DNA of 29,844 bases from positions 1 through 29,844 of IMG/VR virus record IMGVR_UViG_3300033143_000614; one strand, given 5' to 3'. The notes below the pieces were generated by a model. That model had not been told where the DNA came from. It did not search any database and saw only the letters and a program-made list of their open reading frames with translations. This document shows, one piece after another, positions 1 to 29,844 of the stretch (its first letter is position 1; the number at the start of each line of letters is the position of its first letter). Source of the stretch: a virus. Both the position numbers and the translations under genes were made by a program.

Positions 1-469
1 ACTTCTCTATCTTATTCCAATTCTCATCCCCTACTTTAAGTTCTTGTAACTTTGGTTTAGCAGGTACAGATTGTTTAGGTATATCCTCTCCCGTCCACAA
101 CGAAAGTCCTAACCAGTGCATAGCAATAGCTTTTGCAGTTGCTCGTTGGATAGCTTTATTTACATCCATTGAGGTAATCTTATCCACCGGTATCGATTTG
201 TTTCTAAAATCCATTACCGGTAAGTAATCTATATGTTCTATATCATTACAAAATACCCCTACTTTAACATAGGCACTCTTACCATCTGTAAAATAGTTTA
301 AACCGGTATGGTCTGATTCATAAACTTTTCTTTGAGCAGTAGGATATACTTTCTTTAACATATCCCACGCGTTACTCCACGATAAATAATCCAATCCTCC
401 TTTTTTTTCTACCAATCTTTTGATAGGTAGTTCTGATAATTTCTGATAATAATTTTTATTTGTTCCCAT
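1..469 (-). CDS. Sak3/DUF1071-type single-strand annealing protein, 3' end outside window
   Basis: The reading frame opens at an ATG (467-469) and runs leftward off the window, so only about the first 155 residues are visible. The N-terminal part has the pattern typical of the DUF1071/Sak3 phage recombinase family: a YLSWSNAWDML block near residues 28-38, then TAQRKVYESD, KVGVFCNDIEHIDYLPVMDF, and an NKAIQRATAKAIAMHWLGLSLWTGED block ending near residue 130. This family binds single-stranded DNA and anneals complementary strands in phage recombination and replication repair. The start overlaps the end of the upstream gene by 14 bases, so it belongs to the leftward operon. The family call rests on remembered motifs; the start is well supported, the full length is unknown. 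Confidence 0.78.
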   Translation of the reverse strand, partial: MGTNKNYYQKLSELPIKRLVEKKGGLDYLSWSNAWDMLKKVYPTAQRKVYESDHTGLNYFTDGKSAYVKVGVFCNDIEHIDYLPVMDFRNKSIPVDKITSMDVNKAIQRATAKAIAMHWLGLSLWTGEDIPKQSVPAKPKLQELKVGDENWNKIEK

Positions 470-869
470 TTATTAATGATTTTAATTTGTTAGACACTTT
501 GTTATACCTTATCAATATTCTTTCCCTTGCTTGTTTTAGTTTTTGAATATGTTTAAGGTTGTTATTATTATTTACTTCTAATTTTATTTTATTCTCAACC
601 TTGTCTAGTTTGGTTTTAAAGTTAGTTAAAGCTATGATATGTAATCCTTGTAACCAACCTTTTGTTGTAAAAGTTTTATACTGAGACTTGTTAATTTCTT
701 GATAAAAATCTCCTCCTAAAGTAGTGTTGAATATAACTACCTCATCTGTCTCATCATCCTTTACTATCTTTATACCACAAGATATTCTTGCTTGATATCC
801 TTTTGCATCAAGGCAAGCACTATTGTTATCCTCTAAAGATTGAGAAAAAATATCCTCTAAACTATACAT
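456..869 (-). CDS. Hypothetical protein, 137 aa
   Basis: I do not recognise this protein. The N-terminal half (about residues 25-75) looks like a compact alpha/beta domain with a GLHIIALTNF strand. The C-terminal half from about residue 82 is charged and helical, with a run of five asparagines near residue 100 and likely coiled coil after it. It starts at ATG 867-869, overlaps the preceding DnaA-like gene by 8 bases and overlaps the following annealing-protein gene by 14 bases. That tight packing supports a real gene translated with its neighbours. Its position beside recombination and replication genes suggests DNA metabolism, but nothing in the sequence shows a specific activity. Confidence 0.7.
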   Translation of the reverse strand: MYSLEDIFSQSLEDNNSACLDAKGYQARISCGIKIVKDDETDEVVIFNTTLGGDFYQEINKSQYKTFTTKGWLQGLHIIALTNFKTKLDKVENKIKLEVNNNNNLKHIQKLKQARERILIRYNKVSNKLKSLINGNK

Positions 870-1164
870 AGTTTTTCTGATTTAATTTTGAAAGAATAGG
901 TTTATAATCTACATCATTCTCTATTTCTTTTTTCATCTTACCAATTCCGTGTAATACAGAAGAGTGAGTTATTACATACCCATTCTCTTCCATATAGTCC
1001 TGAATATATCTTACCCTCATATTCCTATGATAGCACATATAATAAAGTAAATGCCTAGCATCTACACACGACCTTTTTTTTGTTTTTGTAAAGAAATCCT
1101 CTTTACTTATCATAAATAAGTTGATTATCCTATCAACATACTGATTAAATATTTCTCTTTTCAT
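862..1164 (-). CDS. Small DnaA domain-IV-like DNA-binding protein
   Basis: The protein (100 aa from ATG 1162-1164) resembles only the C-terminal DNA-binding domain of the replication initiator DnaA. The order of elements matches: VDRIINLFMISKEDFF, then VDARHLLYYMC at about residues 34-44, then a helix-turn-helix ending in THSSVLHGIGKM at about 65-76, the counterpart of the DnaA signature DHTTVLHACRKI. No AAA+ ATPase domain is present. A longer frame starts at 1203, but it would overlap the upstream gene by 31 bases, while 1164 leaves an 8-base gap and a normal A/T-rich leader; I therefore chose 1164. It may bind origin or operator sites of phage or host. A second gene of the same type lies at 3200-3655. 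Confidence 0.72.
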   Translation of the reverse strand: MKREIFNQYVDRIINLFMISKEDFFTKTKKRSCVDARHLLYYMCYHRNMRVRYIQDYMEENGYVITHSSVLHGIGKMKKEIENDVDYKPILSKLNQKNYV

Positions 1165-1172
1165 TTGATTTA

Positions 1173-1547
1173 TTATTTTAAAATTGTTATTTCTGAATCC
1201 CATAATCTTTGCTCTGCCTTTCCAATGGATTTATACCTTCTGTTTTTTACCTTCCAAATGTTATCCCCTTCGGTTTGGAGAATCTCTATATAAAAACCTC
1301 CCGCGTATTTTAATACACTTTGTGTTTCTTTATGTAGCTTTACCTTTGGGTAACTAAATGAGAAGTCCGCACGAGTTGTTATTCTACCGGTATCTATAAA
1401 GGTTTTAAACTCTAAGATATCTACTTCGGTCAATGATTGTAGGTGTTGAATAAAAAACTTATCCGGTTTCGGTTGTTGCTTTTCTATAATAATATCTTCA
1501 AGTATTCTACTTATAAATATATTATTATTCCCCATATCTTGTTTCAT
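1173..1547 (-). CDS. Hypothetical protein, 124 aa
   Basis: I cannot assign a family. Residues 1-50 look helical and acidic to neutral; residues 60-124 carry beta-strand patterns (VLKYAGGFYIEILQ, NIWKVKNRRYKS) followed by a basic helix. It is the first gene after a promoter-like element at 1577-1608, and its leader (TTTAAAATCAAACAAAG before ATG) is nearly the same as the leader of the amidotransferase gene at 5063. It is followed after 8 bases by the DnaA-like gene, so it probably heads the transcription unit running to the left window edge. There is a second Met at residue 5, but the longer start fits the leader better. Confidence 0.7.
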   Translation of the reverse strand: MKQDMGNNNIFISRILEDIIIEKQQPKPDKFFIQHLQSLTEVDILEFKTFIDTGRITTRADFSFSYPKVKLHKETQSVLKYAGGFYIEILQTEGDNIWKVKNRRYKSIGKAEQRLWDSEITILK

Positions 1548-1576
1548 CTTTGTTTGATTTTAAATTAAACTTTGTT

Positions 1577-1608
1577 TAAATATAGTACAAATAGTTGGCT
1601 TTACCAAA
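1577..1608 (-). promoter_or_regulatory. Putative leftward Bacteroidota-type promoter
   Basis: On the minus strand a TTTG (-33 element, plus positions 1605-1608) is followed after 20 bases by TATATTTA (-7 element, 1577-1584), close to the Bacteroidota consensus TTTG-N19-23-TAnnTTTG. It sits between two leftward genes, about 30 bases before the start at 1547. The same 20-base spacing recurs at 5124-5155 and 8682-8713. Confidence 0.5.
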
Positions 1609-1610
1609 TC

Positions 1611-1859
1611 TTATTGCATCTTTTTAGTGTCTTTAAAGACACTTGAGTTTATTAGGTTTGCACACTTTTCAAGATAGCTTTCTTGGGCAGGATTATAACT
1701 TCCTTTAAACACATTAAAGTAATGACTATATTTTAGTTCTTGTTGTAATGTATTTATTAGGTTACCAATCCGGAGTCCTAACGCGGTGTTGTCATATCCG
1801 TGTTTATCCTCAAGGGTGTATAATAAATCTAATAACTCTTCTTTGGTTTCTTTATTCAT
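1611..1859 (-). CDS. Hypothetical protein, 82 aa
   Basis: A small, probably all-helical protein of unknown function, mildly charged, with one Cys. Its last codons carry the dispersed 18-bp palindrome (1626-1643), which here encodes Ser-Val-Phe-Lys-Asp-Thr just before the final KKMQ; the palindrome is therefore part of the coding region rather than a downstream terminator. It starts 4 bases after the stop of the 168-aa gene upstream and is followed by a promoter-like element. No membrane segment or known motif is visible. Confidence 0.68.
   Translation of the reverse strand: MNKETKEELLDLLYTLEDKHGYDNTALGLRIGNLINTLQQELKYSHYFNVFKGSYNPAQESYLEKCANLINSSVFKDTKKMQ
1626..1643. repeat. Dispersed palindrome, copy 1 (AGTGTCTTTAAAGACACT)
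   Basis: A perfect 18-bp palindrome: 7-bp arms AGTGTCT/AGACACT around TTAA. It lies inside the 3' end of the 82-aa gene, read in frame as AGT GTC TTT. Six more copies or near copies occur in the window. Confidence 0.9.
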
Positions 1860-1863
1860 AGCT

Positions 1864-2370
1864 TTAATATTTTAAAAGATTTTTAGTTTGAATATGTTCT
1901 ATGTTGTTTAACATCTTGGTTACCTCTTCCGGAGTGTAATGATAATCTATCATTCCCTCATTCTCTATCCGCACAAGTAGTTCGTGGCAAGATGATAAAC
2001 ATTCATATCCCTTTATCTCTTTCCATCTTTTAATTACACTTTCCTCGTTTTTAAAATAAGTTTGATTCGGATTTGCCTTGTAGTCCTCTATACTTTGGTC
2101 GTCCCAAACAGATTTTACTATCCTCCCATCTTCTATGGTGTAATAGGTATCTCCCTCTCTAAAAGGATATCTTTGATTGTTAGTTAGTTTACTATAATAG
2201 TAATCGTAATGAACATCAAAGATTGATTGAGCTTGCTCGGTATACTTGCTACCAATAAACTCCTCTGTGTTCTCCTCATAAATTGTTAGTCCTTTAAGTT
2301 TAAAGTCTATTATTAATTGTCGGTGTGCTAATCTTGTAGCCACTTCCACTGCATTGATTTTTATTTCCAT
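1864..2370 (-). CDS. Hypothetical phage protein, 168 aa
   Basis: Function unknown. The middle part (about residues 70-112) has a GDTYYTIEDGRIVKSVWDD stretch followed by a YFKNEESVIKRWKEIKGYE segment. This 'YYTI-dG-iv-S-WDd-S ... yFk-eeea' pattern is one I associate with small accessory proteins of Bacteroidota phages, where a short beta-sheet is followed by a helix. The rest is helical and acidic. The gene is 29 bases after its upstream neighbour and 4 bases before the next, consistent with an operon. No catalytic residues stand out. Confidence 0.7.
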   Translation of the reverse strand: MEIKINAVEVATRLAHRQLIIDFKLKGLTIYEENTEEFIGSKYTEQAQSIFDVHYDYYYSKLTNNQRYPFREGDTYYTIEDGRIVKSVWDDQSIEDYKANPNQTYFKNEESVIKRWKEIKGYECLSSCHELLVRIENEGMIDYHYTPEEVTKMLNNIEHIQTKNLLKY

Positions 2371-2399
2371 TTTATTTAAATTTAGTTAATGTTAATTGT

Positions 2400-2879
2400 T
2401 TATAAATGTCCTCCATATTTCTCTCCCTCTATATCATATCTCGTTTCGCTTTCTGATTCCCTTTCATTAAAGTTAGACTTGTGATAATTATTTGCATCAT
2501 AGTCTAGTCCGAATCCAAACTCATATCTTGCTTCACTCATTCGTTGGTCTAAATCATCTGTATATAAATTCTCATTCTTAAATAACCACTCTGCTACATC
2601 TTCTTGTTTGATATGTTTAGGTATAGGTATAGTTACCTCTGCATATTTATGATATACACTCCTATTTGATATTGTTACTAATCTTTCTTTTTGTTTATTA
2701 AATTCTATTTCATTTATAACTTCTTTCACATCCCTTTCAGTAAGATTATATAAAAATGTTATAAATTCATTTACATTCTTTACATTATGAATATCTAAAA
2801 ATGCTTGTAAATCTTGGGGGTACATCTCCCCTATTATTGTGATTAATTGCTCCATTCGGTTGTCAAATTTTCTTTCCAT
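2400..2879 (-). CDS. Hypothetical protein, 159 aa
   Basis: Not recognised. The first 65 residues are helical, acidic and end in an EVINEIEFNKQKERL segment; a short beta-rich part follows (KYAEVTIPIPKHI, about 78-90), then an acidic Tyr/Asp/Glu-rich tail. The low-complexity C-terminus (NNYHKSNFNERESESETRYD) suggests a disordered, possibly protein-binding end. It lies 3 bases after the 66-aa gene and 29 bases before the 168-aa gene in the leftward operon. Confidence 0.68.
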   Translation of the reverse strand: MERKFDNRMEQLITIIGEMYPQDLQAFLDIHNVKNVNEFITFLYNLTERDVKEVINEIEFNKQKERLVTISNRSVYHKYAEVTIPIPKHIKQEDVAEWLFKNENLYTDDLDQRMSEARYEFGFGLDYDANNYHKSNFNERESESETRYDIEGEKYGGHL

Positions 2880-2882
2880 AAC

Positions 2883-3083
2883 TTATTTATTTAATTGATT
2901 ATTATCTACTGCTATACCTTCTATGTGTTGGGTTAACTTCTCTTTCATATACGGTATGTCTAATGTATTGAGTAATTGATAGGTTGATATACTGATAGTT
3001 ATATCATTACCATTACTATCTATTGCTCCTATTAATGTTTCCTCTCCGGTACACATAAATGTATGTAGTTCTTTTAGTTCCAT
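2883..3083 (-). CDS. Hypothetical protein, 66 aa
   Basis: A short protein with a predicted beta-hairpin (LIGAIDSNGNDITISISTYQ, about residues 17-36) and a C-terminal helix. The fold could be a small beta-barrel, but no family is identifiable. It starts directly after a 32-aa ORF (6-base gap) and precedes the 159-aa gene by 3 bases. Its A/T-rich leader matches that of other genes in the block. Confidence 0.65.
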   Translation of the reverse strand: MELKELHTFMCTGEETLIGAIDSNGNDITISISTYQLLNTLDIPYMKEKLTQHIEGIAVDNNQLNK

Positions 3084-3089
3084 ATCTAA

Positions 3090-3188
3090 TTATTTTTTAA
3101 CCGGATATTTTACATATCCATATTCATAAAATTGTTGCTTCTCGTACTCGGTGTACTCTCTTGGTTTTGTGGTGTTCTTTTTTTTCAT
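3090..3188 (-). CDS. Very small basic protein, 32 aa
   Basis: ATG (3186-3188) opens a 32-codon frame encoding a Lys/Tyr-rich peptide that begins MKKKNTTKPREYTEYEK and ends YPVKK. The leader AAATTAAATTGAT before the ATG resembles those of accepted genes, and the frame fills the gap between the genes ending at 3200 and starting at 3083 with no overlap. Function unknown. A peptide this small needs proteomic or conservation evidence. Confidence 0.45.
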   Translation of the reverse strand: MKKKNTTKPREYTEYEKQQFYEYGYVKYPVKK

Positions 3189-3199
3189 ATCAATTTAAT

Positions 3200-3655
3200 T
3201 TATCTTTGGTTAATACTATTTTTAATCTCATTTGAAATACTTTCCTGATGTGTCTTCAAAGACACAAGTTTCTTTTTCATTTCATTTAATTTATCTATCT
3301 CTTTGTATAGACTCTCAATTTGCAAATCTATATCCTCTATATCTGCTCTCGATATTCTATCCCAAAAATTATCGGATATATAATTATAATTATCTCTAAA
3401 ATATTTATTGAATTTTATATTACCCTCTAATGTTTTTGTATAGTATATTAGGGTTGTCCTATCTCTGCTTATTTCTTTCCCACTATCCTTGAGACTCAGT
3501 CCTAACTCGGTGTTTAATATTGAGCCTATTATATTTCTCGCTATCGCTACCTCTTTAGGTTTGTCATAGCTTAATATCTGCTCTTTAGTTACTCCCATTT
3601 TTTCCTCGGCTATCTCAAACAATAAATCTATTTTATTTTTATTCTCTGCTACCAT
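3200..3655 (-). CDS. Second DnaA domain-IV-like protein with C-terminal coiled coil
   Basis: The 151-aa product again matches the DNA-binding domain of DnaA: IDLLFEIAEEKMGVTKEQILS at about residues 9-29, then KEVAIARNIIGSILNTELGLSL at 34-55, a helix-turn-helix, and RDRTTLIYYTKTL at about 65-77, the counterpart of the RDHTTVLHACRKI signature. The ATPase domain is absent. The last 50 residues are charged heptad-like helix (IESLYKEIDKLNEMKKKL), so it may dimerise. A copy of the dispersed palindrome lies within the coiled-coil part (3249-3266). It starts one base after the 55-aa gene that follows hammerhead ribozyme 1. Likely roles are origin binding or transcription control; the family call is by motif only. 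Confidence 0.7.
   Translation of the reverse strand: MVAENKNKIDLLFEIAEEKMGVTKEQILSYDKPKEVAIARNIIGSILNTELGLSLKDSGKEISRDRTTLIYYTKTLEGNIKFNKYFRDNYNYISDNFWDRISRADIEDIDLQIESLYKEIDKLNEMKKKLVSLKTHQESISNEIKNSINQR
3249..3266. repeat. Dispersed palindrome, copy 2
   Basis: TGTGTCTTCAAAGACACA; core arms GTGTCT/AGACAC around TCAA. It lies in the coding region of the second DnaA-like gene and is read there as GTG TCT TTG AAG ACA, a different frame from copy 1. Confidence 0.85.
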
Positions 3656-3656
3656 T

Positions 3657-3824
3657 TTATAAATCTTTTATTATCAAATTATTATATGTTGCTACTTCTT
3701 TTATATAATCATCATCAAAATCTAATGTTCCTTTATACCATTGTAATTTGATTTCATTATCCTCGTTAGGTAATATGTATTCCTCTACAAAATTATCGTA
3801 TGATATTCTATGCCATTTATTCAT
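3657..3824 (-). CDS. Small acidic protein downstream of ribozyme 1, 55 aa
   Basis: An ATG at 3822-3824 opens 55 codons of an acidic protein rich in Asp, Glu and Tyr (middle: LQWYKGTLDFDDDYIKEVA). The stop is one base before the start of the DnaA-like gene, giving tight coupling, which supports it as real. The start lies about 20 bases downstream of the 3' end of hammerhead ribozyme 1, so the mature mRNA after self-cleavage would carry the ribozyme core as part of its 5' leader. No known family. Confidence 0.6.
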   Translation of the reverse strand: MNKWHRISYDNFVEEYILPNEDNEIKLQWYKGTLDFDDDYIKEVATYNNLIIKDL

Positions 3825-3844
3825 AATCTAAAATTTAAAAAGTT

Positions 3845-3895
3845 TATGTTTCGTTCTTTTGAACTCATCAGCACGAGTACACACTCGTGGACATA
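3845..3895 (-). ncRNA. Hammerhead ribozyme 1 (type III)
   Basis: Reading the minus strand 5' to 3': stem III strand UAUGU (3895-3891), cleavage base C (3890), stem I of 7 bp (CACGAGU with ACUCGUG, loop GUGU, 3889-3872), conserved CUGAUGA (3871-3865), stem II GUUC/GAAC with AAAA loop (3864-3853), then GAAA (3852-3849) whose last A starts the stem III partner ACAUA (3849-3845). All core nucleotides of a hammerhead are present and the cleavage triplet is GUC. Predicted cut: between 3890 and 3889. It lies between the amidotransferase gene and the 55-aa gene, on the transcribed strand. A related copy at 6533-6587 has different but complementary stem bases. Confidence 0.88.
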
Positions 3896-3896
3896 G

Positions 3897-3952
3897 GAAG
3901 TGTTAGACAAACACTCCCTATTAGTAGGGTAAAAAATAGCAAATCCCCTACT
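3897..3952 (-). other. Hairpin cluster upstream of ribozyme 1
   Basis: Between the stop of the amidotransferase gene and the ribozyme, three short inverted repeats occur: an imperfect GGAAGTGTT/AACACTCCC hairpin (3897-3918), CCCTA-N4-TAGGG (3917-3930), and AGTAGGG/CCCTACT (3923-3929 with 3946-3952). The last two share the TAGGG arm, so they are mutually exclusive. They could steer ribozyme folding or end upstream transcripts, but no clear T-run follows in the leftward direction. Confidence 0.4.
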
Positions 3953-5063
3953 CACCTTTTAGCACTTCCCTTTCATCATACCAAGTATCACACCGGTTAC
4001 AATGATAAGCTCCAAAGTCATCATACTCTAAATCGCAGAAACACATTACACAATAAGGTTTATTATCCTCTTCAAATATATTATCTAAACTATTGTCTGT
4101 CTCCTCTATAATTTTACACTCATCTTTGACTTCACTCCAACCTACTTGTCGGGTGTCGGGTTTCCACGCGGGTGTGTCTCTGTGCAAGTCGTACCCCGTG
4201 TGCCAAAAAGGGCGGACACTTTGTGTATAAGTAGAGTGTGTAGTCATACCCCCAACAAACTCTTTCTTATTAAAATATAGCCAACACTTTAGTGTCCTAC
4301 CCTTATTCATTTTAATCTCCACTTCCTCGCGGAAGTACCAATTAGGGTGTCCTTCCAATTTGTCCAACGAATCAAGGGTAGAGTTAGATACTTTGAACAC
4401 ATCAACATTAACATTCTTTCCTTTCCCCTTTGCTTTTAAAACATAAGGCAATCCCTCTATGATAAGAGGGTACTTGTCCTTTGTCGTTCCATTACCTAAG
4501 TATTTAGAACTTCTTAGGTAGTGGTGGTAGTTACTATGGCTTTTCTTTAGTGTACCATATACGGCTACTAAATTGTCGCGCAATACATTATCTTTAGAGT
4601 ACCATATACCATTTTTATGAGTATACATTTCTCTATTATATATTTGAAAGCTACGAGTCCTAACATTAACAGTGACAAACCTTGATATTTCTTTCTCAAG
4701 TCTTTCTTTCCATTTATGTCTCGGCATATTGCCCAACTGTCGCGCTAGCACTTTACTGTCGCATTCCTTTTGGTTACCCAATCCGTGAATCGTTCCGTTC
4801 ATCATTAAATACTCATCTTTATTATTTCCGCACTGAAAAGGGTGGGTGTTTTCTTTATTCACTTTCCCAATAGTCGCGTATCTAAAATGAGCAATAAAAG
4901 GTCGCTCGGTATATAGTTTTAAATATTCTTTTGATTTATGGTAAGATATCTCGAAAGTATCTAACCAAATAATCCCCAATCCGTGAGGATTAATTTTTGC
5001 AGAAGTTTTTAAGGTTTCTCTTGAAATCTTTTTATCCTTTTGCTTGATAATTATTATACACAT
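3948..5063 (-). CDS. Class-II glutamine amidotransferase fused to gamma-glutamylcyclotransferase, C-terminal zinc ribbon
   Basis: Residues 1-155 match an Ntn-type class-II amidotransferase: Cys2 directly after Met is the expected nucleophile, with HFRYATIG (59-66, Arg61), HPF (74-76), NG (89-90, oxyanion) and CDSKVLA (101-107). This fixes the start at ATG 5061-5063; a frame extended upstream to 5099 would bury the Cys. Residues 164-265 match the GGCT/AIG2 fold: VYGTL (168-172), ELGxLP-like EGLPY (203-207), and LDKLEGHPNWYFREE (233-247) with the catalytic-type Glu237. The end (338-358) has CxxC...CxxC, likely a zinc ribbon. Family chemistry: ammonia release from glutamine and cleavage of gamma-glutamyl amines. 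The neighbouring amidoligase (5520-6509) suggests a joint pathway; the substrate is unknown. Confidence 0.85.
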   Translation of the reverse strand: MCIIIIKQKDKKISRETLKTSAKINPHGLGIIWLDTFEISYHKSKEYLKLYTERPFIAHFRYATIGKVNKENTHPFQCGNNKDEYLMMNGTIHGLGNQKECDSKVLARQLGNMPRHKWKERLEKEISRFVTVNVRTRSFQIYNREMYTHKNGIWYSKDNVLRDNLVAVYGTLKKSHSNYHHYLRSSKYLGNGTTKDKYPLIIEGLPYVLKAKGKGKNVNVDVFKVSNSTLDSLDKLEGHPNWYFREEVEIKMNKGRTLKCWLYFNKKEFVGGMTTHSTYTQSVRPFWHTGYDLHRDTPAWKPDTRQVGWSEVKDECKIIEETDNSLDNIFEEDNKPYCVMCFCDLEYDDFGAYHCNRCDTWYDEREVLKGE

Positions 5064-5082
5064 TTGTTTGATTTTAATGAGT

Positions 5083-5100
5083 AGTGTCTTTGAAGACACT
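5083..5100. repeat. Dispersed palindrome, copy 3
   Basis: AGTGTCTTTGAAGACACT: perfect 7-bp arms around TTGA. It lies in the presumed 5' untranslated leader of the amidotransferase gene, between the promoter-like element (5124-5155) and the start codon at 5063, where it could act as an operator or a leader hairpin. Confidence 0.88.
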
Positions 5101-5123
5101 GCACTCGTTTAACATTATTTATA

Positions 5124-5155
5124 CGAATATAAAACATTATTTAGACAATTCCAAA
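5124..5155 (-). promoter_or_regulatory. Putative leftward promoter of the amidotransferase gene
   Basis: On the minus strand TTTG (5152-5155) and TATATTCG (5124-5131) are separated by 20 bases, close to the Bacteroidota promoter pattern TTTG-N-TAnnTTTG with one change in the -7 box. It overlaps the stop of the 47-aa gene region only upstream and leaves a leader of about 55 bases that contains a copy of the dispersed palindrome. Confidence 0.45.
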
Positions 5156-5158
5156 TAA

Positions 5159-5302
5159 TTATTTAATTCTTTTTATTTTTGTTTTAATTAATTTTACTAA
5201 TAGACTTGTATAGACTCTTTGCTCTAGACAATCTCCATTTTCTTTATGGTTTATTAATATCTCGTTTAATTTTTGCTGTTCGCTTATACTTAAAGTTTTC
5301 AT
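5159..5302 (-). CDS. Small basic protein, 47 aa
   Basis: ATG 5300-5302 opens a 47-codon frame for a helical protein starting MKTLSISEQQKLNEILINHKE and ending in a Lys/Ile-rich tail (KLIKTKIKRIK). Its leader is an almost exact repeat of the leader of the adjacent 54-aa gene (TTAATCAATTAAAATAAATA), which supports both starts. It lies between the amidoligase and amidotransferase genes. No family recognised; the basic tail might bind nucleic acid or membrane. Confidence 0.55.
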   Translation of the reverse strand: MKTLSISEQQKLNEILINHKENGDCLEQRVYTSLLVKLIKTKIKRIK

Positions 5303-5321
5303 ATCTATTTATTTTAATTGA

Positions 5322-5486
5322 TTAATATATATTTTCATACTCTATAACATCATACACAAGTTCAGTCATCTCTTCCTTTAAATCTTGTTTTAACAATTTA
5401 ATTGTTTGTGTTTTAATTATATTAATTAAGATTAATACCGCTATTATACAAAATAGTATCGGTATCGGTTTTAAAATTTTATCCAT
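5322..5486 (-). CDS. Small single-pass membrane protein, 54 aa
   Basis: ATG 5484-5486 opens a 54-codon frame. Residues 5-24 (LKPIPILFCIIAVLILINII) form one hydrophobic segment, followed by a short basic stretch and an acidic amphipathic C-terminus (LLKQDLKEEMTELVYDVIEYE). The probable topology is a short N-terminus, one transmembrane helix and a cytoplasmic tail. It follows the amidoligase gene after 33 bases and shares its leader type with the 47-aa gene. A membrane partner next to the amidoligase could hint that the amidation acts at the envelope, but this is inference. Confidence 0.55.
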   Translation of the reverse strand: MDKILKPIPILFCIIAVLILINIIKTQTIKLLKQDLKEEMTELVYDVIEYENIY

Positions 5487-5519
5487 AACTTTATTTATTT
5501 TAATTGATTAATATTTATT

Positions 5520-6509
5520 TTAAGTTCTACTTTGTTGTATCATCATTCGCGCTCCTCTAGTGTAGTGTCTGTCGCTACTTTGAGATGGTAACCATCTCAC
5601 AATCTCCTCATTAACTTTATTCTTTACAATCATCTTTCTAAATCCTCGCGCTAGTCTTTTTAACTCATTCACTTTATCTACATCTCCCTCGTACATATCA
5701 AGGAGTATTTGAGTAATGGCATTTAAAAATGTTTCATGTGTCGCTCTAGGCTTATTGATACTAAAGTCTAGTAGAGTATAAAATAACTCGTATCTCCTTT
5801 TTAATTGGTTGACAGATGTTACTCTAGAGGGTATTCTAAACTCTAAACAGTGTCTCTTTGCGGTTGCTAGGTTGTATTTATGATGTCTGTTACTTATGCT
5901 TAAAGCTCCGTTCATTTGCTCATCTGATGTTCGCATACTAGCATTATGTCGGCAATAAGAGTTTTTTAATCTATATCTAAATAAGGCTAGCACTATTCCG
6001 GAGTAATTTCTTACTTTTTTCATCAAATCATCTCCACTCATTCCAACTACCCCAATTGATATATGACCACCACAACCGGCACTACTAGGAGAATACCTAT
6101 CCTCTATTATCCTTTCGGCTTGATGAAACATATTAAAGACCTTATTTCTCCATACACTAGGTTTAACTAGAGGTAATATATTTGTTACCGCTTCATACCC
6201 ACAAGATGAATCTGTTTCGAATCCGGCAAATAATGGGTACTCTCGGACGGCTCCCCTGTGTAATCTCCTTTTTTCTATTTCAAATCCTATTGTAAATTTG
6301 CTAGATATAGAGTCAATATTTTGCGCTTCAGCTATATTTTGTCTATCTGTTACTCTAGTCAAGCCGGCTACATCTACTTTTGAAGCAATATTTAAATCTC
6401 TTATACCTACTCTGCCACTATGATGATAATTTCCCACATAAGCGCGTTCAGTGTTATTTTCATTGAGGTACTCTACCCCCTCTCTAATCATTTTTCTTGT
6501 TAATTCCAT
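5520..6509 (-). CDS. Putative amidoligase (glutamine-synthetase-fold COOH-NH2 ligase)
   Basis: The 329-aa protein shows the ordered motifs of the Amidoligase_2 family: GFEIE at residues 75-79, a FETDSSCGYEAVTNILPL block at 97-114 (Asp and Glu expected to bind metal/ATP), GCGGHISIGV at 145-154 (conserved His), and HCLEFRIPSRVTSVNQLKRR at 220-239 (Glu-Phe-Arg). These enzymes are predicted to use ATP to join a carboxylate to an amine. In other phages and bacteria they are found with class-II amidotransferases and GGCT proteins, exactly what lies at 3948-5063 here. The N-terminal 70 residues are less conserved. Hammerhead ribozyme 2 ends 23 bases before this start, so the mRNA is probably cleaved in its leader. 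The substrate cannot be read from sequence. Confidence 0.75.
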   Translation of the reverse strand: MELTRKMIREGVEYLNENNTERAYVGNYHHSGRVGIRDLNIASKVDVAGLTRVTDRQNIAEAQNIDSISSKFTIGFEIEKRRLHRGAVREYPLFAGFETDSSCGYEAVTNILPLVKPSVWRNKVFNMFHQAERIIEDRYSPSSAGCGGHISIGVVGMSGDDLMKKVRNYSGIVLALFRYRLKNSYCRHNASMRTSDEQMNGALSISNRHHKYNLATAKRHCLEFRIPSRVTSVNQLKRRYELFYTLLDFSINKPRATHETFLNAITQILLDMYEGDVDKVNELKRLARGFRKMIVKNKVNEEIVRWLPSQSSDRHYTRGARMMIQQSRT

Positions 6510-6532
6510 TTGCTATTTTTTTAATTTAATTA

Positions 6533-6587
6533 ACTCTGTTTCTGCCTTTTGGCTTCATCAGTACCGGTACACACCGGTAAACAGAGT
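6533..6587 (-). ncRNA. Hammerhead ribozyme 2 (type III), amidoligase leader
   Basis: Minus strand 5' to 3': stem III strand ACUCUGU (6587-6581), cleavage base U (6580), stem I of 7 bp (UACCGGU with ACCGGUA, loop GUGU), CUGAUGA (6561-6555), stem II with GCC/GGC and AAAA loop, then GAAA and the stem III partner ACAGAGU ending at 6533. Predicted cut between 6580 and 6579, triplet GUU. Loop I and loop II are identical to those of ribozyme 1 while the stems differ by compensating changes. One weak point: positions 10.1 and 11.1 are an A-A mismatch instead of the usual G-C. The amidoligase ATG is 23 bases downstream. Confidence 0.82.
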
Positions 6588-6604
6588 ATCTTTAAAGACA
6601 CTCT
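6583..6604. repeat. Dispersed palindrome, copy 4, overlapping ribozyme 2
   Basis: AGAG plus TATCTTTAAAGACACTCT: 11-bp arms with one plus-strand mismatch, which becomes a G-U pair in leftward RNA. The 3' arm in that RNA (ACUCU) is also the 5' strand of ribozyme 2 stem III, so the two folds compete. Confidence 0.85.
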
Positions 6605-6610
6605 TATTTA

Positions 6611-7249
6611 TTACACCTCTATTAAATTTCTGTTATGCTCTGTAATTAAATGGTCTTTTAATCTAGTAGCATACACAATAAACTCCTCTACATCTGATAA
6701 ACTCATATTTGTATTAAAAATAGGCTCTTGATTATCTCCTGATATTTTAGCTTTTTTATCTCCCATTTTTACCTCAAGTAGTACATTTGGTCTAGTCCTT
6801 ACCTCTGCGCTATCTTCTCCACTCTCAGCTGTACTGCTTGCGCTGTCATTCGCGTATTTTAAGGCATTCTCAAGGCTTCTAGACACATTCTCCCCTTGCG
6901 ACTCTAGGCGCGTACATTCTCTCTTAAATCGCGTGATAACCTCTGTTTGCTCCTCTGCTACTGTGCCTAATTTAACCATCTTGTAGAAATACGACTTTTT
7001 CCATCCGAAAATTTTATTTCCGAATTGCTCCGCGTTCATACTTATACCGGCTATCCTCATTTCTTCCTTTCCACTATCTGAATTAAACCAATTAAATGAT
7101 TTATACACCTCTTTTGATAGCTTAACAGTAGTATCAAATTTAGCCTTCTTACTGTCTGTTAATGTGGTTAATAATCCGTTGATTCTGTTAAAATTAACGC
7201 GACTGCTTCCACTGAAAAAATCGCGTTCCATATCTAATAAATTTCTCAT
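6611..7249 (-). CDS. Hypothetical protein, 212 aa
   Basis: Unknown function. Residues about 35-110 are helical with a FGWKKSYFYKMVKLGTV segment (about 79-95), which could be the recognition part of a helix-turn-helix-like domain ('Fg-s-s-yYkm-k'), followed by a charged helix and a Ser/Ala/Glu-rich linker (about 130-150). The C-terminus (about 160-205) looks like a small beta-hairpin plus helix. A DNA-binding or plasmid/replication-associated role is possible but not shown. It begins 23 bases after the 97-aa gene and ends 6 bases before a dispersed palindrome and ribozyme 2. Confidence 0.68.
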   Translation of the reverse strand: MRNLLDMERDFFSGSSRVNFNRINGLLTTLTDSKKAKFDTTVKLSKEVYKSFNWFNSDSGKEEMRIAGISMNAEQFGNKIFGWKKSYFYKMVKLGTVAEEQTEVITRFKRECTRLESQGENVSRSLENALKYANDSASSTAESGEDSAEVRTRPNVLLEVKMGDKKAKISGDNQEPIFNTNMSLSDVEEFIVYATRLKDHLITEHNRNLIEV

Positions 7250-7272
7250 TTTTTATATATTTAAATTAATTA

Positions 7273-7566
7273 TTATTTATATCTTTTATCCTCTATAAAA
7301 CTAAATTCTCTGATGGTTTTATTCTGTTTGTTCGGCGATGTAGAAACTAATCTAGTCACTAGATATCCGGCACTTGTATAACCTCGAGTAATTGTTTCAA
7401 CTCCTCCCAATCTCCTCATATATTTTACCCAATCATCCGAAATTATATTTTTATAGTTCTGTTCTGTTATTACCTCTGTTGACTCACTTACAACATTAAA
7501 TGTTGTTTTGGTATTTGGATTCTTTTCCAACCTTACCTCTGTTAATTCTATTTTTGTATTATTCAT
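7273..7566 (-). CDS. Hypothetical protein, 97 aa, first gene of the leftward block
   Basis: The open frame extends upstream to 7683, but the added 39 residues are an unusual Lys/Asn/Leu-rich stretch, and the ATG at 7564-7566 is preceded by a leader of the usual type (ACAAAATT after A-rich sequence). I chose 7566. The protein has an N-terminal beta-rich half (KIELTEVRLEKN, TTFNVVSEST), a helix with DDWVKYMRRLGG (about 50-61), and a Thr/Arg/Ser-rich end. No family recognised. It is the first clear gene left of the control region. Confidence 0.6.
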   Translation of the reverse strand: MNNTKIELTEVRLEKNPNTKTTFNVVSESTEVITEQNYKNIISDDWVKYMRRLGGVETITRGYTSAGYLVTRLVSTSPNKQNKTIREFSFIEDKRYK

Positions 7567-7760
7567 AATTTTGTCTATTTTTTGTTTGTTTATTGTGCAA
7601 TTTAATAATAATTTTCGTTTAAAAAAATAAATTGATAAGTTTTTTTTCATTTTTTGTGTTTCTTTTGTGTTTTTATTGTTCATTACTCAGTAAATCAATT
7701 ATTTACAGCTCTAAATATTATTATAAAATGTTTACGCAATATCAAAGGCGCGGAGGGTTT

Positions 7761-7830
7761 ACCCTTTATCTGTGTACACCTTACACACATTTAAGGGTTA
7801 GTGTTACCTGTCATACATATATGAGGTAAC
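7761..7830. other. Consecutive hairpins in the control region
   Basis: Two inverted-repeat structures follow each other: a nested one with outer arms ACCCTT/AAGGGT (7761-7766, 7793-7798) and inner arms TGTGTA/TACACA (7771-7776, 7782-7787), and a second with GTTACCT/AGGTAAC (7803-7809, 7824-7830). A dispersed palindrome copy follows at 7834. They lie upstream of the leftward block and could be leader RNA structures or protein sites. The sequence right of 7683 up to 8134 holds no convincing gene. Confidence 0.5.
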
Positions 7831-7833
7831 AAT

Positions 7834-7851
7834 AGTATCTTCAAAGACACT
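7834..7851. repeat. Dispersed palindrome, copy 5
   Basis: AGTATCTTCAAAGACACT. As in copy 4, the left arm has GTATCT instead of GTGTCT, which would give a G-U pair only in leftward RNA. It lies in the gene-free control region between the hairpins and the G-rich tract. Confidence 0.8.
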
Positions 7852-7867
7852 TACGCTCTATCTAACA

Positions 7868-7974
7868 GAGGGAGGAGGGGAGGAGGAGCAACAACGGAAG
7901 CGGAGGAGGGGAGGAGGGGAGGGAGGAACGGAGCGCAGGAGCAGGGGGAGAGGGTAGGTATCAGGGGGAGGGGT
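7868..7974. repeat. G-rich polypurine tract
   Basis: About 105 bases almost entirely of G and A on the plus strand, in a genome that is otherwise AT-rich. It contains many runs of three to five G and a direct repeat of the 16-mer GGAGGAGGGGAGGAGG at 7871-7886 and 7902-7917. GAGGGTA (7950-7956) and TACCCTC (7975-7981) can pair at its right edge. G-quadruplex, triplex or R-loop formation is plausible; a second C-run/G-run hairpin (8033-8064) follows. Confidence 0.75.
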
Positions 7975-8134
7975 TACCCTCCTAGAAAAACGCCAAAAAA
8001 TCCGGAAAAAAATAAACAAAATCATAACCCCCCCTCTAAAAAAAAAATTATTTTCCTTTAGGGGTAGTCAGCTGTATATCCATATATAACCCAAACACTA
8101 CATATATCTAATATATTTTTTGTATCTTTACCTT

Positions 8135-8329
8135 ATGGATGGATTAATAGTAAAAAACGGAAGACTTATAAATAATAGACCCACGTGGACTAATAGGACA
8201 GGAATCGAAGTAGCAGCACAAATGCGAAAAGAAATAAAGAGAGCTAAACAAGCTTCTACAATAGCTGATGGAATCTCAATGGCTGAGGAAAGAAAAGAGA
8301 TGAAGGATTTCTTCAAAGGAATGCTATAG
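8135..8329 (+). CDS. Hypothetical protein, 64 aa, first rightward gene
   Basis: The open frame could begin at a TTG at 8120, but the ATG at 8135-8137 is the natural start. The product is small and mixed-charge: a short beta-like N-terminus (MDGLIVKNGRLI), a WTNRTGIEVAAQMRKEIKRAKQ helix and an EERKEMKDFFKG end. Function unknown. A TATCTTTA box at 8123-8130 ends only 4 bases before the ATG, so the mRNA may have almost no leader. A strong terminator follows 29 bases after the stop, making this a one-gene transcript, possibly an early regulator. Confidence 0.65.
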   Translation: MDGLIVKNGRLINNRPTWTNRTGIEVAAQMRKEIKRAKQASTIADGISMAEERKEMKDFFKGML

Positions 8330-8358
8330 ACAAATACCCTTTGTTTGATGATTGGATT

Positions 8359-8386
8359 AGGGAGCTTATGCTCCCTTTTCTTTTTT
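8359..8386 (+). terminator. Rho-independent terminator
   Basis: Stem AGGGAGC / GCTCCCT (8359-8365, 8370-8376) with a TTAT loop, followed by TTTCTTTTTT. It ends the transcript of the 64-aa gene. An open frame across it (8341-8562) lacks an ATG and is not a gene. Confidence 0.88.
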
Positions 8387-8527
8387 ACAAAACTCCCATT
8401 AGGAATACTGCAATCATCATTACTACATATAAAATTGGTGCTAAGTTTATTTTCATAGTAGTAATATACACTACTAATGTTACAGGAATATGTCGTTTAT
8501 ATTATATTTATGTTAATAAATGCTATC

Positions 8528-8665
8528 TTAGTGTCGATTTAGTGTCGATATTAAAGATGTAAGTTATTGATAATCAAGAGTAGTGTCGAAAATGTCGAAT
8601 TGGAAATAGATTTTTGTGCAAATATTTTAATATATATAAGAGGAAAATATATATATATATAGGGA
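8528..8665. repeat. TGTCGA repeats plus AT-rich tract, possible origin or operator
   Basis: A perfect 11-bp tandem repeat TTAGTGTCGAT (8528-8538, 8539-8549) is followed by two further TGTCGA copies (8584-8589, 8593-8598). About 30 bases later an almost pure AT segment begins (8627-8660, with TATATATATATAT). Iterons beside an easily melted AT tract are typical of replication origins, but repressor operators upstream of groEL would look similar. The gap 8387-8735 otherwise holds no gene that I can support. Confidence 0.5.
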
Positions 8666-8681
8666 GAGTGGAAAAGTAACA

Positions 8682-8713
8682 TTTCGTCACCTTAGTTTTT
8701 TTTATTATATTTG
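8682..8713 (+). promoter_or_regulatory. Promoter of the groEL operon
   Basis: TTTC (8682-8685, -33 element with one change) and TATATTTG (8706-8713, exact -7 consensus TAnnTTTG) are separated by 20 bases, as in the leftward promoters. The groEL ATG follows 22 bases after the -7 box. Confidence 0.6.
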
Positions 8714-8735
8714 CTTTAATTAAATTAAATACATT

Positions 8736-10346
8736 ATGAATCAACAAGGTTACTCACCAAAGGATTTATTCTTTGGGACTAACGGGCGAGAGAAGCTTGT
8801 TAGTGGAATAGATAAAATTGCAAACGCAGTTAAAAGTACATTAGGACCCCGTGGAAATACGGTCCTTATAGAATCACCTAATCATACACACGGAATCACA
8901 GTTACAAAAGATGGAGTCACAGTTGCTAAGTCAATTAGCTTAATGGATGCTGTGGAAAATTTAGCAGTACGTATTATGAAAGAAGCGGCAGATAGAACCG
9001 CATCTTCTGCCGGGGACGGCACAACCACCGCCATTGTTCTTACTGAAGCGCTTGTAAAAAGTGGTATAAAGAATATTAAGGATGGGGATAATGCTACTGA
9101 GATATTTAAAGAAATGGTAAATGTTACCAATGATATTGTAAAGAAATTAAAGGCGCAAAGTAAAGCGGTTAACAAAACTACTTTAAAGCACGTAGCTACT
9201 ATATCTGCAAATAACGATATTAAAATAGGAAAGATAATATCTGAGGTATATGGAAAGGTAGGAAAGAATGGAATAGTGACCGTGGAAAAATCCCAAAGTG
9301 CCGACACATACTTCGAGAGTACAGAAGGGATAAAAATAGACCGCGGTTACTCTTCTAACTTATTTATTAATAACCATAAGAAAGATGATTGTGTACTTGA
9401 GAATGCTCACGTACTTGTGTCAGATGCAGAGATTAGTAACATACTTACTATAGAGAATGTGTTAAAACCAATTATACAAGAAGGAAAAAAATTACTAATC
9501 ATCGCTCCCGTGTCTGCTAATGTTTTAAATACTTTAGCCGCTAACGTAATGAAGAACGGTTTAAAGCTTTGCGTTATTCAACCACCAAACTTCGGATGGA
9601 AACAACACGAGCTAATGCAAGACATTGCATTGTCTGTAGGCGCTACTTACTTCTCAGAGAAAACGGGAGACGATTTAAGTATTATAGAATTTAAAGACTT
9701 AGGGTTAGTATCTAAAGTAATTGCATCTAAAGACTCTACTATACTACTTAGTACAGAAGATAGAGAAGTTGAAGGAGTAGATAAAAGAGTTAAGGAATTA
9801 TGGGAAGCTCACGATAATAATACTAACAAAATAGAGAAAGAGTTTATTATGTCACGTATAGCTTCGCTTACAGGAGGGATTGGAGTTATATATGTAGGGG
9901 GTAATACAGACCTTGAGCAAAAAGAGCTTTACGATAGAGTAGATGACGCGGTATGCGCCGTTAGGTCTGCTATGACAGAAGGAATTCTACCGGGCTCAGG
10001 ACTTGCCCTATATAATATTATAGATGAGTTAGAATTAAAGGATGAATATTCTGCGTCGCAAAAAATCGCTTACGCGATTTTAAAGGATGCTATGTCAGCA
10101 CCTATTAAACAAATCTTAAAAAATGGAGGATTAGAACTTTCTACTATTTACAATACTATACAGGGATTAGATAAAGGTTATGGTTATGATTTAAAAAGCG
10201 AGACTTATGGGGACTTAATTAAATTAGGAGTTATAGACCCCGTGAAAGTTACTAAGAGTGCTTTACAAAATGCTGTGTCAGTAGCTGTAACCATATTAAG
10301 TACAAATGCCATTGTAACTATGGCTCGTTCAATTGAAACAAAATGA
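8736..10346 (+). CDS. groEL: Chaperonin GroEL, phage-encoded
   Basis: A 536-aa Hsp60 subunit. Nucleotide-binding motifs are intact: TLGPRGNTV (35-43), TKDGVTVAK (57-65, Asp59) and AGDGTTTA (92-99, Asp94, matching the catalytic Asp87 of the E. coli protein). The equatorial segment DDAVCAVRSAMTEGILPGSGLAL near residues 405-427 keeps the Asp and the glycine-rich turn. The protein ends in ARSIETK and lacks the flexible GGM repeats of cellular GroEL. It heads an operon with a secreted protein and groES, linked by 4-base ATGA overlaps. Phage chaperonins usually help fold capsid or other phage proteins. It is long, intact and clearly diverged, so it is not a recent copy of a typical host gene. Confidence 0.95.
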   Translation: MNQQGYSPKDLFFGTNGREKLVSGIDKIANAVKSTLGPRGNTVLIESPNHTHGITVTKDGVTVAKSISLMDAVENLAVRIMKEAADRTASSAGDGTTTAIVLTEALVKSGIKNIKDGDNATEIFKEMVNVTNDIVKKLKAQSKAVNKTTLKHVATISANNDIKIGKIISEVYGKVGKNGIVTVEKSQSADTYFESTEGIKIDRGYSSNLFINNHKKDDCVLENAHVLVSDAEISNILTIENVLKPIIQEGKKLLIIAPVSANVLNTLAANVMKNGLKLCVIQPPNFGWKQHELMQDIALSVGATYFSEKTGDDLSIIEFKDLGLVSKVIASKDSTILLSTEDREVEGVDKRVKELWEAHDNNTNKIEKEFIMSRIASLTGGIGVIYVGGNTDLEQKELYDRVDDAVCAVRSAMTEGILPGSGLALYNIIDELELKDEYSASQKIAYAILKDAMSAPIKQILKNGGLELSTIYNTIQGLDKGYGYDLKSETYGDLIKLGVIDPVKVTKSALQNAVSVAVTILSTNAIVTMARSIETK

Positions 10347-10729
10347 GAAGGTTATTAATAATATTACTCTTTCCGCTGCTGAGTTTAGCGCAGTTAGAGT
10401 TGATGGTAAATAATTTTTCACCTGAACACGAGTTTGTATTAATGAGTCAAAATGATTTACATAAGAGCGATGTGTATTTAATTGAATCAACTTTATTTAA
10501 ATACGGAATGAACGTGCAACATAGTATATATGATTCAGTTAGAGATGATAATGGTTTGTATATAACACTGAATTATGGTAGAGGTTATCTTAAATTTGTT
10601 AAAGGTAAAGTTGTTCATAATGGAACTATTGTAGCTATATTCTCTTTTGATAATCAAAAAAAGATATCTAATAGAAAAAAAATAATTGATTTAATAATTA
10701 AAGAATTAAGTAATACAGATAGTTTATGA
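10343..10729 (+). CDS. Secreted hypothetical protein between groEL and groES, 128 aa
   Basis: The N-terminus (MRRLLIILLFPLLSLAQ) is a signal peptide with a likely cut after SLAQ or SLA. The mature part, about 110 residues, alternates helices and strands (SDVYLIESTLFKYGM, GLYITLNYGRGYLKFVKGKVVHNGTIVAIFSF) and resembles the small alpha/beta secreted proteins of Bacteroidota, but no family is certain. Its ATG overlaps the groEL stop by 4 bases and its stop overlaps the groES ATG by 4 bases, so it is translated in between. A periplasmic protein in a chaperonin operon is unusual. Confidence 0.8.
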   Translation: MRRLLIILLFPLLSLAQLELMVNNFSPEHEFVLMSQNDLHKSDVYLIESTLFKYGMNVQHSIYDSVRDDNGLYITLNYGRGYLKFVKGKVVHNGTIVAIFSFDNQKKISNRKKIIDLIIKELSNTDSL

Positions 10730-10983
10730 AACCAATAGGTAAATATATAGTAGTTAAAAATATAGAGGAAGAAATAAAAACCGCTTCGGGACTTTTATTA
10801 TCAGGGACTGATGCAAGCCAACTAAGGTACAAAAAATCTACTGTAGTAAAACAAGGGACTGATGTAGAGAATATTAAAGAGGGAGATATTATATATTATG
10901 ATACTCGAGCTTGTCACACTATGATAATAAATAATGAAACCTATACCGTTATTAAGGAAGTTGATGTCGTTGTTGTCGTATAA
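10726..10983 (+). CDS. groES: Co-chaperonin GroES
   Basis: The 85-aa protein has the GroES beta-barrel pattern: MKPIGKYIVVKN at the start, a mobile loop at about residues 17-33 (IKTASGLLLSGTDASQ) that would contact GroEL, then VVKQGTDVENIKEGDIIYYD (41-60, containing the GD turn) and YTVIKEVDVVVV at the end. The usual roof loop is short. It is co-translated downstream of groEL, as expected for a capping partner. The 3' end overlaps the convergent MarR-like gene by 32 bases. The two DNA strands therefore meet here. Confidence 0.85.
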   Translation: MKPIGKYIVVKNIEEEIKTASGLLLSGTDASQLRYKKSTVVKQGTDVENIKEGDIIYYDTRACHTMIINNETYTVIKEVDVVVVV

Positions 10984-11383
10984 ACTTATTCATTTCTTTT
11001 ATCATATTACGATATACCTTGTCTGTATATGAAACATTTCTAGCAAACATAGGGTTACTTGTCTGACTTGTAGGGATTTCTTCACCATTTAGTTTTTTAT
11101 AAATAGAGTTAATTACCTTCTTAGATTTAAATGATAAACAGTATAACGCTTTATTTTTACGGTCATACTTTCTAAATACTTTTATCCATCCATTCTTTTT
11201 TAAGTTTTCAAATCTACCTACATTCCAACTAAGTAGTTCATCAAATTCATTGAATTTATCTTTAGAGAAGTATTGTTCAGAGTAAAGAAAAAGTAATATA
11301 TCTAAATCAGCTTGAGATAAATTGTATTTACTTTTGATGAAGTATCGTATAATTCTCCAATACTTTAGGTAGTCAGATTTCAT
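10952..11383 (-). CDS. MarR-like winged-helix regulator
   Basis: The only convincing minus-strand gene in the rightward half. The 143-aa product resembles a MarR-type winged helix: LSQADLDILLFLYSEQYFS (about 23-41), a recognition region FDELLSWNVGRFENLKKNGWIKVFRKY (47-73) and a wing plus LSFKSKKVINSIYKKLNGEE (78-97). The C-terminal 40 residues are basic. It would act as a cytoplasmic DNA-binding regulator. It is transcribed divergently from the basic-protein operon, and an inverted repeat overlapping both promoter boxes (11399-11420) is a likely site of action. The 3' end overlaps groES. Confidence 0.72.
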   Translation of the reverse strand: MKSDYLKYWRIIRYFIKSKYNLSQADLDILLFLYSEQYFSKDKFNEFDELLSWNVGRFENLKKNGWIKVFRKYDRKNKALYCLSFKSKKVINSIYKKLNGEEIPTSQTSNPMFARNVSYTDKVYRNMIKEMNKFIRQQRHQLP

Positions 11384-11398
11384 ATTATTTAATTTTAA

Positions 11399-11420
11399 TA
11401 TCTTTGTAGTTATAAAGATA
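11399..11420. promoter_or_regulatory. Divergent promoter boxes forming an inverted repeat
   Basis: TATCTTTG (11399-11406) is a rightward -7 box for the basic-protein operon; TATCTTTA on the minus strand (11413-11420) faces it as the box for the MarR-like gene. Together they form the 7-bp inverted repeat TATCTTT-N8-AAAGATA, a plausible operator for the neighbouring MarR-like protein. Confidence 0.55.
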
Positions 11421-11457
11421 CGAATAATAGTATTTATAATTCTTAAAAAAGTATATT

Positions 11458-11955
11458 ATGCCTAGAACAAAGTCCGATAAAAAGATGTTGAAAAGAATGG
11501 ACAAAGACATCAAGAAGTACAAAAAGAAAGCAAAGAAAAAAGAAATGAAATCTTTACCTAAGTCTGATAGAAAGATGTTAAAGAGGATGGATAAAGATGC
11601 GAAGAAGTACAAAAGAATGGACAAGAGAGCTGATAGAGTAGAGAATAGAAAGAAAAAAATGGAAGCTCGTAAAGAGAAAAGAGGACAAAAGATAATAGGA
11701 AAAATTGAGTCCGGAAAAATGTCTGTTAAAAAAGGTAATAAAAAACTAACTAGACTTCAAAAGACTACTAAAAGAAAATCTGCAACAAAAGATAGGAAAA
11801 TCAAAAGACTTAGAGCGGGAGATATATGGACACCTAACTACGCTATAAACACTAAGAAGAAACAACAAAGCAGAAAGAAGTTTAAAAAAATGCACGCAAA
11901 CGGAAAGATATCTGATTTCACTCTTGATGTTTTATTAAATAGGTTAAAAAAATAG
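11458..11955 (+). CDS. Lysine-rich basic protein with internal repeat, 165 aa
   Basis: About a third of the residues are Lys or Arg. Two copies of a motif, SDKKMLKRMDKDIKKYK (6-22) and SDRKMLKRMDKDAKKYK (36-52), occur in the N-terminal half, and a third copy is in the next gene. The rest is a charged helix (RADRVENRKKKMEARKEKRG), then a short less charged tail with GDIWTPNYAIN (about 121-131). Such composition suggests binding to DNA or RNA, or packaging inside the head, but no known family is recognised. It is the first gene after the divergent promoter and begins a run of basic proteins. Confidence 0.72.
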   Translation: MPRTKSDKKMLKRMDKDIKKYKKKAKKKEMKSLPKSDRKMLKRMDKDAKKYKRMDKRADRVENRKKKMEARKEKRGQKIIGKIESGKMSVKKGNKKLTRLQKTTKRKSATKDRKIKRLRAGDIWTPNYAINTKKKQQSRKKFKKMHANGKISDFTLDVLLNRLKK

Positions 11956-11960
11956 ATAGT

Positions 11961-12188
11961 ATGAAGACAAGCGCAATGCGAAAAAAAAAGAAAAGAAAAG
12001 AAAAAACTATCAGTGATAAAAAGATGTTGCGTATAATGGATAGAGATATCCGTAAGTATAAACGTCAAGATGAAAGAGCTGCTAGACAAAGAAAAAGAGC
12101 GGCTAATAAAGCGTCACGTCAATCAACGCGTGCGTATAAAAAGAATATGAGACGTTCTAAAAGAGCATATAGAAAAAGTATAAAATAA
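11961..12188 (+). CDS. Arginine/lysine-rich basic protein, 75 aa
   Basis: Starts MKTSAMRKKKKRKEK, then carries the same motif as its upstream neighbour (SDKKMLRIMDRDIRKYKRQ, about 18-36), and ends in an Arg-rich stretch with RKRAANKASRQSTRAYKK and RRSKRAYRKS. More than 40 percent of residues are basic. The first eight residues MKTSAMRK recur at the start of the gene at 13220. It resembles protamine or core-protein sequences, and is probably nucleic-acid binding. It follows the 165-aa gene after 5 bases. Confidence 0.7.
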   Translation: MKTSAMRKKKKRKEKTISDKKMLRIMDRDIRKYKRQDERAARQRKRAANKASRQSTRAYKKNMRRSKRAYRKSIK

Positions 12189-12206
12189 CATTAAAAAAAT
12201 ATAACG

Positions 12207-12581
12207 ATGGCAACAAGAATGGAAAAGCGTATAGCTAAGGCTACCGCTAAAGGAAAAACTAAAAAAGCTTCTAGATTGACTACCCGAGCTAAAAAAAGAA
12301 CCGCAAGGGGGGGTACTAGAGCAGGTGTTGCTATTCGTAAAACGGTTAAAACAGCTAAAAAAATTCAAAAGAAAGTAAAAAGCGGAAAAGCTTATAAGAC
12401 TTATAAGAAGGTTAAAAAGAAAGTAGATAAACTTAAAAACTCAAATTTAGTTAAGGTCTATAGAGGAGGTAAAGAGGTTTACAAGAATTTAAAGAAAGGT
12501 AATATAAAGGGAGCTTATACAACCGCAGCAAGTACAGTAAAAAACCTTAATAAGAAAAAGAAGAAAACTCCTAAAAAATAA
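12207..12581 (+). CDS. Histone-H1-like lysine-rich protein, 124 aa
   Basis: A protein dominated by Lys, Ala, Thr and Arg, with AKATAKGKTKKASRLTTRAKK (about 9-29), a KKIQKKVKSGKAYKTYKKVKKKVDKL helix (about 51-76), and a KKKKKTPKK end. The composition resembles eukaryotic histone H1 tails and bacterial Hc1/H1-like proteins, which condense DNA without sequence specificity. It has one more hydrophobic, possibly folded segment near VKVYRGGKEVYKNLKKGNIKGAY (82-104), a pattern also found in phage internal and host-derived proteins. Inferred role: DNA condensation or virion core. Confidence 0.7.
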   Translation: MATRMEKRIAKATAKGKTKKASRLTTRAKKRTARGGTRAGVAIRKTVKTAKKIQKKVKSGKAYKTYKKVKKKVDKLKNSNLVKVYRGGKEVYKNLKKGNIKGAYTTAASTVKNLNKKKKKTPKK

Positions 12582-12585
12582 TTAG

Positions 12586-12593
12586 TATCTTTG
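12586..12593 (+). promoter_or_regulatory. TATCTTTG box just before the 70-aa gene
   Basis: An exact match to the Bacteroidota -7 box, ending 7 bases before the ATG at 12601. No clear -33 element is visible. Transcription from it would leave almost no leader. Confidence 0.45.
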
Positions 12594-12600
12594 TTTAAGT

Positions 12601-12813
12601 ATGAGATTAAAGTTTGGAAGAAAAAAGAAAACCAACCCTATCTATGATAGGTATTATATGAACCCCACGGCTTTGATAAGGGACAAGGAGTCGGGTGCAT
12701 CTGCTAAGGTTCACGCCAAACCTAAGCCGAAAACAAAAACAAAGAAAAAAGTGGTTAACACTAAAACGAAGAAAAGGAAAGAGTATACCCCTCAAACTCA
12801 ACGTAAAAGATAA
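12601..12813 (+). CDS. Basic protein with Lys/Pro/Thr repeats, 70 aa
   Basis: The N-terminal half (MRLKFGRKKKTNPIYDRYYMNP) has an aromatic patch; the second half is Lys/Pro/Thr rich with KPKPKTKTKKKVVNTKTKK (about 41-59). No family recognised. The polybasic low-complexity tail is like those of nucleic-acid binding or peptidoglycan/DNA-associated virion proteins. It has its own promoter-like box directly upstream and starts a second set within the basic-protein region. Confidence 0.68.
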   Translation: MRLKFGRKKKTNPIYDRYYMNPTALIRDKESGASAKVHAKPKPKTKTKKKVVNTKTKKRKEYTPQTQRKR

Positions 12814-12825
12814 AAAAAGTATATT

Positions 12826-12999
12826 ATGCCTACAGTAAAATATAAATGCGGAGACACAGGAAAGATGAAAACTAAAGTATTTCCTTATAATGCAATTGGT
12901 AAAGCGCAAGCGAGTGAATTTGCTAAAACAATGAAGGGGAGTATGAAAAACAATCCGGGGTATGGAATGGAGAAATCTATGAAAAGTACAGGTTATTAA
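12826..12999 (+). CDS. Small Gly/Lys/Met-rich protein, 57 aa
   Basis: ATG 12826-12828 opens a 57-codon frame (MPTVKYKCGDTGKMKTKVFPYN at the start). It has one Cys, repeated Met-Lys and Gly segments (KTMKGSMKNNPGYGMEKSMKSTGY end), and a net basic charge. The leader AAAAAAAGTATATT before ATG matches that of the gene at 11458. No family recognised. It is below common gene-length cutoffs, but leader, spacing and clean frame support it. Confidence 0.6.
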   Translation: MPTVKYKCGDTGKMKTKVFPYNAIGKAQASEFAKTMKGSMKNNPGYGMEKSMKSTGY

Positions 13000-13018
13000 T
13001 TTTAAAAAATTATAAAAA

Positions 13019-13216
13019 ATGAGTCAAGGATATAACGCAAGACTAGATGAGTCTTTAGGAATGAGACATAAAGGTTCTCATAAACAATCTTTCAAATCAA
13101 GAAGAAATGAAAGTAAAGCAATGTCAAAAAAAATGTATGGACACGCTTATGGTGCAGACCATAATATGAAGTACGAAGGAGTTAAAAGTAGAGTTTCAGC
13201 AGGTATAAGAAAATAA
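13019..13216 (+). CDS. Small conserved-type phage protein, 65 aa
   Basis: The pattern MSQGYNARLDESLGMRHKGSHKQSFKSRRNESKAM at the start is one I associate with short proteins in the structural region of many Bacteroidota phages; I cannot name a function. The middle is Arg/Lys/Ser rich and the tail is HAYGADHNMKYEG. Likely a soluble, helical, basic peptide. It follows the 57-aa gene after 19 bases and is 3 bases before the next gene. Confidence 0.72.
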   Translation: MSQGYNARLDESLGMRHKGSHKQSFKSRRNESKAMSKKMYGHAYGADHNMKYEGVKSRVSAGIRK

Positions 13217-13219
13217 GAG

Positions 13220-13465
13220 ATGAAGACAAGTGCAATGAGAAAGGCTACTAAAAGCCGAAGAACTAAGTCTAAGACTAAAACTTACACTAACCCTTTTACA
13301 GGAAGAACAAGAACTGTTACTAAATCCGGAAGAGGAAGTAGTAAAACTAAATCAGTTTCTATGTCGGGAGGAAAGAAAGGAAATAAAAGTAAATATAAAA
13401 CAGGTTACTTTAGAAAAACCAAAAATAAACCTATGAGCTGTAGAATGTATAATAAAGGTTGTTAA
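13220..13465 (+). CDS. Ser/Thr/Lys-rich basic protein, 81 aa
   Basis: Starts MKTSAMRKATKSRRTKSKTKT, sharing MKTSAMRK with the 75-aa protein at 11961. The body is Ser/Thr/Gly/Lys rich (NPFTGRTRTVTKSGRGSSKTKS, 23-44) and the end CRMYNKGC carries two Cys. It resembles a disordered nucleic-acid-binding or phosphorylatable tail, and no enzyme motif is present. It lies 3 bases after one small gene and 1 base before another. Confidence 0.68.
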   Translation: MKTSAMRKATKSRRTKSKTKTYTNPFTGRTRTVTKSGRGSSKTKSVSMSGGKKGNKSKYKTGYFRKTKNKPMSCRMYNKGC

Positions 13466-13466
13466 G

Positions 13467-13655
13467 ATGGCAAGAGAAAAGTTAGACATTAATATTAAGG
13501 AAAAAAACCAAGGTAAGTTTACATCTTGGGCGAAGAAGAATGGATTTAAAAACTCCTGTAGCGCTGCTAATGCAGTAATGAAAAATAAAAATAAATATTC
13601 TACACGTGTAGTTAAGATGGCAAACTTTGCCAAAAACTTTGGGTGTAGTAGATAA
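13467..13655 (+). CDS. Small helical phage protein, 62 aa
   Basis: MAREKLDINIKEKNQGKFTSWAKKNGFKNSCSAANAVMKNKNKY... A pattern 'GkFt-WAkknGFk ... A-aVM-Nk-kYs ... VVKMANFAKNF' is seen, of a kind shared by small phage proteins next to virion genes that probably form two helices. One such family is found in crAss-like and other phages, but I cannot give a role. The ATG overlaps nothing and is 1 base after the previous stop. Basic, with two Cys (31, 60). Confidence 0.7.
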   Translation: MAREKLDINIKEKNQGKFTSWAKKNGFKNSCSAANAVMKNKNKYSTRVVKMANFAKNFGCSR

Positions 13656-13667
13656 TAAAATTAAATT

Positions 13668-13838
13668 ATGGGAAAAGGATTAATATGGCTAGGACATAAA
13701 GTAGCCGACTTATGGATTAAGTGTATGACGTATTGGAATAAAGGTGTGTCATACTTAATGTTTAACGCAGTACCGTGTGGATGTAAGTGTTGTGACACTT
13801 GCTGTAAAGAGAAGGAGGATTGCTGTAAAAAAAAATAA
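13668..13838 (+). CDS. Cysteine-cluster mini-protein, 56 aa
   Basis: ATG 13668-13670 opens 56 codons. Residues 1-36 are aromatic and amphipathic (four Trp/Tyr in WLGHKVADLWIKCMTYW) and could sit on a membrane. Residues 37-53 hold eight Cys in 17 positions (CGCKCCDTCC ... CC), followed by KKK. Such a cluster resembles metallothionein- or zinc-binding ends. No family recognised. It is below common length limits and so easily missed; the frame follows the previous stop by 12 bases and precedes the next start by 4 bases. Confidence 0.6.
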   Translation: MGKGLIWLGHKVADLWIKCMTYWNKGVSYLMFNAVPCGCKCCDTCCKEKEDCCKKK

Positions 13839-13842
13839 CCTT

Positions 13843-13998
13843 ATGAAAAGTAGAGGATTAGGAGATACAATAGAAAAAATAACCAAGGCAACAGGGATTA
13901 AGAAAGTAGTCCAACAAGTCTCTAAGGCAACCGGAAAAGATTGTGGTTGCAATAAAAGACGAGATACTTTAAATCGCGTGTTTCCTTACCAAAAATAA
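13843..13998 (+). CDS. Small conserved phage protein with CGC motif, 51 aa
   Basis: Open frame reaches up to 13777, but that part overlaps the Cys-rich gene; the ATG at 13843-13845 (MKSRGLGDTIEKITKATGIKK) is 4 bases after its stop and is the better start. The pattern 'GLGDTIekiTkaTGIkkvV ... GKDCGCnkRRd-LN-vFPY' is recognisable from several marine phages in the structural gene region; the CGC and FPY parts are its best marks. Two Cys could bind metal. Function unknown; likely a virion or assembly factor. Confidence 0.7.
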   Translation: MKSRGLGDTIEKITKATGIKKVVQQVSKATGKDCGCNKRRDTLNRVFPYQK

Positions 13999-14004
13999 AA
14001 AAAT

Positions 14005-14547
14005 ATGTTACAACAAAATTTTTTCCCCGGAAAAGCAATACAAGTTTGGTTCTTCAATGAGGGGGGCACATCTAAATTTGATGATGCCGATATTCCAAAC
14101 CCAAGTTATATAGTAAAGGAGTTAAGTAGCGTTACTACAGGGGGAACAAATGCCACACTTATAGACGCTACAGCTACTTTTGTAGATGATATATCGGCAA
14201 ATAAATTTGCTATAGGTGATACTGTTTATAATTCTAAAACCTTTCAATTCTCAAGAATTATTTCTGTAGATAGCCAAACTCAACTAACAGTATATGATAA
14301 CACTTTTTTCCCCCCTGTGTTTGCCGCAAATACTTACCAAATATACAGGAAGTCTCCTTATGGTTGTGTACTATTATGTATACCGGGAGCAGATGGTGAC
14401 CCTCTAGAAGTTACAGACTTAAATAATAATGTGTTGTTAGTTGGGCAAGGTATTGCAAAGTCTTATAACGTGCTACCATTTCAAGTTAGAAAAATAGTAC
14501 ACGGTAATACTGATGGGAAGGGTGAGATATTTGCTTTATTTCAATAA
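14005..14547 (+). CDS. Beta-rich virion-like protein, 180 aa
   Basis: A mostly beta-strand protein with Thr/Asn/Asp-rich turns (GGTNATLIDATATFVDD, about 47-63) and no signal peptide or membrane segment. Its composition is like capsid decoration or tail-fibre proteins. The Cys-containing strand YGCVLLCIPGADGDPLEV lies near residues 118-135. The call as virion protein comes from composition and position, and no known family is recognised. ATG follows the previous stop by 6 bases. Confidence 0.6.
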   Translation: MLQQNFFPGKAIQVWFFNEGGTSKFDDADIPNPSYIVKELSSVTTGGTNATLIDATATFVDDISANKFAIGDTVYNSKTFQFSRIISVDSQTQLTVYDNTFFPPVFAANTYQIYRKSPYGCVLLCIPGADGDPLEVTDLNNNVLLVGQGIAKSYNVLPFQVRKIVHGNTDGKGEIFALFQ

Positions 14548-14548
14548 T

Positions 14549-14650
14549 ATGTGGACTACATCAACAACAGCGGGAAGATATATAGTTAAATATTTTATGT
14601 ATAATGGCAAAACAAAAAGGATTTCAATTTACTCCAAACAAAAAGACTAG
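14549..14650 (+). CDS. Possible 33-aa ORF, weak
   Basis: ATG at 14549 begins one base after the stop of the 180-aa gene and gives 33 codons (MWTTSTTAGRYIVKYFMYNGK...). It overlaps the better-supported 43-aa gene at 14604 by 47 bases in another frame. It could be a real leaky or coupled ORF, but nothing beyond spacing supports it. Confidence 0.3.
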   Translation: MWTTSTTAGRYIVKYFMYNGKTKRISIYSKQKD

Positions 14651-14735
14651 GCATCACAAGCACGCTAAAAGTCAAACTACTTTTAATAAAGGAGCACGAA
14701 ACTATATTAAACAATATAGAGGGCAAGGGAGATGA
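14604..14735 (+). CDS. Small basic protein, 43 aa
   Basis: ATG 14604-14606 opens 43 codons: MAKQKGFQFTPNKKTRHHKH... ending QYRGQGR. It is Lys/Arg/His rich (about 35 percent) with no hydrophobic segment, similar in type to the other mini basic proteins. Its stop overlaps the ATG of the lipoprotein gene by 4 bases (ATGA), a strong sign that it is translated and coupled. Confidence 0.58.
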   Translation: MAKQKGFQFTPNKKTRHHKHAKSQTTFNKGARNYIKQYRGQGR

Positions 14736-14923
14736 TTCGATTATTTTTATTTTTATTTTTATTAACAGGATGTGGAATTACTTACCCTGAATGGGAGCCT
14801 ACACGTGTGTATCAACATCCAAGAGTTATATGGGTAGATTCTCCTCCTATAATTATTAAGCATCATAATTATAAGAAGTATAAAAAAAAAAAGAAAAGGA
14901 AATATAAACACAGAAAACATTAG
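14732..14923 (+). CDS. Small lipoprotein with polybasic tail, 63 aa
   Basis: MIRLFLFLFLLTGCGITYP is a lipoprotein signal: hydrophobic core and lipobox LTGC, so Cys14 is the expected lipidated residue. A Trp/Tyr/Pro-rich middle (EWEPTRVYQHPRVIWVDSPP) is followed by KKYKKKKKRKYKHRKH, a polybasic tail. Possible roles: outer-spanin-like lysis protein or superinfection-exclusion lipoprotein; the tail could touch DNA, LPS or peptidoglycan. Coupled to the gene before (ATGA) and followed after 5 bases by the beta-barrel gene, so the three envelope genes form a unit. Confidence 0.7.
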   Translation: MIRLFLFLFLLTGCGITYPEWEPTRVYQHPRVIWVDSPPIIIKHHNYKKYKKKKKRKYKHRKH

Positions 14924-14928
14924 TAGTA

Positions 14929-15954
14929 ATGACCACAAGAAATATTATTTATATTATTATTATCCTGTTACTTGGAATCAAAATAAGTAATGCACAATTT
15001 TTTAAATACTCTACCTTTTATACTTCTATGAGTACGAACACAAGTATGATAGAGGGTCAAGATTATATAGCTGTATCTAAAGGATATGAAGAGACAACGG
15101 AAATTAACCCTTACGATTATAATCTAACTATAGGTATTCGTAAGATAGCACGATTTGATTATGAACAAAAACTTAAAACTTGGTACTACGGTACTGAAAA
15201 AAGTGTGGGAGATAATACTACTATCGGTAATAATAATGGGTGGGAGTATCTTTTTAATTTTTCTTTTATACGCAATAGGGGTGAAGTTTTTAATTCGCAG
15301 GATTTTTGGTTACGATACTTAGGTAATTCTTTAGTAGCTAAAATCCAATATAAAGACAATCAGCGAGTTAATTTAAAGTACACATCCGCTGATGTTCGTT
15401 ATAGAGTAAATGCAGGAAAACTAGATTTTACTTTTGGTGTTTGCGCACGTACACACCCTGTATATCATATTAATCCTATAGAAGATTTTTGGGTAAGCGG
15501 GGAAAGTTCTTTTCAAGAATTAGCAGAAGATTTTGGTTACTCCACTGATTTTGTGCAAGGGAGATGGCATTGGTTTAATGATGGAGAATTGATTGCTACA
15601 TCTAATGATGAGTTTTTTAAACACTATTTTGGTAATGCTGTAGCTAGTTATAATGAAAGAGAGATTGAAAAATTAGGAATGGTAAGTGAATTATCACTTG
15701 TGTTTGGAACATCTTACTATAAATACAGTTCAGATTTTTGGTTACATACGTGGGTAAATGTATTGCCCTATCACTACGGTGTCAATACATATAGTCATCA
15801 ATATGACACTAACCCGGTAGATGTAGACCTAGGTCTAATAACAGGTTGGAAACTAACAAAAAGTTTAGGTATATTTGTAGAAGGGAATTATATGAAGTAT
15901 TGGGATAAACCGGTATATGAGTGGACATTTGGATTTAACTATTTAATATTTTGA
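14929..15954 (+). CDS. Putative outer-membrane beta-barrel protein, 341 aa
   Basis: The N-terminus has a signal peptide (about residues 1-22, ending SNAQ). The mature protein alternates hydrophobic and polar residues in many strands with aromatic girdles (for example NLTIGIRKIARFDYEQKL, VDLGLITGWKLTKSLGIFVEG) and ends in a strand with terminal Phe (FGFNYLIF), the usual C-terminal signal of outer-membrane barrels. No specific family can be named. A phage-coded barrel could alter receptors, block superinfection, or assist lysis. The gene is about 1 kb, longer than its small neighbours, and its stop touches the next ORF. Confidence 0.72.
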   Translation: MTTRNIIYIIIILLLGIKISNAQFFKYSTFYTSMSTNTSMIEGQDYIAVSKGYEETTEINPYDYNLTIGIRKIARFDYEQKLKTWYYGTEKSVGDNTTIGNNNGWEYLFNFSFIRNRGEVFNSQDFWLRYLGNSLVAKIQYKDNQRVNLKYTSADVRYRVNAGKLDFTFGVCARTHPVYHINPIEDFWVSGESSFQELAEDFGYSTDFVQGRWHWFNDGELIATSNDEFFKHYFGNAVASYNEREIEKLGMVSELSLVFGTSYYKYSSDFWLHTWVNVLPYHYGVNTYSHQYDTNPVDVDLGLITGWKLTKSLGIFVEGNYMKYWDKPVYEWTFGFNYLIF

Positions 15955-15956
15955 GT

Positions 15957-16412
15957 ATGAGAAAATTATTAGTATTATTGTTATTAATTGTAAGTTATGG
16001 ATTTAGTCAAACAAATTGTGAATTATGCGTGGAGCAAAACGGGTTTTATTGCGGAGACGATGAAGCTAATTGGACTTCTTATAGTCCACTTGGTTGTGTT
16101 CCTAATGGTTTTAATAATCTCTTATATCTTAATGACGGTTGGTTAGACTGTGTGGATGGAAGTGATGAAACAGGAGATGATGGTATACCTGCCGTACCTA
16201 CTACTTTAGCTGATTGTAATGAATACAACGAATCTTGTGATACTGTATATGTAGATGTTCCTTTCTATATATACGAAACTATTTTTCAAACAGACACTAT
16301 TTATCAAACAGAATATATTACACAAATTTTAATGGACACAGTAGAGGTGGAAGTCTTTGTGCCGGAATATATATTTGTGACAGACACTTTGTGGATGGAA
16401 GGAGCTATGTAG
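15957..16412 (+). CDS. Secreted LDLa-like protein, 5' part of a possible frameshifted gene
   Basis: A signal peptide (MRKLLVLLLLIVSYGFSQ) precedes a region with six Cys (21-87) that includes GWLDCVDGSDETG at about 61-73, which is like the LDL-receptor class-A calcium motif C-x-DGSDE. The rest (88-151) is Asp/Thr/Val/Tyr-rich strand repeats of the type DTI-QTEY. I use ATG 15957; a TTG at 15951 would overlap the upstream stop. The ORF ends with WMEGAM, while the same strand-repeat pattern continues in another frame at 16391. It may be one protein cut by a -1-type frameshift, and would be exported. Confidence 0.62.
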   Translation: MRKLLVLLLLIVSYGFSQTNCELCVEQNGFYCGDDEANWTSYSPLGCVPNGFNNLLYLNDGWLDCVDGSDETGDDGIPAVPTTLADCNEYNESCDTVYVDVPFYIYETIFQTDTIYQTEYITQILMDTVEVEVFVPEYIFVTDTLWMEGAM

Positions 16413-16672
16413 ATGTAGTAGTATTTGACACTATAGTACAAACAGAATATATAGAGTTTTTTACAACTGATACTATTATAGAATACGTAGATATTATTTA
16501 TACTGAATATCTAGATTGTGACACAGGACTTCCTTGTGGTACAACAGCACTTCCTGAATTAGTAAATCCAAACGAAGAGGTATACCCAATATATAGTATT
16601 GATGGAAAAGAGATTAACCGTCGAGAAGGATTATATATTGAAAACGGAGTTATTAATTTTAAAGTATATTAA
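16391..16672 (+). CDS. 3' part of the LDLa-like gene in a shifted frame, T9SS-tail-like end
   Basis: This frame has no ATG, only a GTG at 16391, and overlaps the previous ORF by 22 bases. The same DTI-QTEY beta-repeat style continues (DTIVQTEYIEF, DTIIEYVDIIYTEY). The end (EVYPIYSIDGKEINRREGLYIENGVINFKVY) resembles the C-terminal sorting tail of type-IX-secreted Bacteroidota proteins ('y-i-GKei-kGlYI-nG--k-'). One added T in the CTTTG run at 16387-16391 would join the two frames. So it is more likely the 3' half of the 15957 gene than an independent gene. A programmed shift or an assembly error are both possible. Confidence 0.55.
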   Translation: MDGRSYVDVVVFDTIVQTEYIEFFTTDTIIEYVDIIYTEYLDCDTGLPCGTTALPELVNPNEEVYPIYSIDGKEINRREGLYIENGVINFKVY

Positions 16673-16675
16673 GAT

Positions 16676-16873
16676 ATGAAGACATTGTTTAAAGATAAAA
16701 ACGGACAATTAAGTTCAAAAAGATTATTTAGTTTTATTGCATTAGCATTATTTACTTTTGGTTTTTTTGCTAGTTTATTTGGTGGTTATGAAATCCAAGA
16801 TACTTGGATTCACAGTTTAATGGTAATAATAACAGGTGGATTTATTGCGTCTGCCGCTGAAAGAAAAAGTTAA
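16676..16873 (+). CDS. Two-helix membrane protein, holin-like, 65 aa
   Basis: Two hydrophobic segments, about residues 18-36 (LFSFIALALFTFGFFASLF) and 45-60 (IHSLMVIITGGFIAS), with a charged N-terminus (KTLFKDKNGQLSSKR) and an AERKS end. Length and topology suit a class-II-like holin or a small membrane adaptor. It sits before the lysis genes (17539, 18006). Weak sequence marks mean it could equally be another small envelope protein. Starts 3 bases after the previous stop. Confidence 0.6.
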   Translation: MKTLFKDKNGQLSSKRLFSFIALALFTFGFFASLFGGYEIQDTWIHSLMVIITGGFIASAAERKS

Positions 16874-16874
16874 T

Positions 16875-17165
16875 ATGGCAACAGAAGTATCAGAAAACAG
16901 TAAGTTTGTATTATCCCTTAAATCTCTTGCGGCTATTATAGCTATAGTAGCAAGTTTTATCGGTATGTATTATTCATTAAGTATGGAAATAGAAGCGGCT
17001 AAGGAATTACCCGTGGTAACAATCCCTGACCCTGAAATAACAAGACAGGAATTAGATTTAAAGTTAGAGCTTATATCTACAACCGTAATGGGGAATGCAG
17101 AGAAATTAGATAAAATAGAAACGCAGGTAGAAAAGATTGAAGAGAGAGTTTACGAACTTAAATGA
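16875..17165 (+). CDS. Single-pass membrane protein with coiled coil, 96 aa
   Basis: The open frame extends to 16836, but the ATG at 16875 (MATEVSENSKF) follows the previous stop by one base and is preferred. Residues about 14-37 (SLAAIIAIVASFIGMYYSL) form a transmembrane helix; residues 55-96 form a heptad-type coiled coil ending ERVYELK. Small proteins of this shape occur next to lysis and tail genes in flavophages. Possible antiholin, spanin-like or envelope scaffold function. The stop overlaps the next ATG by 4 bases. Confidence 0.62.
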   Translation: MATEVSENSKFVLSLKSLAAIIAIVASFIGMYYSLSMEIEAAKELPVVTIPDPEITRQELDLKLELISTTVMGNAEKLDKIETQVEKIEERVYELK

Positions 17166-17539
17166 GATACTTTTTATACATATTATTGTGGGTAATACCT
17201 CATCAATGTCTGAGCCAATCGCTTATAACAAACACTGAATTAAAAAGAGCTCAAGCTTCCAATGAGCCAATAGTAATTGAGTTTTGGGCAGATTGGAACG
17301 ATAGTAACAAATGTCAATTCTTAGGCAATCTTAAAGATTGTAGGGTGTACAGAATATGTATAGAGGAGAACCCTGACTTGGCAGAATCTTACAAGATTAA
17401 AGTATTACCCACTATAATAGTTTTTAATAAAACAGAAGAAATAAAAAGATATAAAGGAAATCTTCTTTTTAAATTAGATGTAGAAAAAAAAGAAATACAA
17501 AGTGTAGTAGACAGCCTTATAATCTCTAAATTTAGATAA
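17162..17539 (+). CDS. Secreted thioredoxin-fold protein without CXXC, 125 aa
   Basis: A signal peptide (MRYFLYILLWVIPHQCLSQ) leads a thioredoxin-fold domain: IVIEFWADWNDSNKC (37-51) at the redox site and KVLPTIIVF (80-88) with the cis-Pro. The canonical CxxC is replaced by N-D-S-N-K-C, leaving only Cys51 there, with a further Cys at 60 and 66. It is therefore likely not a normal disulfide reductase but a periplasmic binding or folding protein. The ATG overlaps the previous stop by 4 bases and the stop touches the endolysin ATG (TAATG). Confidence 0.72.
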   Translation: MRYFLYILLWVIPHQCLSQSLITNTELKRAQASNEPIVIEFWADWNDSNKCQFLGNLKDCRVYRICIEENPDLAESYKIKVLPTIIVFNKTEEIKRYKGNLLFKLDVEKKEIQSVVDSLIISKFR

Positions 17540-18006
17540 TGATACTATCAAAAAATTTTTCATTAAATGAATTCACTAAAAGCGTAACTGCTATTAGAAA
17601 TGGTTTAGATAACGAACCTACTAAAGAACATATACGTAATTTACAACTCTTAGCTAAGTTTGTACTACAACCACTTAGAGAAGCGTTAGGAAAACCTATT
17701 AGAATAACCTCAGGTTATCGTTCAGAAAATTTGAACAAGCTGATAAAAGGAAGTAAAAAATCACAGCATTGCAAAGGAATGGCGGCGGACCTTCAATTTA
17801 AAGTTGATGGAGTAATGAATAATAAAATGATATGGGATAAAGTAATTGAATTAGAATTACCTTTTGACCAAATGATTAATGAATTTGATTATTCGTGGAT
17901 TCATATTTCTTATAATCACGAACATAATAGAAAGGGTTTATTAGAGGCTTATAAAGAAAATGGTAAGACAAAATATAAATGGCATAAAATAGAAAAAGGA
18001 ATATAA
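17539..18006 (+). CDS. Endolysin, peptidase M15 family
   Basis: The 155-aa product matches the M15A D-Ala-type peptidase pattern: FSLNEFTKS (7-15), FVLQPLREALGKPIRITSGYR (41-61), KSQHCKGMAADLQF (74-87, His77 and Asp84 as likely zinc ligands), LPFDQMINEF (107-116) and WIHISY (120-125, His122 as third ligand). These enzymes cut peptide cross-links in peptidoglycan, a normal final step of phage release. There is no signal peptide, so export needs the holin next door. Stop overlaps the holin ATG (TAATG). Confidence 0.9.
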   Translation: MILSKNFSLNEFTKSVTAIRNGLDNEPTKEHIRNLQLLAKFVLQPLREALGKPIRITSGYRSENLNKLIKGSKKSQHCKGMAADLQFKVDGVMNNKMIWDKVIELELPFDQMINEFDYSWIHISYNHEHNRKGLLEAYKENGKTKYKWHKIEKGI

Positions 18007-18398
18007 TGGGAGTATTAGATAAAATATTTGGGGGAGGAGGTAGTAAGTTAGTAGAATCCGTAGGTGGAGTTTTAGATAATCTTACAACCAATAAAGAAGA
18101 AAAATTAGAAGCTAAAAGAAAATTAAAAGAGTTGGTAGCCAATTATCAAATTGAGGTAGAGAAGAATATAAGTGAGAGGTGGAAAGCTGATTTACAACAC
18201 GGTAATTGGTTAACCCGCTCTGTTAGACCTCTTGTTTTAATATTCTTAATTGTATGTACTATGCTACTTGTGTTTATAGATAGTGGTAGTATAGAGTTTC
18301 AGGTAGAAGAAAAGTGGACTGACTTGCTACAATTAACCCTTATAACAGTTATAGGCGCTTATTTTGGCGGACGTTCAATTGAAAAAATAAAAAAATAA
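18006..18398 (+). CDS. Holin, three-TM/HP1-type family
   Basis: The pattern GGGGSKLVESVGGVLDNLTTNKEEKLEAKRKL (10-40), then ISERWKADLQHGNWLTRSVRPLVLIFLIVCTMLLVF (55-90) and LLQLTLITVIGAYFGGRSIEKI (107-128) matches the family of phage/GTA holins with an N-terminal helix, a conserved 'W-aD---g-wL-rsvRPl' segment and two or three membrane helices. It would form pores in the inner membrane and release the adjacent M15 endolysin. Starts at the endolysin stop (TAATG). Confidence 0.85.
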   Translation: MGVLDKIFGGGGSKLVESVGGVLDNLTTNKEEKLEAKRKLKELVANYQIEVEKNISERWKADLQHGNWLTRSVRPLVLIFLIVCTMLLVFIDSGSIEFQVEEKWTDLLQLTLITVIGAYFGGRSIEKIKK

Positions 18399-18402
18399 TA
18401 TT

Positions 18403-18519
18403 ATGAATACAAAAAAGTTACAACAAATATCACGGGAGTTAAAAAAAGCTTCTAAGATGCACAAAGGTCAAGCAGTTAAAATAGATAAAATATTAAAATC
18501 TTTAAAAAATAAAAAGTAA
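18403..18519 (+). CDS. Small basic protein, 38 aa
   Basis: ATG 18403-18405 opens 38 codons of a Lys-rich helix (MNTKKLQQISRELKKASKMH... KSLKNKK). It starts 4 bases after the holin stop, and its stop is coupled to the next ATG by a TAATG overlap, which supports translation. No family recognised; about a third of the residues are Lys. Confidence 0.55.
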   Translation: MNTKKLQQISRELKKASKMHKGQAVKIDKILKSLKNKK

Positions 18520-18647
18520 TGGCTAAAAAAATATGTTGGAATTATGGAAAGGGTAGATATTGTGGAACAGAAATATCTAGTATGGAAACTAAAACTCATA
18601 AGTTTGCACGAACAGAAAATGGTAAGATAAAAAAAATAAAAAAATAA
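18519..18647 (+). CDS. Small basic protein, 42 aa
   Basis: Coupled by TAATG on both sides (start at 18519, stop at 18647). MAKKICWNYGKGRYCGTEIS begins with two Cys 9 residues apart (6 and 15), then a Lys-rich tail KIKKIKK. It could be a zinc- or disulfide-linked mini-protein. Unknown family. The double overlap is good evidence that this tiny frame is real. Confidence 0.55.
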   Translation: MAKKICWNYGKGRYCGTEISSMETKTHKFARTENGKIKKIKK

Positions 18648-18940
18648 TGTCTGTAAGTAAAAAGAATATGAAATGTAATGTTGTTCGCACTAGCACTAGA
18701 GCGGGGAAGAAAAAGATGGTGAAAGCTTGTGAGGGAGGGAAAGAGAAACTTCTTCATTTTGGTGCTAAAGGTTATGGACATAATTATTCAGCAGCAGCAA
18801 GAAAAAGTTTTAGAGCTAGACATAAGTGTGGAGAGAAAAAAAGTAAACTAGGAGCACAATATTGGGCGTGTAAACATTTATGGGCAGGTAAGGGAGGTTC
18901 AACTAAATCTTCCCCAAAAAATAGACAAGGAAAATATTAG
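18647..18940 (+). CDS. Basic protein with S-x-R-SFRARHKC / YWAC pattern, 97 aa
   Basis: MSVSKKNMKCNVVRTSTRAGKKKM..., then GGKEKLLHFGAKGYGHNY (30-47), a segment RKSFRARHKCGEKKSKLGAQYWACKHLWAG (52-81) and a Lys/Ser tail. The pattern 'GKeKl-hFGakGy ... sFRARHkC-eKK-kL-A-YWAC--LW' is one I know from small proteins of other dsDNA phages and large viruses; the Cys/His residues suggest zinc or nucleic-acid binding. Function not established. It closes a chain of three coupled small genes. A promoter box follows directly. Confidence 0.7.
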   Translation: MSVSKKNMKCNVVRTSTRAGKKKMVKACEGGKEKLLHFGAKGYGHNYSAAARKSFRARHKCGEKKSKLGAQYWACKHLWAGKGGSTKSSPKNRQGKY

Positions 18941-18948
18941 TATCTTTG
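18941..18948 (+). promoter_or_regulatory. TATCTTTG box before the virion-associated genes
   Basis: Exact -7 consensus, directly after the stop at 18940 and 26 bases before the ATG at 18974. No clear -33 element was found. Confidence 0.5.
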
Positions 18949-18973
18949 TGTAATTAATTAAAATTTAAATCAA

Positions 18974-19204
18974 ATGAAAAAATTAACACAAGAAGAATTA
19001 CAAAGTCTTCAAAAATCAATAAAGGATTACAATGCTATAAAGCTAAAGTTGGCTGAAACAGTATTACATCAGCAAGCAATAATGGGGGAAATAGGGATGT
19101 TGAAGTCTCAGTTTTTACAACAAGAGAAAATATTAATGGATAAGTACGGTAAGGACTCTAGTATTAATACACAAACAGGAGAGGTTACTAAGATAAAAAA
19201 ATAA
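18974..19204 (+). CDS. Coiled-coil protein, 76 aa
   Basis: Residues 3-55 form a helix with heptad character (LTQEELQSLQKSIKDYNAIKLKLAET...). The rest is acidic/basic mixed and ends GEVTKIKK. A Lys-Gly tail after the helix is common to structural adaptors. No enzyme motif. It opens the run of presumed virion-associated genes before terminase. Confidence 0.65.
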   Translation: MKKLTQEELQSLQKSIKDYNAIKLKLAETVLHQQAIMGEIGMLKSQFLQQEKILMDKYGKDSSINTQTGEVTKIKK

Positions 19205-19208
19205 AGTT

Positions 19209-19484
19209 ATGCCTAAAATAAGTACGTATGGGTTGCCTATCAATGCCACTGTAGGAGATAAATTAATAGGTACGGATATTTCATCAGTACCTTCTGACAA
19301 AACTCTAAACTTTACAGTTCAAAGTATTATAAATTTGGTAGGTGCAGCTACTCTTACTTTACCTGCTTATGATGATGATACGGCAGCAGGTGCAGCAGGC
19401 TTAACAGCGGGAAAACTTTTTCAAACCACAGGTGTGGGAGCTCCTCCATTAAATGCAGCAGGAATAGTAATGATTAAACAATAA
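19209..19484 (+). CDS. Virion-type protein with shared N-terminal module, 91 aa
   Basis: Starts MPKISTYGLPINATVGDKLIGTD... NFTVQSI, a module shared with the next gene (MPKINSYAIVDTPLLTDKLIGTD... NFTVEQL). Its second half is Ala/Gly/Thr-rich and ends LTAGKLFQTTGVGAPPLNAAGIVMIKQ, the style of small trimeric virion or tail fibre parts. Two paralogs with one conserved head and different ends suggest a common docking site in the virion with alternative outer parts. Confidence 0.68.
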   Translation: MPKISTYGLPINATVGDKLIGTDISSVPSDKTLNFTVQSIINLVGAATLTLPAYDDDTAAGAAGLTAGKLFQTTGVGAPPLNAAGIVMIKQ

Positions 19485-19488
19485 TAAA

Positions 19489-20076
19489 ATGCCTAAGATT
19501 AATTCATACGCAATTGTAGATACTCCCTTATTAACTGATAAATTAATAGGTACGGATGTTGGTGGAACACCTGAAAATCAAACTAAGAATTTTACGGTAG
19601 AACAGTTAGGGAATACTATAGGTTGGCATAATACAACTACTACTATTACCCCTGCTCAAATGCTTACTGCTAATACTCCTATAGAGCTTATACCTGCTCC
19701 CGGTACAGGAAAAACTTTGCAGATTTTAGAGGTTTTGGTTTGTATGCCATTTAATAGTGTGGCTTATAATGCTCCCGCAGATTTTAAGATAAGGATGGGG
19801 GGGGAAGTTTTTTATACGTGGACAAACAGCACAGCCTATGGAATAAATATAAATATTTTAGGTAATAGTTATGTGATTGCATTAAAACCTGAATACTTAT
19901 CTACTCTTGGTGCGACTACTGTTCAAGTGCTAGCAACAGGGAGTAATATTGGTCCTTCATATTCGGGCACTAATAATTTAGAGTTGATAGCTGCCGGGTT
20001 ACCACCAACACAGGGAGACTCCACTGTATATATAAAAACAACCCATAGAACATTAAACGTAGGGTCAACGATTTAA
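19489..20076 (+). CDS. Virion-type protein with shared N-terminal module, 195 aa
   Basis: Shares the first 40 residues with the 91-aa protein just upstream (MPKI, DKLIGTD, KNFTV). The longer C-terminal part is beta-rich and Thr/Asn-rich (TTTITPAQMLTANTPIELIPAPG; VQVLATGSNIGP) and could fold as a jelly-roll or fibre domain. No catalytic motif. Tandem duplication with a changed end is a common way to build receptor-binding or decoration proteins, but no binding partner can be shown. Confidence 0.68.
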   Translation: MPKINSYAIVDTPLLTDKLIGTDVGGTPENQTKNFTVEQLGNTIGWHNTTTTITPAQMLTANTPIELIPAPGTGKTLQILEVLVCMPFNSVAYNAPADFKIRMGGEVFYTWTNSTAYGININILGNSYVIALKPEYLSTLGATTVQVLATGSNIGPSYSGTNNLELIAAGLPPTQGDSTVYIKTTHRTLNVGSTI

Positions 20077-20087
20077 AATAAAATAAA

Positions 20088-20315
20088 ATGGAAATAAGAA
20101 AAATATCAGTAGGTCCTGATTATAAGTCAGGAGCTATGCACTATATAGTAGGTCAAGAAGTGCTTAACGGAAATTATATAATACATTTGATTAAGTATGA
20201 TAAAGACTCAATGTCAACTAAACTATGGATAATTAATAGAGATAATGAAGTAATATTATGGAAAGAGTTTTCTCCTAATATGCCTGTTTCATTAGAGTAT
20301 AATATCAACTTCTAA
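20088..20315 (+). CDS. Small beta-rich protein, 75 aa
   Basis: The pattern MEIRKISVGPDYKSGAMHYIVGQEVL (1-26), then HLIKYDKD and LWIINRDNEVILWKEFSPNMPVSLEYNINF (46-75) resembles a small beta-barrel found in several flavophages ahead of terminase. Function unknown. Ends coupled to the next ATG (TAATG). Confidence 0.7.
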   Translation: MEIRKISVGPDYKSGAMHYIVGQEVLNGNYIIHLIKYDKDSMSTKLWIINRDNEVILWKEFSPNMPVSLEYNINF

Positions 20316-20878
20316 TGAGGTCTCCAAAAGAATTTATAGTAAAACCTTTACAAGGTAAACGGTATGATAATACTAAAAAAATAGGTGATGTTGATTTAAT
20401 ATTAAGTACATCGGAGGAAGACCATAATTTTTCTAATCGTCAGGGTGTAGTACAAGCATTACCTTTAGGTTACACCGGACCTATTGAGATAGGTGATATA
20501 TTACTTGTTCATCATAATGTGTTTAAGTTTTATTATGATATGAAAGGTTACCAAAGAAGTGGTAAAAGTTTTTTTAAAGATGATTTGTTTTTTATAGATA
20601 ATGACCAATTTTATTTATATAAAAAAAAAGATAAATGGATAGCGCACGATAGGTATTGTTTTATTAAACCTATACCTGTAGAAGATAGTATAATTATGAA
20701 AGCTTGTAATAAAGAACCTTTAATGGGCGTGATGGAATATCCAAATAAATACTTAAAAAGTAAAGGGGTTAAAAAGGGAGATAAAGTTTCATACACTCCT
20801 TTTAATAATTATGAATTTAGAATAGATGGAGATGTTTTTTATCGTCTTCACGACCATCAAGTAACTATGGTAATATGA
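20315..20878 (+). CDS. Possible tandem GroES-like domain protein, 187 aa
   Basis: The protein contains two segments that each end like a GroES barrel: GPIEIGDILLVHHNVF (55-70) ... RYCFIKPIPVED (113-124), and GVKKGDKVSYTPFNNYEFRIDGDVFYRLHDHQVTMVI (151-187). The latter resembles KEGDIIYYD... YTVIKEVDVV in the phage GroES at 10726. So it may be a doubled, diverged co-chaperonin-like barrel. Alternatively it is a beta-rich virion protein. The similarity is by eye; structure prediction would decide. Its stop overlaps the next ATG by 4 bases. Confidence 0.55.
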   Translation: MRSPKEFIVKPLQGKRYDNTKKIGDVDLILSTSEEDHNFSNRQGVVQALPLGYTGPIEIGDILLVHHNVFKFYYDMKGYQRSGKSFFKDDLFFIDNDQFYLYKKKDKWIAHDRYCFIKPIPVEDSIIMKACNKEPLMGVMEYPNKYLKSKGVKKGDKVSYTPFNNYEFRIDGDVFYRLHDHQVTMVI

Positions 20879-21156
20879 CATCGAAAGAAATTAAATTAGA
20901 AATTATTCAAGCAGGAAGGAGAGCTGTTAAACAATTAATTAAAGTAGCTAAAGAGGAGATAATCAAACCGGACCCTGAAGATGAGTTAGCTGCGGATAGA
21001 TTAAAAAATGCAGCAGCTACTAAAAAGTTAGCCATCTTTGATGCTTTTGAGATACTTAATAGAATAGATGAAGAACAGGAAAGTATAGAAAGTATGGAAA
21101 GGGGTGCAAGTAAAACTGAAACAAAACAAGGATTTGCAGAAAGACGTTCAAAATAA
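20875..21156 (+). CDS. Putative terminase-associated helical protein (small subunit candidate), 93 aa
   Basis: An all-helical, acidic protein: MTSKEIKLEIIQAGRRAVKQLIKVAKEEII, PDPEDELAADRLKNAAATKKLAIFDAFEILNRI, and a tail ending FAERRSK. The position directly upstream of TerL, with overlapping genes, is typical of a small terminase subunit or its partner, but no helix-turn-helix is evident. Its end overlaps the large terminase frame. It is coupled to the preceding gene (ATGA). Assignment is by context. Confidence 0.6.
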   Translation: MTSKEIKLEIIQAGRRAVKQLIKVAKEEIIKPDPEDELAADRLKNAAATKKLAIFDAFEILNRIDEEQESIESMERGASKTETKQGFAERRSK

Positions 21157-23383
21157 ATTATATACTATTGTAGAGGATTATGTTCCTAAAAATGTTCTTT
21201 CCAAAAAGAATAGAGCAAAAACTTGGGAATATGGTTATAACGATAAATATGACTTTATTAATATATCTAAAACCGGACAAGTTGGAACTATTATAAATAT
21301 TAATGGTTTGTTAATAGGGATTCCCCTAGAACCTAAAGAGTGTCTTCAAAGACACAATGATAAAAAAGAACAGTATTGGGAAAGATTAGAATTACCTAAA
21401 GCTTTATCAAAAATAAATTCTATTTTTCAATGGAATACAATGTCAACAGAATTTAAGGATAGATGGGTAGATTATATAGAGAAAGAGTTTGATAGAAGAG
21501 AAGAGGGAGCTTGGTTTATGAACAATGGTAAACCTACTTACATAACAGGTTCTCATTATATGTACTTACAATGGAGTACGATTGATGTGGGAAACCCTGA
21601 TTATAGAGAGGCTAATAGAATATTTTTTATTTTTTGGGAAGCGTGTAGGGCAGATAAAAGAAGTTTTGGAATGACTTATTTAAAAATAAGACGTTCAGGT
21701 TTTTCTTATATGGGTTCTTCTGAATGCGTTAATGTAGGTACACTTGCTAAAGATTCTAGAGTAGGTATATTATCTAAAACCGGTTCAGATGCTAAAAAGA
21801 TGTTTACTGATAAAGTAGTTCCTATATCTACAAGATTACCTTTCTTCTTTAAACCTATTCAGGACGGTATGGATAAACCGAAAACTGAATTAGCTTTTAG
21901 AGTTCCTGCATCTAAGATTACAAAAAAGAATATGTATAATACTAACACGGAAGAGTTGTATGGATTAGATACCACTATTGATTGGAAGAACACCGACGAC
22001 AACTCTTATGATGGAGAAAAGTTATTACTCTTAGTACACGATGAAAGTGGGAAGTGGATTAAACCAAATAACATTTTAAACAATTGGAATGTAACTAAGA
22101 CGTGTTTAAGGTTAGGTAGTAAGATTATAGGAAAATGTATGATGGGTTCTACATCAAATGCTTTAAGTAAGGGTGGGGGTAATTTTAAAAAGTTATACGA
22201 AGATTCTGATATAAAAAAAAGAAACGCTAACGGTCAAACTAAAAGTGGACTCTATTCTTTATTTATTCCAATGGAATGGAATATGGAAGGGTTTATTGAT
22301 AGATATGGAGAGCCTGTTTTTTACACTCCTAAAACAAAGATTAAGGGAGTGGATGGAGAGTGGATAACTAATGGAGCTATTGATTATTGGAAAGCTGAAG
22401 TAGATTCTTTAAAAAATGATGCAGATGTTTTAAATGAATTTTATAGACAATTTCCGAGAACAGAAGCTCACGCATTTAGAGATGAAAGTAAAGCTTCTTT
22501 ATTTAACTTAACTAAAATTTATCAACAAATAGATTATAATGATAGTTTGATTACGGAGCACTTTGTGACGAGAGGAGGTTTTCATTGGAAAAATGGAATA
22601 AAGGATAGTGAAGTTATATGGACACCTCATTCTAGGGGTAGGTTTTTAGTTAGTTGGATGCCTGATAAAATTTTGCAAAACAGGGTAATAAATAAAAGGG
22701 GAATAAAATATCCTGACAATGACCATTTAGGTTCTTTTGGATGTGACTCTTATGATATATCAGGAACAGTTGGTGGTGGTGGTTCTAATGGTTCATTACA
22801 CGGTATGACTAAATTTAATATGGATGATGCTCCAAGTAATGAATTTTTTTTAGAGTATGTGGCAAGACCTCAAACTGCTGAGATATTTTTTGAGGAAGTT
22901 TTAATGGCGTGCGTGTTTTATGGAATGCCCATATTAGTAGAGAATAATAAACCTCGTTTACTTTATCATTTTAAAAATAGAGGTTATAGAGGATTCTGTA
23001 TGAACCGACCGGATAAACATTATACTAAATTATCTAGAACAGAAAAAGAATTAGGAGGTATTCCTAACTCCTCAGAAGATGTTAAACAAGCGCACGCGGC
23101 AGCGATAGAGTCGTATATTGAAAAATACGTAGGATTAGATTTACAAGAATCGTATAGAGAGGCGGACTTAATGGGTAGTATGTATTTTAATCGTACCTTA
23201 GAAGATTGGGCACGTTTTGATATAAACAATAGAACTAAGTTTGATGCCACTATAAGTTCCGGTCTTGCGGTGATGGCTAATCAAAAGCACTTATATATGC
23301 CGGAACAAAAACAATCAAAAATAAGTGTTAACTTTGCAAGGTATAATAACAAAGGAAGTTTAAGTCAATTAATAAATAAATGA
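21104..23383 (+). CDS. terL: Terminase large subunit
   Basis: The ATPase part shows TYLKIRRSGFSYMGSSEC near residue 191 (degenerate Walker A), LLLLVHDESGKW near 306-317 (Walker B) and MGSTSNALSKGGG near 346-358 (coupling motif). The nuclease part has GSFGCDSYDISG near 543-554 (first Asp) and PILVENNKPRLLYHFKNRGYRG near 609-630. It cuts and pumps the concatemeric DNA into the procapsid. No ATG opens it: 21104 is a GTG, and a TTG at 21134 is an equally possible start that would leave a shorter overlap with the upstream gene. A copy of the dispersed palindrome lies within it (21340-21355). Followed by the portal gene with a 4-base overlap. Confidence 0.88.
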   Translation: MQVKLKQNKDLQKDVQNKLYTIVEDYVPKNVLSKKNRAKTWEYGYNDKYDFINISKTGQVGTIININGLLIGIPLEPKECLQRHNDKKEQYWERLELPKALSKINSIFQWNTMSTEFKDRWVDYIEKEFDRREEGAWFMNNGKPTYITGSHYMYLQWSTIDVGNPDYREANRIFFIFWEACRADKRSFGMTYLKIRRSGFSYMGSSECVNVGTLAKDSRVGILSKTGSDAKKMFTDKVVPISTRLPFFFKPIQDGMDKPKTELAFRVPASKITKKNMYNTNTEELYGLDTTIDWKNTDDNSYDGEKLLLLVHDESGKWIKPNNILNNWNVTKTCLRLGSKIIGKCMMGSTSNALSKGGGNFKKLYEDSDIKKRNANGQTKSGLYSLFIPMEWNMEGFIDRYGEPVFYTPKTKIKGVDGEWITNGAIDYWKAEVDSLKNDADVLNEFYRQFPRTEAHAFRDESKASLFNLTKIYQQIDYNDSLITEHFVTRGGFHWKNGIKDSEVIWTPHSRGRFLVSWMPDKILQNRVINKRGIKYPDNDHLGSFGCDSYDISGTVGGGGSNGSLHGMTKFNMDDAPSNEFFLEYVARPQTAEIFFEEVLMACVFYGMPILVENNKPRLLYHFKNRGYRGFCMNRPDKHYTKLSRTEKELGGIPNSSEDVKQAHAAAIESYIEKYVGLDLQESYREADLMGSMYFNRTLEDWARFDINNRTKFDATISSGLAVMANQKHLYMPEQKQSKISVNFARYNNKGSLSQLINK
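21340..21355. repeat. Dispersed palindrome, copy 6, inside terL
   Basis: GTGTCTTCAAAGACAC. Read in the terminase frame as TGT CTT CAA AGA CAC, the third frame used by these copies, so protein constraint does not explain its conservation. Confidence 0.85.
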
Positions 23384-25815
23384 AAGAAGTAACGATAAAC
23401 ATTATTGAAAAGGGATTTCCAAGTCAATTTGTTTCAGACGCTGAGAAAAATACAGAAGAGTTTGGCTTACAGATAGGACAGGCTATACAATATGAATGGT
23501 TTAGAAAAGACAGTAACAGTTGTAGGTATTATGGTCAATGGAGGGATTTTCAAAGATTACGATTATATGCTAGGGGGGAACAACCTATTGGTAAGTATAA
23601 AAATGAATTAGCGATAGATGGTGATTTATCTTATTTAAATCTTGATTGGACTCCGGTTCCTATCTTACCTAAGTTTGTGGATATTGTAGTTAATGGAATG
23701 GCGGATAGGTTATTTAAAGTTAATGCCTACGCACAAGATGCTATGTCTCAATCTAAACGTAGTAAGTATCAACAAATGATAGAAGGTCAAATGGTGGCTA
23801 AACCTGTGTTAGAACTTATTCAACAAAAATCAGGTGTAAATCCTTTTTCTATGGAGCCTGATGATTTACCTCAAACTGACGAAGAGTTATCACTGTATAT
23901 GCAACTTAATTATAAGCCGGCTATTGAGATTGCACAAGAAGAGGCTATAGATACTTTGTTTGATGAAAATAAATATATTGATTTAAGAAAAAGATTTGAT
24001 TACGATTTAACGGTATTAGGAATATCTATAGCTAAACACGAGTTCTTACCCGGAGCGGGAGTTAAAGTAAGTTATGTAGACCCGGCTAATGTGGTATACA
24101 GTTATACTGAAGACCCACACTTTAAAGATTGTTTTTATTGGGGTGAGATTAAGACTCTTGCAATGACAGAGTTATTAAAGATAGACCCTACTTTAACAAA
24201 TGATGATTTAGAAAAAATATCTCAGTATAGTCAAAGTTGGTACGATTATTACAATACCGCACAGTTTTATCAGAATGATATGTTTTATAGAGATACGGCT
24301 ACAGTAATGTATTTTAATTATAAAACTACCAAAAAAGTAGTATACAAAAAAAAGTTATACGATAATGGTGCGTCTAAAGTAATTGAAAAAGATGATGAGT
24401 TTAATCCTCCACAAGAAATGATGGATGAAGGTAGATTTGAAAAAATAGAAAAAACTATAGATGTATGGTATAATGGAGTAATGGTAATGGGTACTAATAT
24501 AATATTAAAATGGGAGTTAGCTGAAAATATGGTAAGACCTAAATCAGCTAATCAATATGCTTTACCAAATTATGTAGCAGTTGCTCCTCGTATGTATAAA
24601 GGTTCTATAGAATCTTTAGTTAGAAGAATGATTCCATTTGCAGATTTAATTCAAATAACTCATTTAAAATTACAACAAGTAATTGCACGAGTTGTTCCTG
24701 ATGGTGTATTTATAGATGCGGATGGATTAAATGAAGTGGACTTAGGTACGGGGAATGCTTATAACCCTGAAGATGCTTTACGAATGTACTTTCAAACAGG
24801 TAGTGTTATTGGTAGAAGTTACACTCAAGATGGGGATTATAACCAAGCTAAAGTTCCTATTAAAGAGTTAAACTCTAGTTCCGGCTCAGGTAAAGCTCAA
24901 ATGCTTATATATAACTATAATCATTATTTAGATATGATTAGAGCGGTAACAGGATTAAATGAAGCGAGAGATGGTTCAACTCCTGACCCTAGGTCATTAG
25001 TAGGTACACAAAAATTAGCAGCCTTAAATTCTAATACAGCCACACGACATATTCTTGATGGTAGTTTGTATATATATAGAACTTTAGCCGAAGCTCTATC
25101 TTATAGAGTGGCGGATATATTAGAGTATGCAGATTTTAAAACAGACTTTATAAATAAGATAGGTAAATACAATGTGTCTATTCTAAATGACACAAAAGAT
25201 TTATATATATATGACTTTGGAATATTTATTGAAGTAGCTCCTGATGAAGAACAGAAAGCTCAATTAGAGCAAAATATTCAAATGGCATTATCTAAACAGG
25301 ATATTAATTTAGAAGATGCTATTGATATTAGAGAGATACGTAATTTGAAACTTGCTAATCAACTTCTTAAATTAAAAAGAAAACAAAAGCAAGAAAGAGA
25401 AGAACACAATATGATGCAGAAACAAGCTATGCAAGGAGAGCAACAATTAAAGGCTCAACAGATGTCTCAACAACTTGCTCTACAAAAATTACAAGCAGAA
25501 CAGCAGGCTAAATTACAACAGCAACAGGCTCAGATAGCTTTTGAAATAGATAAAATGAAACAGGAGGCTTTATTAAAAGCTCAGTTAATGGAACAGGAAT
25601 TTAGTTACAATATGCAATTAAGAAATATTTCTGAAGGTGCATTAGGTGCTAGAGAGGAAAAGAGAGAAACAGCGAAGAGTGATAGAATTAGTCAACAAAA
25701 CTCAGAACAAAGTAAGTTAATTAATCAGAGAAAGAATAATCTCCCTCCTCAAAACTTTGAATCAAACGAAGATAGTTTAGATGGTTTTGATTTCGCAGAA
25801 TTCAACCCTAGATAA
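23380..25815 (+). CDS. Portal protein, 811 aa
   Basis: Position directly after terL with a 4-base overlap, length, and pattern match portal proteins of crAss-like and flavobacterial phages: SCRYYGQWRDFQRLRLYARGEQPIGKYK near 48-75, VPILPKFVDIVVNGMADRLF near 92-111, a beta-rich middle, and a long helical stem region around LIQITHLKLQQVIARVVP. Residues about 665-745 form a Gln-rich coiled coil (repeats of QQ and KQ), probably a C-terminal extension inside the head or channel. The dodecameric ring is the DNA gate and binds terminase. Confidence 0.85.
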   Translation: MKEVTINIIEKGFPSQFVSDAEKNTEEFGLQIGQAIQYEWFRKDSNSCRYYGQWRDFQRLRLYARGEQPIGKYKNELAIDGDLSYLNLDWTPVPILPKFVDIVVNGMADRLFKVNAYAQDAMSQSKRSKYQQMIEGQMVAKPVLELIQQKSGVNPFSMEPDDLPQTDEELSLYMQLNYKPAIEIAQEEAIDTLFDENKYIDLRKRFDYDLTVLGISIAKHEFLPGAGVKVSYVDPANVVYSYTEDPHFKDCFYWGEIKTLAMTELLKIDPTLTNDDLEKISQYSQSWYDYYNTAQFYQNDMFYRDTATVMYFNYKTTKKVVYKKKLYDNGASKVIEKDDEFNPPQEMMDEGRFEKIEKTIDVWYNGVMVMGTNIILKWELAENMVRPKSANQYALPNYVAVAPRMYKGSIESLVRRMIPFADLIQITHLKLQQVIARVVPDGVFIDADGLNEVDLGTGNAYNPEDALRMYFQTGSVIGRSYTQDGDYNQAKVPIKELNSSSGSGKAQMLIYNYNHYLDMIRAVTGLNEARDGSTPDPRSLVGTQKLAALNSNTATRHILDGSLYIYRTLAEALSYRVADILEYADFKTDFINKIGKYNVSILNDTKDLYIYDFGIFIEVAPDEEQKAQLEQNIQMALSKQDINLEDAIDIREIRNLKLANQLLKLKRKQKQEREEHNMMQKQAMQGEQQLKAQQMSQQLALQKLQAEQQAKLQQQQAQIAFEIDKMKQEALLKAQLMEQEFSYNMQLRNISEGALGAREEKRETAKSDRISQQNSEQSKLINQRKNNLPPQNFESNEDSLDGFDFAEFNPR

Positions 25816-25843
25816 TCGTCTAAAAACGTATTATAAAATTGTT

Positions 25844-25851
25844 TAACTTTG
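25844..25851 (+). promoter_or_regulatory. TAACTTTG box upstream of the scaffold candidate
   Basis: A match to the TAnnTTTG -7 box, 17 bases before the ATG at 25869. A -33 element was not found. Confidence 0.4.
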
Positions 25852-25868
25852 TATAAAATTGAATTAAA

Positions 25869-26996
25869 ATGGAATTAAAAGTAAGAGCCGTAAATGATGG
25901 AGGCGAAAAATCATCACAGCAAGTAGAACAAGAACTACTTGATAAGCACGAGAAAACTCTTGAACAGAAAGACAATGCTCCTGTAGCAACAAACGTTCAA
26001 GGTAATGAAGAAACTAATTCTCCGGTAACTGAAATAGTTGCAGAGAATAAACCTGAAGAGTCGCAAGACTTGACAGAAGAACAAGTTCTTTCACATATTA
26101 ATACTAGATACGATAAAAACATCGAATCGGTAAATCAATTGTTTGAAGAAAGAAATTCTTCAGAGGAATTACCGGAAGATGTGGCTGCGTATTTAAAGTA
26201 TAAAAAAGAAACAGGTAGAGGCATTAATGACTATGTTAAATTAAACAAAGATTTTAGTGCTATGGAACCTGATACTTTGCTAAGAAACTATTTTAAAGAA
26301 ACTGAAGAGGGACTTGATGATGAAGATATAGACTTTAAAATGGAAGAGTTCGGTTATGACGAAGAGATTGATGAACCGTCAGATGTAAAAAGAACTAAGA
26401 TAGCAAAGAAAAAACTTATTGCTAAAGCTAAGAAATACTTTACAGCACAAAAGGAAAAGTATAAACTACCCCTCGAGTCGAGTGGGGATGTTGTTTCTCA
26501 AAGTGACAGTAAAGAATATCAAGAGTATAAGCAATATTTAAAGGATGCTAAAACCTATAATGAGGAAAGCACTAGAAAAGGGGAGTGGTTTGATAAGAAA
26601 ACTAACGAACTTTTTAATAGTGAATTCAAAGGTTTTGAGTTTACGTTGGATGATAGAAAAGTTATTTTCTCTCCGGGTAACGCAGGCGAGCTTAAAAAGT
26701 CTCAATCGAGTCCAATGAATTTCGTAGGAAAATATTTGGATGAAAACGGGATGATGAAAGATGCGCGGGGTTATCATAGAGCTTTAGCAATCGCGATGAA
26801 TCCTGATAGGTTTGCGGACTTCTTTTATGAACAAGGCAAATCTGATGCAACTGATAGTGTTATGCGTAAGACAAAAAATATAAATATGTCTGAACGTAGA
26901 GTACCTGAAGTAACGCAAAAGGGAGGATTAAAGTTTAAAACAATGAACCCGAGCTCAGGCAAAGGTTTGAAGATTAAAAGTATTAAAAGAAAATAA
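25869..26996 (+). CDS. Putative capsid scaffolding protein, 375 aa
   Basis: Lies between portal and major capsid genes, the normal scaffold position. The N-terminal 75 residues are acidic and disordered; residues 76-200 are charged helix with a DEDIDFKMEEFGYDEEID acidic patch; the last 25 residues are basic (KGLKIKSIKRK at the end), which in known scaffolds binds the inner capsid surface. No protease motif (His/Ser/Asp) is evident. No sequence-family match is claimed. Confidence 0.68.
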   Translation: MELKVRAVNDGGEKSSQQVEQELLDKHEKTLEQKDNAPVATNVQGNEETNSPVTEIVAENKPEESQDLTEEQVLSHINTRYDKNIESVNQLFEERNSSEELPEDVAAYLKYKKETGRGINDYVKLNKDFSAMEPDTLLRNYFKETEEGLDDEDIDFKMEEFGYDEEIDEPSDVKRTKIAKKKLIAKAKKYFTAQKEKYKLPLESSGDVVSQSDSKEYQEYKQYLKDAKTYNEESTRKGEWFDKKTNELFNSEFKGFEFTLDDRKVIFSPGNAGELKKSQSSPMNFVGKYLDENGMMKDARGYHRALAIAMNPDRFADFFYEQGKSDATDSVMRKTKNINMSERRVPEVTQKGGLKFKTMNPSSGKGLKIKSIKRK

Positions 26997-27018
26997 TTAA
27001 CATTTAAAATATAAAGAT

Positions 27019-28500
27019 ATGGCAGGAGCAGTATTAGCAACGCCGGGATTTGATTTACAGCCTAGTGCACAACAAGTCCCGACATCGACAAATTACATTA
27101 CCGATTTTAACTTTTTAAATCAGTATCTACCTGATACTTATGAAAAAGAGTTTGAAAGATATGGTAATAGAACTATCTCATCATTTTTGAGATTAGTTGG
27201 TGCAGAAATGCCTTCAATGTCTGACCAAATAAAATGGGCAGAGCAAGGAAGGTTGCACACAAAGTATACACAATGTGGTTCAACAGCAGCAGCAGCGGCA
27301 ACAACAGGTATATTCCAAGTGAATGACCCGGCAGCACCCGCAGGTCTAGTTGCTCCAAGTGGAACAACAGCAACTAACCCGTTTACAGCAACCGCGGCTA
27401 TCGCTGTTAGAGTAGGACAAACAGTAATGCTTGTTCAAAATAATGGTTCAGGTAGTAATAAAGCGATTGTAACGAATGTAGATGTGGCTAACAACCGATT
27501 TACGGTATCATTTTATGATAACGGTGGTTATGCAGGTGCCGGTGGTGGTGCTTTCGTAGACACTGATGTAACAGTATTTATTTACGGTTCAGAGTTTGCA
27601 AAAGGAACTGACGGTATGGTTGGTTCACTTGAAGCAGACGATTACATATTTGCAAATAACCCTATCATTATAAAAGATAGATATAATGTAAGTGGTTCAG
27701 ATATGGCACAAATCGGATGGATTGAAGTAACTACCGAAGATGGTGCAGCAGGTTACTTGTGGTACTTAAAATCGGAGCACGAAACAAGACTTAGATTTGA
27801 TGATTACTTAGAAACAGCAATGGTTGAAGCAATGCCCGCTACTACAGCAGCAGGGGGTTCAGGTGCAGCAACAGCAGGTTTTATGGGGTCTGAAGGTGTT
27901 TTCTACGCAGTAGAGAATAGAGGAAATGTTTGGGGTGGTGGAAATCCAACTACTCTAGCAGATTTCGATGCTATGATTGGTAGATTAGACAACCAAGGCG
28001 CTATAGAAGAGAATGTAATTTTTGTTGACAGAAACTTCGGTTTTGATATCGATGATATGTTAGCAGCACAAAACTCTTATGGTGCGGGTGGTACATCTTA
28101 CGGATTGTTTGACAATGACGAAGAGATGGCTTTAAATTTAGGTTTCTCAGGTTTCCGTAGAGGATATGACTTCTACAAGTCTGATTGGAAATACTTAAAT
28201 GACCCAACAATGAGAGGTGGATTACCAACAGGAGCAAATTCAGGACGTATTAACGGACTTCTTGTACCTGCGGGTTCTACATCTGTATATGACCAAATTC
28301 TTGGTAAAAACGCTAAGAGACCTTTCTTACACGTTAGATATCGTGCTTCAGAAACTGAAGATAGACGATACAAGTCGTGGATTACAGGTTCAGCGGGAGG
28401 AGCAAGAACTTCTAGCTTAGATGCTATGGAGGTACACTTCTTATCTGAGAGAGCTTGTTGCGTTTTAGGCGCAAACAACTTCTTCTTATTTCAAGAGTAG
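27019..28500 (+). CDS. Major capsid protein
   Basis: The 493-aa protein has the position, size and pattern of the crAss-like/flavophage capsid family: an N-terminal segment with YITDFNFLNQYLPDTYEKEFERYGNRTISSFLRLVGAEMPSMSDQIKWAEQGRLHTKY (about 27-84), typical of an HK97-fold protein, and a conserved C-terminal half (RFDDYLETAMVEAMPA; RYRASETEDRRYKSW). Between about 85 and 200 lies an Ala/Gly/Thr-rich beta insertion that may project from the capsid surface. The ATG follows an A/T-rich leader; a terminator-like palindrome follows the stop by 18 bases. Confidence 0.85.
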   Translation: MAGAVLATPGFDLQPSAQQVPTSTNYITDFNFLNQYLPDTYEKEFERYGNRTISSFLRLVGAEMPSMSDQIKWAEQGRLHTKYTQCGSTAAAAATTGIFQVNDPAAPAGLVAPSGTTATNPFTATAAIAVRVGQTVMLVQNNGSGSNKAIVTNVDVANNRFTVSFYDNGGYAGAGGGAFVDTDVTVFIYGSEFAKGTDGMVGSLEADDYIFANNPIIIKDRYNVSGSDMAQIGWIEVTTEDGAAGYLWYLKSEHETRLRFDDYLETAMVEAMPATTAAGGSGAATAGFMGSEGVFYAVENRGNVWGGGNPTTLADFDAMIGRLDNQGAIEENVIFVDRNFGFDIDDMLAAQNSYGAGGTSYGLFDNDEEMALNLGFSGFRRGYDFYKSDWKYLNDPTMRGGLPTGANSGRINGLLVPAGSTSVYDQILGKNAKRPFLHVRYRASETEDRRYKSWITGSAGGARTSSLDAMEVHFLSERACCVLGANNFFLFQE

Positions 28501-28518
28501 TAGTTAGATTAGAAATGG

Positions 28519-28552
28519 GAGTGTCTTTAAAGACACTCTCTTTTCTTTTTTT
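28519..28552 (+). terminator. Terminator made from the dispersed palindrome, copy 7
   Basis: GAGTGTCTTTAAAGACACTC (28519-28538) is a perfect 20-bp palindrome, followed by TCTTTTC and a run of nine T. Placed right after the capsid gene, it can act as a rho-independent terminator in the rightward direction. Confidence 0.65.
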
Positions 28553-28579
28553 TTATAAATTATATTAAATTAAATTAAG

Positions 28580-29338
28580 ATGAAAAAGACAACACAAAAA
28601 TTCGTAGATAAAACCTACAAACTAAAAAGAGCAGCCGCTCCCCTTTCTTTTATATTACCAACAAGACATACTAAAAGATTTCCTTTATTACACTTTGATG
28701 AACAAACAGGTGTTAATAGAGAGTTAAGATATGCTAGAAACCAAAAGAGTGTATTTGTAGATGAGCAAGATGGAAACGTATTAGTTGAACCTGTAATATT
28801 TGAAGATGGTTTTTTAATGGTAAGAAAAAACAATCAAATGTTACAACAATTTTTACAGTACCACCCTTTAAATGGACTTAAATTTGAGGAAGTTGATAAA
28901 GAAAAAGATGCTTCTGAAGAATTAGAGTTATTAAATTTAGAGGTAGATGCTTTAGCTGAGGCTCAAGATTTAGATATATCTAAAGCTGAAAGTCTTGTTA
29001 AAGTAATATATGGTAGAGACACTTCTAAGATGACAAGTGCAGAAATAAAAAGAGATATATTAGTATATGCAAGACAAGAACCTGAAGAGTTTTTGAATTT
29101 ATTAGATGACACTATGGTTGATATCCAAAGTAAAGTTCAAACATTTTTTGATGAAGGTTTATTAGTTGAAAAGAAAAAAGGAGCAATCCATTTTGATACA
29201 GCTAAAAATAAAAAGAGAATGGTTGTAGTACCTAATGGTGAAGACAAACTTTTTATTGTAGCATCTTTCCTTCAAAGTGATGAAGGTATAGAAGCTTTAA
29301 AAATGCTTGAGAAAATATCTGAAATAGACGTGGAATAA
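28580..29338 (+). CDS. Head-associated protein, 252 aa
   Basis: First gene after the capsid. The N-terminus is basic (MKKTTQKFVDKTYKLKRAAAPLSFILPTRHTKRFPLL), then mixed beta strands (SVFVDEQDGNVLVEPVIF), an acidic helical middle, and a charged C-terminus. This arrangement is like a head-completion, minor capsid or decoration protein in crAss-like phages. No catalytic motif. Assigned by position and pattern only. Confidence 0.62.
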   Translation: MKKTTQKFVDKTYKLKRAAAPLSFILPTRHTKRFPLLHFDEQTGVNRELRYARNQKSVFVDEQDGNVLVEPVIFEDGFLMVRKNNQMLQQFLQYHPLNGLKFEEVDKEKDASEELELLNLEVDALAEAQDLDISKAESLVKVIYGRDTSKMTSAEIKRDILVYARQEPEEFLNLLDDTMVDIQSKVQTFFDEGLLVEKKKGAIHFDTAKNKKRMVVVPNGEDKLFIVASFLQSDEGIEALKMLEKISEIDVE

Positions 29339-29343
29339 ATTCG

Positions 29344-29351
29344 TATATTTG
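29344..29351 (+). promoter_or_regulatory. TATATTTG box before the 101-aa gene
   Basis: Exact -7 consensus 41 bases before the ATG at 29393. No clear -33 element is seen. Confidence 0.45.
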
Positions 29352-29392
29352 TATCGAGAATATTCTCACATAATTATTTTATTTTTTTTATT

Positions 29393-29698
29393 ATGCAAAA
29401 ATATATAAGTATTCCGGTTAAGAACGAACAAAATCAGTTAGTTCTTGTAAATGACATTGCTATTATAGAGCAAACTTCAACAACTAAAGTAGAAATTCAT
29501 TATACTTCAGGTAAAAAAGTTGAGGTTAACCACGATGCTATGGCTGCTAACAATGAAGAAATTAGAGATAGACTTCAAGACCACGTTGTAGCGTGCCTTG
29601 AACAATCTTGGACTAATGTTACTAATCAAGTAACTTTTAATGGTATTTCTGATGCAGCAGGTGGAGTGGTAGAGGTTACAAGTTTAGCATTTGCTTAA
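29393..29698 (+). CDS. Small virion-type protein, 101 aa
   Basis: MQKYISIPVKNEQNQLVLVNDIAIIEQTSTTKVEIHYTSGKKVEVNH... is a beta-strand-rich N-terminal part, followed by a helix (NEEIRDRLQDHVVACLEQSWTNV) and a strand-rich end. The pattern is common next to the capsid in Bacteroidota phages and may be a head or neck decoration subunit. No membrane segment or enzyme motif. It is followed by a strong terminator. Confidence 0.65.
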   Translation: MQKYISIPVKNEQNQLVLVNDIAIIEQTSTTKVEIHYTSGKKVEVNHDAMAANNEEIRDRLQDHVVACLEQSWTNVTNQVTFNGISDAAGGVVEVTSLAFA

Positions 29699-29723
29699 TC
29701 GTAATTTATTTCACAAGCAAGAG

Positions 29724-29756
29724 AGAGGGCAAAAAAAACTTGCCCTCTTTTTTTTT
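29724..29756 (+). terminator. Rho-independent terminator
   Basis: Stem AGAGGGCAA / TTGCCCTCT (29724-29732, 29740-29748) with a 7-base loop, followed by a T-run to 29756. It closes the 101-aa gene's transcript. Confidence 0.9.
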
Positions 29757-29758
29757 CT

Positions 29759-29766
29759 TATCTTTG
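29759..29766 (+). promoter_or_regulatory. TATCTTTG box with ATG 5 bases downstream
   Basis: Exact -7 box immediately after the terminator; a TTG lies 16 bases upstream (29740-29742). The ATG of the last gene is at 29772, so the message would be nearly leaderless, as at 8135 and 12601. Confidence 0.5.
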
Positions 29767-29771
29767 TATCT

Positions 29772-29844
29772 ATGATAAACGAAGTAAGAAATGCGGTACT
29801 TGCATTTTTAAATAAAAACAACTATGGTTATATAACACCTCAAG
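29772..29844 (+). CDS. Start of a virion-type gene, cut by window edge
   Basis: 24 codons are visible: MINEVRNAVLAFLNKNNYGYITPQ. This 'VR-aVLafLNKnn-GYiTPq' start is one I associate with conserved structural (neck or connector) genes in Bacteroidota phages downstream of the capsid. Only the start can be seen, so length and role are unknown. Confidence 0.55.
   Translation, partial: MINEVRNAVLAFLNKNNYGYITPQ

Follow-up and report, generated by a model that had tools for sequence, protein, structure and literature searches.

Two type III hammerhead ribozymes, each part of a compound module, appear to act as punctuation in the polycistronic mRNA of a phage operon that encodes an amidoligase and a GATase/GGACT protein. 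We assign this reading a probability of about 0.7. The window (the entire analyzed stretch of 29,844 nt, IMG/VR record IMGVR_UViG_3300033143_000614) holds both motifs on its minus strand (Table 1). Self-cleavage, the chemistry of the resulting ends, and any effect on RNA stability are inferred; all loci are metagenomic, and no cleavage, transcript, or other RNA data exist for any member of the family. A preliminary description of this DNA had identified the first hammerhead in the leader of the amidoligase gene. The second hammerhead, the hairpin abutting stem III, and the near-constant presence of such ribozymes in the operon were absent from it.

The motif at 6533-6587 is confirmed as a real type III hammerhead by sequence and structure, with its activity remaining an inference. 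Stem III is formed by ACUCUGU (6587-6581) and ACAGAGU (6539-6533), giving 7 bp that include U16.1-A15.1. Stem I pairs UACCGGU (6579-6573) with ACCGGUA (6568-6562) under a GUGU loop (6572-6569), and the core consists of CUGAUGA (6561-6555) and GAA (6542-6540). Stem II reads A-GCC-AAAA-GGC-A (6554-6543) and places an A.A apposition at 10.1/11.1. With U6580 as nucleotide 17, the scissile bond is predicted at 6580/6579. The 55-mer folds with a z-score of -3.75, and none of 200 shuffled sequences folded equally well. Every element named in the preliminary description is thus present, and a type III hammerhead in the amidoligase leader remains the best reading. Its statement that the GUU triplet ends 23 bases before the ATG was wrong: the end of the motif, in stem III, lies 23 nt from the ATG at 6509, and the predicted cut falls 70 nt before it.

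Both window copies fulfill the requirements for a hammerhead core (C3U4G5A6N7G8A9...G12A13A14, here CUGAUGA with GAA(A)), for A15.1-U16.1 beside an NUH site (GUU in hammerhead 1, GUC in hammerhead 2), and for three stems of which I and II are looped and III is open (7 bp, 3-4 bp, and 5-7 bp, respectively). The G10.1-C11.1 pair, nearly universal in type III hammerheads but not absolute, is met in hammerhead 2 and unmet in hammerhead 1. Cleavage of hammerhead 2 is predicted between 3890 and 3889.

Table 1. Coordinates of the ribozymes, hairpins, genes, and tRNA-like elements; locus handles precede positions outside the window.
Feature	Position	Strand	Basis
Hammerhead 1, type III, GUU cleavage site, A.A at 10.1/11.1	6533..6587	-	manual reading, fold, relatives
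Hairpin AGAGUGUCUUUAAAGAUACUCU, upstream of hammerhead 1	6583..6604	-	
Amidoligase gene (predicted at fold level; glutamine-synthetase-like), 329 aa, next gene downstream of hammerhead 1	5520..6509	-	
Gene P0002 of unknown function, 212 aa, 5' of hammerhead 1	6611..7249	-	
Hammerhead 2, type III, GUC site, G-C at 10.1/11.1, GUGU and AAAA loops as in hammerhead 1	3842..3897	-	
Hairpin GGGAGUGUU-UGUCU-AACACUUCC, flush with stem III of hammerhead 2 (3896/3895)	3896..3918	-	
Glutamine amidotransferase-like (GATase) / gamma-glutamyl cyclotransferase (GGACT) gene, immediately upstream of hammerhead 2	3948..5063	-	
55-aa ORF, start 18 nt past the stem III end of hammerhead 2	3657..3824	-	
tRNA-like element	L203 3103-3148	+	T-arm descriptor
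Further tRNA-like elements after the amidoligase stop	L196, L222, L225, L226, L238, L258, L259, L261, L339		

A scan of the window against Rfam gave no match at the gathering threshold. The preliminary description had proposed a covariance-model search of the minus strand among its checks and the lack of a match as one possible refutation. That condition was literally met, and the verdict on the motif therefore rests on its relatives. Hammerhead 1 was reported under the type II model RF02276 alone (15.3 bits, E=1.6, over the motif stretch). Against RF00008, hammerhead 2 reached 25.3 bits (E=0.0025) and the G001 copy 41.6 bits, below the cut-off of 48.5. The gathering score is a database threshold and no biochemical criterion. 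At this threshold, hammerheads were missed in 10 of 10 loci with clear copies, which scored up to 78 bits with a covariance model of our own (R1). The curated models RF00008 and RF02276 are therefore too narrow for the hammerheads of phage amidoligase operons. Applied to the window, R1 gives exactly two full matches, both on the minus strand (6532-6587 and 3842-3897); the two copies were among its training sequences, and these scores are not independent evidence.

Evidence from relatives leaves almost no room for a chance resemblance to a hammerhead, a reading supported only by the missing gathering-threshold match. A search pattern built on hammerhead 1 set the core, the GUGU/AAAA loops, and the stem lengths (20 fixed bases) and left the stem sequences free. 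It matched at least 120 IMG/VR stretches, and a control pattern with a scrambled core (CTGTAGA) matched none. Of 139 sites, 136 had the unconstrained stem I fully paired (7/7). For 76 distinct sites that were aligned, 95.9% of cells were paired versus 66.7% in shuffles, double changes amounted to 404 cells versus 121.5, and the covariation score was 0.826 versus 0.240, with slid versions reaching at most 0.117. U16.1-A15.1 was invariant across these sites. In the amidoligase-locus set, loops I and II, the partners of a possible tertiary contact in type III hammerheads, were conserved as GUGU/GAGU and NAAA with stem lengths fixed at 7 and 4. The strand bias and the link to one locus, described below, likewise contradict coincidence. 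Counts throughout are inflated by related contigs and are not independent observations. The pattern also occurs in 43 stretches from GTDB genomes (L151-L193), nearly all of which fold as hammerheads. Many of these stretches are in Patescibacteria MAGs and many have an upstream hairpin; the Patescibacteria copies could be phages of those bacteria or mis-binned phage contigs.

The A.A apposition had been named in the preliminary description as a possible weakness. The apposition recurs in nature: 14 distinct hammerhead folds have it, usually together with U at position 17, although it may still slow cutting. Across 107 distinct sites, positions 10.1/11.1 are essentially G-C, U.U, or A.A. C17 occurs with G-C in 50 of 51 cases and A17 with U.U in 29 of 36, and U17 is combined with A.A (8), U.U (8), or G-C (2). 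The association is weaker in the amidoligase set, yet it exceeds all 5000 shuffles. The case for a universal coupling was weakened, as G-C accompanies all three triplets among the GTDB matches. What still stands is a tendency of U.U and A.A appositions to occur without C17 in most cases. A U10.1-U11.1 mismatch has already been reported (PMC3088659), and the accessible portion of that paper on core variation makes no mention of the A.A apposition or of a coupling between nucleotide 17 and 10.1/11.1.

The gene downstream of hammerhead 1 had been called an amidoligase on the strength of motifs, and this assignment (a COOH-NH2 ligase) holds at the level of the predicted fold and not through sequence models. 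No sequence match was found in Pfam (including PF12224), PHROG, or PDB. An initial AlphaFold model from 10 sequences (pLDDT 60) was too poor and was replaced by one from 53 sequences with a pLDDT of 89.1. Foldseek aligned this model to the glutamine-synthetase family in PDB, including gamma-glutamyl-methylamide synthetases, at E of about 2e-4 and with low TM-scores of about 0.3. Many phage models labeled 'amidoligase enzyme' also matched, with E from 7e-7. The catalytic-type motifs G-x-E-x-E-K, D-x-S-C-G-x-E, C-G-G-H, and E-x-R are invariant. The genomic setting expected of an amidoligase, an operon shared with glutamine amidotransferase and gamma-glutamyl cyclotransferase domains, is fulfilled: a GGACT partner is encoded in 42 of 42 genomes tested, and the window GGACT gene also gives weak GATase matches.

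A direct scan returned no relatives of P0002, and neighbor clustering placed P0002 relatives before hammerhead and amidoligase in L011 and L082. No DNA-level match between the window and a phage isolate was found. Relatives of its portal protein belong to phages of Flavobacterium, Cellulophaga, Maribacter, and Tenacibaculum, from which the host is probably a flavobacterium. A GroEL-like chaperonin (Cpn60_TCP1) is encoded at 8736-10346 on the plus strand. In several related loci, ordinary tRNA genes precede the amidoligase by about 1.5 kb on the plus strand (L201 1444-1517, L212 1323-1560, L197 1467-1540, L256 1455-1528).

The hammerheads occupy a constrained position relative to genes. Among 108 distinct sites, the next ORF lies on the same strand in 96 and on the opposite strand in 5. 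The stem III end precedes the ATG by a median of 21 nt (IQR 18-23), and the motif follows the upstream stop by a median of 29 nt (quartiles 26 and 35). Neighbor clustering identified the amidoligase as the commonest gene directly upstream (16), followed by GATase/GGACT (10); an amidoligase directly downstream occurred in three cases, including the window. A set of 80 phage amidoligase loci was then retrieved by protein alone, so as not to condition on the ribozyme. R1 found 125 matches in 72 of the 80, all on the amidoligase strand. A hammerhead lay directly 3' of the amidoligase in 70 loci, 9 of which also had one directly 5', and 25 of 29 protein clusters at 70% identity contained a hammerhead-bearing locus.

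Whole contigs gave the same picture. Among 44 contigs (2.56 Mb), 39 carried hammerheads, and all 82 copies were on the amidoligase strand. Seventy-seven lay at most 4 kb from the amidoligase, and two others exceed this distance merely through the opening point of the contig, if the genome is circular. Since the seed alignment derived from ribozyme-bearing loci, the search was repeated with amidoligases lacking an adjacent ribozyme as seeds. In this second set, 64 of 80 amidoligases were still hammerhead-adjacent with only 1.5 kb of flank; the two sets share contigs. The window arrangement, with a hammerhead directly after the GGACT gene, occurs in 19 of 41 genomes. In this operon the hammerhead is nearly constant, and it follows the amidoligase more often than it precedes it. 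Five database records whose phage amidoligase/GGCT loci are more distant have no hammerhead, which limits the link to the subfamily of the window amidoligase. No cultured phage was found that combines a close relative of this amidoligase with a hammerhead. The single annotated relative, MW202828.1, has none. Its amidoligase bears an N-terminal extension of roughly 230 aa within a 574-aa gene, and GTGTCGTTAACGACAC hairpins stand at successive gene junctions (L003 about 1980-2005 and 2271-2296; L004 and L130 cover the remaining record). The 574-aa gene suggested that the hammerhead had split a fusion of an upstream gene and the amidoligase. This idea was discarded, as the hammerhead lies 3' of the amidoligase in most loci.

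The amidoligase to GGACT block of the window lies exactly between its two hammerheads (6579-3890), whose predicted ends would be ligatable in principle. Paired cleavage could then excise the block for ligation into a circular RNA, or the ribozymes could belong to a retrozyme-like mobile element. We consider this very unlikely. RtcB was not found in 42 genomes, which led us to reject circularization through a phage RtcB, and many loci have a single hammerhead only. Hammerhead positions are fixed to the junctions of a single operon rather than scattered like insertions, and apart from the hairpin their flanks have nothing in common. Perreault et al. sought circular or spliced products of their hammerheads and report none (PMC3088659).

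Punctuation of the transcript is further supported by the hairpin that precedes the ribozyme. Mean fold z-scores are -2.71 for the 50 nt that precede the cut and -0.16 for a stretch 100 nt further upstream. An explicit search found a hairpin at 83 of 109 hammerhead sites versus 6 of 109 in the control stretch, and at 88 versus 10 of 96 sites in the amidoligase set. In most cases the 3' arm stops 5-7 nt short of the cut, flush with stem III.

At hammerhead 1, this 3' arm overlaps the outer part of stem III by 5 nt, and an inner hairpin of 6-7 bp is compatible with a stem III of 4-5 bp. Plain folding of the motif with its flank favors the full 9-bp hairpin (-24.6 kcal/mol) over the full hammerhead (-20.4), with a compromise at about -21.3. 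Given the shared nucleotides and this preference, cleavage of hammerhead 1 may be partial, slow, or regulated, so that it cuts slowly or only under some conditions. Extended to the family, the overlap would make each site a cut/uncut switch in which hairpin and stem III compete for one strand and tune amidoligase expression. An overlap of 3 or more nt does recur at 18 of 83 hairpin sites, but it is only 0-1 nt in 40 of the 83, and at hammerhead 2 likewise. In about half of the sites, then, hairpin and hammerhead can both form, as they can at hammerhead 2. Both ribozyme loops are tetraloops and no aptamer domain is present, and a regulated ribozyme is in our judgment unlikely.

The hairpin might also be unrelated to the ribozyme and reflect a palindromic DNA site, for instance an operator or promoter, with the hammerhead serving its 5' side only by providing a 5'-OH leader. 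The 16-bp palindrome GTGTCTTYAAAGACAC occurs 7 times in the window versus 0.5 expected (1627, 3250, 5084, 6586, 7835, 21340, 28521), both within and between genes. In the 80 amidoligase loci, only 68 of 303 copies of GTGTC-N6-GACAC precede a hammerhead-type CTGATGA within 70 nt. This dispersal of the core without hammerheads means that the hairpin may have a role at the DNA level. Against a purely DNA-level explanation, hairpin stem sequences vary by lineage. Hammerheads of other lineages have stems of unrelated sequence, many with UUCG or GNRA loops, at the same distance from the cut, which argues for an RNA structure. We regard the palindrome explanation as improbable for these reasons, and retain the compound module of hairpin and hammerhead.

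Loci without a ribozyme provide the strongest argument that RNA cutting is what selection keeps at the junction. Within 140 nt of the amidoligase stop, a T-arm with a TTCRANY loop is present in 8 of 10 ribozyme-less loci versus 0 of 70 ribozyme-bearing ones; in the second locus set, the figures are 9 of 14 versus 0 of 64. Several of these elements comprise a 7-bp acceptor-like stem, a short linker, and the T-arm, without D and anticodon arms. In L203, L226, and L261, a hairpin stands just before the element, in the position it occupies before the hammerhead. The elements were identified by descriptor only, and ARAGORN did not detect them. The L238 T-arm matches the tmRNA model (E=0.0002), and a weak full-length match of L238 to mascRNA RF01684 (13.8 bits, E=2.3) is a lead and not a membership. 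Acceptor-T-arm helices are minimal RNase P substrates, and processing of these elements by RNase P is inferred. A different paired element, ACCACAGATACCTCACTTCAGAAACGGAGTGAGGATTTGGTGG, occurs in L205 (about 3961-4010, plus strand) and in L331. It stands at a junction with neither a hammerhead nor a T-arm, has no convincing Rfam match, and is possibly a third cleavage device.

These observations are compatible with a broader proposal, to which we give slightly better than even odds. The junctions would form a conserved RNA-processing socket that combines the hairpin with an interchangeable cutter, usually a hammerhead and in other cases a reduced minihelix of tRNA-like form to which host RNase P is recruited; the unidentified element in L205 might be a third type. 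Unrelated cleavage devices would have replaced each other at one site, and phages would obtain mRNAs that are capped by a hairpin and individually stable, with no need for terminators or promoters.

For the hammerhead modules, the order is stop codon, stable hairpin, abutting hammerhead, an AU-rich leader of about 21 nt, and start codon. Transcription would run through the operon junction, the hairpin would form first, and the hammerhead would then fold and cut 5' of stem I. Hammerhead products carry 5'-OH and cyclic phosphate ends. The upstream mRNA would retain the hairpin a few nucleotides from its new 2',3'-cyclic-phosphate 3' end and, in the manner of a terminator hairpin, could resist 3'-to-5' exonucleases. 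The downstream mRNA would begin with a 5'-OH flush with the 7-bp stem I hairpin, which may hinder 5'-end-dependent decay, and the loss of stem III would free the leader for translation. Hairpins are known to protect 3' ends, and 5'-terminal stem-loops and 5'-OH ends slow decay. One transcript would in this way give rise to separate mRNAs, each separately stable.

Hammerheads close to phage genes have been on record since 2011 and their function was never settled, in part because the genes around them seemed random. The link of a large family to a single operon, with fixed distances to stop and start codons, an abutting hairpin, and a tRNA-like substitute, makes punctuation into mRNAs with protected ends testable. 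It also indicates that standard Rfam annotation misses an abundant phage ribozyme family, and it supplies a natural data set on the mutual constraint of the 10.1/11.1 pair and the cleavage-site nucleotide. No paper naming both a hammerhead ribozyme and an amidoligase was found in a search that lacked most subscription journals and preprints.

The closest relatives among known systems are type III hammerheads (RF00008, clan CL00010), with which the present family shares the CUGAUGA...GAAA core, A15.1-U16.1, a GUH site, and an open stem III. Unlike RF00008 members, hammerheads of the amidoligase operon score far below the gathering cut-off. They also differ in having stems I and II of fixed length (7 and 4 bp), GNGU/NAAA tetraloops, the abutting 5' hairpin, and a 10.1/11.1 position (G-C, U.U, or A.A) that is coupled to nucleotide 17. 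The tRNA-like elements invite comparison with mascRNA of MALAT1 (RF01684), a eukaryotic case in which a tRNA-like element marks the 3' end of the upstream RNA and RNase P forms that end. Theta ribozymes of gut phages are self-cleaving, reside in phage genomes, and are tied to RNA processing, but they represent another, HDV-like class associated with phage tRNAs, according to the accessible part of that report (PMC10879173). HHphage of the haloviruses HF1/HF2 lies a few nucleotides before the start codon of an early gene, with an mRNA 5' end mapped near the cut (PMC3088659). It differs in its high-salt-tuned core variant, its archaeal virus, and its helicase gene. Perreault et al. (2011) found several hammerheads flanking prophage or bacterial genes or blocks, proposed a role in processing long transcripts, and observed cleavage of those flanking prophage genes in vitro and in E. 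coli (PMC3088659). By that paper's account gene identities are not constant, whereas here one operon is. Its main text, as far as available, describes neither an abutting hairpin nor a tRNA-like replacement. Hammerheads flanking prophage genes were thus already known, and the fixed amidoligase socket, the abutting hairpin, and the tRNA-like replacement appear to be new.
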